From NCBI GenBank assembly GCA_913051775.1, contig CAJXCL010000004.1:1-64000 (forward strand): a stretch of 64,000 nt of DNA, written 5' to 3'. Position numbers and translations under genes: made by a program. The notes below the pieces were generated by a model, which was given only the letters and a program-made list of their open reading frames with translations, was not told the origin of the DNA and did not search any database. Positions 1-64,000 of this stretch are shown here, in pieces. Origin of the DNA: an uncultured Nitrospirota bacterium (GTDB taxonomy: Bacteria; Nitrospinota; Nitrospinia; CAJXCL01). Numbering within the stretch: position 1 is the first letter of the stretch; every line of letters starts with the position of its first letter.

Positions 1-103
1 GCTGATTCCGTGTCTTAATAAATTTAAAGAGAGACTGGGCAATTACCATATCTCCAATCCATGATGGACCAACAATCAGGATTTTAATCGGATTATTAAT
101 CAA
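1..103 (-). CDS. waaF: lipopolysaccharide heptosyltransferase II, N-terminal fragment (runs off window)
   Basis: Not in the ORF track. Reverse complement of 1-103 reads (TTG)INNPIKILIVGPSWIGDMVIAQSLFKFIKTRNQ, the typical WaaF N-terminus (ILxVGPSWxGDMVxAQSLF). Its TTG start lies next to the stop of the 105..935 ORF. Confidence 0.75.
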   Translation of the reverse strand, partial: MINNPIKILIVGPSWIGDMVIAQSLFKFIKTRNQ

Positions 104-104
104 T

Positions 105-935
105 TTACAAATATCTGTCTGATGTTTTGGGAAGTTTTCCGGACATAGTCAGATGGCAGAGAGAAAAGTCGAACCTGACCGGATCTGCAGGATCAATTAG
201 CTTTAGAGTTTCAGTAATTTCTCTCGCCATCTTCCATGACGGATTTTTTCTTTTTGATAATGAAAGATAATTTGCCGCTCTCGATATATGGATGTCTAGG
301 GGGATGATGAGTTTGGAGGGGGGAATCTCATTCCAAATCCCAAAATCTACTTCGTCTCCATTTCTTACCATCCATCTTAGGAACAAGTTTAATCTTTTGC
401 AGGGGCTTCCTTTTGCAGGAGACGGGAAAAGAAACAAATAGCTTCTGGGATAAATTTTTCTGCCATAAAGAGGCGTTGTATCGATAGAGCAAAAAAAATC
501 GGTCATCTTTGATAAAGTAATTTTAAGATTACCCTGTGACTTTTGATAATAGGAGTAAAACATTTGTTTCAAAGAACCATATTCCCTACAAATTGTGTGT
601 ATTCCATAGATCATGCAAGCAATGTCTATTCCGCGAGTCATCCGGTAGTTCAGCTTTTTAAACTTGTCTAGTTCACGCTTTGGAGAAAATTTCATTACGT
701 ATTGGTAAGGATTACCTCTCATAGCGGTTAATATACTTTCTATAACTGGCTTAAAAAGATCAATTCGACCATAAGCGAGCGAGGAAGCAATTAATCCTGC
801 TACTTCTATGTCTCTCGGATTTTTATATTTGTGGAGAAACTCAACGGGATCCCGCTTAATATGTTTTTTGAAATCAACCTGACAATATATTTTCTCTAAA
901 ATATTTGTGAGTTTTATTTTATGAGTATTTTTCAT
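105..935 (-). CDS. TIGR02757 (DUF2400) family protein
   Basis: ORF 276 aa; DPVEFLHKYKNPRDIEVAGLIASSLAYGRI motif and C-terminal DPADPVRFDFSLCHLTMSG. Confidence 0.8.
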   Translation of the reverse strand: MKNTHKIKLTNILEKIYCQVDFKKHIKRDPVEFLHKYKNPRDIEVAGLIASSLAYGRIDLFKPVIESILTAMRGNPYQYVMKFSPKRELDKFKKLNYRMTRGIDIACMIYGIHTICREYGSLKQMFYSYYQKSQGNLKITLSKMTDFFCSIDTTPLYGRKIYPRSYLFLFPSPAKGSPCKRLNLFLRWMVRNGDEVDFGIWNEIPPSKLIIPLDIHISRAANYLSLSKRKNPSWKMAREITETLKLIDPADPVRFDFSLCHLTMSGKLPKTSDRYL

Positions 936-1002
936 TTTATTTTACTTTATATTTTTTTAATATAATAATAGAATTTCATAAACCATTACAAGACCTGATT
1001 GA

Positions 1003-1695
1003 ATGGATAAAGGACGAAAATTAAAAAAGCTGATTCAATCCCGCAGAGGAATTATATTTGATTTCGACGGTCTTCTTGTGGATTCAGAACCTTTTCATTA
1101 TAAGGCTTATAATGCGGTTTTCCAGGAATATGGACATACAATAAACCAGGATGAATACTGGATTGAGTTTACTTCCAAAGGAAAGGGCGCGCAAGGAGAA
1201 ATCGATAGGCATAAATTAAAGGGATTAGACCCCAATAAGATTCGCAAAAAAAAATTTATTGTCTATTCTGAGTTTTGCAGGAATGGGGATATATGTTTTT
1301 TCCCTTTGGCAGCAAGACTTATCCATTCGGCGGAGTTAGCTGGATACAAACTGGCCATTGCCTCCGGATCGAGGAATGAAGATATTAGAACCATATTGGA
1401 TTTAAACGGTTACGGAAATACTTTTCACCTGATCATGGGTAAAGAATCTGCGCAGAAAGAAAAACCGGCTCCGGATATTTTTATAAAAACAGCAGAAATA
1501 CTTGGAATAGAGCCGGACAAACTCGTTGTTTTAGAAGATGCTGAAAAGGGGCTCAAAGCGAGCAAAGAAGCCGGCATTCCCTGCGTGATTGTTCGGAATA
1601 AATTAAATCAAAACCTGGAATTTCAGGACGCGGATTTTGTATGCGAAAACCTGGAAGAAGTGGCAGAGGCAATTGAAAATTCTGGACATCTGTAG
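1003..1695 (+). CDS. HAD family hydrolase (beta-phosphoglucomutase-like)
   Basis: IIFDFDGLLVDSEP motif I, LAIASGS motif II, KPAPDIF and VLEDAEKGLKAS motifs. Confidence 0.9.
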   Translation: MDKGRKLKKLIQSRRGIIFDFDGLLVDSEPFHYKAYNAVFQEYGHTINQDEYWIEFTSKGKGAQGEIDRHKLKGLDPNKIRKKKFIVYSEFCRNGDICFFPLAARLIHSAELAGYKLAIASGSRNEDIRTILDLNGYGNTFHLIMGKESAQKEKPAPDIFIKTAEILGIEPDKLVVLEDAEKGLKASKEAGIPCVIVRNKLNQNLEFQDADFVCENLEEVAEAIENSGHL

Positions 1696-1700
1696 CCCTG

Positions 1701-1868
1701 CACTGACGTACTGAAAGTGTTTAGCGAACGCATTCCCCGCTGCTTGTGGCGGGGTTAGAGAGCGAACTTAAAAAAATTATACTCTACGCTGAATATTCCT
1801 TGCGGCTTGCAGAGCTACGAAACTAAGCTTGGCTTTGAGTTCAGCTTTGCCGCAGGGAGCTTCAAAAC
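1701..1868 (+). repeat. interspersed palindromic repeat family A, copy 1
   Basis: GAAAGTGTTTAGCGAACGCATTCCCCGCTGCTTGTGGCGGGGTTAGAGAGCGAACTTAAA...ATACTCTACGCTGAA; shared with copies near 2375, 5701, 17755, 60253, 60891, 62889. Confidence 0.8.
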
Positions 1869-1970
1869 TAATTCACTTCCCGCGTATAATTCTTCTTGAT
1901 ATTTGTACAGAAAACCTGCTATAAACTATTTTTTGAGGTTCTCTAAAAGACATTTTTTTAATCCAATTTT

Positions 1971-2183
1971 ATGAATACCCTCTCTAAATGCAATAAATGC
2001 AAGGGGCCGGTTTTTTTAAACCGTGTCATTGATTCATTCGGCAATTCAGTTGTGTCTCTTAACTGCTGGAATGGCCATTACGAATGGATAGAAATAGAAA
2101 ATATAGAATTTAAAGAAGATATAAAGGTGAAAGAGGCCAGCAAGGATCTAATCCTGCATATAAGCTTTTGCGGTGCAGCGTAA
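1971..2183 (+). CDS. small zinc-ribbon-like hypothetical protein
   Basis: 70 aa ORF beginning MNTLSKCNKCKGPVFLNR; CxxC pair, later C-W-N-G-H. Confidence 0.45.
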   Translation: MNTLSKCNKCKGPVFLNRVIDSFGNSVVSLNCWNGHYEWIEIENIEFKEDIKVKEASKDLILHISFCGAA

Positions 2184-2374
2184 TAAACTTTTTAACAAAT
2201 CTTTTGTTACAACCCCCGTCCTGTCTATGAAAACTGCAAATGCCTCGCACGAGAATAAATAATTCCACAATTTAGAGAAGGTCCGGAAAAACGTAACTTG
2301 TTCGGGACGAGTAAAAATTCCCCTCTACATTAAAAGGGGTGGATCCTAAAAGGAGACGGGGTGTGTTATAAATG

Positions 2375-2540
2375 TTAAAAGTGTTTAGCGAGCGAACTTA
2401 AAACAAAATCATGCTCTACATTGATTTCGACCATCTATGGTCTCAACTTCGGGTGGTTTTTTAAAAGCCATCCAATTTTACCATCATGGTAAAATTGTGA
2501 AGATTTCCCACAGCTTGCTGGGGAGAGCTTCAATTTCTAC
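2375..2540 (+). repeat. interspersed repeat family A, copy 2
   Basis: AAAGTGTTTAGCGAGCGAACTTAAAACAAAATCATGCTCTACATTGA...CCCACAGCTTGCTGGGGAGAGCTTCAA. Confidence 0.7.
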
Positions 2541-2577
2541 CATATACGAGTAATCGAATAGATTTTTTGGAGTTTAG

Positions 2578-3066
2578 ATGATCTTAAAAGGAAAAGGATG
2601 GAAATTTGGATCGAATATTGATACTGATGCGATTATTCCGGCACGGTATTTAAATACATCAGACCCAAAGGAGCTTGCAAAGCATTGCATGGAAGATGCT
2701 GATCCTCAATTCATTCAAAAAATGAATCAAGGAGATATTATTGTGGCGGAAAAAAATTTTGGATGCGGTTCTTCGCGTGAACACGCCCCTATCGCTATAA
2801 AAGAAACTGGAATTTCCTGTGTTATAGCAAAAACATTCGCGAGAATTTTTTACAGAAATTCCTTTAACATGGGTCTTCCAATCTTTGAAAGTGCTGAAGC
2901 ATCAGAAAAAATCGAAACAGGAGATAAAATAGAAGTGGACACCAATGCCGGTATCATAAAAAATATTACAAAAAACCAGACATACAAAACTCAGCCCATA
3001 CCGCCATTTATGCAGGAACTGATAGATGACGGGGGTTTGATTAATCATATTAAAAAGAAACTTTAA
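2578..3066 (+). CDS. leuD: 3-isopropylmalate dehydratase small subunit
   Basis: [31 protein letters not shown] motifs. Confidence 0.95.
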
Positions 3067-3287
3067 ACCACTAACCAAGCTCTCTGCGTCCTCTATGGTA
3101 AACTAAATATCGCTAAATTAATAGAATCTGCTGGCAGCAGATTGCTTTCGCTCTGCTCCCCGACCCCTGACACCCGATTTGGGGTTTTAATAATTCTACA
3201 AAAATGATAAATTGCTACCTTTAGTCTATTTTTTGAGTTTCGATTATTAGAGATTCTAATTTGTTTCTTATTTTTGGTAAAAGGCGG

Positions 3288-3358
3288 CCAAGATTTGCTC
3301 TGCGAAGAACGCCTGCGAAGACTTGAATTCGATATTCGAATTTCTGATTTTATTCTTT
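3288..3358 (+). repeat. interspersed repeat family B (CTGCGAAGACTTGAATTC), copy 1
   Basis: TTGCTCTGCGAAGAACGCCTGCGAAGACTTGAATTC; related to 19846-19918 and 34740-34822. Confidence 0.55.
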
Positions 3359-3379
3359 CAGTAATGGAGAGATAGAGCT

Positions 3380-4465
3380 TTGAGTGATAAACACCAGATA
3401 GCTGTTTTACCCGGTGATGGTATTGGGCCTGAGGTGGTTCGTGAAGGGTTAAAAATATTGTCTGCTGTGGCGGAGAAATTTTGCATTTCTTTTGATCTTC
3501 AAGAAGGAATTATAGGAGGCGCTGCTATTGATAAATACGGGAAGCCATTGCCTCAATCTTCTCTTGATCTGGCAAAAAATGCGGATGCAGTTGTTTTGGG
3601 AGCAGTGGGAGGACCAAAATGGGAAAATCTCGATTATAGAATCAGACCGGAAAGAGCCCTTTTGGGCCTTAGAAACAGGTTAGAGCTATACGCAAATTTA
3701 CGTCCCGCCAAAGTCTTTTCCACACTCATTGACGCTTCAAGTTTAAAAAAAGAAGTCATTGAAAATACAAATATTATGATTGTAAGAGAACTGGTTGGCG
3801 GCATTTACTTTGGAAAACCAAAAGGGGTTGAAAAATTAGAAGATGGAAATGAGAAAGGGGTTAATACTCTTGTCTATACGACCCCGGAAATAAAAAGAAT
3901 CGCAAAAATAGCTTTTGAAGTCGCTTCCAAGCGGAAGAAAAAGGTTCTTTCTGTAGATAAAGCGAATGTACTGGAAAGTACTGAACTGTGGCGAAAAGTC
4001 GTAACGAAAGTCCACGCTGATTATCAAGACATAGAACTTTCTCACATGTATGTGGATAATTGCGCTATGCAGTTGGTAAAAGATCCGAAACAGTTTGATG
4101 TTATTGTAACAACTAATATGTTTGGGGATATTTTAAGTGATGAAGCCGCCATGCTGACCGGTTCTATTGGGATGCTTCCATCAGCAAGTCTAGGTGGGAA
4201 CAATGGAATGTATGAGCCTATTCATGGAAGCGCGCCGGATATCGCTGGTCGAGATATAGCAAACCCCATAGCTACTATCATGTCTATTGCTATGATGTTT
4301 AAATATTCTTTTGGTGTGGATGAGGCATCTGAGGTCATTGAAAGTGCTGTCGAGAAAATACTGCAAAATGGTTATAGAACTAAAGATATTATGGATAACA
4401 GCGGCAAACTGGTGGGGACAAAGGAAATGGGTGACTTGATTTTAAAAGAAATACAGGAGGCATAG
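3380..4465 (+). CDS. leuB: 3-isopropylmalate dehydrogenase (TTG start)
   Basis: [48 protein letters not shown]. Confidence 0.95.
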
Positions 4466-4526
4466 CCACCAAAGGAACGAAGATACTTCGGAAGAGATAA
4501 TTTGTGTCTTTGAGTCTTAGTGGTTA
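4465..4526 (+). repeat. interspersed inverted repeat family C (CCACxAAG...CTTxGTGG), degenerate copy
   Basis: GCCACCAAAGGAACGAAGATAC...TTTGTGTCTTTGAGTCTTAGTGGTTAA. Confidence 0.6.
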
Positions 4527-4539
4527 AAATTATTGACCA

Positions 4540-5565
4540 ATGACTATTGAAAAGAAAGAAAAATACAATGTTGCCGTTGCAGGTGCAACAGGAGCTGTAG
4601 GAAATGCCATGATAGAGATACTAGAAGAGCGTAATTTTTCGGTGGGTAATCTATTACTGCTCGCGTCGGAGCGATCAGAGGGAAAACTCTTAAAATTTCA
4701 TGGCGAATCGATTGCAGTCCGAACATTGACCCATGATTCATTTGAAGGGATTGATATCGCGCTCTTTTCCGCAGGCTCGGAAAGAAGTAAGGAGTTTGCT
4801 CCTTCGGCTGTTAAGGCAGGCGCTGTGGTTGTCGATAACAGTAGCGCGTTTCGGATGCAGGATGAGGTTCCGTTAGTAGTGCCAGAAGTAAATCCCGAAA
4901 AAATTATAGAGCATCATGGAATTATAGCAAACCCAAACTGTTCTACCATTCAAATGGTTGTTGCTTTAAAACCAATCTATGATAAAGTCGGCATCAAAAG
5001 AATTGTTGTTTCTACTTACCAGGCAGTATCAGGATCAGGGAAAAAGGCAATTGAAGAGCTTTCAATTCAAACTAAAGATGTTTTAAATTTCAAACCCGTG
5101 ATTTGCTCTGTTTATCCGTATCAAATCGCTTTCAACTGTTTGCCGCATATTGATGCTTTTCTGGAAAACGGATACACAAAAGAAGAAGTAAAAATGATTG
5201 ATGAAACGAAAAAAATTTTGGGTGATGAGGCTATTTGTGTAACAGCTACGACCGTACGGGTTCCAGTTTATTCAGGGCATTCTGAGTCAGTTAATATAGA
5301 GACAAAAGATAAAATTTCTGGAGAGGAAGTAAAAAAGCTTCTGTCTAACGCTCCATCCATAAAAGTGCTTGATAATCCTGAAAAATCGGAATATCCTGTA
5401 GCTATTCAAGCTGCCGGAAAAGATGAGGTTTTTGTAGGGAGAATCCGAGAAGATAATTCTATAGAAAAAGGGATAAATCTCTGGATTGTTTCGGATAATA
5501 TCCGAAAAGGGGCGGCTTTAAATGCTGTGCAAATTGCGGAATGCCTGACTGGCTCAGATAAATAA
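4540..5565 (+). CDS. asd: aspartate-semialdehyde dehydrogenase
   Basis: AVAGATGAVGNAMIEIL, NPNCSTIQMVVAL, VSTYQAVSGSG. Confidence 0.95.
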   Translation: MTIEKKEKYNVAVAGATGAVGNAMIEILEERNFSVGNLLLLASERSEGKLLKFHGESIAVRTLTHDSFEGIDIALFSAGSERSKEFAPSAVKAGAVVVDNSSAFRMQDEVPLVVPEVNPEKIIEHHGIIANPNCSTIQMVVALKPIYDKVGIKRIVVSTYQAVSGSGKKAIEELSIQTKDVLNFKPVICSVYPYQIAFNCLPHIDAFLENGYTKEEVKMIDETKKILGDEAICVTATTVRVPVYSGHSESVNIETKDKISGEEVKKLLSNAPSIKVLDNPEKSEYPVAIQAAGKDEVFVGRIREDNSIEKGINLWIVSDNIRKGAALNAVQIAECLTGSDK

Positions 5566-5700
5566 TTTTTCCTGAAACTATATGATGCAAATATGGACGA
5601 ACTGATAGGAAAAATTTTATCAACATCGGATCCGGATTTCATTAATTTTATAAAAAAACATCAGAATATTTTTAAAACCAATCATCTGTCAAACGAACCT

Positions 5701-5757
5701 TAAAAGAGCTTAGCGGGTGCATTCTTGCGGCTTTTTCCGCGGGGAGTTTGAAATTCA
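5701..5757 (+). repeat. interspersed repeat family A, copy 3 (short)
   Basis: AAAAGAGCTTAGCGGGTGCATTCTTGCGGCTTTTTCCGCGGGGAGTTTGAAA. Confidence 0.55.
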
Positions 5758-5772
5758 TAGAGCTGTTTTAGT

Positions 5773-6630
5773 ATGGGTAAAATTGGAGTTATTGGAGGAA
5801 GCGGTCTTTATGAAATGGAGGCGCTTAAAAATAAAAAATCTGTTAAGATTGATACCCCATTTGGTTCTCCTTCTGATAAATACATCACCGGACGCCTAAA
5901 TTCAAAAGAAGTGGTTTTTTTGCCCAGGCATGGCAGTGGACATGGTATCTTACCATCCGAATTAAATTTTAAAGCCAATATTTTCGGGATGAAAGTCCTT
6001 GGTGTGGATCGAATCCTTTCTGTAAGCGCTGTGGGGAGTTTAAAAAAGGAAATAGTTCCCGGAGATATAGTCATTCCATTTCAATTCTACGATCATACGA
6101 GGTTCAGACCAAGTACGTTTTTCGGTAATGGCATTGTCGGTCATTTGTCTTTTGCTGATCCTATTTGTCTTGATACCGCCCATGTTGTGTTGCAGGCAGC
6201 CCAAGAAGCAGGAGCTAAAGTACACAAAGGCGGAACCTACATTTGTATTGAAGGACCTCAATTTTCAACACGAGCGGAATCCAATATTTATAGAAGTTGG
6301 GGAATGGATGTTATTGGAATGACTAATGTAAATGAGGCTAAGTTGGCACGAGAAGCAGAAATGTGTTATGCAACTATAGCACTTTCAACAGACTATGATT
6401 GCTGGTACGAAGAAGAGGAGAGTGTAACCGCTGAATCGGTAATAGAGGTAATTAAAAAAAATGTTCAAATGGCACGGGAAATTATAGCTGAAAGTGTTGC
6501 CATGCTACCTGAAAAAAGAATATGCACGTGTGTAAATATGTTGAAAAATGCTGTTATGACAGACCCGAATATTATTCCGGATGAGATTAAAAAAAATTTA
6601 AAACCTATTATAGGAAAGTACATTAAATGA
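5773..6630 (+). CDS. mtnP: S-methyl-5'-thioadenosine phosphorylase
   Basis: [72 protein letters not shown]. Confidence 0.93.
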
Positions 6631-7907
6631 TCACAAAATCAGAAACGTTATTTTGTGAAGCACAAAAATTTATTCCCGGAGGGGTAAACAGCCCTGTCAG
6701 GGCATTTAAATCAGTTGATATGTCTCCGCTTTTTATTAAAAAGGCTTTAGGCTCAAAGATCACTGATGTGGATGACAATGAGTATATAGATTATGTTGGG
6801 TCATGGGGGCCTCTTATACTTGGACATACGCACCCTGATGTAGTTGTAGCTCTTGAAAACGCGTTATCAAACGGCACCAGCTATGGTGCGCCAACTGAAA
6901 TAGAAACACAATTGGCTAAACTGGTTATTCAGGCGGTTCCCTCTATTGAAATTGTAAGGATGGTAAATTCAGGGACAGAAGCATCCATGAGCGCTATCAG
7001 GTTAGCTCGTGGATATACCGGTAGGAAAAAGATAATCAAATTTGAAGGATGTTACCATGGGCATGTCGATTCTTTGCTGGTTAAGGCTGGATCAGGAGCT
7101 TCTACACTTGGAATCCCGGACAGTCCCGGTATTACTGAAGATCTGGCCAAGCTGACAATTACACTACCTTTTAATGATATTGAGAAGGTGAAAGAATGTT
7201 TTCAAAAAGAAGGGGATCAGATTGCCTGCATTATCCTGGAGCCGATTGCCGGCAATATGGGTGTCATCCCTCCTGAAAAAGGATTTCTTGAAGGTTTAAA
7301 AAAAATTACAGAACAATACAAATCGATTTTAATATTTGATGAAGTTATGACTGGTTTCCGAGTGGCCTTTGGCGGAGCACAGGAATTTTACCAGATTACT
7401 CCGGATTTGACTTGCCTGGGAAAAATTATTGGAGGAGGCCTTCCGGTTGGGGCCTATGGTGGTAAGAAGGAAGTAATGAACCACATTGCTCCGTTAGGGC
7501 CTGTATATCAGGCAGGGACATTGTCAGGAAATCCATTAGCCATGACAGCAGGCATAGCGACTCTAAACCTTATTTCGAGAAACGGATTTTATGAAGACCT
7601 CGATCAAAAAGCTGAGTATCTTTGTTCCGAATTGAAATCTCTTGCTGAAGAAAAAGGGCTTCCTGTCTATTTTACAAGAGTAGGTTCGATGTTTTCTTCG
7701 TTCTTTACAGACAATCAGGTCAAAAACTACGAAGATGCAAAAAAGTCGAATCTCACCATGTTTACAAAATATTTTCAAAATATGCTGAATAACGGTATCT
7801 ATCTTGCCCCATCCCAGTTTGAAGCCGGTTTTATATCTTCAGCACATACGCGAGAAGATATAGATAAAACTCTTGATGCAGCGCGAGCATCATTTAAACA
7901 AATTTAG
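6627..7907 (+). CDS. hemL: glutamate-1-semialdehyde 2,1-aminomutase
   Basis: [58 protein letters not shown]; start overlaps mtnP stop. Confidence 0.96.
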
Positions 7908-8066
7908 GGTTTTTAGACATGATAAAAGGATAGACTGGATTCTTCTCGTTCCCAATCTCCAGATTGCGAACGAGTACTTGTCTGCGTTTATCTGTGAATT
8001 CATGTCTCCGCAGATATTCTTCTATGGAAGAATATCTGCAGCTAAAATCTGCATCCCACTAAACTT

Positions 8067-9362
8067 ATGAGCAAAATAATAAGAATTTACGGGAGAGAAA
8101 TAATTGATTCCAGAGGCAATCCCACTGTAGAGGTGGATATGACTCTGGAAAGCGGTGCTTTAGGCAGGGCGTCTGTGCCATCCGGCGCATCAACCGGGTC
8201 ACGGGAAGCATTAGAATTGCGTGATCAGGATAACAAATATTTTAACGGCAAAGGTGTCAGAAAAGCGGTAGATCATATAAATAATATTATTGCGGCTGAA
8301 CTTGTTGGGCAGGATGCCTCTGATCAAACCTTAATTGATCAATTAATGATTGACTTAGATGGTACTGAGAACAAATCCAAATTAGGTGCTAATGCTATTT
8401 TAGGCGTGTCTTTAGCAGCCGCAAAAGCAGTTGCCATGGATTGTGATAAGCCTCTGTATCAATATATTGGAGGAGATAACGCAAAAGAATTACCTGTTCC
8501 GATGATTAATATAATTAATGGCGGAAGTCATGCCGACAACAATGTGGATATTCAGGAATTTATGATTATGCCTGTAGGATCCAAAAATATAAAATCAGCC
8601 ATTCGAACAGGATCGGAGATATTCCATGCCTTAAAAAAAGTGTTAAATAAAAAGGGATACAATACAGCAGTTGGTGATGAGGGTGGATTCGCACCTAACT
8701 TAAAATCAAATGTCGAAGCTGTGGAAGTTATTCTTGAGGCTGTTGAACAGGCCGGTTATTCAGCGGGACAGGATGTTTTTGTAGCATTAGACCTCGCTGC
8801 AAGTGAATTTTATAAAGATGGGAAATATATATTGTCTGCCGAATCCTCACCCAACAAATCTTCTCAGGAAATGATTGCGTTTTATGAGGACTGGGTCAGG
8901 CAGTACCCGATTCTGTCCATAGAAGATCCCCTGGCAGAAGATGACTGGGAGGGCTGGAAAGAGCTGACAAATCGTCTTGGCAGAAAAGTCCAGGTGGTGG
9001 GAGACGATATTTTTGTAACGAATACAAAGATTATAAAAAAAGGAATTGAACAAAAAATAGCAAACTCTGTTTTAATAAAACTTAACCAGATTGGGACGCT
9101 GACAGAAACGTTTGATGCGGTAAAAATGGCAAAGATGGCAGATTACACGGTTATAGTATCGCACCGTTCCGGTGAGACCGAAGACTCCACCATTGCGGAT
9201 CTATCTGTCGCCCTGAACGCTGGACAAATAAAAACCGGTTCCATGTCAAGAACTGATCGCGTGGCAAAATACAACCAGCTGATAAGAATTGAAGAAGAAT
9301 TGGGAAATTCATCCGTTTACAAAGGGAAAGAAATTTTTTATAATCTTTTACAGGAGGAGTAA
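8067..9362 (+). CDS. eno: enolase
   Basis: [70 protein letters not shown]. Confidence 0.97.
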
Positions 9363-9366
9363 AAAT

Positions 9367-9669
9367 TTGTTGACCGTGAATAAAGTTATATTAGCCGTTT
9401 GCTTAGCGGTATTTGTTTCCCTTTTTTCTTTTGCTGTCTTTAATAATAAGGGAATATTAAGAACCACGGACTTAAACCGTAAATTAGATGATATTAAAAT
9501 CAGCATTAGTCGTTTGGAAAATGAAAACCAGGTGCTGGTAGAGGCAATACATTCTTATAAGTCGGAAGATTTTCAAATAGAAAAAATCGCTCGGGAAGAC
9601 CTTGGCATGGCAAAAAAAAACGAAGTCATAATTAAAATTGTTAAAGAGAAAAAGTATAAGTCTAAATAA
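9367..9669 (+). CDS. ftsB: septum formation initiator family protein (FtsB/DivIC-like)
   Basis: Track ORF starts at 9289, but an AGGAGGAG ribosome site at about 9352 points to TTG at 9367. Single TM followed by coiled coil and IARExLGMAKKNEVI. Confidence 0.75.
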   Translation: MLTVNKVILAVCLAVFVSLFSFAVFNNKGILRTTDLNRKLDDIKISISRLENENQVLVEAIHSYKSEDFQIEKIAREDLGMAKKNEVIIKIVKEKKYKSK

Positions 9670-9884
9670 GTTTACATTCCAAATATCTTCTGTTGAAACA
9701 ATACCATATTCATAATTTTTTCAATATGAAATGTGGTTACTCAAGTGAAGGATTACCTTATTTCTTTTCTATAGCGCTTTTGTGGTAAAGCTTAGCTAAT
9801 TAAATTTATTTTTATTGCGACTGCGCCGAGTTATACTATTACATTATAAAAACTTTTTTTTTGAGGATATTTTTCCTTAGTTCT

Positions 9885-9935
9885 TCAGGGTGGTAGTCCT
9901 ATTTGGTTGTGGCAAGTTGCGACGTTATACTATAA
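9885..9935 (+). repeat. interspersed repeat family D (GGTAGxxCTATTTxxTTGxGGC), copy
   Basis: TTCTTCAGGGTGGTAGTCCTATTTGGTTGTGGCAAGTTGCGACGTT aligns to 11350-11405. Confidence 0.55.
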
Positions 9936-9995
9936 TGTAATAATTATTTACTATAAAATTTAAATACAATAGTATTTTTTTGAGGGAGGAAAATT

Positions 9996-10700
9996 ATGGA
10001 AAGAACATTAGCATATTCACGGGATCAGGTAGTGGAAGAACAGAAAAGGTTTATTCTGAGAGTTTACAATTGGATGACCTCAGGACTCTGTGTTACGGGT
10101 TTTGTAGCCTACTATGTTTCTCTGAGTGATTTTCTGCTCGGATTAATCCATGGCAACCCTGTCATCTTTTTCGGACTCATTTTGGCTGAACTGGGTTTGG
10201 TATTTTACCTCGCGTCCGCAGTAATGAGAATGAGCGCTCAGACGGCAATGATCACATTCCTCGGGTATGCTGCGTTGAACGGTCTGACTTTTTCCTTCAT
10301 CTTCATTGCTTATACACAGTCTTCCATTGCGTCGGCCTTTCTGGTTACTGCTGGCACCTTTGGGGCCATGAGTGTTTACGGGTACACCACGAAAAAAGAC
10401 CTCACGTCCTGGGGCGGTTTCTTCTTCATGGGGCTTATCGGAATAATTATAGCTTCCTTTGTTAATATGTTTTTGCAGAGCTCAATGATTTATTGGCTGA
10501 CCACGTATGCCGGAGTTCTGGTTTTTGTCGGCTTGACAGCTTATGACACGCAAAAGATAAAGGAGATGAATATATTGGGAAATGAAGGCACTGACGAAGA
10601 CACCAAAGAGGCTATCTCCGGTGCACTCAGACTTTATCTTGATTTTATTAACCTGTTCCTGATGATTCTGAGGATAATGGGTGGCAGCAGAAGCGACTAA
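9996..10700 (+). CDS. Bax inhibitor-1/YccA family membrane protein
   Basis: Seven hydrophobic segments; TAYDTQKIKEMNILGN and ALRLYLDFINLFLMILRIMG; GAGGGAGG Shine-Dalgarno upstream. Confidence 0.93.
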   Translation: MERTLAYSRDQVVEEQKRFILRVYNWMTSGLCVTGFVAYYVSLSDFLLGLIHGNPVIFFGLILAELGLVFYLASAVMRMSAQTAMITFLGYAALNGLTFSFIFIAYTQSSIASAFLVTAGTFGAMSVYGYTTKKDLTSWGGFFFMGLIGIIIASFVNMFLQSSMIYWLTTYAGVLVFVGLTAYDTQKIKEMNILGNEGTDEDTKEAISGALRLYLDFINLFLMILRIMGGSRSD

Positions 10701-11286
10701 GAAAAATATCTATCTTGCCTCAACATCTCCCAGGCGAGAATCAATTCTTAAGGAACTGCTGGAACCATTCCATCTATCCTTTACAAGCGTTAGTCCCACA
10801 TTTAAAGAAGTTATAAACGGCTACCCATCAAAAGAGCTTGTTGCTCTTAACGCGAAGGGGAAAGTAACAACTCTCCAATCCGAAATAGATAACGGATCAT
10901 TACTTATAGGGGCTGATACGGTCGTTTGTATTGGAAATGACATCATCGGAAAACCGAATAATAAAAATGAGGCAAGGAAGTCCCTCAAAAAGCTAAGCGG
11001 CAGAAGCCATTCTGTTTTTACAGGAGTGACGGTTTTAGATACAGCATCCAAAAAGCTCTTTGAAGGTTATGAAGAAACAATTGTAACTTTCCATGAATTA
11101 ACAGAGAAAGATATCGAATCGTATGTTACCACCTCAGAATCCATGGACAAAGCCGGCGCGTACGGGATACAGGGACGTGGTGCGATATTTGTAAAAAAAA
11201 TTAATGGCGGGTATTCAAATGTTGTGGGATTGCCCGGGGAGCTGACATTGTCTCTGTTAAAACAAGCCGGCCTTTTCTCTAACTAG
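10681..11286 (+). CDS. maf: Maf family nucleotide pyrophosphatase
   Basis: IYLASTSPRRESILKEL, LIGADTVVCIGNDIIGKP, GAYGIQGRGAIFVKKINGGYSNVVGLP. Confidence 0.93.
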   Translation: MAAEATKKNIYLASTSPRRESILKELLEPFHLSFTSVSPTFKEVINGYPSKELVALNAKGKVTTLQSEIDNGSLLIGADTVVCIGNDIIGKPNNKNEARKSLKKLSGRSHSVFTGVTVLDTASKKLFEGYEETIVTFHELTEKDIESYVTTSESMDKAGAYGIQGRGAIFVKKINGGYSNVVGLPGELTLSLLKQAGLFSN

Positions 11287-11349
11287 AGAAAAAATCTGCA
11301 GAGGTACATACTGCTAACTTCTAAAAGTGTGTTTTTTAGCACAATTTTT

Positions 11350-11405
11350 CTCCGCAATTTTAGAGCGGTAGCTCTATTTAATTGCGGCTCTAGTCGAGCT
11401 GTTTA
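11350..11405 (+). repeat. interspersed repeat family D, copy
   Basis: TTTTAGAGCGGTAGCTCTATTTAATTGCGGCTCTAGTCGAGCTGTT. Confidence 0.55.
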
Positions 11406-11412
11406 ATCAGCG

Positions 11413-11952
11413 TTATCTGCGTTCCATTATAAAAAGTCTTTTTTTAATCCCGACAACGGTCAAACCATAAACAATTCCACTAAGCATTCCCATCAAAACA
11501 TCAAAAGGATAATGCACACCGAGGTAAACCCGGGAATAGCAAACAAGTAAGACCGCAAGTGCCATATAGATTATCAGTTTTCTATACTCATAACAGACTA
11601 CTGTGCTTATGGCAGCTGCATTAGAGGCGTGAGCGGAGGGAAAGGAAAAAGAATCTGAACAGCCAACCAGCAAGTATACCCCTTCCAAGGCGTTACAGGG
11701 TCTTAATCTACCAAAAAAAGGTTTGAAAAAATTACTGGTTAAATGTTCACTTATGCCCAAAGCCAATAGAGCCATCAAAAGGAAGATAGAAGCTTTTTTG
11801 CGATCCTTATAAAAGATATAAATGAATGCTGCTAGGATAAAAGGATACCAGAACTTTTCATCTGAGATCAGGGGCATCAAAGCGTCAAAAAAAACATTCT
11901 GCGCGTCCTGGTTAATAATATGAAAAAGATATGCGTCTATCGCGTTTAAAAT
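11413..11952 (-). CDS. phosphatase PAP2 family protein; proposed ATT start
   Basis: PAP2 motifs KPFFGRLRPC, PSAHASNAA, SRVYLGVHYPFDVLMG. Track ORF starts at 11880 (TTG), but the frame stays open upstream and encodes ILNAIDAYLFHIINQDAQNVFFDA, a typical PAP2 N-terminus. Confidence 0.8.
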   Translation of the reverse strand: MLNAIDAYLFHIINQDAQNVFFDALMPLISDEKFWYPFILAAFIYIFYKDRKKASIFLLMALLALGISEHLTSNFFKPFFGRLRPCNALEGVYLLVGCSDSFSFPSAHASNAAAISTVVCYEYRKLIIYMALAVLLVCYSRVYLGVHYPFDVLMGMLSGIVYGLTVVGIKKRLFIMERR

Positions 11953-12015
11953 GTTGAGCCTTTCTATTTTAATAGGTCGATTATTAAGAAGAGCACATAA
12001 AGTAATTTACATTCT

Positions 12016-12126
12016 TAATGGATACATTCTCATGCTGAGCTTGCCGAAGCATCTTGCCGTTCAGTAGGATGGTTCCCCTTCGACAAAGCCTACCCTGAAT
12101 TTATCGAAGGGCTCATGGCAACATGA
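12016..12126. repeat. interspersed inverted repeat family E (TGCTGAGCTTGCCGAAGCAT / CTTCGACAAAGCC..CCTGAAT..TCGAAGGGCTCATG)
   Basis: CTCATGCTGAGCTTGCCGAAGCATCTTGCC...CCCCTTCGACAAAGCCTACCCTGAATTTATCGAAGGGCTCATGGC; related to 17860-17972. Confidence 0.65.
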
Positions 12127-12269
12127 AAAAAGCTCGCCTCTATGTAAATTACTCTAATTTTTTCATAGTAATTAAAACATAATAAAATTAAATATTCAAT
12201 TTTAAGCGGTGATATACTTCTCTATAAATGGAATTTTATTAAAGTCATAGTGTATGGTAATCGATTCTT

Positions 12270-12632
12270 ATGAATAAGAACGATAAGACAAAGAGTTAAG
12301 CAGAAAAGGCTCCCGAGATAAATTTTATCGATACGTTAAAAGCCCTTGTCGATGAGGTTCTTCACAGGAGGAAATCAATAAAAAAATATTCTCTTCTTTT
12401 ATTGATCCACTCCTATTATAAAAACGATGACGACCTTGATGGTGTTCGCACAGATAATGACCGATATGAAAATCAATGAAATGAAAACAAAACTGGAAAA
12501 AGAAAAGAAAGAGTTCAGACAGGAACTGAAAAAAATATGACGAGAAACGTGTAGAAAAACATTTCAACTCACAAAACAGTTTCTTCGGGGATACTACTAA
12601 GAATGAGCTGCTCAAAGGGTTGAGGCCGTAGA
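12270..12632 (+). pseudogene. degraded coding remnant
   Basis: Coding-like segments in different + frames: LKALVDEVLHRRKSIKKYSLLLLIHSYYKNDDDLDG, then MTDMKINEMKTKLEKEKKEFRQELKK, then YDEKRVEKHFNSQNSFFGDTTKNELLKGLRP. Confidence 0.4.
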
Positions 12633-12685
12633 AGGCCTTTATCAGTGGGAAAATCTGCGAAGCTAAAATCGTGGTTTAAAAGTAA

Positions 12686-13096
12686 CTAATTGTCAACCGG
12701 TCTTGGTTTTCGGTTTTTATCCAGTGCTACATAAACAATTGTGGCCTCGGTAACCTTTATTACGCATTTCTCCCTACTGTCACGTTCAGCGTATGCGGTT
12801 ACCTTAATTGTCATCGATGTACGGCCTACTTTTAGAATCTCGGTATAACAGCTTAGCAGGTCACCCACAAACACCGGTTTTTTGAACTCGAAATTATTTA
12901 CAGCCACTGTTACTACACGACCACTGGAGCGCTTCATAGCGGCTACCGCACCGGCTGTATCGGCATGGGAGATTATCCAGCCGCCAAAAATATCTCCGGT
13001 AGGGTTAGCGTCCTTCGGCATCGCAAGCACTCGGATTGCAGGCACCCTGTTTTTCGGCAATTTATCTTCAGAGTCATTCATAAATCTGCGTTTCAT
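12686..13096 (-). CDS. acyl-CoA thioesterase (hotdog fold, YciA-like)
   Basis: AMPKDANPTGDIFGGWIISHADTAGAVAAMKRS, NNFEFKKPVFVGDLLSCYTE. Confidence 0.9.
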   Translation of the reverse strand: MKRRFMNDSEDKLPKNRVPAIRVLAMPKDANPTGDIFGGWIISHADTAGAVAAMKRSSGRVVTVAVNNFEFKKPVFVGDLLSCYTEILKVGRTSMTIKVTAYAERDSREKCVIKVTEATIVYVALDKNRKPRPVDN

Positions 13097-13312
13097 ATGT
13101 TAGTTTATAGATTAACATAATGCGGCGAGGCGCCGCAAAGAAAAGTGATTTGCCATAAAGTCACAGATGTAAGTGCCTATAATTGATAGTTCCTAAAGTG
13201 AACTAAAGTTATTGTAAAAAGCCAGCCTTTTTTAGGCATTTTGGATCGCTTCACACTTTAGCTCATTTTTTTCTTCGTGTCTTTGTGGCTAAAAATTAAT
13301 CCTGTATTTTAG

Positions 13313-15286
13313 CTATTGTAGCTCCGGTAGATTACGATAGCATTCTAATGATGTTGGGTCGGCTAAAGCCTCTTTGTTTTTAGGATATTTCCCCTGAACT
13401 ACTTCTAACACGGCCAGCTCAACCTTTTTACCGCTAATAGTATAGGGAATTTTCTCAACCGGAAATATAATAGCGGGGACATGACGGGGAGTTGCCCCGG
13501 AACGAATCGTTTTTTTTATCTTTACCATAAGTTCATCAGAAAAGAAAACGCCGCTCGACAACTTCACAAAGAGCACAACCCTTGCATCTCCCTTCCACGG
13601 TTGACCGATGACTATACTATCTTCCACCTCGGGAAGAGTTTCAACAAGACGATAAATTTCCGCTGTTCCTATGCGAACACCAGCAGGATTAAGAGTGGCG
13701 TCTGAGCGACCATAAACCACTATTCCTCCTGCAGTTCCCTGCGATTCTGTTAAAGCAATATAATCTCCATGAAACCACACTCCTGACATGCGGTCAAAGT
13801 ATGCATTTTTATAGCGGGTAAAGTATTTGTCGTTCCAAAAGAAAATTGGCATAGATGGAAAGGGTTTTCTGCAGACCAGTTCACCTTTTTCAGCTTTAAC
13901 TGGCTGCCCATTGGTATCAAAAGATGCCACATCCATTCCAAGGCCGAAGCACTGAATTTCCCCGCGATGAACCGGAAATACCGGGTTTCCGAGAAAAAAG
14001 CAAGAGATAATATCAGTCCCTCCGCTTATAGAGCTTAGCTGTAGGTTTGATTTCACGTTACTATATGTCCAATCGAAATCCTCAGGAAGCAGGGGCGATC
14101 CTGTTGAAAGAACGACCCGCAGTTTTTTTAATAAAAATTTGTTTTTAGGAATAATATTCCTGCTTCTACAGGCGCCAAGAAATTTCGCGCTTGTTCCAAA
14201 ATGGGTGATTTCTTCATCATCAGCTAATTTCCAAAGTACCTTAAGATTAGGATAAGAAGGGGAGCCGTCAAATAGGGTAACCGTTGCTCCAACAAAAAGA
14301 GAAGAGACAAGCCAATTCCACATCATCCATCCGCAGGTGGTAAAATAAATGATATTATCACCACGGTTTAAATCTGAATGGAGCATAAGTTCTTTTGCGT
14401 GCTGTAAAAGCGTGCCTCCTGCCCCATGAACAATGCATTTTGGAATACCGGTTGTTCCTGAACTGTACATTATGTATAGAGGATGGTTAAAAAGGAAGTG
14501 GGGGAATGAGAGAGTGTTTGCGGATGGATCTAAGAAATCATTCCAGGTTACCGCTTTCTCCTTTAAAGCGGGAGATTCTGAGGGATGATCTATAACAAAT
14601 GGAATAATTACGACTTTTTTAATTTCAGGAATCGATTGAACTATTTTTTCTATTTTTTCAAGACAATCAAATTTTTTTCCATTGTAAATATACGCGTTTG
14701 CGGCAAAAAGGATGCGCGGCTTGATTTGACCAAACCTGTCTAATACGCCTCTTACTCCAAAGTCGGGGGAACATGAAGACCAGGCTGCCCCCATGCTTGC
14801 AACAGCTAACATGGAAATCACTGCCTCAGAAGCGTTTGGGAGGAAACCGGCAATACAGTCTTCAGGCTGAACACCCATTTTCTGCAAGCGTGAAGCCACT
14901 TGACCCACGGCAGTAAACAGTTCTTTATAAGAGTAACGGAGAGTTTCTCTAGATTCAGTAATGGAAACCAGGGCTGTTTGATTATCTCTGAAACGGAGAA
15001 GGTTTTTCGCGAAGTTCAGTTTTATATTAGGAAAGAAATGACCGCCTGGAGTAATTAATTCCTTATTCTTGAGATGAATAACGGGATCTTCCAAACCTTC
15101 ATAAATAATACCGCTAAACTTTAACATTTCCTTCCAGAAATCTTCAAAATGATCAACCGACCATCTGTGCATTTCGTTATAGTCCTGTTTCCCCATCTTT
15201 TTCATAAATTGGAACATTTGAGTTTTCTGAATATGATCTTGATCAGGAGACCAGATGGGTTTTTGTTCAGGCATAGCTTCTACCAC
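13313..15286 (-). CDS. acetoacetate-CoA ligase (acetoacetyl-CoA synthetase)
   Basis: YSSGTTGIPKCIVHGAGGTLLQHAKE, WMMWNWLVSSL, GGTDIISCF, GRSDATLNPAGVRIGTAEIY. Confidence 0.92.
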   Translation of the reverse strand: MVEAMPEQKPIWSPDQDHIQKTQMFQFMKKMGKQDYNEMHRWSVDHFEDFWKEMLKFSGIIYEGLEDPVIHLKNKELITPGGHFFPNIKLNFAKNLLRFRDNQTALVSITESRETLRYSYKELFTAVGQVASRLQKMGVQPEDCIAGFLPNASEAVISMLAVASMGAAWSSCSPDFGVRGVLDRFGQIKPRILFAANAYIYNGKKFDCLEKIEKIVQSIPEIKKVVIIPFVIDHPSESPALKEKAVTWNDFLDPSANTLSFPHFLFNHPLYIMYSSGTTGIPKCIVHGAGGTLLQHAKELMLHSDLNRGDNIIYFTTCGWMMWNWLVSSLFVGATVTLFDGSPSYPNLKVLWKLADDEEITHFGTSAKFLGACRSRNIIPKNKFLLKKLRVVLSTGSPLLPEDFDWTYSNVKSNLQLSSISGGTDIISCFFLGNPVFPVHRGEIQCFGLGMDVASFDTNGQPVKAEKGELVCRKPFPSMPIFFWNDKYFTRYKNAYFDRMSGVWFHGDYIALTESQGTAGGIVVYGRSDATLNPAGVRIGTAEIYRLVETLPEVEDSIVIGQPWKGDARVVLFVKLSSGVFFSDELMVKIKKTIRSGATPRHVPAIIFPVEKIPYTISGKKVELAVLEVVQGKYPKNKEALADPTSLECYRNLPELQ

Positions 15287-15363
15287 GATCAGAATTTACC
15301 GCAGAGGAACAGATATGAGTTATTGAAGTTTTGGTTATTGATATTTATTTGCTATTTGTAATT

Positions 15364-16539
15364 TTATATTTTTTCCAGACATACAGCAGTAGCTTCACCG
15401 CCGCCAATACAGATTCCGGCAACACCGCGCTTTTTTACAATATCCTTTAAGGCTGAAATCAGCGTAATTACAATCCTAGTTCCGGAAGCGCCGATGGGAT
15501 GTCCAAGCGCGATAGCACCGCCAAAGACATTAAGCTTGTCATGAGGAATTTTCAAATTCTGCATTGCTGAAATGGCTACAACGGCAAAAGCTTCGTTGAC
15601 CTCAAAGAGGTCGACATCCTCAACATCCCATGAAACCTTTTTCATTGCCTGCGACATAGCGGTTGCCGTAGCAGTACTAAACCACTCGGGTTTTTGCGAG
15701 TGAGTTCCATAAGATATTAGCTTTGCCAGGGCTTTTATTCCAAGATCTTTTGCTTTGTCTAAAGAAGTTAAAACAATTGCTGCAGCGCCGTCACCGATAG
15801 TCGAGGCATTTGCAGCGGTTACAGATCCTTTTTTACCAAAAGCTGGTTTAAGTAAAGGAATTTTTTCAAATTTTACCTTGAATGGGCCATCATCGAGCTT
15901 AACCATAACATTTCCTTTAGGACTTTTTACTGTTACAGGTGTGATTTCGTTATCGAACTTCCTTTTTTTCTGAGCGGCCTGGGCACGACGGAAACTTTCT
16001 GCCGCATATTCGTCCTGTTCTTTACGTGAAATTCCATTTTCAGAAGCGCACAAATCACCGCAATTTCCCATATGAGTATTGCTGTAAGGATCCCAGAGTC
16101 CATCATGGATCATAGAGTCAATAAGCGGCAGGTTTCCCATTTTAAATTTGGAACGTGCCCCGAGTAAAAGGTAAGGTGCCTGGCTCATACTCTCCATCCC
16201 TCCGGCAACAACTATATCACTATCACCAAGAAGAATAGATTGCATGGCAAGCATAATGGCCTTCATCCCGCTTCCACAGACTTTATTAACAGTCATCGCG
16301 GGAACCGAGTTTGGAATTCCAGAATAGATGCTTGCCTGCCGCGCAGGGGCCTGCCCCTCGCCAGCCTGCAAAACATTCCCCATGATCACTTCAGATACCT
16401 GCTCTGGTTTTACCTTTGCGCGCTGAAGAGCAGCTTTGATTGCGATTGCTCCCAGGCGCGGTGCCGAAATGGAAGCCAATGAACCAGGAAACGCTCCAAA
16501 GGGAGTTCTTGCCATCCCAATAACAACTACTTCTTTCAT
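15364..16539 (-). CDS. acetyl-CoA C-acetyltransferase (thiolase)
   Basis: NKVCGSGMKAIMLA active-site Cys, GGMESMSQAPYLL, NVFGGAIALGHPIGASGTR, CIGGGEATAVCLE. Confidence 0.95.
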   Translation of the reverse strand: MKEVVVIGMARTPFGAFPGSLASISAPRLGAIAIKAALQRAKVKPEQVSEVIMGNVLQAGEGQAPARQASIYSGIPNSVPAMTVNKVCGSGMKAIMLAMQSILLGDSDIVVAGGMESMSQAPYLLLGARSKFKMGNLPLIDSMIHDGLWDPYSNTHMGNCGDLCASENGISRKEQDEYAAESFRRAQAAQKKRKFDNEITPVTVKSPKGNVMVKLDDGPFKVKFEKIPLLKPAFGKKGSVTAANASTIGDGAAAIVLTSLDKAKDLGIKALAKLISYGTHSQKPEWFSTATATAMSQAMKKVSWDVEDVDLFEVNEAFAVVAISAMQNLKIPHDKLNVFGGAIALGHPIGASGTRIVITLISALKDIVKKRGVAGICIGGGEATAVCLEKI

Positions 16540-16899
16540 CGTTTTACACCTTTATACTATAGGACGGAAGCCTTATTGTGATTTTGGTCATCCCTGGCCT
16601 CAACCCTTCGGGCGGTTTTCCTTTCGAAATCGTCTAATTTCGTTTCTCTAGCCGAATTGTGGTTGCGGCAACTTTCCACGTTATAATTTGGAGCTTATCA
16701 TAATCGTCTCAAGCAGACAAGAATCGGTCTCTATCTTTGTGTTATAGTTAAACCACTTATTTTTCGCAATGCCGCATTTAAGGAATTACTAAGTAATAAT
16801 AATATTTCACAACTTTTGGAGTGCAATGCGTGTGGCATTGCATTTTGCATCTTAACAAGCGATGCACTTCGTAATAACAACCCTCAATGATTTTTTTCT

Positions 16900-17751
16900 A
16901 TGGCATATATTCTGTTTATTCTAATCAGTCTTATTTGGGGAAGCAGCTTCATATTGATGAAGAAGGCTTCTCTTGTTTTTGGACCTATCAGCATTGCTGC
17001 TTTACGTGCGATTGGAGGCGCTGTTGTTCTTGCGATTACTATAAAACTTGTAAAAAACAATTGGGGCTTGAACCGAAACCTTCTATTGCCTATTGCTTTT
17101 ATTTCGATTGTCGCTAATATTTTTCCCTATACTGTCCTGCCTCATCTTGTATCTCTTTACGGTTCCGCGTTCATTGGTATGATGATTGGACTTGTGCCGT
17201 TCATGACCATTCTTTTCTCCATCCCTATGTTAAAAGTATGGCCGACAAAATTACAGGCAGCAGGAGTGGTCAGCGGACTGGTCTGTCTTGCAATTATATT
17301 CTCTGACGGCTTACAGCGCAGCATTCCCGCTGGCAGTTTATTTCTGGCAATTTTTGCTCCTGCCTCTTATTCTTTTGCAAACACGTTTATCAAAAAAAAC
17401 CTGTCTACCGTTTCACCTTTGTCCCTCTCATGTGGTTTGCTAACTATGACGGGCCTGGTTTTGCTGCCAATAGCAGTTGCGGCAGAGCCGGTTGATTTAA
17501 ATGAAAACCTGAGTCTAGCTGTTATTTCAGTTGCACTATTAGGAATTTTCTGCACAGGAGTTGCTACTTATATGTTTGTTCGCTTGATAAAGGACAGGGG
17601 ACCGCTCTTTGCCGGCATGGTCGCGTATGTCATTCCTGTGGTGGCCCTTATCTGGGGTTGGATAGACTCGGAATCCATATCCTCCTTGCAGATTTTTGCT
17701 GTGGCAGGCATTGTGACATCGATTCTAATGACGAACAGCAGCAATAGTTAG
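16900..17751 (+). CDS. DMT family transporter (EamA domain)
   Basis: About ten hydrophobic segments; SLIWGSSFILMKKA start and two EamA-like halves. Confidence 0.85.
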   Translation: MAYILFILISLIWGSSFILMKKASLVFGPISIAALRAIGGAVVLAITIKLVKNNWGLNRNLLLPIAFISIVANIFPYTVLPHLVSLYGSAFIGMMIGLVPFMTILFSIPMLKVWPTKLQAAGVVSGLVCLAIIFSDGLQRSIPAGSLFLAIFAPASYSFANTFIKKNLSTVSPLSLSCGLLTMTGLVLLPIAVAAEPVDLNENLSLAVISVALLGIFCTGVATYMFVRLIKDRGPLFAGMVAYVIPVVALIWGWIDSESISSLQIFAVAGIVTSILMTNSSNS

Positions 17752-17754
17752 GTA

Positions 17755-17835
17755 AAAATGCTTAGCGAGTGCGTTTTCTACAACCTTACCCTGTACCAGA
17801 GTGGTGCAGGGCTTGTTGCAGTGAGTTTCAATAAA
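17755..17835 (+). repeat. interspersed repeat family A, copy 4
   Basis: AAAATGCTTAGCGAGTGCGTTTTCTACAACC...GGGCTTGTTGCAGTGAGTTTCAA. Confidence 0.5.
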
Positions 17836-17859
17836 AATTTAACTACAATAAACCAGGTA

Positions 17860-17972
17860 CAAATGGTTCGACAAGGCTTTGGTAAGCTTAGCCTGGTATT
17901 GCTAATTATGACAATATTTGTTACCCTGAGCCCTTCTATAATCTCAGGACAGCCTTGCCGAAGGGTTTTTAT
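17860..17972. repeat. interspersed inverted repeat family E, copy 2
   Basis: TGGTTCGACAAGGCTTTGGTAAGCTTAGCCTGGTATTG...GTTACCCTGAGCCCTTCTATAATCTCAGGACAGCCTTGCCGAAGGG. Confidence 0.6.
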
Positions 17973-18036
17973 ACAAATAAATCTTTTAACTAATTTCCGA
18001 AGTTATGTTGTTTGTTTCTATTGAAAGGAGAATTAT

Positions 18037-18321
18037 ATGTTTTCACATATTGATGATATAACCATAAACTATGAGGAAGAAGGAGTGCAGGTTGTTAAAG
18101 AACTGGATAAGGTGATCCTTACAAGAGGTGCATGGTCAACAATCATATTCAGGTACCAGCAGTGGGAACCCAAGAAAGAAGGATATGGGGGTGACCGTTA
18201 TACCATTCGCCGGTATCGGAAAATCCATGACGAATATAGACAGCAGTCAAAATTCAATATTTCCAATAAAGAACAGGCGGAAAAAATTATTAATGCGCTA
18301 CAGGGTTGGATCAATTCCTGA
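18037..18321 (+). CDS. conserved hypothetical protein
   Basis: 94 aa ORF with GGAG Shine-Dalgarno; IRRYRKIHDEYRQQSKFNISNKEQAEKIINALQGW. Confidence 0.7.
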   Translation: MFSHIDDITINYEEEGVQVVKELDKVILTRGAWSTIIFRYQQWEPKKEGYGGDRYTIRRYRKIHDEYRQQSKFNISNKEQAEKIINALQGWINS

Positions 18322-18430
18322 CTGCTGATCGCTGTATTTAATTCCTGATCTCCGACCCCTGGGTAATTGGCAACAACCTTTATGTTCTCTAGCGCCCGAC
18401 CCCTAGAGACTGATTTATTGGTAGCTTTTA

Positions 18431-18940
18431 CTAATATTTTCTTCTTTTCATTATCTTTTTTCTCTTAATGTTACTAACAGCTTTCCAGCAGTCTTCTTCT
18501 TCAATTGGCGTAAAATAATCAGCCTCTTCTATTAAAATTGCAGCCGTAGATTTCTTGACCGCCGCAATTTCTACTCTTACCCCTTCACTTTTAAGATGCC
18601 TCACAAGTTCTATGTAATCTGAATCGCCGGAAAGAATAATGATCGTATCCACCTTTTGAGCGATTTGAGTGGCTTTAATGGTAAGGGGTATGTCGGCAGA
18701 CTTATGACAGGGGACAACAGAGCCGTGGTAGTTCTCATGTAACCTGTCAGCGAGTTTCGAAGAAATAATTTTTCCTTCCCTGAAGTACATTAATCGGTTC
18801 AGTTCCCTGTTTCTCAAAAGTTTTGGGATGAGCGAATCAAAATTAAGCATCACGTTTTCGTTTTTATAAATGGAATGAAGACTTCTTTCGATATTATTTC
18901 CATCAATAAGGATTGCTACAGACTGGCTTATATTAATCAT
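18431..18940 (-). CDS. NYN domain protein (LabA/DUF88, PIN-like)
   Basis: VAILIDGNNIERSL, KVDTIIILSGDSDYIELVRHLKSEGVRVEIAA. Confidence 0.9.
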   Translation of the reverse strand: MINISQSVAILIDGNNIERSLHSIYKNENVMLNFDSLIPKLLRNRELNRLMYFREGKIISSKLADRLHENYHGSVVPCHKSADIPLTIKATQIAQKVDTIIILSGDSDYIELVRHLKSEGVRVEIAAVKKSTAAILIEEADYFTPIEEEDCWKAVSNIKRKKIMKRRKY

Positions 18941-19133
18941 ATTTTTTTCCTGAAAGTGTTTACTTAGAAAACAGAACGATTAATTATACTACAGAATTAT
19001 AGGAATAGGAAAATTATCAAATACCAATTAACAATTAAATGTTTTAAAATAAGTTAAGAAGTATTATTATACTCTACGGTAAATTTATTCTTTTTTCGAA
19101 CGGAAAAACATTATCGATCCGTTTTCAGCTTTT

Positions 19134-19631
19134 ATGCGAACTTACTTATTATTTATTTCGCTCATTTTGGTTCTTTTTCTATTCTTTACTTTTTCTGGTG
19201 AAGCATTGAAAGGTAAACCCTCCAGAGATGGACGTTATGTTGATAATGGCAATGGAACGGTTACAGATCATCGTACTGAATTAATGTGGACGCAAAAGGA
19301 CAGTTATGCAGATTTGAAGGAATGCCGGAACTGGTACAAATCAGAAAAGTATGTGGGCAAATTGAAAACCGGTGGATACAGCGACTGGCGGATGCCTACA
19401 GTTAAAGAATTAAAAACGCTTTTTGAGGAATCTAAATCTAACACAAATTATCGTGGCGGCCCCAGCCGCCTTGACCCAATATTTGCTCCTCGCGGCGCAT
19501 GGTGGTATTGGACGTTGACAACAGCAGGTCCCTGTTGCGCCCGCGGAATCATCTTCGATACCGGCATAGTTGGCATGGGCCTTCGCCGCACTTGCGGTGA
19601 CGGAGGCGTACGGGCAGTACGCGACCTATAA
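19134..19631 (+). CDS. DUF1566 (Lcl C-terminal-like) domain secreted protein
   Basis: Signal peptide; GRYVDNGNGTVTDHRTELMWTQKD, GGYSDWRMPTVKELKTL. Confidence 0.85.
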   Translation: MRTYLLFISLILVLFLFFTFSGEALKGKPSRDGRYVDNGNGTVTDHRTELMWTQKDSYADLKECRNWYKSEKYVGKLKTGGYSDWRMPTVKELKTLFEESKSNTNYRGGPSRLDPIFAPRGAWWYWTLTTAGPCCARGIIFDTGIVGMGLRRTCGDGGVRAVRDL

Positions 19632-19845
19632 AACTGTATCTGTTTCTATTTAAAACCTATTCATATAGTTATCATATCTTTATAATCACAATTCATAGGT
19701 AAGATCAAATTTTAAAAATATATTTGTCAACTATCAAAATTTGACTCAAATCAGGCATTTGCGTTAGCTTGAATGAATAATCAGGCTTTAAGATATTTGA
19801 AGAGTTGACACCATTGCCGTGTCATTCTTAGGAGCTAACTGCAGA

Positions 19846-19918
19846 TTTAGTTTCGCAGATTTGCCCAAAGAAGAGTTTCTACGGAGACTTAAATTCAGAC
19901 TGTATATTGTAGATTTAG
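19846..19918 (+). repeat. interspersed repeat family B, copy 2
   Basis: GTTTCGCAGATTTGCCCAAAGAAGAGTTTCTACGGAGACTTAAATTCAGACTGTATATTG. Confidence 0.6.
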
Positions 19919-19959
19919 AAAAAAATCCAGTCAATCCTGTTCATCCCGTCAAAAGAATC

Positions 19960-21432
19960 TTAAAAAAGGCTGGAGCTTTGGGCAATTTCTAAAATCCAGG
20001 ATGGAAAAATTCCCAATTGAATTGTGCCAATAACAGCTATGACGAGGGCGGCAAGTGTGAATGGAGAGATAGATAATGGTGGAAATTCTCTCACGGGGTC
20101 TTTTATGTAGATGAGAACGGTAATCCTGAGATAGTAAAATACTGCTACAACGGAATTAAGCAGGCCGATTACGGCAAGGCCTACATATCCCGCTTTTATT
20201 GCCGCGCTAAAAATATAAAACTTTCCGAAAAATCCCGCCAAGGGTGGAATGCCGGCTAATGAAAACATGAAAACAGCCATGGTAAATCCAAGCAAAGGAT
20301 GACGTGATGCTAACCCGGAATAGTCTTCAAGGTTTAGGTTTTCTTCTCCTTTTTTTCCTAATACAATAACTACTGTAAACGCTCCGATATTCATAAATGC
20401 GTAGGCTAACATATAATAAAGAACTGCAGTTGAGCCAATTTCATTGGCCGCAACAAGCGCGACCAGCACATAACCAGCATGCGAGATGGAAGAATAAGCA
20501 AGCATTCTTTTAATATTAGTCTGCGCAAGAGCGGTAAGGTTTCCAACTGTCATGGTCAGCGCGGCTATAACCCAGATGAGTGACACCCAGTGATCTGTTA
20601 TTCCGCCCAATCCTACAAGAAATACCCGGAAGAAAGCGGCGAATCCGGCGGCTTTCGGGCCAACGGACATAAACGCTGTTATGGCAGTGGGTGCTCCTTC
20701 ATAGACGTCCGGTGTCCACATATGGAACGGGACGGAAGCAACCTTGAACCCTAACCCGATAACCATTAACCCAGTTCCCAAATAAAGCAGGGTTGCTGAA
20801 TTTAAAGTGTCACCTTTTATGGCCGCTGCAATTTCTTTCAGGTTGGTTGATCCAGTGGCGCCATAGATTAAAGCCATGCCGTAAAGTAAAAAGCCTGTGG
20901 CAAAAGCCCCTAATAGAAAATATTTTAAGGCGGATTCTGTGGATTCAACTTTTGCGCGGTTAAACCCGGCTAAGATATAAAGAGAGATGGACATTAACTC
21001 AAGCCCGAGAAAGACTGTTATCAAGCTTGCAGCTAAAGCCATCAACATCATCCCAGCTGTAGCAAAAAGAAGCAGGGCATAATATTCACTGTGGTTAAGA
21101 TCTTCCTGCTCCATGTAGTTGATGGAGATCATGATAGTGAGCGCGGTTCCGATACAGAAAATCACATTAAAAAAAGCGGCAAAGTTATCTGCAGCAATAG
21201 TATTGTTGAAGGCGTAAACAGCGGGGCCAAAGTCATTCATAGACGAGATACCCGCGAGTATAACTCCGCCAAGGGCTACATATGGTAAAAGTTTTTTATC
21301 TATTTTAAATGGTAAAAGTTTTTGATCATTTATAAACAGGTCGAGTACCAGGATTAGCAGTCCTGTGACGCATAAAGTTAATATATGACAAATAGCTGAC
21401 AAGTTTATCTCTGGCGTTTGAATCATTTCCAT
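19960..21432 (-). CDS. nuoN: NADH-quinone oxidoreductase subunit N
   Basis: Last gene of nuo operon; LKYFLLGAFATGFLLYG, VPFHMWTPDVYEGAPTAITAFMSVGPKAAGFAA, RMLAYSSISHAGYVL. Confidence 0.95.
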   Translation of the reverse strand: MEMIQTPEINLSAICHILTLCVTGLLILVLDLFINDQKLLPFKIDKKLLPYVALGGVILAGISSMNDFGPAVYAFNNTIAADNFAAFFNVIFCIGTALTIMISINYMEQEDLNHSEYYALLLFATAGMMLMALAASLITVFLGLELMSISLYILAGFNRAKVESTESALKYFLLGAFATGFLLYGMALIYGATGSTNLKEIAAAIKGDTLNSATLLYLGTGLMVIGLGFKVASVPFHMWTPDVYEGAPTAITAFMSVGPKAAGFAAFFRVFLVGLGGITDHWVSLIWVIAALTMTVGNLTALAQTNIKRMLAYSSISHAGYVLVALVAANEIGSTAVLYYMLAYAFMNIGAFTVVIVLGKKGEENLNLEDYSGLASRHPLLGFTMAVFMFSLAGIPPLAGFFGKFYIFSAAIKAGYVGLAVIGLLNSVVAVFYYLRITVLIYIKDPVREFPPLSISPFTLAALVIAVIGTIQLGIFPSWILEIAQSSSLF

Positions 21433-21564
21433 AATTTATTCCTAAAGAATTAGACAGGATTGCAGGATTAAAATGATTATTTTAAAAAGTCTTGCATCCT
21501 CGTCTTTTTATTACATCTATAAAATCCAGTCTATCCAGCTCACCCCTTCAAAAAAAGTGGTTAA

Positions 21565-23112
21565 TTATTTTTTCTCCTCTTTTTCTGTAAGAAGTTCATA
21601 GAATGATTTTTGTGGTTTTTTCTCATTAATCTTTCCTCTTTTTCTTCCTTCTTCAACCTGTGAAACAAGATGGTCTACAGAAGTGTTTATTTTACTCAAG
21701 AAAGGTTTAGGGTAGATGCCAACCCATACTATAAAAAGGAGCACCGGAACCATGATGGTTATTTCCCTTCTGTCCAAGTCTAATAACTTTTTGTTTTCCG
21801 GATTGGTTAGGTCATTGCATATCATTCTCTGATATGTCCAGAGAAGATATGAAGCACCTAACATAACGCCTATTACAGCCATTCCCGCATAGACTTTGCT
21901 GTATTGAAATGCGCCGACTAAAATCAAAAACTCCCCGACAAACCCGTTTAGTCCTGGCAACGCCATGGAAGATAGGGTGACGAGCAAAAAGAAGGTGGAG
22001 TAGAGCGGGATTTGCTTTGATAAACCGCCGTACTCTGAAATTTCACGGGTATGACGGCGATCATAAATCATTCCTACCATCAGGAAGAGGGCTCCGGTGG
22101 AGAGTCCGTGGTTAATCATCTGAATAACTCCACCCTTTATTCCGCTCACGTTAAAAGCAAAAATTCCCAAAACAATAAATCCAAGATGACTGACTGAAGA
22201 GTATGCCACCAGTTTTTTAATATCGCTTTGCACCAGCGCCATTAAAGCGCCGTAAATAATTCCAATAACGGAGAGTGAGCAGATTATAAAGGCCGCCTGA
22301 TGAGAGGCGTAAGGAAAAAGAGGCAGACAGAATCGGATAAACCCGTAAGTTCCCATTTTTAGCAAAACTCCGGCTAATATAACCGATCCGGCTGTAGGGG
22401 CCTCCACGTGGGCGTCGGGCAGCCAGGTGTGAAATGGAAACATAGGAACTTTAATGGCAAAGGCTATTCCAAATGCCAGGAAAAGCCATAATTGGGCGCT
22501 AACTGGAATATCAAGCTGGTGCAACTTTATGAGATCGAAGGTTACTTCCTTGTTAACTTTAAAATTCAAATATACCAGGATTAATATTGCTGCCAACATA
22601 AGAACAGAGCCGGCCATGGTATAGAGGAAAAACTTTATGGCGGCGTAAATTCGTCTCGGACCTCCCCATATGCCGATTATTAAATACATGGGGATCAGCA
22701 TGATTTCCCAGAAGACATAAAAAAGAAACAGATCTAATGAGATAAAAACTCCTACCATTCCTACTTCAAGAAACAGCATGGAAATCATATATTCTTTAAG
22801 TCGTTTTGTAATATTCCAGGAGGCAAGAATACAGATGACTGTTAAAAATGTAGTGAGTAATACTAAAAAGAGAGAAATGCCGTCTATCCCGACGTAATAG
22901 TTAATCCCAAAACCTTCAATCCAGGCCGCTTTTTCTGAAAACTGCATTTCTGCTGTTCCGGGATTAAACCCAAAATAAATGCGGAGAGAGAAGATAAAAT
23001 TAAGAAAAGCCGTGGCCAGGGCTGTCTTTTTTACCGCAGCCGCATTCTCTGCATTGCAAAAAAGAATGGCAATGATTCCCACAAGGGGTAAAAATGTAAT
23101 TACAGTTAGCAT
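21565..23112 (-). CDS. nuoM: NADH-quinone oxidoreductase subunit M
   Basis: [55 protein letters not shown]. Confidence 0.95.
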
Positions 23113-23188
23113 AAATATTGTCGAAAAATTTTCATACTCACCCGCCTATGTGACAGCATAGGTATTTTATTTTAGGCACTTATTGCTG

Positions 23189-24958
23189 TCAGCCTATAAA
23201 AAAATACAGAATAACAACAAAACCAACAACCATCATCAAGGCATAATTTCGAACATGTCCTGTCTGTAAGTGTCTTATGTATTGTCCGCAATCCTTGGCA
23301 AATATTGCGACCTGGTTTACCAGACCATCTATAATTTCAACATCAAAAATTTTCCAAATACCCTGCGCGACTTTCAATCCTGGTTTTGTAACTAAATTCA
23401 TATATAACTGTCCAAAACATGTATCTATAGCTTCTACAGGATTACGTGCCAGGCGTAGGAAAAGCTTGCTTCCTTTTCTGTACAACCAGTCTGTATCAAG
23501 GTTTATAGCCTTCAACTCTGGTGGGTAGATGCCGTTTACCATAAGATATGTAAAAGCTAATGCAGAAAAGAAAAGTATCTGCAGCATTTCCATTACATGC
23601 GCTCCAGTGTAAGGAACAAAGTCAACAGGATACGGGAGAATGCTATATAAAAGACCGGGAAAAATTCCAATAAATATACAGAGAAATGCTGCTATTCCCA
23701 TTGCAATCATCATATTAAGAGGAGGTTCCTTTGTTCTAATGCCTGAATCGTGAGCAAAAAAAGCAAAATAGGGGATTTTAATGCCTGAATGATGAAATAC
23801 ACCAGCGGAAGCGAACATCAGAACCAGCCATACCAGAGTATAATGCCCATCTCCCGTTGCAGTTATTACCATCGATTTACTTATAAAACCACTAAATAGA
23901 GGAAACCCGGAAATAGATGCAGCACCGATCATACAAAAAACAGCCGTTATCGGCATGGTTTTATATAATCCTCCCAGATCCGTTCCATTGATTTTTCCGG
24001 TCATATGCAAAACAGACCCCATGGACATAAAAAGTAGAGCTTTATAGATTATATGGCTGAAGGCATGAGCGGCTGTACCATTGATAGACATTTCAGTACC
24101 AATTCCTATACCAACAACCATGAAGCCAACCTGGTTAATCAAGCTGTATGATAAGACCCTCCTTAAGTCATTTTCAATAACGGCATAAAAAATGGGGAAT
24201 GCTGTCATTATGGTCCCAATAACGATCAAAATGGGTGTTCCCGGAAAAGCTCTTGCCAAAACGTAGACCGCTGTTTTAGTGGTAAAGGCGCTTAACACCA
24301 CTGTACCTGTTATAGTAGCTTCAGGATATGCATCAGGTAACCATGCATGGAGAATTGGCCAAGCGCAATTTACACCAAATCCAAGAAAAATAAGATAAGT
24401 ACCGAGGTTACTTAAGCCTAAATACTTAAACTCTATGGAGCCTGTAGTATTAGCATGGATTACTATACCTGCAAGAAGGAACAAACCACCCACAATATGA
24501 ACTACAGAATATCTCAAAGCTGCTTCATAGGCTGCTTTGGTTCTGCGAGCTAAAACAAGACATACTGACCCTATAGTCATCATTTCCCAGAAGAAGAAAA
24601 GAGAAATAAGGTCACCAGAAAAAACAACACCAAGTGCGCTGCCCGCATATACAAAGGTTGCCCAATAATCGAGATCTTTCTTTACGTGTAGAGCAAAAAT
24701 TATTGATATAAATGAGATTATATGAAATATATATCCCCAGACCATGCTGAGTTTGTCTATTTTGCCGAAAACCAATTGAAAGCCCAGGAAATTTACTGTC
24801 CAATGTATTCCTTCAGGCAAAAACAGAAGGTTTATAAAACCCACAACGGGTAACAGTACTAGAAAAGCAGACTTTGCTTTTCCTTTTATAAAGGGGATAA
24901 AAAATGCTCCAAAAATAAATATAAGTGCTGGTGGCAGATCAATCATAATAATCCTCAT
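23189..24958 (-). CDS. MrpD-like complex I antiporter subunit with NuoL-like C-terminus
   Basis: HAWLPDAYPEATITGTVVLSAFTTKTAVYVL (MrpD-like quinone/proton antiporter domain); C-terminus VDGxVNQ..IRHLQTGHVRNYALMMVVGFVVILYF resembles NuoL. Confidence 0.85.
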   Translation of the reverse strand: MRIIMIDLPPALIFIFGAFFIPFIKGKAKSAFLVLLPVVGFINLLFLPEGIHWTVNFLGFQLVFGKIDKLSMVWGYIFHIISFISIIFALHVKKDLDYWATFVYAGSALGVVFSGDLISLFFFWEMMTIGSVCLVLARRTKAAYEAALRYSVVHIVGGLFLLAGIVIHANTTGSIEFKYLGLSNLGTYLIFLGFGVNCAWPILHAWLPDAYPEATITGTVVLSAFTTKTAVYVLARAFPGTPILIVIGTIMTAFPIFYAVIENDLRRVLSYSLINQVGFMVVGIGIGTEMSINGTAAHAFSHIIYKALLFMSMGSVLHMTGKINGTDLGGLYKTMPITAVFCMIGAASISGFPLFSGFISKSMVITATGDGHYTLVWLVLMFASAGVFHHSGIKIPYFAFFAHDSGIRTKEPPLNMMIAMGIAAFLCIFIGIFPGLLYSILPYPVDFVPYTGAHVMEMLQILFFSALAFTYLMVNGIYPPELKAINLDTDWLYRKGSKLFLRLARNPVEAIDTCFGQLYMNLVTKPGLKVAQGIWKIFDVEIIDGLVNQVAIFAKDCGQYIRHLQTGHVRNYALMMVVGFVVILYFFIG

Positions 24959-25184
24959 CTCTTTTTGTAAGAGTACGTAGCCAGTGTTTTGCCGCGAGGA
25001 CTAGGCCTACGCAGCATACAAACCCATAGATAGCAAAAAAACCGAACCATTCATCCCATCCAAAATGGCCATGTTTATGAACAAAAACATCTCCTAAAAA
25101 AAGAAGAGCGCATAAAACATATAAAATTATCCGGACTTTTTTTGCATTTTCAGGGTTATCAAATATTGTCAATTCTTTTTTCAT
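24939..25184 (-). CDS. small membrane protein in nuo operon
   Basis: 81 aa, two TM segments; between two antiporter subunits with overlapping ends. Confidence 0.75.
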   Translation of the reverse strand: MKKELTIFDNPENAKKVRIILYVLCALLFLGDVFVHKHGHFGWDEWFGFFAIYGFVCCVGLVLAAKHWLRTLTKRDEDYYD

Positions 25185-25185
25185 T

Positions 25186-26676
25186 TTAGTTTCCTCCTCC
25201 TGGAGCAGACAAAATTAGATTAGCCAGCTCAATCAAAGTTGAAGAATTAAAGAATAGAAGTAAAGTCCCTATTGCAGTAAGCGTAAGAGGAACTACCATA
25301 GCTATAGGAGCTTCATGCTTTTCCGGACTTTCACCTTCTGGCAGTTCTTTAAAAAATGCCGCATAAATGATTGGAAGAAAATAACAAGCGTTAAGAATAG
25401 AGCTGACAATCAATACAATGAGCAACGAGATGTGTTTAGATTCTATGGAACCTAAAGCAAGGTACCATTTTGAGACAAAGCCGGCAAATAGAGGCATACC
25501 AATCATGTTCATTGCGCCGATAGAGAAAGCAGCCATAGTCCAGGGCATTTTTCTGGCGATTCCGTTCAACTCGCTGATTTTTGTTTTATGAGCTGCTACA
25601 TAAATAGCTCCGGCACAAAAGAATAGTGTGATTTTTGAAAATGCATGATTGGTTATGTGAATCATCCCTCCGGTCATGCCACTGACTGACAGCATAGCCA
25701 TTCCTAAAACTATATAAGAGAGCTGGCTTATTGTGGAATACGCTAGTCTTGCTTTCAGATTATCTTTAGTGAGGGCAATAACAGAAGATATTATTATTGT
25801 GAATGAAGCAATATAAGCGGTTGTTATTCCGACATTAAGGGCCTGGAGGGTCTCCGGTCCAAAGATGAAGTAGATCATTCGTACAATTGAGAAGACTCCG
25901 ACTTTTACAACGGCAACGGCGTGTAAAAGTGCGCTTACAGGTGTTGGAGCGACCATTGCGGAAGGAAGCCAATTGTGAAAAGGCATGACAGCAGCCTTGG
26001 CAAAGCCAAAAATAAAGAGGAAAAAAACTATCGTAAGTACGGTTTTCTCCTGACTTACGATCTCTCCCGGGAATATTCCACCTGCTTTGAAATTGAGAGT
26101 ACCAGCAAAAACGAAAGTTAAAATAACAGCTGGCAATAAAAACACCTTGGAAGTTCCGATTAAATACCAGAGATACTTGCCGCCTCCTTCGTAAGCTTCA
26201 GGCGTTTCCTTGTGCGCGACCAGGGGATAGGTAACCAATGTAATAATTTCATAGAACAAAAATAATGTGAATAAATTAGCCGCAAAAGCGGCTCCTATGG
26301 TAGCTGAAAGTGTGATCGCGAAACAGCAGTAAAACCTTGTTTGCGCGTGCTCCTTGAGAGTGCGCATATAGCCTATAGAATAAAAAGATGTAAGGACCCA
26401 AAGAAAAGAAGCCGTCAACGCAAACATCAGTCCGAGGGCGTCAACTCTGAATTCGATTGATAAGCCGGGCAAGATCGTGACGAGTAAAAGCTCAATTTTT
26501 TTCCCGGCAAAAATAGCGGGAGCCATGGAAAGAATGATTAAAAATTTTATTGTGGCTGCCCCAATAGAACAAGATTCCCTTCTATTAGGGTTATCTTTAG
26601 TTATGACGATTAGAATGGCCGCAACCAGAGACACAGTAACCGCCAGCAAAGGTTTTATAGAAGTAATAGTTTCCAT
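25186..26676 (-). CDS. MrpD/NuoL-like proton antiporter subunit
   Basis: MPFHNWLPSAMVAPTPVSALLHAVAVVKVGVFSIVR; position immediately after nuoK. Confidence 0.88.
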   Translation of the reverse strand: METITSIKPLLAVTVSLVAAILIVITKDNPNRRESCSIGAATIKFLIILSMAPAIFAGKKIELLLVTILPGLSIEFRVDALGLMFALTASFLWVLTSFYSIGYMRTLKEHAQTRFYCCFAITLSATIGAAFAANLFTLFLFYEIITLVTYPLVAHKETPEAYEGGGKYLWYLIGTSKVFLLPAVILTFVFAGTLNFKAGGIFPGEIVSQEKTVLTIVFFLFIFGFAKAAVMPFHNWLPSAMVAPTPVSALLHAVAVVKVGVFSIVRMIYFIFGPETLQALNVGITTAYIASFTIIISSVIALTKDNLKARLAYSTISQLSYIVLGMAMLSVSGMTGGMIHITNHAFSKITLFFCAGAIYVAAHKTKISELNGIARKMPWTMAAFSIGAMNMIGMPLFAGFVSKWYLALGSIESKHISLLIVLIVSSILNACYFLPIIYAAFFKELPEGESPEKHEAPIAMVVPLTLTAIGTLLLFFNSSTLIELANLILSAPGGGN

Positions 26677-26831
26677 TTTTATTTTTCTTTTTGTTTAGCC
26701 ATAAAGGTACTAAGGCAGAAAGATAAATGATTTTGTGTTTTGGTGGTAGAGCTTGTCTATTTTTTCTCCTTTTTACTCATTTCCATGCTCTGCGTGGAAA
26801 TAAGAAAAATCCAGTCTATCCTGTCGAAAAA

Positions 26832-27149
26832 TTAGAGTTTCAATAAATTAATTTCATCCACATTGGCTGTGGGTTTATTTCTAAAAATTGCGATAACAAT
26901 TGCCAAACCCACTGCAGCTTCTGCTGCCGCCACAGTCATCACCATGAAGGTAAAAATATGGCCATCCAGGTTATTCAGAAATTTGGAAAAGGCAACAAAA
27001 GTCAAATTTACGGCGTTAAGCATTAGCTCAATGGACATAAAAATCATAATGACATTCCGACGGAGCATTACACCTGCCACTCCGAGAGAGAATAGAATAG
27101 CGCTTACTAATAAGTAATGAGTTAAGGGAACCATGTTTTCAATTAACAA
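26832..27149 (-). CDS. nuoK: NADH-quinone oxidoreductase subunit K
   Basis: [50 protein letters not shown]. Confidence 0.96.
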
Positions 27150-27229
27150 TTAGTATTTATCAATTAACAATTTTCAAAGAGAAGCTTAAAGCATCCCGAT
27201 GACGGATTACTAATGACCAATGACTAAAT

Positions 27230-27736
27230 TTAATCAATTTTAGTCTTTGCAAGCATTACTGCCCCGATAATAGCAACCAGGAGTAAAATAGAAGCTATTT
27301 CAAAAGGGAGTAGATAATCTGTAAACAAAATTTTTCCAACCAGGGCAGTGGTGCCGAAATCTTCTCCGATCTGCGTTCCTTGATTCAGTCCACTGGCTTT
27401 TAATGTACTGAATAGTTTTATGAAGGCACCGACTGCCAATAAAAATCCTAAAAAGCTCAATAAAACATTTTTGTCTCTTGATTTCCAAATAGGTTCATTC
27501 CCGCGCAGGTTCAGCAACATAATGATAAACATGAACAGCACCATAATAGCGCCTGCATAAACCAGAATCTGAATGGCCGCGATAAAATGTGCGTTCAGTA
27601 AAACGAAAAGTCCTGCCAGACAGAACATGACCAGGATCATGTTTAAGACAGCGGCAACCGGGTTCCAGCTTATAATCATTAAAAAGGCCGCTAGTACAGC
27701 CACGCCGCCAAATATAAAAAAAATTAATAATTCCAT
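27230..27736 (-). CDS. nuoJ: NADH-quinone oxidoreductase subunit J
   Basis: NPVAAVLNMILVMFCLAGLFVLLNAHFIAAIQILVYAGAIMVLFMFIIMLLN. Confidence 0.95.
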   Translation of the reverse strand: MELLIFFIFGGVAVLAAFLMIISWNPVAAVLNMILVMFCLAGLFVLLNAHFIAAIQILVYAGAIMVLFMFIIMLLNLRGNEPIWKSRDKNVLLSFLGFLLAVGAFIKLFSTLKASGLNQGTQIGEDFGTTALVGKILFTDYLLPFEIASILLLVAIIGAVMLAKTKID

Positions 27737-28278
27737 TTGCCGTAAATCTCTTTTATGTAATTGAGTCGTTTTTGTAATTTATTTTTTGATATAAGTAACT
27801 GGTCTTTTTTATAAAACATCTTGTTTCTATCCAGGTCAGCTATTTCACATTCATCGCTCATCACAATGGCTTCTTTCGGGCAGACTTCCTCACAGAACCC
27901 GCAGAAAATGCAGCGAGCCATGTTAATACTGAAAGATTTCGGATACCTTTCCTTTTCCAGTTCTGTTTCATCAGGTTGAATTTCTATACATTTAGCCGGA
28001 CAAACAATTTCGCATAATCCACAAGCCACGCACCGTTCTGTACCATTTTCATCAACCACTAGAACAGGACGGCCCCTGTAAGCGGGAGGAAATTCTACTT
28101 TTTCATCCGGATAATAGAGCGTGAATATTTTTCTTTTTTTATCTTTATTTAATAGTGCTGGAATAAAACCAATCAAATTTCTGAAGAAATGATTGGAAGT
28201 TACAGATATTCCCCGGAAGATTTCCGGCAGATAAATCCTTTCCCACCAGGTCATTGTGATGTTACGATTTACTATCAT
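27724..28278 (-). CDS. nuoI: NADH-quinone oxidoreductase subunit I
   Basis: Two 4Fe-4S motifs CVACGLCEIVCPAKCI and CIFCGFCEEVCP. Confidence 0.95.
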   Translation of the reverse strand: MIVNRNITMTWWERIYLPEIFRGISVTSNHFFRNLIGFIPALLNKDKKRKIFTLYYPDEKVEFPPAYRGRPVLVVDENGTERCVACGLCEIVCPAKCIEIQPDETELEKERYPKSFSINMARCIFCGFCEEVCPKEAIVMSDECEIADLDRNKMFYKKDQLLISKNKLQKRLNYIKEIYGKWNY

Positions 28279-28284
28279 AATAAG

Positions 28285-29358
28285 TTACTGCAAAATTAAA
28301 ATTACAATTCCCGTTACTAAAATATTTGCCAGAGACAATGGTAAAAGAATTTTCCAGCCTAATTTCATGATCTGATCATACCTAAATCTCGGCAATGTCC
28401 AGCGAATTGTCATCTGAAACCATATGAAAAAGATTACCTTGACCCAGAAGACAGATATATGGATCAACATAAGAATTATATTAGCCAATGTTTCATTTAA
28501 AAATGAGAGCATGGATAAGATCAATGCGGAGGAAATAAAAGGGATATGCCATGCGCCAAAGAAGAGGGTCGTTACCATCGCGGAAATAGTAACAATTTCC
28601 AGAAACTCTGCCATATAAAACATCCCGAATTTCAATCCGCTGTATTCCAGAAAATATCCGGCAATGATTTCAGATTCGCCTTCCGCAACATCAAATGGCG
28701 CCCGTTTATTTTCTGCAATAGCGCAGGCTAAAAACATAAAAAATCCAAGTGGCTGCAAAAAAATTCCCCAGCGAAAAAAACTTTCCTGAGCAGCGCCAAT
28801 TTGAGTTAGCTGTAAAGAACCGTAAACCATGAAGACACCTACCAAGGTAAAACCCATCGCGACTTCATATGAAATCATCTGAGCGCTCGCCCTTAGAGAG
28901 CCGAGCAAAGACCAGTTGTTGTTGGAAGACCAGCCGGCAATAACAGTGCCGTACGTTGCAAGAGAAGATATTGCAAAAATAAAGATGAGCCCCACATCAA
29001 GGTCTGCAATGACGAGCTTGATATGTTTTCCGCCAATAACGTATTCCCCTCCAAAAGGAATCACAGCGAAGGTAAGCAATGCTGGTACAACACATATAAT
29101 CGGGCTCAGCGTATGCATTATCTTATTAGCGCCCTCCGGAATAAAATCTTCTTTCGCAAGCATCTTAATGGCATCCGCAATTGGATGAAACAGACCTATC
29201 ATGGAAAAGCCAAGGATATCCGCTCTATTAGCTCCTATCCTGTCCTGCATTAGAGCGCTTTGTTTTCTCTCTACCCAGGTCAATAGTGGAGCAAAGACGC
29301 CCATATTGAGCCCAAAGATAAAAAGCACTTTAGCAGTAGTGATTAAAAAATCTTCCAT
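28285..29358 (-). CDS. nuoH: NADH-quinone oxidoreductase subunit H
   Basis: ERKQSALMQDRIGANRADILG, ENKRAPFDVAEGESEIIAGYFLEYSG. Confidence 0.96.
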   Translation of the reverse strand: MEDFLITTAKVLFIFGLNMGVFAPLLTWVERKQSALMQDRIGANRADILGFSMIGLFHPIADAIKMLAKEDFIPEGANKIMHTLSPIICVVPALLTFAVIPFGGEYVIGGKHIKLVIADLDVGLIFIFAISSLATYGTVIAGWSSNNNWSLLGSLRASAQMISYEVAMGFTLVGVFMVYGSLQLTQIGAAQESFFRWGIFLQPLGFFMFLACAIAENKRAPFDVAEGESEIIAGYFLEYSGLKFGMFYMAEFLEIVTISAMVTTLFFGAWHIPFISSALILSMLSFLNETLANIILMLIHISVFWVKVIFFIWFQMTIRWTLPRFRYDQIMKLGWKILLPLSLANILVTGIVILILQ

Positions 29359-29395
29359 AAAAATTTATCTGCCTAAATCTGCGAAAGTCTAAGTC

Positions 29396-30955
29396 CTAAT
29401 TATTAATTTTTATTCCAGTTTCTCCCAGTTTTTCGTAACATATGTTTTTAAAACTCTTAACATTTTTTGAGATTTCATCCATGACCTTGTCCGGTTCTAT
29501 AGTCTCAAAAGGTCTCCCCATTGCTTTAGCTACTCCGCTCAAAATTTCCAGATCCGGCTTAGCCTTGGCAGGGCAGGGGACAGCCCTGTTAGTTTTCTGT
29601 ACGAAGCCGTTTATATTTGTAAATGTGCCTTCTTTTTCAGCAAAAGTTGCGGAGGGAAGCACCACATTAGCTATGGAGCTCAAGTCGGAGTTATGGGTGT
29701 CCTGCACTACCAGAAAATCGAGTTTGGACAGGGTTTGCAGGACATCCTGTTTGGTATTAGAATTGTCTATAATATCATTGCCGATAATATATAGCGCTTT
29801 TAAATTCCCTTTGATGATTTTTTTAACTGATGATGTGTCGTTTGTTTTCACACCGAATTCTCTCGCTCCTTGCGGGTTCGCAGCTTTTTCTTTTTTGATA
29901 AGAAGATCATCTGCTTCCCATGAAGGAACAATACACTCTATATCATTCTTAATATTAAAAACGTTTTTTATTAATTTGTTGAAAAGATAGCATTCCTCAT
30001 TGGTAGCATGGGGTGAACCAATAGCACCAATTTCGTTATTTTTTATCTTTTGTATTCCCTTTGCTATTGTGTCAAACGCTTCATTCCATGAGACTTCTTC
30101 AAGTTTGTTTCCTTTTTTAACCAGCGGTACGGTTAACCGGTTGCTTGTTTCTATCTGTTTATGAGTAATCCGTCCATTATCACACATCCAGACTTTGTTG
30201 ACATCCATATTCTTTCTTGGAAGAAGGCGATAAACTTTACCGCGGCGGTGACAGATTCGGATGCTGCAATTATTTGAACATCCCGGGCAGACTGCTTTTG
30301 TTTCTTCCAAAAACCATACCCTGACCTGAAACCGAAAGTCAGCATTTGTCAATGCTCCAACGGGACATATATCAACAGTATTAAGAGAGTACTTATTGTC
30401 CAGAGATATTCCGGGATAAGTATTTATAATTGATTTATCACCCCGGGAAAACACGGCTAACTCACCGGTTTTGCTCACTTCTCTACAAAATCTTACGCAG
30501 CGACGGCAGAGGATGCAACGCTCTTCATCAAAAACAACACGGGGTCCTATTTTAAACCTTTTTCGTCCAGGCCTTTTTTCTTCTCGAAACCGGCTATGTG
30601 TAATTCCATGCTCAAACGTGTATTGCTGGAGCTTGCATTCACCTGCCTGGTCGCAAATGGGGCAATCGAGAGGGTGGTTTATCAACTGAAATTCCATTAC
30701 TCCTTTTCTGGCTTTTAAAACCTTTTCCGTATTAGTGCGCACTACCATTCCTTCAGTAACCGGAGTATTGCACGCAATGGTGAGTTTAGGTATTTTTTCC
30801 ACTTCTACTAGGCACATTCTGCAACAGCCGTCAATAGAAAGATGAGGATGATAGCAGAAGTGCGGGATTCTCACTCCATTAGCAACTGCAGCCTGTAATA
30901 TGGTTTTACCAGCTTCAGTTTTAACTTCTTTTCCGTTTATTGTAAAAGTCGGCAT
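29396..30955 (-). CDS. nuoG: NADH-quinone oxidoreductase subunit G, compact form with N7 motif
   Basis: 2Fe-2S domain RIPHFCYHPHLSIDGCCRMC, HxxxCxxC, CILCRRCVRFC, CPGCSNNC-x27-C; 519 aa. Confidence 0.92.
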   Translation of the reverse strand: MPTFTINGKEVKTEAGKTILQAAVANGVRIPHFCYHPHLSIDGCCRMCLVEVEKIPKLTIACNTPVTEGMVVRTNTEKVLKARKGVMEFQLINHPLDCPICDQAGECKLQQYTFEHGITHSRFREEKRPGRKRFKIGPRVVFDEERCILCRRCVRFCREVSKTGELAVFSRGDKSIINTYPGISLDNKYSLNTVDICPVGALTNADFRFQVRVWFLEETKAVCPGCSNNCSIRICHRRGKVYRLLPRKNMDVNKVWMCDNGRITHKQIETSNRLTVPLVKKGNKLEEVSWNEAFDTIAKGIQKIKNNEIGAIGSPHATNEECYLFNKLIKNVFNIKNDIECIVPSWEADDLLIKKEKAANPQGAREFGVKTNDTSSVKKIIKGNLKALYIIGNDIIDNSNTKQDVLQTLSKLDFLVVQDTHNSDLSSIANVVLPSATFAEKEGTFTNINGFVQKTNRAVPCPAKAKPDLEILSGVAKAMGRPFETIEPDKVMDEISKNVKSFKNICYEKLGETGIKINN

Positions 30956-32232
30956 TATATTTCAAAACTTTCAGGGCAAGTACATTTACCCGATTTAATA
31001 TGATCTTCGAATTCGCCTCTGAAATGTTTAATTAATCCCTGTATTGGCCATGCTGCCGCGTCTGAAAGAGCGCAAATTGTATTGGCTTCCATGTTTCCCG
31101 CGACATCTAGCAAAAGATCGATGTCTTCCTTTTTTCCGCGGCCATTTTCTATCCCCAGTAATATCTGGTGTATCCAGGATGTTCCCTCTCTGCAGTTTGT
31201 GCATTGCCCGCAACTTTCATGACGGTAAAAATGAGACAGGACAATTCCTACTCTGACCATGCATGAAGTGTTATCCATTACAATAACAGCCCCTGTTCCA
31301 AGAGAACTGCCCGCCTGCATTAAGGAGTCGTGGTCCATTTTTACGTCTACCATGCCGGCGGGTAAAACTTTTGTTGAAGAACCTCCCGGTATAACGGCCT
31401 TTAACTTATTATCGTTACGAATTCCACCGGCTATTTTAAATATTAAATCTTTAAGGTTGTAACCCATTGGGAGCTCATAAGTACCCGGTTTTTTTATATG
31501 GCCGCTAATACCGAAAATTGTATTGCCAGCGCTTTTCTCGGTTCCTATTTTTTTAAACCAGTCTGCGCCGTTATTTATGATATGAGGGACATGACAAAAG
31601 GTCTCAACGTTATTGATAGTTGTGGGGTTTCCCCAAAGTCCATAACCGGCAGGGAAAGGAGGTTTTTTTCTTGGCTGTCCTTTTTTCCCTTCTACCGATT
31701 CCATCAAGCCGGTTTCCTCGCCGCAGATATAAGCTCCAGCTCCACGATGGACATAGATGTCGCAATTAAAACCAGAGTCAAAAATATTTTTCCCCAGATA
31801 ATTTTCTTTGTAGGCCTCGTCAACTGCTTTTTGTAATATTTCAGCCTGCATGGTGTATTCGCCGCGAATATATATATAACAAGCCTTAATTCCCATAGCA
31901 TAAGATCCAATAATAAGGCCTTCTATCAACTGATGCGGCTCGTTCTCAATAATTTGTCTGTCTTTAAAAGTTCCCGGTTCAGATTCGTCGCAATTACAGC
32001 CTATATATTTCGGTTTCTCATTTCCTTTAGGCATAAATGTCCATTTTAAGCCTGTTGGAAAGCCAGCTCCTCCTCTACCCCGGAGTCCCGATTTTTTGAT
32101 TTCTTCGGTGACTTCTTCAGGTTTCATTTTTTTGAGAGCTTTTTTAGATGCCTTGTATCCACCATTTTTTAAATAGACTTTTAAGGTTTTAGAGCCACGC
32201 GTCTTAAAGTTTTTTGTTAAATAAAGTTCCAT
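30955..32232 (-). CDS. nuoF: NADH-quinone oxidoreductase subunit F
   Basis: GLRGRGGAGFPTGLKW, YICGEETGLMESVEG, ESCGQCTNCREG. Confidence 0.96.
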   Translation of the reverse strand: MELYLTKNFKTRGSKTLKVYLKNGGYKASKKALKKMKPEEVTEEIKKSGLRGRGGAGFPTGLKWTFMPKGNEKPKYIGCNCDESEPGTFKDRQIIENEPHQLIEGLIIGSYAMGIKACYIYIRGEYTMQAEILQKAVDEAYKENYLGKNIFDSGFNCDIYVHRGAGAYICGEETGLMESVEGKKGQPRKKPPFPAGYGLWGNPTTINNVETFCHVPHIINNGADWFKKIGTEKSAGNTIFGISGHIKKPGTYELPMGYNLKDLIFKIAGGIRNDNKLKAVIPGGSSTKVLPAGMVDVKMDHDSLMQAGSSLGTGAVIVMDNTSCMVRVGIVLSHFYRHESCGQCTNCREGTSWIHQILLGIENGRGKKEDIDLLLDVAGNMEANTICALSDAAAWPIQGLIKHFRGEFEDHIKSGKCTCPESFEI

Positions 32233-32318
32233 AACTTAGTCGTTGGTTATTAGTAGTTAGTTTTTAGCTGTCACTTATAATCATCAATATCCATTAACTA
32301 AAACCTGTTCACTTAAAA

Positions 32319-32783
32319 TTACTTCAAGCTTTCCAAGATAGTATCAATTTTTTGTTTCGTTAAATTTTCATGAAACTCATCATTCACTTGCATCATAGGA
32401 GCTGTTCCACAACTTCCAAGGCACTCTACGGTAGATAATGTAAATTTATTATCCTTAGTTGTTTCTCCTGTTTTAATTCCCAGTTTGTCTTGCAGATGGT
32501 TCAGCATATGTCTGCTATTCAGAAGAGAACATGAAAGGTTAGTGCAAACCTGTAGGTGATACCTTCCCACAGGATTCATGTTAAACATGGTATAAAAAGA
32601 GACCACTTCCATTACTTCAATCGGTTTGATTTCTATAATTGATGCGATTTCTTCCATTGTTTCTTTGGAAATCCAACCCTGTTCTTTTTGGGCGATATGA
32701 AGAGCCGGGAGAAGAGCAGCCTTCTTCTCAGGGAATTTTGATATCTCTTTAGAAATTTCTTTTTTAGCGTTCTCTGAAAGCAT
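32319..32783 (-). CDS. nuoE: NADH-quinone oxidoreductase subunit E
   Basis: VCTNLSCSLLNS and VECLGSCGTAPMMQVND 2Fe-2S motifs. Confidence 0.95.
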   Translation of the reverse strand: MLSENAKKEISKEISKFPEKKAALLPALHIAQKEQGWISKETMEEIASIIEIKPIEVMEVVSFYTMFNMNPVGRYHLQVCTNLSCSLLNSRHMLNHLQDKLGIKTGETTKDNKFTLSTVECLGSCGTAPMMQVNDEFHENLTKQKIDTILESLK

Positions 32784-32995
32784 TTTAATAGTTGTTAGTT
32801 TTTTTAGTCATTTGTTTCCTATGCACTGTATTTTGTCATCTCATCACTGCTTTTTACTCACTCCGCTCCTAGCGCGATTGCCCTGTTTCCGCAAGCTCAG
32901 GGCAAGCTTTCACGAGGGGATTTCATGGCGAATTGTTCATTGATAAATGATAATTGTTAATTGTCTTCAGTCCTCTGCCATCCGTCCCATGGTTC

Positions 32996-34186
32996 TTACC
33001 TGTCACATTCTCCACCGATCAGGTTAATTTGATCAAAAGTAGGGATAATATCAGCCAGTAATGATCCAATGCACAACCTCGGCATTGCCTGGGTTATTGC
33101 AAAACAGGGTGGTCGGACACGGCACTTTACAGGTTTGCCGCTACCGTTACTTACCAGGTAAAACCCTACTTCTCCGTTACCTCCTTCTACAGGGAAATAG
33201 ACTTCTCCTTTGGGAGGTTTTATCCCTTCAGTCACTACAATGAAGTGATCAATCAGCGCTTCCATTTTTGTATAAACATGGTCTTTTGCAGGCAACCGGA
33301 CTATCGGATCATCTATATTTACAGGCCCTTTCGGCATTTTGTCCAAGCATTGTTCCACTATTCTCATGCTCTGGTTGAGTTCTTCCATCCTCACAAGATA
33401 ACGATCAAAATTATCCCCTGTGCTTCCAGTAGGGATTTCAAAATCAATTTGGTCGTAAATTAGGTAGGGGTGTGCCTTTCGAACATCATATTCCACACCG
33501 CATGCTCTTAAGCAGGGACCGGTAAAACCATAAGCAATAGCTTCGTCGGATGTGATGCCTCCGACATCTCTCATTCTGTCAAGAAAAATTCTATTTTTTG
33601 TCAGCAGTTTATCAACATCGTTATAAAGGTCGCGACATTTAATAAACGCGGATTTAACATCTTCTTTGAAATTAGGGGGCAAATCATTTTTTACCCCGCC
33701 GATTCTGATATAGTTTGAGGTCAACCTTGCGCCGCAGACTTTTTCCAGTAAATCCCATAGTAATTCACGTGCCTCAACAAAATAAAGGAATGCTGAGAAT
33801 CCGCCTAATTCAAGAGCTCCGGCGCCTATATTGGTGTAATGGTCTGTCATACGCGCGAGCTCTGAAGTAATGACTCGAATATATTTGCATCGATCGGGTA
33901 TTTTGACGTCCAGCATTTTTTCTACTGCGAGAGCGTAGCCCACGTTATTTAAAATAGCTGAATTGTAATTCAGCCGATCGGTATAGGGAAAAGCCTGGCT
34001 CCAGGTTCCGTTTTCACACTGCTTCTCAAAACCGCGATGCAGATACCCGATTTCTACATCCATGTTTACAATAGTTTCACCGTCTAATGTAACAAGAAAC
34101 TCCACTGTGCCGTGAGTGGCTGGATGAGACGGTCCCATATTTAGAACCATGTGTTCGGAATGCAGGTTTTCTGTTAAATCAGTCAT
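32996..34186 (-). CDS. nuoD: NADH-quinone oxidoreductase subunit D
   Basis: NMGPSHPATHGTVEFLVTLDGE, YLHRGFEKQCE, C-terminal IIPTFDQINLIGGECDR. Confidence 0.96.
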   Translation of the reverse strand: MTDLTENLHSEHMVLNMGPSHPATHGTVEFLVTLDGETIVNMDVEIGYLHRGFEKQCENGTWSQAFPYTDRLNYNSAILNNVGYALAVEKMLDVKIPDRCKYIRVITSELARMTDHYTNIGAGALELGGFSAFLYFVEARELLWDLLEKVCGARLTSNYIRIGGVKNDLPPNFKEDVKSAFIKCRDLYNDVDKLLTKNRIFLDRMRDVGGITSDEAIAYGFTGPCLRACGVEYDVRKAHPYLIYDQIDFEIPTGSTGDNFDRYLVRMEELNQSMRIVEQCLDKMPKGPVNIDDPIVRLPAKDHVYTKMEALIDHFIVVTEGIKPPKGEVYFPVEGGNGEVGFYLVSNGSGKPVKCRVRPPCFAITQAMPRLCIGSLLADIIPTFDQINLIGGECDR

Positions 34187-34229
34187 ATAAAGAATTAATT
34201 AGTGACATCAGTGTAATCTGTGGTTTCGT

Positions 34230-34715
34230 TTAGTTCTTCGGTCCTATCAAAGGTTGTCTTTTTGTAATCGGATAATCTTTTCTCAAAGGATATCCCTCAA
34301 ATTCTTCATATAATAAAATTCGCCTTAAATCAGGATGATTATTAAACTTAATTCCATACATGTCATATGCTTCCCGCTCGAACCAGTTAGCGCCAATCCA
34401 TAAAGGAACAATAGAATCAATAGTACAATCTTTTTCTGAAACAGGGGCTTTTACTCTGATACGGTGATTATGATTAAGGGAATAAAAATGATAGACCACT
34501 TCAAATCTTTCGTTATGGCCCTTCTGGTTAAGGTAGTCAACTACCGTCAAATCCATCATAAAATTAAAATCAAGATCGTTTTCTTCTTTTAAAAAACGGC
34601 ATACGTCTAACACAGAGTATTTTTTTATGATAATAGTGTCATCCCCGCGAAAAGAGTGGGAATCTATGATAGCAGCACCAAATTTTTTTTTCAGCTTTTC
34701 AATATTAGAAGACAT
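34230..34715 (-). CDS. nuoC: NADH-quinone oxidoreductase subunit C
   Basis: GANWFEREAYDMYGIKFNNHPDLRRILLYEEFEGYPLRKDYP. Confidence 0.95.
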   Translation of the reverse strand: MSSNIEKLKKKFGAAIIDSHSFRGDDTIIIKKYSVLDVCRFLKEENDLDFNFMMDLTVVDYLNQKGHNERFEVVYHFYSLNHNHRIRVKAPVSEKDCTIDSIVPLWIGANWFEREAYDMYGIKFNNHPDLRRILLYEEFEGYPLRKDYPITKRQPLIGPKN

Positions 34716-34739
34716 AATTGCTAATTACAAGGTTAGCTT

Positions 34740-34822
34740 CGCCCCGCTAAGCGTGGCTTCGCAGATTCGCCCAAAGGAGAGTTTCTGCGAAGACTTGAAT
34801 TCAGATTGCAAATTGTGAATTG
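34740..34822. repeat. interspersed repeat family B, copy 3 (inside nuo operon, nuoC-nuoB spacer)
   Basis: GGCTTCGCAGATTCGCCCAAAGGAGAGTTTCTGCGAAGACTTGAATTCAGATTGCAAATTG; near-identical to 19846-19918. Confidence 0.7.
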
Positions 34823-34857
34823 CCTACTGCCAACTGTCAACTGCCTTTCTCCATTTT

Positions 34858-35370
34858 TTAGACTCCAGTTTTAGAAACCGGGGAAGGTCCTTTTGGGTAA
34901 TCGGAAAATTTTTCGCCTTGAACTTTTTTCTGTAATTTAATCAGCCCGTCCAAAACCATTTCCGGGCGGGGAGGGCAACCGGGTATATAAATATCTACCG
35001 GAATAATCGTATCAATTCCCTGTACAGTGGCGTAGTTGTCATAAAACCCTCCGGATACAGTGCACACTCCATACGCCATGACCCATTTCGGTTCTGTCAT
35101 TTGATTATAAACTTTTACCAAAATAGGGGCCTGCTTATGGCTTATAGTGCCAACGACCATCATCAAATCAGCCTGCCTGGGAGAAAACCTCGGTAATGCG
35201 GCGCCAAACCGGTCTATGTCGTAACGAGGCCCTGCAACCGACATAAATTCCATTCCACAGCAGGCAGTAATAAAGGGGTATAAAAAAAATGAATATTTTC
35301 TTCCCCAGTTAACGACATCATTAAGCGATGTCAGGATAATATTGTCTCCTAAACTCTTTTCTATTCCCAT
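34858..35370 (-). CDS. nuoB: NADH-quinone oxidoreductase subunit B
   Basis: FFLYPFITACCGMEFMSVAGPRYDIDRFGAALPRFSPRQADLMMVVGT, YIPGCPPRPE. Confidence 0.96.
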   Translation of the reverse strand: MGIEKSLGDNIILTSLNDVVNWGRKYSFFLYPFITACCGMEFMSVAGPRYDIDRFGAALPRFSPRQADLMMVVGTISHKQAPILVKVYNQMTEPKWVMAYGVCTVSGGFYDNYATVQGIDTIIPVDIYIPGCPPRPEMVLDGLIKLQKKVQGEKFSDYPKGPSPVSKTGV

Positions 35371-35717
35371 TTCAAAGCTCCTTTTTTCCAGACATATACA
35401 AGACCTATGCCTAAGACAACGATAAACAACAGCATTTCAACAAACCCGAACCACCCCAGTTTTTTAAAAAGAATAGCCCACGGGTAGAGAAATACTGCTT
35501 CAATATCAAAGAGGATAAACAATACTGCTGTAAGATAAAATTTTACAGAAAAGCGCTGGCGGGGTGATACTATAGGTTTTTTCCCGCATTCGAAAGGTTC
35601 CATTTTGTCGGGAAAAGATTTCTTTGGCCCTAATAAAGAGGTTAATGTAAGCATTCCTACCGCAGTACCTGTGGCCAGGACGAGCAGAATTAAAACGCCT
35701 AAGTATTGATTAAGCAT
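35361..35717 (-). CDS. nuoA: NADH-quinone oxidoreductase subunit A
   Basis: MEPFECGKKPI...RFSVKFYLTAVLFILFDIEAVFLYPWA. Confidence 0.95.
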   Translation of the reverse strand: MLNQYLGVLILLVLATGTAVGMLTLTSLLGPKKSFPDKMEPFECGKKPIVSPRQRFSVKFYLTAVLFILFDIEAVFLYPWAILFKKLGWFGFVEMLLFIVVLGIGLVYVWKKGALKWE

Positions 35718-35748
35718 GGATTAGAGGCTAAGAATTAAAAGGATTTGC

Positions 35749-35778
35749 ATGATACGATAATACTGTTTTTGTTGTCAA
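35749..35778 (-). promoter_or_regulatory. candidate sigma70-type promoter of the nuo operon
   Basis: On the minus strand: TTGACA (35778-35773), 18 bp, TATCAT (35754-35749), just upstream of the nuoA start at 35717. Confidence 0.6.
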
Positions 35779-36009
35779 GGAGTTATTGTCGCAAATAATA
35801 GAGGGAAAAGACAGGAACATTAGCAATTATCGATGAGCGGGGTGTGTAATGCTAACCGCTGATATATGACTGCTGATAGCCGAACCTCAATCTACTCAAA
35901 AAAGGACTTGCCCCCTTTAAAGGTAGTTATTTTGAAAAAAAGAGTTTTTTTGATTATTTATTTTCTTTGACGGCAGGCAGAAATGAGTATAATGGATGAA
36001 TAGTTTTTT

Positions 36010-36471
36010 TTGAATATTTATATGAGTGAGAAATTTAAAATATACTTTTTCCCTATTGAAGAGCCACGCATGGACTGTGTCTGTGAAGCAGTCCAAAAAG
36101 GACTTAAGTTTTTAGATGGTTTATACAATAAATATAAAGATGTGAAGGATGTAAGTTTGTATGTCTGGTCAAAACAAGATATTCCATATTATTTCAAAGA
36201 ATCATTTACTCCGGAAGCGATTAAAATATTAACGGATGGAAAGACGTTAGTTGGAGTCAATCTAAAAATAAAACTCGAATCACATGAAACATTCAGCACA
36301 TCTTCTAACGTTGAAACAATCTTGACCGCGCACCCTAATAAAAAAATGTTTGATGACATATCTGCATCTATTGCTAAGGGTACCGTTAAAACTGTTGTAA
36401 TCATTAATGATGAAAAGAAATCAGAACCATGGTTAACAACCTGGGCTCCGAACCTGGAAAAGATTGAATGA
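36010..36471 (+). CDS. hypothetical protein, no recognised domain
   Basis: 153 aa ORF divergent from nuo operon; likely start is ATG at 36010 or 36022. Confidence 0.6.
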   Translation: MNIYMSEKFKIYFFPIEEPRMDCVCEAVQKGLKFLDGLYNKYKDVKDVSLYVWSKQDIPYYFKESFTPEAIKILTDGKTLVGVNLKIKLESHETFSTSSNVETILTAHPNKKMFDDISASIAKGTVKTVVIINDEKKSEPWLTTWAPNLEKIE

Positions 36472-36692
36472 ATTTTTGCTGAATGGCTTCCTCCATCATT
36501 TTCTCTTAATCCCAATTTCGAAAATATGATTTTAGCTTTTTCTCATTTTCCCGATGCATTGTGAGAATTTGCTTTATTTAGAAAATTTTCTACTCTCGAC
36601 AAACGGTTCACATATTATTTTTTATATTCATATAAATCAAATTATTAAAATATTTTCTTTAAGTATTAATTTAAGTATATCATTTAAGTTTT

Positions 36693-37952
36693 ATGGAATC
36701 TTATCTATTAAAAAACATAAACCTGCCTGATTTAAAGCTACTTAAAACAGCTCTTGATTTTGGGGCTTATAATGGTTTTTTGAAATGCCTGGATAGCTAT
36801 AGCCCAAAAGATGTTGTTGAAGAAATTGAGGCGTCGGGGCTTAGGGGGAGGGGAGGAGGATGGTATTCCACAGGTCAGAAGTGGAATTCTCTTAAAAGAG
36901 TAAAAAATAAACCTGCTTATTTCTGTTGTAACTGCTCAGAAGGGGAACCGGGTTCTTTTAAAGATCGCTTGATAATAGAAAAAAATCCTCACCTATTGCT
37001 CGAGGGAGTTGCTATTGCCTCATATGCACTGGGTGTTAATACTGCCTATATTTGTGTGAGAGGAGAATTTACCGAAGCGACTGAAATTCTAAAAAAATCC
37101 CTTACAGATGCTAAAGCAAAGAAGTTGCTTGGAAAAAATATTCATAATACAGGCTATGATTTAAAGATTATTATTTTTAGAACGGGTGGAAATTACATTT
37201 GCGGTGAAGAGACCGCGCTTCTTAATTCCTTGGAAGGTTGGCCCGCAACACCAAGAGAAAAGCCGCCCTATCCGGCTGAAGCAGGGTTATATGGATGTCC
37301 CACCATAATTAACAATGTGGAGACTGTTTCAAATATCCCTTACATTATTAATAATGGGGTGGATTGGTTTAGCGCTATAGGTTGCAGGGAATGCCCGGGG
37401 AATATGCTTTTTTCAATCAGTGGTCACGTAAAAAAGCCGGGTGTGTATGAAATACCTATAGGAAGCTTTACGTTGCGGGAAATTATCGACCAGTTTGCGG
37501 GCGGCCCTAATAACGGACATTCAATAAAAGCAGTAATCCCGGGAGGTGGGTCTTCCGGCTTTTTATCGCAAAAGGAATTGGATATTACAATGAATCCTGA
37601 TTCGCTAAAAAAGATTGGTTCATCCTTCGGGACAGGATCCATTATTGTTATGGGGGATCAAGCGGATATAGTAAAAATGACCCGTAAACTTGCCAAGTTT
37701 TTTAGGGATGAAAGTTGTAAAAATGAATGTGAGATTTGTAAAAAAGGAAGCATAGAGCTTACTTACCATCTTCTCCAAATTGAAAAAGGAGAGGGGAAAA
37801 GTGAAAATTTAAGTAAAATCCATAAAACTATTGAATCCATGAAAGATGGAGGAATTTGTGCTATGCCACAAACAGCATCATCTGTTATTAAAAGCGCTTT
37901 ACAAAGATTTCCTCATGAATTTAATAATAAAATAGCTAATAAGGTAAGCTAA
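36693..37952 (+). CDS. divergent NuoF-like (51 kDa) paralog
   Basis: GLRGRGGGWYSTGQKW, CNCSEGEPGSFKDR, YICGEETALLNSLEGWPATPREKPPYPAEAGLYGCPTIINNVET, SCKNECEICKKG. Confidence 0.9.
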   Translation: MESYLLKNINLPDLKLLKTALDFGAYNGFLKCLDSYSPKDVVEEIEASGLRGRGGGWYSTGQKWNSLKRVKNKPAYFCCNCSEGEPGSFKDRLIIEKNPHLLLEGVAIASYALGVNTAYICVRGEFTEATEILKKSLTDAKAKKLLGKNIHNTGYDLKIIIFRTGGNYICGEETALLNSLEGWPATPREKPPYPAEAGLYGCPTIINNVETVSNIPYIINNGVDWFSAIGCRECPGNMLFSISGHVKKPGVYEIPIGSFTLREIIDQFAGGPNNGHSIKAVIPGGGSSGFLSQKELDITMNPDSLKKIGSSFGTGSIIVMGDQADIVKMTRKLAKFFRDESCKNECEICKKGSIELTYHLLQIEKGEGKSENLSKIHKTIESMKDGGICAMPQTASSVIKSALQRFPHEFNNKIANKVS

Positions 37953-37955
37953 ATT

Positions 37956-38432
37956 ATGTCTAAAATTAATACGGTTCAAAAAGAAAAAATCCATAAAATT
38001 TTAAAGTATTATCCAGATAATCAATCGGCTTTGCTTCCTATCCTGTTTTACCTTCAGGATGAAAACCGTTATCTTGATGATATGGTGTTATGGGAACTTT
38101 GTGAAATCCTTGATATGAACTTCCAATTTATAAAAGATGTAGCGGAATATTATGTAATGCTTAGAACTCAGCCGGTTGGAGAAAAGCTCATCCGTGTATG
38201 TACCAATGTGGCATGTACCCTATGCGGTAGTGAAGAGCTGGTTGAATATATGGAGGAAAAACTCAGAATTAAAGTGGGAGAGACATCAAAAGACGGCAAA
38301 TATTCTCTTTTTACGGCACATTGTCTAGCCTGCTGTAACAACGGTCCCGCTATACAGGTCAATGATAAATATTACAAGCATATCTCCAGAAAAGATATAG
38401 ATCGACTATTGGAAACCACCGATGCAAAATAG
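37956..38432 (+). CDS. NuoE-like (24 kDa) 2Fe-2S paralog
   Basis: VCTNVACTLCGSEELVEYMEE and AHCLACCNNGPAIQVNDKYY motifs; 3 bp after NuoF-like paralog. Confidence 0.9.
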   Translation: MSKINTVQKEKIHKILKYYPDNQSALLPILFYLQDENRYLDDMVLWELCEILDMNFQFIKDVAEYYVMLRTQPVGEKLIRVCTNVACTLCGSEELVEYMEEKLRIKVGETSKDGKYSLFTAHCLACCNNGPAIQVNDKYYKHISRKDIDRLLETTDAK

Positions 38433-38538
38433 CCCTGTAAACTATCCATCGGTAGAAAATTGGGTTAAACCTTATCTATTACCGATTATACAATCACTAA
38501 TCAAGGCGTATTTCCGGCTCTTTCATAGCCCTTTGGCC

Positions 38539-40797
<2,259 letters not shown>

Positions 40798-41408
40798 TTA
40801 TTTTGGAATTTGTTCTTTAAAAAGAGATCAAATAACTTTCTTAATGAGCAAAAAAGACTTCAATAAAAAGTTATTTTCATGATTGATTTTAGATTGATGT
40901 TCTTTAAAGTACAATACAAATTATTAATTCAGTGAAGAGTGTTGCTGACTTAACTTAACTTCAATTAGAAATTTAAAAGAGTCTCTAATTAAAAATAAAT
41001 GAATAATTTAAATTTTCCTAACAAGAAAATCAAGTTTCTTTTATAGTTAACTCAACAGCAAACCTGCCCCCTTTATACTTTCCATAATTAATTATATTAT
41101 ACTTACGAGATGTGGCCACAGAATCTCTTGCTATTTAGTAAGCGTTAAGCTGTTAGTTATAAGTTTTCAGCAAAAACATGATAATCGATGTTGTAATTTT
41201 TTTGGTTATTATCTGCTGTAACGTGACGTATAGGAATTTCAATGTTTATTTAGATTCCAATCAGGTTGGGAATGACAGGGATGGAAGAGTCATTTCCGCA
41301 AAAGCTGGAATATAGCTTTATTATTTTTATAGTGCTGAATTTTGGTACTAATTATTTCTTTTACAAACTGAAATTCTACTGCTGAAAGCCGATGGCTAAA
41401 CTTGTATG

Positions 41409-42707
41409 CTATTTTTTACCAAAAACTCTACCAAATATAGTATCCACATGTTTTAAATGGTATTTTACATTAAAAGCACTGTTTATATCTTTCGTGGTCA
41501 GATATTTCTTTATATCTTTATCTTTCGTTAACAAATTTTTAAAGTTTTTACCATTCTTTTTTGCGCGCATAGCATTTTTTTGGACAATATTATATGCAAG
41601 CTCTCTTGAAATGCCCCGTTTCGCCAGTTCCAGAAGAATTCTTTGAGAAAAAATCAGTCCCTGAGTTTTATCGAGATTCTTTTTCATGTTTTCAGGATAA
41701 ACAACAAGATTTTTAATAAGGGTACGCACTTTATTAAGCATATAATTTAACAGAATAGTAGAATCCGGAAGGATGACGCGTTCTACCGATGAATGGCTTA
41801 TATCTCTTTCATGCCACAAAGCGATATTTTCATGAGCTGCTAATGAGTTAGAGCGGATGATTCTTGTCAGACCGCATATTTGTTCCGCAGTGACAGGGTT
41901 TTTTTTATGCGGCATGGCAGAGGACCCTTTTTGTCCAGCAGCAAATTGTTCTTCTGCTTCCATGACTTCTGTTCTTTGAAGATGCCTGATTTCTAAAGCG
42001 AATTTTTCAAGCGACCCTGCGATAACAGCTAAGGTAGATAAATATTCCGCATGCCTGTCCCTCTGAATAATCTGGCTTGAAACAGGAGCCGGGGTTAAAC
42101 CTGATTTTTTGCAGACATATTCTTCAACTGAAGGATCTATATTCGCGTAAGTTCCAACTGCTCCGGAGATTTTTCCATAACTGATGACATCTTTAGCCCG
42201 TTTCATCCTGATGATGTTTCTTTTGACTTCTTCATACCAGAGCGCCATTTTAAGGCCAAAGGTTACGGGTTCCGCATGAACTCCGTGAGAACGGCCAATC
42301 ATAATCGTATTTTTATGTTTAAGGGCCTTTTCCTTTATTGCTTTGGCTAAATGGTTTAAGTCGTTCAACAAAATATCGGAGGCTTCTTTTAATTGAATGG
42401 CAAGGCCGGTATCAAGGATGTCAGATGAGGTTAAACCGAGGTGGATATAGCGGGAATCCTCTCCCACATATTCAGCAACATTTGTTAAAAAAGCTATTAT
42501 GTCGTGTCTGGTCTTTTCCTCAATCAGGTTAATTCTATTTATATCAAAATCTGCTTTTTTTTTAATATTATTAACGGCTGACTTAGGGATTTCTCCTAAT
42601 TTCTCCAAAGCCACACAGGCAAGGACTTCTACAAAAAGCCATTTTTTAAGTTTATTTTCCTGGCTCCAGATTTTGGCCATTTCCGGCCGTGAATATCTTT
42701 CTATCAT
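41409..42707 (-). CDS. purB: adenylosuccinate lyase
   Basis: Track ORF starts at 42767; MIERYSRPEMAKIWSQENK at 42707 is the canonical start. GSSAMPHKKNPVTAEQICGL signature. Confidence 0.94.
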   Translation of the reverse strand: MIERYSRPEMAKIWSQENKLKKWLFVEVLACVALEKLGEIPKSAVNNIKKKADFDINRINLIEEKTRHDIIAFLTNVAEYVGEDSRYIHLGLTSSDILDTGLAIQLKEASDILLNDLNHLAKAIKEKALKHKNTIMIGRSHGVHAEPVTFGLKMALWYEEVKRNIIRMKRAKDVISYGKISGAVGTYANIDPSVEEYVCKKSGLTPAPVSSQIIQRDRHAEYLSTLAVIAGSLEKFALEIRHLQRTEVMEAEEQFAAGQKGSSAMPHKKNPVTAEQICGLTRIIRSNSLAAHENIALWHERDISHSSVERVILPDSTILLNYMLNKVRTLIKNLVVYPENMKKNLDKTQGLIFSQRILLELAKRGISRELAYNIVQKNAMRAKKNGKNFKNLLTKDKDIKKYLTTKDINSAFNVKYHLKHVDTIFGRVFGKK

Positions 42708-42927
42708 ATTAAACGCTTGGTAAGAGTCATAAACCTTCATACTAAATGCTTTAAACAGAAAAAGCAATTAACAAATAAAGATAGGTACTGAGAAAATCCT
42801 GTAATAAACATCATTTTTATTGTCATTTCGAATTGATCGGGAATCCAGATTTCCACTTACATAGGCATGACATTGTAAAATCTCCAAAACAATTTTATTG
42901 TCCATTTCAGTATGTTAAACTACTGCT

Positions 42928-43914
42928 ATGTCATTTTCAGAAATAATTGGACAGGAGAGGCCGGTAAGGATATTACAATCTTCACTTAAGAAAGGGGATG
43001 TTTCACATGCTTACTTATTTTACGGGCCGGAAGGGATAGGGAAGCGGCTAACTGCATTGAACTTTGCAAAAGCTATGAATTGTTTATCTTTAGATGACAA
43101 TTCCTGCGGAGAATGTATTCACTGCAAGAAGTTTGATAATGAAAATTTCCCTGATTTTTCGGTGGTTGAACCTGCGGATGGAAATATTAAGATTGAGGTT
43201 ATCAGAGAACTGCAGAGAAAAATCAGTTATCGACCTTATGAAGGGAAATTTAAAGTTATCTTTATACATGGAGCAGAAGAAATGACTCTCGGAGCCGCTA
43301 ATTCTTTTCTTAAAACTTTAGAAGAACCACCAGGCGCCACGGTTTTTATTTTGGTATGCCACAATTTTAATTTACTGTTACCCACTATTATATCCCGGTG
43401 TCAGAAAATTCAATTCAACCTTATACCTGTGAAAACTATAAAAAATATTCTTATAAAGGAAAAACAAATAACGCCGGAAGATGCTCACTTGATGGCATCC
43501 TATTCACAAGGACGATTGGGAAAGGCTTTAGAGATGGGTGTCAGGGATATAATGAAAATGAGAAACGAAATCCTAAATTTAATGCAGAGTGTCTCTTTTG
43601 ATGAAATGGATTTGATATTTAAAAAAAATAAAGCATGGAGTAGTGACAAGGAAAATTTAGAAATCATATTGGCATCTATTTTAAACATTGTGCGTGATAT
43701 GGTTGTTTTGAAAGGTACAAAAAACGAAAAACTCATTGCGAATCTGGATGTAAAAGATAAATTAATTTCTTTAATTAGAGTTTCTAATATCAATCAGTTA
43801 ATTTTTTTGTTTTATTCTATTGAGGAAACAATCCGTCATTTTAAAAGAAACATTAATGCGCAGCTTTTGTTAGACACGTTGATGATTAAAATGTGCTCTG
43901 TTTTTGAGAAATAA
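42928..43914 (+). CDS. holB: DNA polymerase III subunit delta'
   Basis: HAYLFYGPEGIGKRLTALNFAKAMNC, zinc-binding CGECIHCKKF, LLPTIISRCQKIQF. Confidence 0.9.
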   Translation: MSFSEIIGQERPVRILQSSLKKGDVSHAYLFYGPEGIGKRLTALNFAKAMNCLSLDDNSCGECIHCKKFDNENFPDFSVVEPADGNIKIEVIRELQRKISYRPYEGKFKVIFIHGAEEMTLGAANSFLKTLEEPPGATVFILVCHNFNLLLPTIISRCQKIQFNLIPVKTIKNILIKEKQITPEDAHLMASYSQGRLGKALEMGVRDIMKMRNEILNLMQSVSFDEMDLIFKKNKAWSSDKENLEIILASILNIVRDMVVLKGTKNEKLIANLDVKDKLISLIRVSNINQLIFLFYSIEETIRHFKRNINAQLLLDTLMIKMCSVFEK

Positions 43915-43937
43915 ATGGAGCTGCAATTAAAAACACT

Positions 43938-44011
43938 TGCCACAAAGACACCAAGGAACAAAAGATAAGAAATTTCTTAGTGTCTTTGTGACTTAGTGGC
44001 TAATTATTTCA
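43938..44011. repeat. interspersed inverted repeat family C, copy upstream of ricT
   Basis: TGCCACAAAGACACCAAGGAACAAAAGATAAGAAATTTCTTAGTGTCTTTGTGACTTAGTGGCTAATTATTTCA; arms complementary. Confidence 0.85.
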
Positions 44012-44021
44012 AAGGGGATTA

Positions 44022-44903
44022 ATGGAAAAGGATAAAAATGAAAAGTCTAAACATTGCGTTGGAATTAGTTTGAAAAACAATTCAAAAAGCTTTGATTATG
44101 ACCCAAATTCCATAAAACTCCGAGTGGGAGATATGTGTATTGTAGAAACCAACTGGGGAGAAGATATCGGGATGGCTGTCATGTCTGAAAGAAGCACCTG
44201 CTGTAAAAAGAAAGGAAGACATTATAAGAAGGTATTACGAAAGGCCTCAAAAGAAGATTTAAGAAAAAGCGAATTTAATGATCAGCGCACAAAAGAGGCA
44301 TACCAGTTCTGTTTGCAAAAAATTAAAGAACGAAAAATCCTCATGAAACTCTTTCAAGTAAATATGAACCTTGAAGCTACAAAAGCAAAATTTTATTTTT
44401 CGGCTGAAGGGCGGGTGGATTTTCGTGTGCTTATTAAAGATCTGACGCAGAAATTTAAAATGAAGATTGAGATGAGACAAATTGGAGTAAGAGATCAAGC
44501 CAAGCTTATGGGAGGTTGCGGGCCATGCGGACTGAAACTTTGCTGTTCAGGTTTTTTAAGGGATTTTGAACCTGTTTCGATTAGAATGGCAAAAAACCAG
44601 AACCTTGCGCTCAACCCGATGAAAATAACAGGTGCTTGCGGACGTCTCCTTTGCTGTCTTATCTATGAGAATGATAATTATAAAGAGTTAAAAAAGAATC
44701 TCCCTAAAAATGGAATAATGGTTGAAACGCCTCAAGGAGAAGCAAAGGTAACTGGCACAGATATTATTCAGCAAAAAGTATTTGTGGAGTTGGAGGAAGG
44801 AAAAAGATCGTCTTTTCAAATTAATGAAATCGAGACGATTAAAAAAAATGTTAAAAACTTGAAACATGAAAACCAGCAGGGGAAAAATGATAAACCGACT
44901 TAA
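44022..44903 (+). CDS. ricT: PSP1/RicT (YaaT) family protein
   Basis: LMGGCGPCGLKLCCSGFL and ITGACGRLLCCLIYEN cysteine motifs. Confidence 0.9.
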   Translation: MEKDKNEKSKHCVGISLKNNSKSFDYDPNSIKLRVGDMCIVETNWGEDIGMAVMSERSTCCKKKGRHYKKVLRKASKEDLRKSEFNDQRTKEAYQFCLQKIKERKILMKLFQVNMNLEATKAKFYFSAEGRVDFRVLIKDLTQKFKMKIEMRQIGVRDQAKLMGGCGPCGLKLCCSGFLRDFEPVSIRMAKNQNLALNPMKITGACGRLLCCLIYENDNYKELKKNLPKNGIMVETPQGEAKVTGTDIIQQKVFVELEEGKRSSFQINEIETIKKNVKNLKHENQQGKNDKPT

Positions 44904-44962
44904 ACTATGAAAATAATTAAGCAGAGATCGCGGGGGGCAGGGCTGTAACCAAAAAATGTTTT

Positions 44963-45035
44963 TGCCACAAAGACACCAAGGCATAAAAAACAAATTTTTC
45001 TTAGTGTCTTTGTGACTTAGTGGCTAATTATTTCA
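44963..45035. repeat. interspersed inverted repeat family C, copy downstream of ricT
   Basis: TGCCACAAAGACACCAAGGCATAAAAAACAAATTTTTCTTAGTGTCTTTGTGACTTAGTGGCTAATTATTTCA; near-duplicate of 43938-44011. Confidence 0.85.
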
Positions 45036-45051
45036 ATCAAAGCATAAAAAT

Positions 45052-47022
45052 ATGCAAAATAAAAAATTCTACGTAACAACACCTATCTATTATGTAAATG
45101 ATTTGCCTCATCTCGGCCATGCATACACCACTGTAGCGGCTGATATCATTTCCCGTTTTAAGCGCTTACAGGGCTATGATGTCTTCTTTCTGACCGGTAC
45201 GGATGAACATGGTCAAAAAGTAGAACAGGCAGCTCAAAAAAGGAACGTAGCTCCCCAGGAACACTGCGATGAACTCCATCTCAGATTTAAAGAATTATGG
45301 AAGCGGCTGAATGTTTCTAATAATGATTTTATCCGCACAACTGAAGAACGCCATAAAGAAATTGTAAGGCAAGTTCTTCAGGTATTGTTCGATAAGGGAG
45401 AGATTTATAAAGATTCTTATGAAGGATGGTACTGTCTTCCAGATGAGAGATTTTGGACTGAGAAGGATCTGGTAAAAGGCAATTGTCCGGAATGCGGCAG
45501 AAAAGTGGATCGCATCAAAGAGTATAATTATTTCTTTAAGATGGGCAAGTACCAGAACTGGCTAAATGAATACATTAAATCCAATGAAATTGTAATTTTA
45601 CCTTCTAATCGCAGAAATGAAGTGCTCGGGTTTCTAAACAAAGAGCTTGGCGACTTGTGCATTTCGCGCCCTAAAGAGCGTTTGAAATGGGGAATTCCGC
45701 TTCCATTTGATGAAGACTATGTGACTTATGTCTGGTTTGACGCCCTCATTAATTATATAACGGCTGCAGGTTATCACAAGGATGAAAAAAGTTTTAATCA
45801 CTGGTGGCCTGCTGATTTTCATCTTGTGGGAAAGGATATTCTGACAACCCATTCGGTTTACTGGTTGACCATGTTAAAGGCTGTGGGAATCCCACTCCCT
45901 GAAAATATTTTTGCGCATGGGTGGTGGACAGTCAACGGACAGAAAATGTCTAAATCTTTGCTTAATGTTGTTGAGCCAAATAGATTAATCAATGAATACG
46001 GAGCAGACGCAGTACGTTATTTTTTAATGAGGGAAGTCCCTTTTGGTCTGGATGGTGATTTTTCCCATGAAGCACTGATAGGACGAATTAATACCGATTT
46101 GGCGAATAATCTCGGAAACCTATTGAATCGCACTCTAAATATGGTTCAGAGGTATTTTAATGGAACTATTCCTGAACCAGTCGGTGATAATGACATGGAG
46201 AGAGATCTCATTAATAAAGCTGCTCAAATAGTTCAGGAAGTTGAAAAACTGTTGGAATGTCTTGAATTCAGCAAAATACTGGTCTCTATCTGGGAATTTA
46301 TAGACGCTACAAATAAATATATTGATTCTTCTGCGCCATGGAACCTGGCTAAGTCTGAGGAAATGAGAGGAAGGTTATCTACTGTTATGTATAATGCCCT
46401 CGAAGCTTTAAGGACCATCGCTATTCTTCTTTATCCATTTATGCCGGAGAAAGCCGATGAAATTCATAGACAAATCGGTATGACTGAAGATTCTTTATCC
46501 CAGGAAATGGATTCAGTGAAAAAATGGGGCGGTGTGAAAGCAGGTGTGTCAATTAACCGTAGTGAACAACTCTTTCCGAGGATTGATGATGACAGGAAAG
46601 AAGAATTGCTGAAAAAATTAAAGGGAGAAAGCATGGAAGAAAGTAAAAAAGAAACTCAAGAAAACAAAAAAGAAGATCATGGTTCTTCAGCCGATTTAAA
46701 TATGATAAGTATTGATGAATTTGCAAAGTTGGATCTGAGGGTAGGGGAGATTAAAGAAGCGGAGAAGGTAGAAAAATCAAAAAGGCTGATAAAACTGAAA
46801 GTAAATATCGGCGTAGAAACTCGGCAGGTTGTGGCTGGTATTGCAACATGTTACAGCGCGGACGAACTGATCGGAAAAAAAATTATATTAGTTGCAAATC
46901 TAAAGCCGGCCCGACTTATGGGAATTGAGTCACAGGGAATGGTATTAGCGGCAACCTCAGGCGATAAAATTACCTTAGCAGGTTTTCAGGATGAGGTAAC
47001 TCTTGGATCGAGGGTGAAGTGA
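45052..47022 (+). CDS. metG: methionine-tRNA ligase with C-terminal tRNA-binding domain
   Basis: FYVTTPIYYVNDLPHLGHAYTTVAADI, KMSKS, C-terminal DLRVGEIKEAEKVEKSKRLIKLKV. Confidence 0.96.
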   Translation: MQNKKFYVTTPIYYVNDLPHLGHAYTTVAADIISRFKRLQGYDVFFLTGTDEHGQKVEQAAQKRNVAPQEHCDELHLRFKELWKRLNVSNNDFIRTTEERHKEIVRQVLQVLFDKGEIYKDSYEGWYCLPDERFWTEKDLVKGNCPECGRKVDRIKEYNYFFKMGKYQNWLNEYIKSNEIVILPSNRRNEVLGFLNKELGDLCISRPKERLKWGIPLPFDEDYVTYVWFDALINYITAAGYHKDEKSFNHWWPADFHLVGKDILTTHSVYWLTMLKAVGIPLPENIFAHGWWTVNGQKMSKSLLNVVEPNRLINEYGADAVRYFLMREVPFGLDGDFSHEALIGRINTDLANNLGNLLNRTLNMVQRYFNGTIPEPVGDNDMERDLINKAAQIVQEVEKLLECLEFSKILVSIWEFIDATNKYIDSSAPWNLAKSEEMRGRLSTVMYNALEALRTIAILLYPFMPEKADEIHRQIGMTEDSLSQEMDSVKKWGGVKAGVSINRSEQLFPRIDDDRKEELLKKLKGESMEESKKETQENKKEDHGSSADLNMISIDEFAKLDLRVGEIKEAEKVEKSKRLIKLKVNIGVETRQVVAGIATCYSADELIGKKIILVANLKPARLMGIESQGMVLAATSGDKITLAGFQDEVTLGSRVK

Positions 47023-47023
47023 A

Positions 47024-47179
47024 ATGATTTACTTATTCAATGATATACTTGCCCGGGTTGACAGGGATACCATTGAGCATAACGGAACAATGCAAATGTG
47101 GTCCCATCGGCTTTGCCTGATTGCGATATTAATTATCCTCTCTTTCTTCTATCACCAACTTCCACAAGATTTTTTTTAG
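47024..47179 (+). CDS. small ORF, 51 aa, one predicted TM segment, adjacent to metG stop
   Basis: MIYLFNDILARVDRDTIEHNGTMQMWSHRLCLIAILIILSFFYHQLPQDFF; ATG 1 nt after metG TGA. Not in the ORF track. Confidence 0.35.
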   Translation: MIYLFNDILARVDRDTIEHNGTMQMWSHRLCLIAILIILSFFYHQLPQDFF

Positions 47180-47232
47180 AATTGTGATCATATCTCGTGA
47201 CGAAAGCATATCTGTGGTCAATAAGGGGTAGA

Positions 47233-48729
47233 TTATTCTTGCGGTTTCCATCGAAGCTTTGGTTTGCGGGCTGCAAGAGTTTCATCAAGACGGGAAACTT
47301 TGGATTTTAAGGGAGTGTGGTGAAGGGATTCCGGATCTTCTTTAGCCCGTTTGGCTATATCTTTCATGGCTTCTATGAATTTGTCTAAAGTTTTTTTCGT
47401 TTCTGTTTCGGTCGGCTCAATCATTAAAGCGCCTTTTACTATTAATGGAAAATAAATTGTAGGGGGATGAAAACCGTAATCAATTAATGATTTGGCTATA
47501 TCGAGGGTAGATACTCCATGTTGCAATTGATTTTTATCGGATAAAACACACTCGTGCATACTGGGACTTTCATAAGGTAAATGGAAATCCTCCTTCAGCC
47601 GGCTGCGTATGTAGTTTGCGTTTAAAACAGCAATCTCACTTACCTTTCTTATATTTTCTTTTCCTAATGTTTTAATATACGCATAGGCCCTGAGAAAAAT
47701 GGAAAAATTCCCGTAAAATCCCTTTAATTTTCCGATAGATTGTGGATGATTATAATTCAGAAAGTACCAGTCGTCTTTTTTATCGATAATTGGTATAGGG
47801 AGAAAGGGTATAAGATTTTTCTTAACCCCGACCGGTCCTGAACCGGGACCACCGCCTCCGTGTGGGGTTGAGAATGTTTTATGAAGGTTAAAGTGCATAA
47901 CATCAACGCCCATCTCCCCGATTTTGCTTATTCCCATCAGGGCATTCAAGTTTGCTCCGTCACAATAAACCAAGCCGCCTTTTTTATGCACAATTTCTGT
48001 AATTTCTAAAATATCTTTTTCAAAAAGACCGAGTGTATTTGGATTGGTAAGCATAAGCGCGGCAACATTTTCATCCATGGCGTTTTTGACAACTTCCGGA
48101 TCCAAAAGTCCCTGACCATTTGACTTTAAAGAGACCACTTCATAGCCGGAAAGGATAGATGTAGCAGGGTTTGTTCCATGCGCGGAATCCGGCAGCAAAA
48201 CTTTTTTTCTCGGGTTACCATTTTTTCTATGATAAGCCCGAACCATCATTATTCCTGCCAGTTCTCCTTGAGCTCCGGCAGCAGGCTGCAATGAAACCTT
48301 ATCCATGCCGCTGATTTCGGCAAGATCTTGAGCCAGTTCATTCATTAATTGTAAATTACCCTGAGACAACTGCTCCGGCTGAAGAGGGTGAGAATTTGTA
48401 AATGCCGATATACGGGCGATATCCTCGTTAATTTTAGGATTGTATTTCATGGTACAGGATCCAAGAGGATAAAAACCGTGATCCACACTGAAATTCCATT
48501 GGGATAATCGGGTAAAGTGGCGAATAACCCCGACTTCGCTTACCTCAGGAAAGCCCTTGATCTCATCCCTTTTTTGGTTGGCAGGAATCAGGTCGTCAAT
48601 GTTTTCTTCCGGTACATCCGATTTTGGCAAAGAGTAAGCCTCGTGGTTTTCAGTGCCAAGGTCGAAAATCAAAGGCTCATTAAAAACCAACCCACTTGCG
48701 CCATAAATGTTGTTTGCGTTTTTACTCAT
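47233..48729 (-). CDS. gcvPB: glycine dehydrogenase (decarboxylating) subunit 2
   Basis: DHGFYPLGSCTMKYNPKIN, HGTNPATS, NLHKTFSTPHGGGGPGSGPVGV. Confidence 0.96.
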   Translation of the reverse strand: MSKNANNIYGASGLVFNEPLIFDLGTENHEAYSLPKSDVPEENIDDLIPANQKRDEIKGFPEVSEVGVIRHFTRLSQWNFSVDHGFYPLGSCTMKYNPKINEDIARISAFTNSHPLQPEQLSQGNLQLMNELAQDLAEISGMDKVSLQPAAGAQGELAGIMMVRAYHRKNGNPRKKVLLPDSAHGTNPATSILSGYEVVSLKSNGQGLLDPEVVKNAMDENVAALMLTNPNTLGLFEKDILEITEIVHKKGGLVYCDGANLNALMGISKIGEMGVDVMHFNLHKTFSTPHGGGGPGSGPVGVKKNLIPFLPIPIIDKKDDWYFLNYNHPQSIGKLKGFYGNFSIFLRAYAYIKTLGKENIRKVSEIAVLNANYIRSRLKEDFHLPYESPSMHECVLSDKNQLQHGVSTLDIAKSLIDYGFHPPTIYFPLIVKGALMIEPTETETKKTLDKFIEAMKDIAKRAKEDPESLHHTPLKSKVSRLDETLAARKPKLRWKPQE

Positions 48730-48822
48730 GTTAAAGAAAAAAATTATTAACCACGAAGATTACGAAGAGAACTAAGAAAAATCTAAAATATGAAATTTGT
48801 AACCTGCAATTGCATATTGAAT

Positions 48823-49776
48823 TTAACCAAGGATTACTTTCCCATGATCGCGGCTGTTTTCAATAAATACCCTGTTATTATTGATACCTGAAATTATCGA
48901 ACCTGCCACATGAACCCCTTTAATATTCGTTTCAAGGTTCTTAGGAATATGTTTTGGAGCCAACGTTTTAGGATTATATTTTAACCCGAATGCATCCATC
49001 AATTTACTGTCTGGTCTATAACCGGTCATGGCAAAGACAAAATCATTTTTTACCCTGCTCCTTTTTCCATTTATCCGGATTCCTATATATTCCCGCGATA
49101 TTTCCTGGACGGTAGCATTAAAAATTGCTTTAACCAGTTTTTTTTCAATTCTTTTTTTAATATCCGGTAGAATCCAGTATTTGATTTTTTTGCCTAACGT
49201 TGCCTCACGATGAATCAGCGTTACTTTTGCGCCATGATGGCAGAGCTCAAGCGCCGCTTCTACAGCAGAATTATTTCCGCCGACAACAGCAACCTCTTTA
49301 TTATAAAAAGGGTGAGCTTCTGTATAGTAGTGGGATACTTTGGAAAAGTCTTCGCCCTTTACCCCTATCATGTTTGGATTATCATAGTACCCGGTCGCTA
49401 ATATGACTTTTCTGGCTTTATATTCTTTTTGTTTTCCGGAATAAGTTTTTGCATGAACCGATAAGTAATTGCTGTGCCTGCTTAATCCAATTGCTTCTTC
49501 ATAGGTGTTGGTTTTGAGTTTAAAGAGTTTTACTATTTTTAGGTAGTAATTAAGAACTTCCTGTCGGTTTGGCCTGAATTTATCAGAAATAAAAGCGGTT
49601 TCTCCAATTTCCAGCAAATCAGGCGTAGAAAAAAAGGTCATATTTTTAGGAAAATTATAAATTGCGTTAACGACACACCCACGGTCTAAAACAACATAAT
49701 CCAGTTTTTTTCGCGCTGCTTCAATAGCACAGGCCAGTCCTGCCGGCCCCGCTCCCACTATGATGACGTCTTTCAT
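48823..49776 (-). CDS. ypdA: YpdA family FAD-dependent oxidoreductase (putative bacillithiol disulfide reductase)
   Basis: IIVGAGPAGLACAIEAARK, CVVNAIYNFPKNMTFFSTPDLLEIG, VAVVGGNNSAVEAALEL, MTGYRPD. Confidence 0.85.
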   Translation of the reverse strand: MKDVIIVGAGPAGLACAIEAARKKLDYVVLDRGCVVNAIYNFPKNMTFFSTPDLLEIGETAFISDKFRPNRQEVLNYYLKIVKLFKLKTNTYEEAIGLSRHSNYLSVHAKTYSGKQKEYKARKVILATGYYDNPNMIGVKGEDFSKVSHYYTEAHPFYNKEVAVVGGNNSAVEAALELCHHGAKVTLIHREATLGKKIKYWILPDIKKRIEKKLVKAIFNATVQEISREYIGIRINGKRSRVKNDFVFAMTGYRPDSKLMDAFGLKYNPKTLAPKHIPKNLETNIKGVHVAGSIISGINNNRVFIENSRDHGKVILG

Positions 49777-49932
49777 GATAACCCTTTCTGTTTATTTAAC
49801 CGAAGAGAACCTTTTGTCAGTTCACAGGGATCAGGGACCGAGGGGTGGCTTTTTTTGATCTCCGAATCCTGACGCCTGAACCCTGATGTACTGGGTGCCT
49901 TGTGGTTGCGGCCCTGCCGCGCTGCGGTAAAT

Positions 49933-51282
49933 TTATTCACAATGTTTTGCAATAATATCAGTCATTTTATCAATTTCTTCTTTTGTGTTATATTCAGTCA
50001 CGCAAAACAGCATACAATTTTTTAAATCAGGATAATATTTTTCTAAATCAAGGCCGCCAATAATAGAATGTTTGAGCAACTGGCCGTTAATTTCTGCCGG
50101 AGATTTTTTTGTTTTAATCACAAACTCGTTAAATATTTTCCCGGAAAACTTTAATTGAATACCATTAATTTGCAAGAGTCTTTTTTTTGCATAACTTGCT
50201 TTTTGAATATTTTGTTCAGCGACCTCTTTCATGCCGTTCTTACCCATTGTTGATAAATAAACGGTTGCCATCAACGCGCAAAGTCCCTGGTTCGTGCAAA
50301 TATTGGAAGTAGCCCTCTCCCTCCGAATATGCTGTTCTCGAGTCGCGAGTGTTAACACATAGCCCCGTCTTTCTTCTGAATCAACCGTTTCCCCCACCAA
50401 CCTGCCGGGCATATTCCGTACAAACTTCTCTTGTGTTGCGAAAAGTCCTAATGACGGTCCACCAAAATTCATGGGAATGCCAAGGGGCTGTCCTTCACCT
50501 GTAACAATATCCGTGCCCAATTGCCCGGGAGGCTTTAATATACCTAAAGAAACAGGTTCTGCTATGCTTACAATTTGAAGGGCGTTTTTGTTGTGAGCAA
50601 TTTCTGAAAATAATTCTATATTCTCAATAACACCAAAAAAATTTGGATTCTGAATCAATATCGCGGCACATTGATCATTTATTTCTTTTTTAATCCAGTT
50701 AAAATCGGTTAAACCCTCTTTTGTAACAGGCGCTGTTTTTATCTTTATATCAAGATGGGTCAGGTAAGTATCCAACACATTACGATAATCTGGATGAATA
50801 ACATGAGAAACTATGAGCTCTTTTCTTTTTGTAATACGTGAAGCCATCAAAGCAGCTTCAGCCAGAGATGAGGCGCCGTCATACATAGAGGCGTTGGCAA
50901 CATCCATTCCTGTTAACATGCAGATTAACGATTGAAATTCAAAAATAGCATGCAAAGTGCCCTGGCTTATTTCAGGCTGGTAGGGAGTGTAAGAGGTATA
51001 AAATTCCGATCTCGAAGCAATATGGCTGATAATACTCGGGATAAAATGTCTGTAACTTCCGGCCCCCAGAAAAGAACTATGCTGTTCAACTAGTTGATTT
51101 TTTGATGATATTTTCTTTAAATGGCGGGTTAGTTCCAATTCAGACATTGCAGAAGAAAGGTTCAGGTCTTCTCTCATTCGTAAAGGTTCAGGAATCGATT
51201 GAAAAAGTTTATCAATAGAATCCACTCCAATTTCATTTAGCATCTCTTCAATATCTGATTTTGTAGTTGGAATGAAGCGCAT
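49933..51282 (-). CDS. gcvPA: glycine dehydrogenase (decarboxylating) subunit 1
   Basis: FLGAGSYRHFIPSIISHIASRSEFYTSYTPYQPEISQGTLHAIFEFQSLICMLTGMDVANASMYDG. Confidence 0.96.
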   Translation of the reverse strand: MRFIPTTKSDIEEMLNEIGVDSIDKLFQSIPEPLRMREDLNLSSAMSELELTRHLKKISSKNQLVEQHSSFLGAGSYRHFIPSIISHIASRSEFYTSYTPYQPEISQGTLHAIFEFQSLICMLTGMDVANASMYDGASSLAEAALMASRITKRKELIVSHVIHPDYRNVLDTYLTHLDIKIKTAPVTKEGLTDFNWIKKEINDQCAAILIQNPNFFGVIENIELFSEIAHNKNALQIVSIAEPVSLGILKPPGQLGTDIVTGEGQPLGIPMNFGGPSLGLFATQEKFVRNMPGRLVGETVDSEERRGYVLTLATREQHIRRERATSNICTNQGLCALMATVYLSTMGKNGMKEVAEQNIQKASYAKKRLLQINGIQLKFSGKIFNEFVIKTKKSPAEINGQLLKHSIIGGLDLEKYYPDLKNCMLFCVTEYNTKEEIDKMTDIIAKHCE

Positions 51283-51373
51283 AGATTAATTCAGAAAAAG
51301 TACTCTTCTTTGTATGCCACACTCTTGAAAAAAATAGAACAACGGTGGGAAGTACTTAAACAAGGAAATCAAA

Positions 51374-51523
51374 ATGCGGACAATTAAAAAAAAATTCCCT
51401 GAAAGTTATAATCTTAATATACCCTTTGAACTCTGCTGGCCACCAAGAAAAAAGCCATTAATCCCAGGTAACAACATTATTCAGGGTAAATACATAATCA
51501 ATGAGGAATTCGTCAATTATTAG
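51374..51523 (+). CDS. small ORF, 49 aa, unknown
   Basis: MRTIKKKFPESYNLNIPFELCWPPRKKPLIPGNNIIQGKYIINEEFVNY with AAGGA 5' of ATG; in otherwise empty 500 bp spacer. Not in the ORF track. Confidence 0.3.
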   Translation: MRTIKKKFPESYNLNIPFELCWPPRKKPLIPGNNIIQGKYIINEEFVNY

Positions 51524-51781
51524 CAGCAATAAAAGAAATTTTCTCATTGCTCACCGTACTTCCAGGGAATTAACCGAATCTATCACAACTATATATGCTT
51601 GTCAATATATATTTTTGTTATTTAAATTCAATAGTTTACAATGGATTTCCAGTTTATTGCTGCATTAAAAAAATGTCGTTTAAACAGTTGGTGGCAAATC
51701 CCATTAAATGACTGTTATCTTGTATAATTAAGAGCCGCTATCCGTTAAAAAAGGTAAAACAGTTACAAGTTATTTAAAAAT

Positions 51782-53374
51782 TTACTCTGGAATCAAGAAA
51801 TCCCAGGGAAGAGACTCACTTTCACCAAACTTTCTATAAACATAAAATTCAGCGTTTAAATTAAGCTCACGCATCGCTTTGAACCAGTCTCCATCAAGTT
51901 CTATTACCTTGCAGAGCAAATCTCCCACTTTTCTATCACCACGTGACAAAAGGGCTTGAATAAAGGACCATTTAGGCACGTCATATATTAATTTAATGTT
52001 TTTGATGCTTCTGAAACCTGCTTTTAAAATTTTTAGTTTTACTTTTAGAGATTTAATGTCTTCCATAGGCTCTCTTTGAAAGGGTGTTATAGGTTTTGGA
52101 ACAAAAGCATTCACACTTATTGTCAATAAAAACCCGGACGAACCTTTTTTCCCCCTTACTTCATTAAATAAATGTTTAATTGATTTTACTTCACGAATAA
52201 TTCCCTGGATATCTTCATCGGTTTCTCCCGGGAGCCCAATAATATAATATAATTTTAAATTTTGAATTCCGCTTTCTGCTATCATTCTGATGGAATCAAA
52301 CAATTTTTTTTCTGGTAGGTTTTTATTGATGGATTTCCTTAAACGCTCTGACCCTGCTTCCGGGGCAACCGCAATGGTCTTGCATCCACCTAAAGCCAAA
52401 TATTTCAATATATTATATGAAATTTGGTTTAGCCTTAGCGATGACACAGAAAAGTTTAAACCCTCTTGATATAATTTTTTTAATATACTTTCAATTTCAG
52501 GATGATCACAAATAGCAGAACCCACCAGGCCGATTTTATTTCTGTAAACTTTACCTTTTTGTACTTCATTCAATATGGTTTCTTTGGAGTAGTTTCGTAC
52601 CGGTAGACAAATGTACCCTGCCTCACAAAACCTGCATTTCATTTTACATCCTTTTCCTACTTCTACAAGAAACATGTCACCGAATATGGTTTGATCTGTA
52701 ATAATAGGAGTAGAAGTCGGAAATAGATCAAGGTTTTTCAGAAATCGTTTTTTTATTTTTAATTTCGGCTGGTTTTTTTTTGTTGCAGGGATGTAAACGC
52801 CTTCAATTCCATTTAATATTTTGTCTAAATTTTTTTGTTTGAGTGAATTCTCATTTTCTTTAAAAGATTCCACTATCTCCTTTACAACCTCTTCTCCCTC
52901 TCCAATAACAACTATATCGATAAAATTCGCTATTGGTTCAGGATTAAAAGTCGGACAAATGCCTCCTGCCAGAATAATAGGATCTTTCTCAGTCCTGTTG
53001 TCGGTCTTTACTGGGATGCGGGAAAGTTTAAGAATTTTCAGAACATTCAAATAATCCATTTCAAATGTTATGGAAAAAGCGACTACATCAAATTTATGGA
53101 GTTCTTTTTGGGATTCCAGAGAAATCAGCGGCGATCTTGTTTTTTTTAAGGAGGAAATGTCTTCCCGAGAGGGCAAAAAAGCGCGTTCACAAACAACATA
53201 GTCAAGCTGATTCAGGGTAGAATATATCTTTTGGAAGCCAAGATTGGACATTCCAACCGAATAAGTGTTGGGATAAACAAGGGCAACCGAGATATTTCCG
53301 GCATGATTCTTTACAACATAACCTTTTTCCTGAGCAAGTGTTTTTTTTAATTTTTCCCGGTATTGCCATGACAT
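51782..53374 (-). CDS. TIGR03960-type B12-binding radical SAM protein
   Basis: KGCKMKCRFCEAGYI radical SAM CxxxCxxC; N-terminal B12-binding-like region. Start moved from 53413 to ATG at 53374 because the upstream part is repeat DNA. Confidence 0.88.
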   Translation of the reverse strand: MSWQYREKLKKTLAQEKGYVVKNHAGNISVALVYPNTYSVGMSNLGFQKIYSTLNQLDYVVCERAFLPSREDISSLKKTRSPLISLESQKELHKFDVVAFSITFEMDYLNVLKILKLSRIPVKTDNRTEKDPIILAGGICPTFNPEPIANFIDIVVIGEGEEVVKEIVESFKENENSLKQKNLDKILNGIEGVYIPATKKNQPKLKIKKRFLKNLDLFPTSTPIITDQTIFGDMFLVEVGKGCKMKCRFCEAGYICLPVRNYSKETILNEVQKGKVYRNKIGLVGSAICDHPEIESILKKLYQEGLNFSVSSLRLNQISYNILKYLALGGCKTIAVAPEAGSERLRKSINKNLPEKKLFDSIRMIAESGIQNLKLYYIIGLPGETDEDIQGIIREVKSIKHLFNEVRGKKGSSGFLLTISVNAFVPKPITPFQREPMEDIKSLKVKLKILKAGFRSIKNIKLIYDVPKWSFIQALLSRGDRKVGDLLCKVIELDGDWFKAMRELNLNAEFYVYRKFGESESLPWDFLIPE

Positions 53375-53390
53375 AATTGAAATATTTATA

Positions 53391-53470
53391 ACCACGGAGG
53401 GCACAAAGACCACGAAGAATTATTATATATAATTTCTTACTCTTCGTGAGCTTCGAGTTCTTCGTGGTAA
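53391..53470. repeat. interspersed inverted repeat family C (ACCACGGAGGGCACAAAGACCACGAAG / CTTCGTGAGCTTCGAGTTCTTCGTGGT)
   Basis: Long imperfect hairpin of CAC(G/A)AAG words between the radical SAM gene and the MerR-like gene. Confidence 0.8.
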
Positions 53471-53525
53471 ATTTTATCGTACTTGCGGCTCTGCTGAGTT
53501 GTGGATACCCCGTGTTCTTATACAG

Positions 53526-53876
53526 TTATGATAATCGTTTTAATATGTCCCGAAGGTCTTTTTTAAAATCCTCTATTATTTCTACAACTTTTTCTCTGTC
53601 AAAGAGGATACTTATCTGAGAAGGCTCCATTTTTTTATTTCTTTTCTTTAATATTTTTTTAGCCCCTTCTATGGTATACCCATCCACATGAAGAAGCTTT
53701 TTTATTTTAAGGGCTAATTGAACTTCTTTCTTCTGATAAAGCCTCTGGCCGTTTTCTTTTTTTTTGGGACGCAGGTTTTTAAACTCTGTTTCCCAGTACC
53801 TAAGTACGTAAGGTTCTACTTCAGCCAGCTTTGCCACTTCTCCAATTTTAAAAAACAATTTATTTGGAATATACAT
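53526..53876 (-). CDS. MerR family transcriptional regulator
   Basis: FFKIGEVAKLAEVEPYVLRYWETEFKNLRPKKKENGQRLYQKKEVQ. Confidence 0.92.
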   Translation of the reverse strand: MYIPNKLFFKIGEVAKLAEVEPYVLRYWETEFKNLRPKKKENGQRLYQKKEVQLALKIKKLLHVDGYTIEGAKKILKKRNKKMEPSQISILFDREKVVEIIEDFKKDLRDILKRLS

Positions 53877-54215
53877 TAACTAACCATATCCAACCAGTTC
53901 ATTTGTAAAACATTACAATGCTAGCATCCACTTTATTGTAAGTCAAAAAAAATGTAGTCTGGAAAATAGATTTGAAAAAATTTTAACCTTCCCGTAAACC
54001 CCTTTCTTCCTCAAGCGCAGGATAGGCTCTTGGCAATGAGGGGAAGAAGAAAGCTACTTTTAACAAGTTTTTGTGCGGGGTGGTAAAAAAATAATTTAAT
54101 CTAGTATAGTTCTGTATTATCCAAACAAAATGATTAACTATCCAAAATCCATATATCTTTAAACAAAAAATGGTATAATAAAAAAATTTCCTCTTTAATT
54201 AATCCAAAATTAGGT

Positions 54216-56801
54216 GTGGGTACTATGGTAGTTTCTTTTTTGAAAAAAATAGTCGGTACAAAAAATGACCGTGAATTAAAGCGTCTGGATAACTATGTCC
54301 GGGAAATTAATGCTCTGGAACCTGATACTCAGAAGCTCTCTGATGATGAATTAAAAAACAAAACTCAAGAATTCAAAAACAGACTGAATCAAGGCGAGTC
54401 TTTGGAGGATATACTCCCGGAAACTTTTGCAGTTGTTCGTGAAGTAGGGAAAAGAACCCTCAATATGCGGCATTTTGATGTCCAATTGATAGGTGGCGTG
54501 GTACTTCATGAAGGAAAAATAGCAGAGATGAAAACAGGGGAAGGCAAAACACTGGTGGCTACGCTTCCAATCTACCTGAATGCTTTAACAGGGAAAGGGG
54601 TCCACCTGATAACGGTAAATGATTATTTAGCCAGACGTGATAGTGAGTGGATGGGTGCAATCTACAAGTTTCTTGGTATGAGCGTTGGCGTGATCCAACA
54701 CGATATGAACGATAAAGAACGCCAGGAAGCTTATCAATCTGACATAACTTACGGTACCAATAATGAGTTTGGATTTGATTATCTGCGCGACAATATGAAA
54801 TTTGACAGCGCCGAGTTTGTACAGAAACACTTAAATTATGCCATAGTGGATGAAGTAGACAGCATTCTGGTAGATGAGGCAAGAACTCCTTTGATTATTT
54901 CAGGTCCTTCAGAAGAATCAACAGATAAATATTATAAAATTAACCAGATAATTCCTCCGCTGAAAAAGGGAAGTGATTTTGATATAGAAGAAAAAACCCG
55001 TTCTGTCTCATTAACGGAAGGCGGGGTGGCAAAAGCTGAAAAGCTATTAAATTTAAACAATCTTTACGATCCTAAAAATATCGAAATTCTGCATCATGTA
55101 AACCAGGGACTTAAAGCACACGCTATTTTTAAAAGAGATGTGGATTATGTTGTGAAAGAGGGCGAGGTGCTTATTGTTGATGAATTTACAGGAAGGATGA
55201 TGCCTGGCCGGAGATACAGTGACGGATTGCATCAGGCTCTTGAAGCAAAAGAAAACGTGAAGATTGAAAGCGAAAACCAAACCCTGGCTACTATTACCTT
55301 TCAGAACTACTTCAGGATGTATGAAAAGCTGGCCGGAATGACAGGTACTGCTGATACAGAAGCTGCGGAATTTCATTCCATTTATAAACTGGAGGTTATA
55401 GTTGTACCGACTGACAAAAAAATGATACGTGATGATTGTTCTGATGTTATATACAGGACCACAAAGGAAAAGTTTAATGCTATTGTTGATGAAATCGTTG
55501 AGTTGAATAAAAAAGGTCAGCCAATGCTGGTTGGAACCATTTCAATAGAAAATTCGGAAAAAATCAGCCATATGCTTAAAAGAAGAGGAGTAAAACATCA
55601 TGTGCTGAACGCTAAACACCATGAAAAAGAAGCGGAAATTGTGTCGGCTGCCGGAAAAAAGAGTTCGGTAACAATTGCAACGAATATGGCAGGAAGAGGT
55701 ACGGATATTGTCCTCGAAGATGGAGTTCCGGATTTAGGAGGACTGCATATTCTTGGATCAGAAAGGCATGAAAGCCGCAGAATAGATAATCAGCTCAGGG
55801 GGAGGTCAGGCCGCCAAGGAGACCACGGTTCCTCTCGGTTTTATATTTCTATGGAAGACGATTTAATGCGAATTTTCGGATCAGATAGAATTTCCGGGAT
55901 TATGCAAAAACTGGGTATGGAAGAAGGAGTGCCGATCGAACATAAACTTATTTCCAGGGCAATAGAAAACGCCCAGAAAAAGGTAGAAGGACATAATTTC
56001 GATATCAGGAAACATCTGCTGGAATATGATGATGTAATGAATAAACAAAGAGAGGTTATCTATGAACAAAGGCGGGAAGTCCTGGAGGGAAAAAACTTAA
56101 AAGAAAGAATTTTCGAAATGATCGAAGATCTTTTTGAAGATTCATATAATACTTTCATTGATCCGGAAGCATATCCCGAAGATTGGGATGTGGAAGGGCT
56201 TAAAGAGTGGACATCCAGTCTGTTTTCCGTAAACATGTTCCTTAATGGAAAGAACTTACTAAAGATAAATAATCAGCAGGAAGTGGAAATTGCCGAATTA
56301 ACCTGTGAAGATTTAAAAGAACGCCTTTTAAAAACCATTAAGGAAACCTATGAATTACGTGAAAAGCAGATGGGAGATGAAAAAATCCGCTGGCTGGAAA
56401 AAAGAATTATGCTATATGTGATTGATACGATATGGAAAGACCATCTTCTCAGCATGGATCATCTCAAGGAAGGTATAGGGCTTCGTGGCTACGCGCAGAA
56501 AAACCCCCTGAACGAATACAAGAAGGAAGGATATGAAATGTTTGTGGGGATGATTGAGCGGATTAAACAGGGGATAATGGAGTACCTCTTCCGTGTACAG
56601 GTAGCTACTGAGGAAGAACAGGAGATTGGTTTTATGCCTCAACAACAGCAGAAAATGTTAGAAAATCATGGAGGTCCGCCGGAAAGCAGAGGTGGAGGGG
56701 GAGTACAAACCACGGTAAAAAGGAATACTGAAAAGGTTGGTCGCAATCAACCATGTCCCTGCGGCAGCGGAAAGAAATATAAAAAATGTTGTGGAGCATG
56801 A
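54216..56801 (+). CDS. secA: preprotein translocase subunit SecA
   Basis: [49 protein letters not shown]-terminal [17 protein letters not shown] at 54225 is an alternative start. Confidence 0.97.
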
Positions 56802-56898
56802 GTAAAACAGCGTTCAGCAGTCAGCGATCAGCAAAAGAGAAAACAAAAACCTCTATGATCTAAGGTGTACTCAGCGGTAAAGATAACACTATTATCTA

Positions 56899-57768
56899 TT
56901 AGTTTTTAATTAAAAGGACTTTTTGTTCTATCCAGTTAATAAGCCGGGGATTTAAAATTTTTTTTGTTTTTTCTTTATTTAACACAATTTCTTTTACCAT
57001 CTCAGCCAGTGATTCTTTCCGGCTTATAGTGGAATAAAGAGAAACAGCTTTATAAGTCTCATTCCATTTGTCGGATTCTATTTTATAAAATTGATACTGT
57101 TGTTGGTTCACCAGGTTTGTGAAGTAAGAGAAAGTATTCTGAATCATAAAAGAAGAGACATTTCCATACTGCCATCGATTCTCTATAGAATTAAAGTTCC
57201 ACTCCGAAAGCTCCGCAAACTGAGGAGCATGAGAATGCTTTCTTGCTTGACTTTCAGCGTTTAAAAAGTCGATTACATGCGTCATTTCGTGAATAAGCGT
57301 TCCTTTGATAATTTCTTCGTAGTATTCATCAGGGTTAACTTGTCTCATCCAATGATTGAAGAGGCGATTATAAATATCAATGCTTTTTACCTCTACTGAT
57401 GAAGCGGCAGAGGCAGCCTGAGATGGGTTGTGTGCGGCTAAATGATATCTATAGAACATATTATATTTAGATTGTTTAACCACGTTAAGAAAATCAGAAA
57501 GTTTATGATGGTTTTCAATATCCTTTAAGGCTTTTGTAATGAGATTTATTTCTTCAGAAGTCCATGGCTTGGGAATTGAGTCCAAACACCATGCCTCATC
57601 CCACTCACCTGTGCAGGAAGAAAGAGTCACGAATTTAAAACCCTTATATTCGCTTTGAATGAGGATTCGAGAGGACTTATCAGAATTTAATTTTTCTTCG
57701 GCATGTGAATAAAGCGGGGAAAGTGAGAAAAAACATAAAAATAAAATTGTGACTTTGTTTATCTTCAT
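56899..57768 (-). CDS. secreted putative zinc metallopeptidase, unknown family
   Basis: Signal peptide; HEMTHVIDF (HExxH) motif. Confidence 0.65.
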   Translation of the reverse strand: MKINKVTILFLCFFSLSPLYSHAEEKLNSDKSSRILIQSEYKGFKFVTLSSCTGEWDEAWCLDSIPKPWTSEEINLITKALKDIENHHKLSDFLNVVKQSKYNMFYRYHLAAHNPSQAASAASSVEVKSIDIYNRLFNHWMRQVNPDEYYEEIIKGTLIHEMTHVIDFLNAESQARKHSHAPQFAELSEWNFNSIENRWQYGNVSSFMIQNTFSYFTNLVNQQQYQFYKIESDKWNETYKAVSLYSTISRKESLAEMVKEIVLNKEKTKKILNPRLINWIEQKVLLIKN

Positions 57769-57835
57769 TGTTTATATACTATAACACTGTAAAAAATCGT
57801 TTTTTGTAGAAGTTTTTTTGAAAGCTTTAATATAT

Positions 57836-57899
57836 TAGCCACTAGGATTGAAAATACAAAATTTTTCCTTTCCTTTCTGTCTTAGTGATTTTGTGGAAA
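57836..57899. repeat. interspersed inverted repeat family C, degenerate copy
   Basis: TAGCCACTAGGATTGAAAATAC...CTTTCTGTCTTAGTGATTTTGTGGAA. Confidence 0.5.
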
Positions 57900-58058
57900 A
57901 TTGCTTTTATCTAATGATAAATAAATTCCGATTAAAAGTAGATTTTTTGGTATTATAATATCAATACATTGAAGAGACCATTCATCATCTAGCTTGTGCA
58001 TTTTGGTAGAATTAACGGCAAGATCTAAAATGCAGTCTAACCTAATAAGGAGACTATC

Positions 58059-58952
58059 ATGACAAAAGTTGACTTTTTAAAGGCAAATTTTTACCACGTA
58101 AAAAGGATTGTGACCGGTTGCTTGATGCTGGCATTGCTTCTCCTCGCGTGCGTAACGAACGCGGAAGAGGTTGCAAAAAGAAAAATTACAAGGATCGCAG
58201 GCGATCTCTATAGATTCCAAAATAAATTTCACTTTTCCGTGTTTCTGGTTACTCCGGAGGGAATCATTGTCACAGATCCGATCAATTCCGATGCGGCGCA
58301 ATGGCTTAAGGCCGAGCTTGTCAAACGTTTCAATCAGCCTGTAAAATACCTGATATACAGTCATGACCATGTGGACCACATTGCCGGCGGTGAGGTTTTT
58401 GCCGATTCAGCAGTTGTTGTTGCGCACGAGAATGCCAGAGTGAACATTATTGGCGAAAAGCGGCCGACTGCTATTCCAGACATCACTTTCTCTGACCAGA
58501 TGACGATCGAACTGGGTGGCAAGACCGTTGAACTCACCTACGTCGGCCGGGGCCATTCAGATAATATGATTGTGATGCGTTTTCCAGCAGAACGCGTCCT
58601 GTTCGCCGTTGACTTTATCCCGGTTAAAGCGGTGGCCTGGAAGAACATGACGGATGCCTACATTCCCGATTGGATGGATGCGATCAAACTTGTAGAGACT
58701 ATGAATTTCGACATTCTGGTGCCCGGACATGGCCCTATCGGCACTAAAGCGGATGCCTCCGCTTTTCGCGGATATATGGAAACGCTGTATGACGAAGTTC
58801 TTCGAGCGGCGCGTGACGGAAAATCTTTGCAGGAGATGAAGGAGAGCATCAGGCTGGATCAGTACAAGAACTGGCACCTCTACGAAAAATTCATATCGCT
58901 CAACATAGAGGGTATGTACAACCAGATTAAGCTGCACCGCCGGGGCAATTGA
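58059..58952 (+). CDS. MBL fold metallo-hydrolase, secreted or lipoprotein
   Basis: YSHDHVDHIAGGEVFADSAVVVAHENA (HxHxDH); N-terminal hydrophobic segment LALLLLAC. Confidence 0.9.
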   Translation: MTKVDFLKANFYHVKRIVTGCLMLALLLLACVTNAEEVAKRKITRIAGDLYRFQNKFHFSVFLVTPEGIIVTDPINSDAAQWLKAELVKRFNQPVKYLIYSHDHVDHIAGGEVFADSAVVVAHENARVNIIGEKRPTAIPDITFSDQMTIELGGKTVELTYVGRGHSDNMIVMRFPAERVLFAVDFIPVKAVAWKNMTDAYIPDWMDAIKLVETMNFDILVPGHGPIGTKADASAFRGYMETLYDEVLRAARDGKSLQEMKESIRLDQYKNWHLYEKFISLNIEGMYNQIKLHRRGN

Positions 58953-59108
58953 AGCTTTCTGAAACTCATGAACTGAATGAACCTGTTGACAGGGGTCGGG
59001 GATCAGGAATTAAATAAGGCTATAAACGTTGAGCTATCAGCTTTCAGCAAAAGAGAAATCAAAGATGGTTATAAATTGCTACCTGATCCTAGTTTCTATG
59101 GTGCAAAA

Positions 59109-60074
59109 ATGACACATAAATGTCGCAAGGGATTTGTTTTATTGCTTTTGCTAATTATTCTTGCTTTGAACGATAAGTCCTGGGCATTTTTGGATTTCGA
59201 TTTTTCTAATAATTTAGTCCCCTTAAAAGAAATAAAATCGGGAGGAGTCTCAAAAGACGGCATCCCGGCTGTTATCTTTCCGGAAATCATTACCGCAAAA
59301 AAAGCAGTAGAATTCATGAAAGATTCCGATCGTGTCATGGGGTTATCGATCAATAAAAAGAGTAGAGCCTATCCCATTAAAATACTGAATTGGCATGAAC
59401 TTGTAAATGACAGGCTTGGAGAGAGGGATGTGTTAATCTCCTTTTGCCCCCTGTGTGGTACAGGGCTGGTGTTTGATAGACGGGTAGGAAATAAAGAGCT
59501 TACTTTTGCGGTCTCAGGATTGCTTTACAATAGTGACCTTCTGTTTTATGATCACCATAGCGATTCTTTGTGGTCTCAAATTGAAGGGAAGGCCATAACC
59601 GGAAAATTTAGCGGGAGTAAATTAAAGCAATTGCCTTCGTACCACACCACATGGGATTATTGGAAAAAACAACACCCTGAGACTACAGTTGCTTTACCGG
59701 AACTTGGCTATATGCCGAGCTACGAAGCAGATGAATATGCTGCGTATAACAAATCCAACGAACTCATGTTTCCGGTATCAAAAAAGGATACCCGTTTTCA
59801 CCCAAAAGAAACAATCATTGGCGTCAGGTTAAATGGTGTTGCAAAGGCGTATTTTTATTCAACACTTGAAAAGTTAAAGACACCTATAGCTGATGCTGTT
59901 GGCGGTCAACCAATATTGGTGCATTATGACAAAGCGTCTTCAACAGCATATATTACGAATAAAAACAATAAACTTCTAAATTCAACCGTGGGGTTTTGGT
60001 TTGCCTGGTATGCGTTTAACAGTGATACACTTATTTATAATACAGCCATCAGCAGCCAGCTATTAACGGAATAA
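59109..60074 (+). CDS. DUF3179 domain-containing secreted protein
   Basis: Signal peptide FVLLLLLIILALNDKSWA; NWHELVNDRLGERDVLISFCPLCGTGLVFDRRV. Track ORF starts at 58977 in repeat-like spacer; ATG 59109 preferred. Confidence 0.88.
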   Translation: MTHKCRKGFVLLLLLIILALNDKSWAFLDFDFSNNLVPLKEIKSGGVSKDGIPAVIFPEIITAKKAVEFMKDSDRVMGLSINKKSRAYPIKILNWHELVNDRLGERDVLISFCPLCGTGLVFDRRVGNKELTFAVSGLLYNSDLLFYDHHSDSLWSQIEGKAITGKFSGSKLKQLPSYHTTWDYWKKQHPETTVALPELGYMPSYEADEYAAYNKSNELMFPVSKKDTRFHPKETIIGVRLNGVAKAYFYSTLEKLKTPIADAVGGQPILVHYDKASSTAYITNKNNKLLNSTVGFWFAWYAFNSDTLIYNTAISSQLLTE

Positions 60075-60252
60075 TGGAGTAAAGTCTACTCTATGATGCA
60101 GCTATAAGCGGTCAGTTGGGCTTGACAGTCTTCTGATAATTATACCAAAGATTCAAAGGTTATCTCTTAAATATAATGGGACCAAATCTTTAAAAAACAA
60201 TTAGGCCCAACCATTGATTGAAGCCCTCCTTGTTAGGGGGCGCAAGGGGTGT

Positions 60253-60305
60253 GTCGCTAACCCCGCAAGAAACTTCGAAGAATGCGCTCGCTAAACACTT
60301 TCAAT
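60253..60305 (-). repeat. interspersed repeat family A, copy 5 (reverse orientation)
   Basis: GTCGCTAACCCCGCAAGAAACTTCGAAGAATGCGCTCGCTAAACACTTTCA. Confidence 0.75.
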
Positions 60306-60343
60306 CGTTATGGTTTTGACAAATTTATATTTCAAAAAGGTAA

Positions 60344-60718
60344 ATGAAAACCAATATGAGTCCTTTGGAATTAGCACTCAAATACATGAAAATATTCTAT
60401 TCCGGCAAAGATCTTGACGATTTGTATCAACTTTTTTCCAATGAGTTTTCGTTCAAAGGACCATACTTCGAGTTTGATAGAGCGGAAGAGTATATAAACT
60501 CCTTGAAGTCAGATCCACCTGTTGGTCTCGAATACTCAATAATACAATCTTACGAGAACGCTACTTCTGCTTGCTTGGTGTATCAGTTTTTAAAATCAGG
60601 GGTTTCTATACCAATGGCACAACAATTTGATGTCAGTAATGGAAAAATTGATAAAATTCTTCTTATTTTTGATGCTGGAACATTTTCATATAACGATGAA
60701 AACTTGGCAAAGGAATAG
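60344..60718 (+). CDS. SnoaL/NTF2-like fold hypothetical protein
   Basis: MKIFYSGKDLDDLYQLFSNEFSFKGPYFEFDRAEEYINSL pattern typical of NTF2-like small proteins. Confidence 0.6.
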   Translation: MKTNMSPLELALKYMKIFYSGKDLDDLYQLFSNEFSFKGPYFEFDRAEEYINSLKSDPPVGLEYSIIQSYENATSACLVYQFLKSGVSIPMAQQFDVSNGKIDKILLIFDAGTFSYNDENLAKE

Positions 60719-60890
60719 ATTGCTATGCTATTGATTTTAGTAAGTAACAAAGACAAAAAGCAAATTTTTATAAAGTAAAGTTTGACACCTGTTCCACCCT
60801 ATGATAAATTTCCACCACGAAAAACAATTTCCTTTAATAATAAATGGAATGTCCTTATAATTAAATTGTAGGGAGTAGCCGGACAGTTTT

Positions 60891-61036
60891 ATGAAAGTGT
60901 TCAGCGAGCGCATTTCCCGCTGCTTGCCTTCAACCGTATTGGTATAGGGTTTGCTGCTGGATTAGCGAGCGAACTTGAAATAAAATCATACTCTGCACTG
61001 AAGTTTCCCGTAGCTTGCGCAACGGGAAACTTCAAA
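60891..61036 (+). repeat. interspersed repeat family A, copy 6 (most complete)
   Basis: ATGAAAGTGTTCAGCGAGCGCATTTCCCGCTGCTTGCC...TTAGCGAGCGAACTTGAAATAAAATCATACTCTGCACTGAAGTTTCCCGTAGCTTGCGCAACGGGAAACTT; the last part is a perfect 11-bp inverted repeat (61001-61011 / 61022-61032). Confidence 0.85.
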
Positions 61037-61080
61037 AATATAAAAAGACCCTTAATATAGAAATTCCCGGCGATGCTTCC

Positions 61081-62853
61081 ATGAAGACTTTACTCCTTTT
61101 TCCCTTTCAGTGGTATCCTACCCAGCCATATCTGAGTACACCTTATTTGACATCATTTCTCCAGTCAAAAGGGTGGGATGTTGTCCAGAGAGACTTTAAT
61201 ATCCTCTCCTATGACATTTTTCTATCCCGACCATTTCTGGAAAAAGCGGTATCAAGGAGCAGAAGAAAGATAGACTTCCTTCGTGGCAAATCATCCCTGA
61301 CAAAGGTAGAAAATGCCTTGCTCCAGGTCCTTTCTGTCGGGGATCAATATTCCGGGGTCATCATTTCCCGGGTCGATGAAGCTAAAAAAGTGATGCGCTC
61401 GCCTGAACAATTTTTCAAATTCGACATTTACCAGGAAGCCCATACGGTCATTCAGTCGGCACTTAAACTAATTTCCGATGCCTATTTCCCATCCATGCTC
61501 AGTTTCCTAACTTACCGGAGTGGGAACGGAGCAGAGGAATCTTCCCAGAAGACTCAAACCATGGTATCAGACAAGAACACCAACCCTTTTATAGACTTAT
61601 ATGAAAATTTCCTGTTAGGATCGGAGCGCTGGGAGGATTATGGCATTATAGGGATTTCCATTATTGGTACGTCACAGATAATTCCAGGTCTTACACTGGC
61701 TAGAATGCTTAAAAAACGTTATCCCCATCTTTCTATTGTGCTTGGAGGGCCAATATTCAGCGTGATCGCGGAAAAGCTCAAAAAATGGCCTGAATTTTTT
61801 GATGAATTCTGCCATACCATTATTACTTTTGAGGGAGAGGAACCTCTTAACCAACTTTTGGTCGCGATTAAAAGTGGTTCTTCTCTGGATGGGGTTCCAA
61901 ACCTGATCTACAAAAAGAATGGTCAGGTTAAAGTGAGTGAGCGCAAGGCAACAATCCGGTTCAACGAAATTCCACCGCCGACCTTTGATGGGCTACCTGT
62001 AGATTTATATCTTTCGCCCCATCCTATTATACCGGTCCTTCAGAGCCGAGGATGCTATTGGGGCAAATGTACATTTTGCACACATAGTTATATTTACGGG
62101 CAGCGATACAGCCTGCATAAGAGTCGTTCAATGGTGGATCAATTGGAGTCTTTTTCCAAAAAATATAAAACAAAATACTTTACTTTTTCTGATGAGGCTG
62201 TCTCTCCCCACGCGCTCAATGACCTCTCTGACCATATTATTAAAAGGGGTCTTGATTTTAGTGGGCTAGTTATGCTGAGGTTTGAGAAGAAAATGGATGT
62301 AGAGCTTTTTCGTAAAATGAAAAAAGCAGGATTTGACTTTCTTCTCTATGGTCTTGAAAGTGCCAATAACCGCATTCTTTCACTAATGGAGAAAGGAAAC
62401 TCGGGCGAACTTGCCCGTGATGTCTTAAAAAAAAGCAAGGAGGCAGGCATCTGGAACCATCTTTTTCTCTTTTTCGGATTTCCAACAGAAACCTGGGAAG
62501 AGGCAATGGAAACTATTAAATTTCTAAAGGAGAATAGAGAGAACATACACTCCCTTGCCCCGGGTGTTTTTACTTTAAACAAGGATTCGGTAATCTATAA
62601 CCATCCGGAAAGATTTTCCATTACCCGGTTCATCGACCCCCCTGACATGGATATTGCGACGCATCTAAACTTTGAAATCAGCAATGGTATGTCCGTTAAA
62701 TCCGCACAGAAGGCAAGTGATTTATGTGTGGAGCAAATAAGCAGGTTATTTTCGAGCAATAATATTTGGGGGGGGATGCCACGGGAGCACTTCCTACTTT
62801 ATCTTGACCATTATGGAATGGAAGCGTTAAACAGAAACGATTCAATTCCATAG
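61081..62853 (+). CDS. B12-binding domain radical SAM protein
   Basis: SRGCYWGKCTFCTHSYIYGQRY; LGGPIFSVIAEKL B12-binding-like N-terminus. Track start 61015 lies in the repeat; ATG 61081 preferred. Confidence 0.88.
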   Translation: MKTLLLFPFQWYPTQPYLSTPYLTSFLQSKGWDVVQRDFNILSYDIFLSRPFLEKAVSRSRRKIDFLRGKSSLTKVENALLQVLSVGDQYSGVIISRVDEAKKVMRSPEQFFKFDIYQEAHTVIQSALKLISDAYFPSMLSFLTYRSGNGAEESSQKTQTMVSDKNTNPFIDLYENFLLGSERWEDYGIIGISIIGTSQIIPGLTLARMLKKRYPHLSIVLGGPIFSVIAEKLKKWPEFFDEFCHTIITFEGEEPLNQLLVAIKSGSSLDGVPNLIYKKNGQVKVSERKATIRFNEIPPPTFDGLPVDLYLSPHPIIPVLQSRGCYWGKCTFCTHSYIYGQRYSLHKSRSMVDQLESFSKKYKTKYFTFSDEAVSPHALNDLSDHIIKRGLDFSGLVMLRFEKKMDVELFRKMKKAGFDFLLYGLESANNRILSLMEKGNSGELARDVLKKSKEAGIWNHLFLFFGFPTETWEEAMETIKFLKENRENIHSLAPGVFTLNKDSVIYNHPERFSITRFIDPPDMDIATHLNFEISNGMSVKSAQKASDLCVEQISRLFSSNNIWGGMPREHFLLYLDHYGMEALNRNDSIP

Positions 62854-62888
62854 GCAAAATCCCTCTATATTAAAAAAAGGCCAAAAAT

Positions 62889-62941
62889 TGAAGCTTTCCA
62901 CGCAGCAAGCTACGGGGTATGCGCTCGCTAAACACTTTCAG
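62889..62941 (-). repeat. interspersed repeat family A, copy 7 (reverse orientation)
   Basis: GAAGCTTTCCACGCAGCAAGCTACGGGGTATGCGCTCGCTAAACACTTTCA. Confidence 0.75.
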
Positions 62942-63207
62942 CTACCCTTGCCAGTTGGATTTACCGGTGAAAACGCATCGCCATCGGATTTGTCGGTGTA
63001 AACTGTTTCAACTCCCTCTTCAAATCTTTCAATGGTCACGTTATTTTCATCATCCCGGTTAACAAAATTTTTTCCCTTACAATGTGGGCAAACATACCAA
63101 TATTCGGTTGCGTCTGGATCCGGCTTTATAGCACTTGAACCAATAGTTTCAGGCGGCCATTCCGTAGAGAAATCTCCATTACATCCCTTGCATTTTTCTG
63201 TAGCCAT
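62938..63207 (-). CDS. small zinc-ribbon hypothetical protein
   Basis: AAGGAGG Shine-Dalgarno then MATEKCKGCNGDFSTEWPPET...YVCPHCKGKNFV; two CxxC pairs. Track start 63297 is too early. Confidence 0.75.
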   Translation of the reverse strand: MATEKCKGCNGDFSTEWPPETIGSSAIKPDPDATEYWYVCPHCKGKNFVNRDDENNVTIERFEEGVETVYTDKSDGDAFSPVNPTGKGS

Positions 63208-63495
63208 TATTATTCCTCCTTCCTTTAAATCCTTCCGGCGCGGATACCGAAAAGGTGTTAAGAGTTTGCCAAAAAATATCAAGTTATTTTTTAGCAAGCT
63301 CTAAGGCTGTTTTAAAGCTTATCCTAAGAAGTCAATAATACTATATTATAAAAAAAATAATATTAGTGCAATATAAAAAATTTAAGGGTAATAAAATCAA
63401 GCCTTAAAAAGATAAAATTCAATGTTGGCTTTTTACAGAAGCCAACAGCAGACTTTAACCTTTCATCATCCTATGATTTTAGCTAAAATGAATTT

Positions 63496-64000
63496 ATGAC
63501 GGAATATGTTTTAGGCAATGAAGCGATGATAAGGGCAGGCTTTTTCTTTGGGATATTCATTGCTGTCGCTTTATGGGAGCAAGTGAGTCCGAGAAGGGCT
63601 CTGACCGTATCGAAAGGATTAAGGTGGCTTAACAATCTTGGAATTGTATTTTTTAACACAGTTCTTTTACGTCTCTTGTTTCCTCTTATGGCCGTGGGTG
63701 TGGCTATTATGGCGGAGAAAGGGAATTGGGGGATACTAAATAATGTTGAATTAAAGAGCTCCGTTAAATTGTTTTTTGCCGTTTTATTTTTAGATTTTGC
63801 CATATATATACAGCATGTTGTGGTCCATGCTATTCCACTGTTATGGCGACTCCATCGTATGCACCATGCGGATCTGGATTATGACGTTTCCACCGGTGCC
63901 CGCTTTCATCCAATAGAAATTATTCTTTCCATGATCATTAAAATGTTTGTTGTTGCCGCTTTGGGATCGCCTCCGGCGGCAGTTGTTATTTTTGAAGTCT
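63496..64000 (+). CDS. sterol desaturase / fatty acid hydroxylase superfamily protein, partial at window end
   Basis: Not in the ORF track (open at edge). MTEYVLGNEAMIRAGFFFGIFIAVALWEQVSPRRAL...LDFAIYIQHVVVHAIPLLWRLHRMHHADLDYDVSTGARFHPIEIILS; HRMHH and RFHP motifs. Confidence 0.9.
   Translation, partial: MTEYVLGNEAMIRAGFFFGIFIAVALWEQVSPRRALTVSKGLRWLNNLGIVFFNTVLLRLLFPLMAVGVAIMAEKGNWGILNNVELKSSVKLFFAVLFLDFAIYIQHVVVHAIPLLWRLHRMHHADLDYDVSTGARFHPIEIILSMIIKMFVVAALGSPPAAVVIFEV

Follow-up and report, generated by a model that had tools for sequence, protein, structure and literature searches.

A second NuoF-NuoE pair beside the nuo operon

Why does a genome with a complete nuo operon keep, right beside it, an additional and strongly diverged copy of the NADH-input module? 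In the stretch of 64,000 nucleotides analysed here (the window), which belongs to an uncultured Nitrospinota bacterium with a 96% complete genome, open reading frames and profiles place the canonical nuoF (30955-32232) and nuoE (32319-32783) on the minus strand, together spanning 30955-32783. A further NuoF-like gene (36693-37952, 419 amino acids) and a NuoE-like gene (37956-38432, 158 amino acids) lie on the plus strand, in the order F-E and 3 bp apart. Coordinates and reading frames of both pairs agree with those given in an initial annotation of this DNA, which had singled out the second one as an orphan. The orphan pair is intact, with 577 codons free of stops and frameshifts, and adjoins the nuo operon while having a strand and a transcription unit of its own. 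It is flanked on the left by an open reading frame (36010-36471) and on the right by a convergent gene for a monomeric NADP-isocitrate dehydrogenase (38539-40770). Its codon usage is native, as in the resident genes. A Shine-Dalgarno-like site is lacking upstream of the NuoF-like gene, as it is for many genes of the window, and neither Rfam models nor a tRNA search gave a match in the window.

The left neighbour, situated on the plus strand between nuoA and the orphan pair, is likewise native in codon usage; it matches neither Pfam nor NCBIfam, and a homologue was found in none of 291 genomes. The nuo operon itself encodes four antiporter-like subunits (19960-26676, minus strand) where three are usual; another set of antiporter-like genes is located on another contig of the same genome (C2, L055). 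Farther along the window, a gene at 58059-58952 (plus strand) encodes a protein of the metallo-beta-lactamase fold that matches the quinoprotein relay zinc metallohydrolase family TIGR04559 best, though below the cut-off.

Family membership

The NuoF-like protein matches PF01512 (4e-40, 137.6 bits) and PF10589 (1.9e-17, 63.4 bits) and the NuoE-like protein PF01257 (3.6e-43, 147.3 bits), all above the gathering scores. This places the pair in the NuoF/NuoE superfamily, and by these profile matches the two proteins are homologous to the NuoF and NuoE of complex I. Profiles, AlphaFold and Foldseek together delimit an FMN/NADH domain, an SLBB domain and an N3-type helical bundle in the former, while profiles and alignment identify the latter as a thioredoxin-like [2Fe-2S] protein. 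Folds, domain order and the absence of extra domains are those of complex I NuoE/NuoF (Aquifex NuoEF, Thermus Nqo1/Nqo2), as are the largely retained FMN/NADH residues and the four N3-type and four N1a-type cysteines. Unlike these subunits, the orphan pair lies outside the nuo operon in F-E order, carries a GWYS loop and a C-x3-C-x2-C motif, and has a diverged N3 bundle. The NuoF-like protein scores 463.7 bits (E = 3.7e-139) against the NuoF equivalog TIGR01959, under the curated cut-off of 558.65 (operon NuoF, 637.3), and is set apart from the equivalog also by its gene, which adjoins those of the other nuo subunits but lies on the opposite strand with a NuoE partner of its own, and by lacking the C-x2-C-x2-C spacing. 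The NuoE-like protein reaches 138.2 bits against a curated NCBIfam cut-off of 142.4 (operon NuoE, 194.7).

Two other groups of NuoEF-type enzymes were compared. The bifurcating Bfu family (HydBC, NfnBC, StnB; PMC9304861) has a NuoF-/NuoE-like core, as the orphan does, and binds NAD(H) in it, but BfuB is defined by additional ferredoxin-type cluster domains, B2-B5 (PMC9304861). The 419-residue orphan lacks these N- and C-terminal cluster domains, contains no extra Fe-S domain and is thus outside the BfuBC core family. It has few HydB-type residues, showing the complex I state at 16 of 35 type-specific positions and the HydB state at three. Like FdsBG and HoxFE, the diaphorases of NAD-dependent formate dehydrogenase and NAD-reducing hydrogenase, the pair would be a diaphorase of NuoEF type that operates apart from complex I, but it lacks the N-terminal ferredoxin-like extension of FdsB, and the catalytic partner, a formate dehydrogenase or hydrogenase subunit encoded alongside or elsewhere in the genome, was not found.

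Cofactor motifs and the NADH site

The orphan NuoF-like protein was aligned with 51 NuoF-type proteins drawn from its own class, from other phyla and from HydB-type enzymes, to which seven were subsequently added, giving 58 homologues. Two of its features occur in none of the aligned rows displayed. The first is in the glycine-rich FMN/NADH loop GLRGRGGGWYSTGQKW (36837-36884), where G-W-Y-S replaces A-G-F-P (A68G, G69W, F70Y and P71S in Nqo1 numbering). The second is a one-residue insertion in the N3 loop ESCKNECEICKKG, whose cysteine motif C-KNE-C-EI-C (37716-37739) has the spacing C-x3-C-x2-C (cysteine codons at 37716, 37728 and 37737), with Cys389 (37857-37859) as the fourth ligand. Both motifs are as first quoted. 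A sequencing error in the cysteine motif, named at the outset as an outcome that would undo the finding, is unlikely because the extra residue requires an in-frame insertion of three nucleotides that leaves the remaining frame undisturbed. The acidic patch CNCSEGEPGSF (36927-36959) also reads as quoted, with D94S and S96G beside the conserved E95 and E97, but is less distinctive than had been proposed: S96G is common among the aligned relatives, D94S has a precedent in a NuoF-like family of the same class (family f6; L057/L059), and CNC is present in the organism's own NuoF as well. Several subfamilies have also lost Phe78.

The orphan retains the equivalents of K75, E95, E97, D103, R135, E184, E185 and K202 (numbering transferred by alignment), so that the NADH ligands checked (K63, E83, E85, E172, E173 and K190 in the orphan's own numbering) are kept; the roles of these residues are taken from PMC6560083 and PMC7171172. 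The putative diaphorase would probably still handle NADH. All eight Fe-S cysteines of the pair are present, including the N1a-type Cys82, 87, 123 and 127 of the NuoE-like protein. The initial annotation had noted that this protein keeps CTNVAC and CLACC; the latter, a Gly129Ala change in Aquifex numbering, is ordinary in the phylum, many NuoE proteins of which have Ala at this position. Ser or Asp here freezes a peptide flip (PMC6560083); the idea that the Ala locks a redox switch was rejected, as so many phylum NuoE carry it. Of the changed Fe-S site or electron donor suggested earlier, the former agrees with the longer N3 loop, while a changed donor is unsupported because the orphan keeps the checked NADH ligands and shares several of the quoted motif changes with ordinary relatives.

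Divergence and constraint

The N3 four-helix bundle is the electron exit from NuoF towards NuoG. Mean identity of the orphan to complex I NuoF is 52% in the FMN domain, 45% in the SLBB domain and 27% in the N3 bundle. The first two values are near the normal range, and the third is below the minimum of 33% seen among 447 divergent complex I pairs, which are not independent of one another. This excess divergence of the bundle tips the balance, with moderate confidence, towards an electron acceptor other than NuoG. AlphaFold gives the orphan the same helices as the control, the organism's own NuoF, with the cysteine loop one residue longer; in the orphan and control alike, the cofactor loops are modelled with low confidence. 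Foldseek, in the matches shown, pairs the orphan with NuoF, HydB-type proteins and beta chains of formate dehydrogenase, at TM scores of about 0.8. Loss of H338, E349 and W353 (numbering of the own NuoF) was considered as a sign of lost NuoG docking and dropped, since E349 and W353 are absent in Aquifex NuoF and E. coli-type NuoF (L008, L009) varies at H338.

The orphan retains 83% of the residues at columns with at least 94% agreement among homologues and 23-38% at variable columns. It deviates at 16 of 90 near-invariant columns, distinct functional subfamilies at 14-15 and complex I NuoF proteins at 2-9. This pattern speaks against free drift, although, with one genome to judge from, selection may be relaxed.

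Candidate partners in the genome

The initial annotation had reported that no NuoG, hydrogenase or formate dehydrogenase partner lies nearby; the absence of a dedicated partner holds for the locus and across the genome. Besides a single NuoG, which the operon pair serves, the genome encodes two NuoE proteins; its 51K-type proteins number three, NuoF, the orphan and RnfC. Genome-wide, neither PF00374 nor PF02906 has a match, and large subunits of NiFe- and FeFe-hydrogenases are absent; a formate dehydrogenase of the NAD type was not found either. The PF00384 proteins present are NuoG, a YdeP-like oxidoreductase and an arsenite-oxidase/iodate-reductase-like (AioA/IdrA-like) protein. On contig C12 (L056:5277-11100, minus strand), two MauG-type di-haem peroxidases, a Rieske protein with a Tat signal and an arsenite-oxidase-type molybdoenzyme stand in a row, matching in gene content the iodate-reduction cluster idrABP1P2 (PMC8692401).

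Function of the orphan pair

The orphan pair is a real, intact and diverged NuoEF paralogue, found in one genome, which varies a well-known module and is not a new kind of system. Our tentative preference, held at somewhat less than an even chance, is that it represents a duplicated NuoEF diaphorase, the electron-exit face of which has been reshaped to fit some partner that is not NuoG. On this view the NADH-input module of complex I was duplicated long ago, and the copy would have left the nuo operon and may now act as a separate FMN/[4Fe-4S]/[2Fe-2S] diaphorase. Hydride would pass from NADH to FMN, or in reverse, and single electrons would exit via the N3-type cluster, the longer cysteine loop and the remodelled helical bundle forming the exit face for the acceptor, possibly a soluble carrier or a protein encoded at another locus. 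The repurposed diaphorase proposed in the initial annotation is, in this form, the best reading, given the kept NADH site, the disproportionately diverged N3 bundle and the longer N3 loop. The native codons, the near-invariant columns kept, and a single NuoG that has its partners in the operon pair, in a genome where hydrogenase and NAD-type formate dehydrogenase were not found, also count in its favour. Counted against it are the presence of the pair in one genome, the missing Shine-Dalgarno-like site before the NuoF-like gene and the fact that NuoG is the sole known type of NuoEF partner encoded there.

The last point makes an alternative tip of complex I the strongest rival, in which the orphan replaces NuoE and NuoF on NuoG under some conditions and alters the affinity for NADH, the formation of superoxide or the direction in which electrons flow. 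The proximity to the nuo operon and the complex I type of the residues are consistent with such an exchange, but the domain that passes electrons to NuoG is the most diverged of all, a second NuoG is absent and the pair is transcribed on its own; we consider an alternative tip fairly unlikely. Also unlikely is a slowly decaying paralogue, that is, a duplicate under relaxed constraint with its activity lost or reduced. It would account for the very long branches (1.0-1.14 for F and 1.46 for E), the altered near-invariant loop residues and the fact that no relative keeps the pair, but not readily for the open frames, the complete set of Fe-S cysteines, the retained NADH-site residues and the retention at near-invariant columns, where the number of deviations resembles that of functional subfamilies. 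A far-reaching version of the preferred reading, a free-standing enzyme derived from NuoEF that has a re-engineered N3 site (C-x3-C-x2-C and the distant Cys), a Trp/Tyr nucleotide loop and a previously undescribed partner, is rather improbable.

Close relatives of the orphan pair were found neither in 77 genomes of the phylum nor in 387 relative genomes. A peptide scan of GTDB r220 gave 12 matches and no close relative; the matches that were aligned proved to be ordinary proteins of the NuoF or HydB type. No close relative was found in viral contigs or in plasmids, all plasmid matches being below 60% identity; these contig scans use exact short peptides and may miss more distant relatives. The C-x3-C spacing was found in no relative in the searched genomes and contig scans, and no account of such a variant was found in the literature on orphan NuoEF paralogues. 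As a single-genome case with no known partner, the pair carries modest weight. NuoEF is a reusable redox building block, and a kept NADH site combined with a rebuilt exit cluster and surroundings would, if true, show how the module is re-plugged to new partners and offer a test of how the spacing of the N3 ligands tunes the cluster.

Very improbable is kinship with the f6 NuoF-like proteins (L057, L058, L059), with electrons passing to or from a Rieske/cytochrome b complex: a reduced tree joins them (support 83/64), both have a diverged N3 bundle, some f6 proteins (about 440 amino acids) share the S-E-G-E-P patch and contig C21 of the orphan's own genome encodes two Rieske/cytochrome b clusters, but the tree support is weak, with long-branch attraction flagged by the tree program and a clade with the own and f4 NuoF not rejected (p-AU 0.38), the f6 proteins have the normal C-x2-C-x2-C motif and AGF loop, the f6 stretches fetched show no NuoE alongside, and the C21 cluster is without the f6-type cytochrome b-ferredoxin fusion and has a flavoprotein of its own. 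The two C21 clusters (L084:2793-15069) include multihaem cytochromes, and at the head of the first stands a GltD-like FAD protein that carries 4Fe-4S motifs at its C-terminus. In the f6 genomes L057 and L058, of the same class, the NuoF-like protein (438-441 amino acids) is encoded beside large cytochrome b proteins with ferredoxin motifs, with which it possibly forms an NAD(H)-linked cytochrome b complex.
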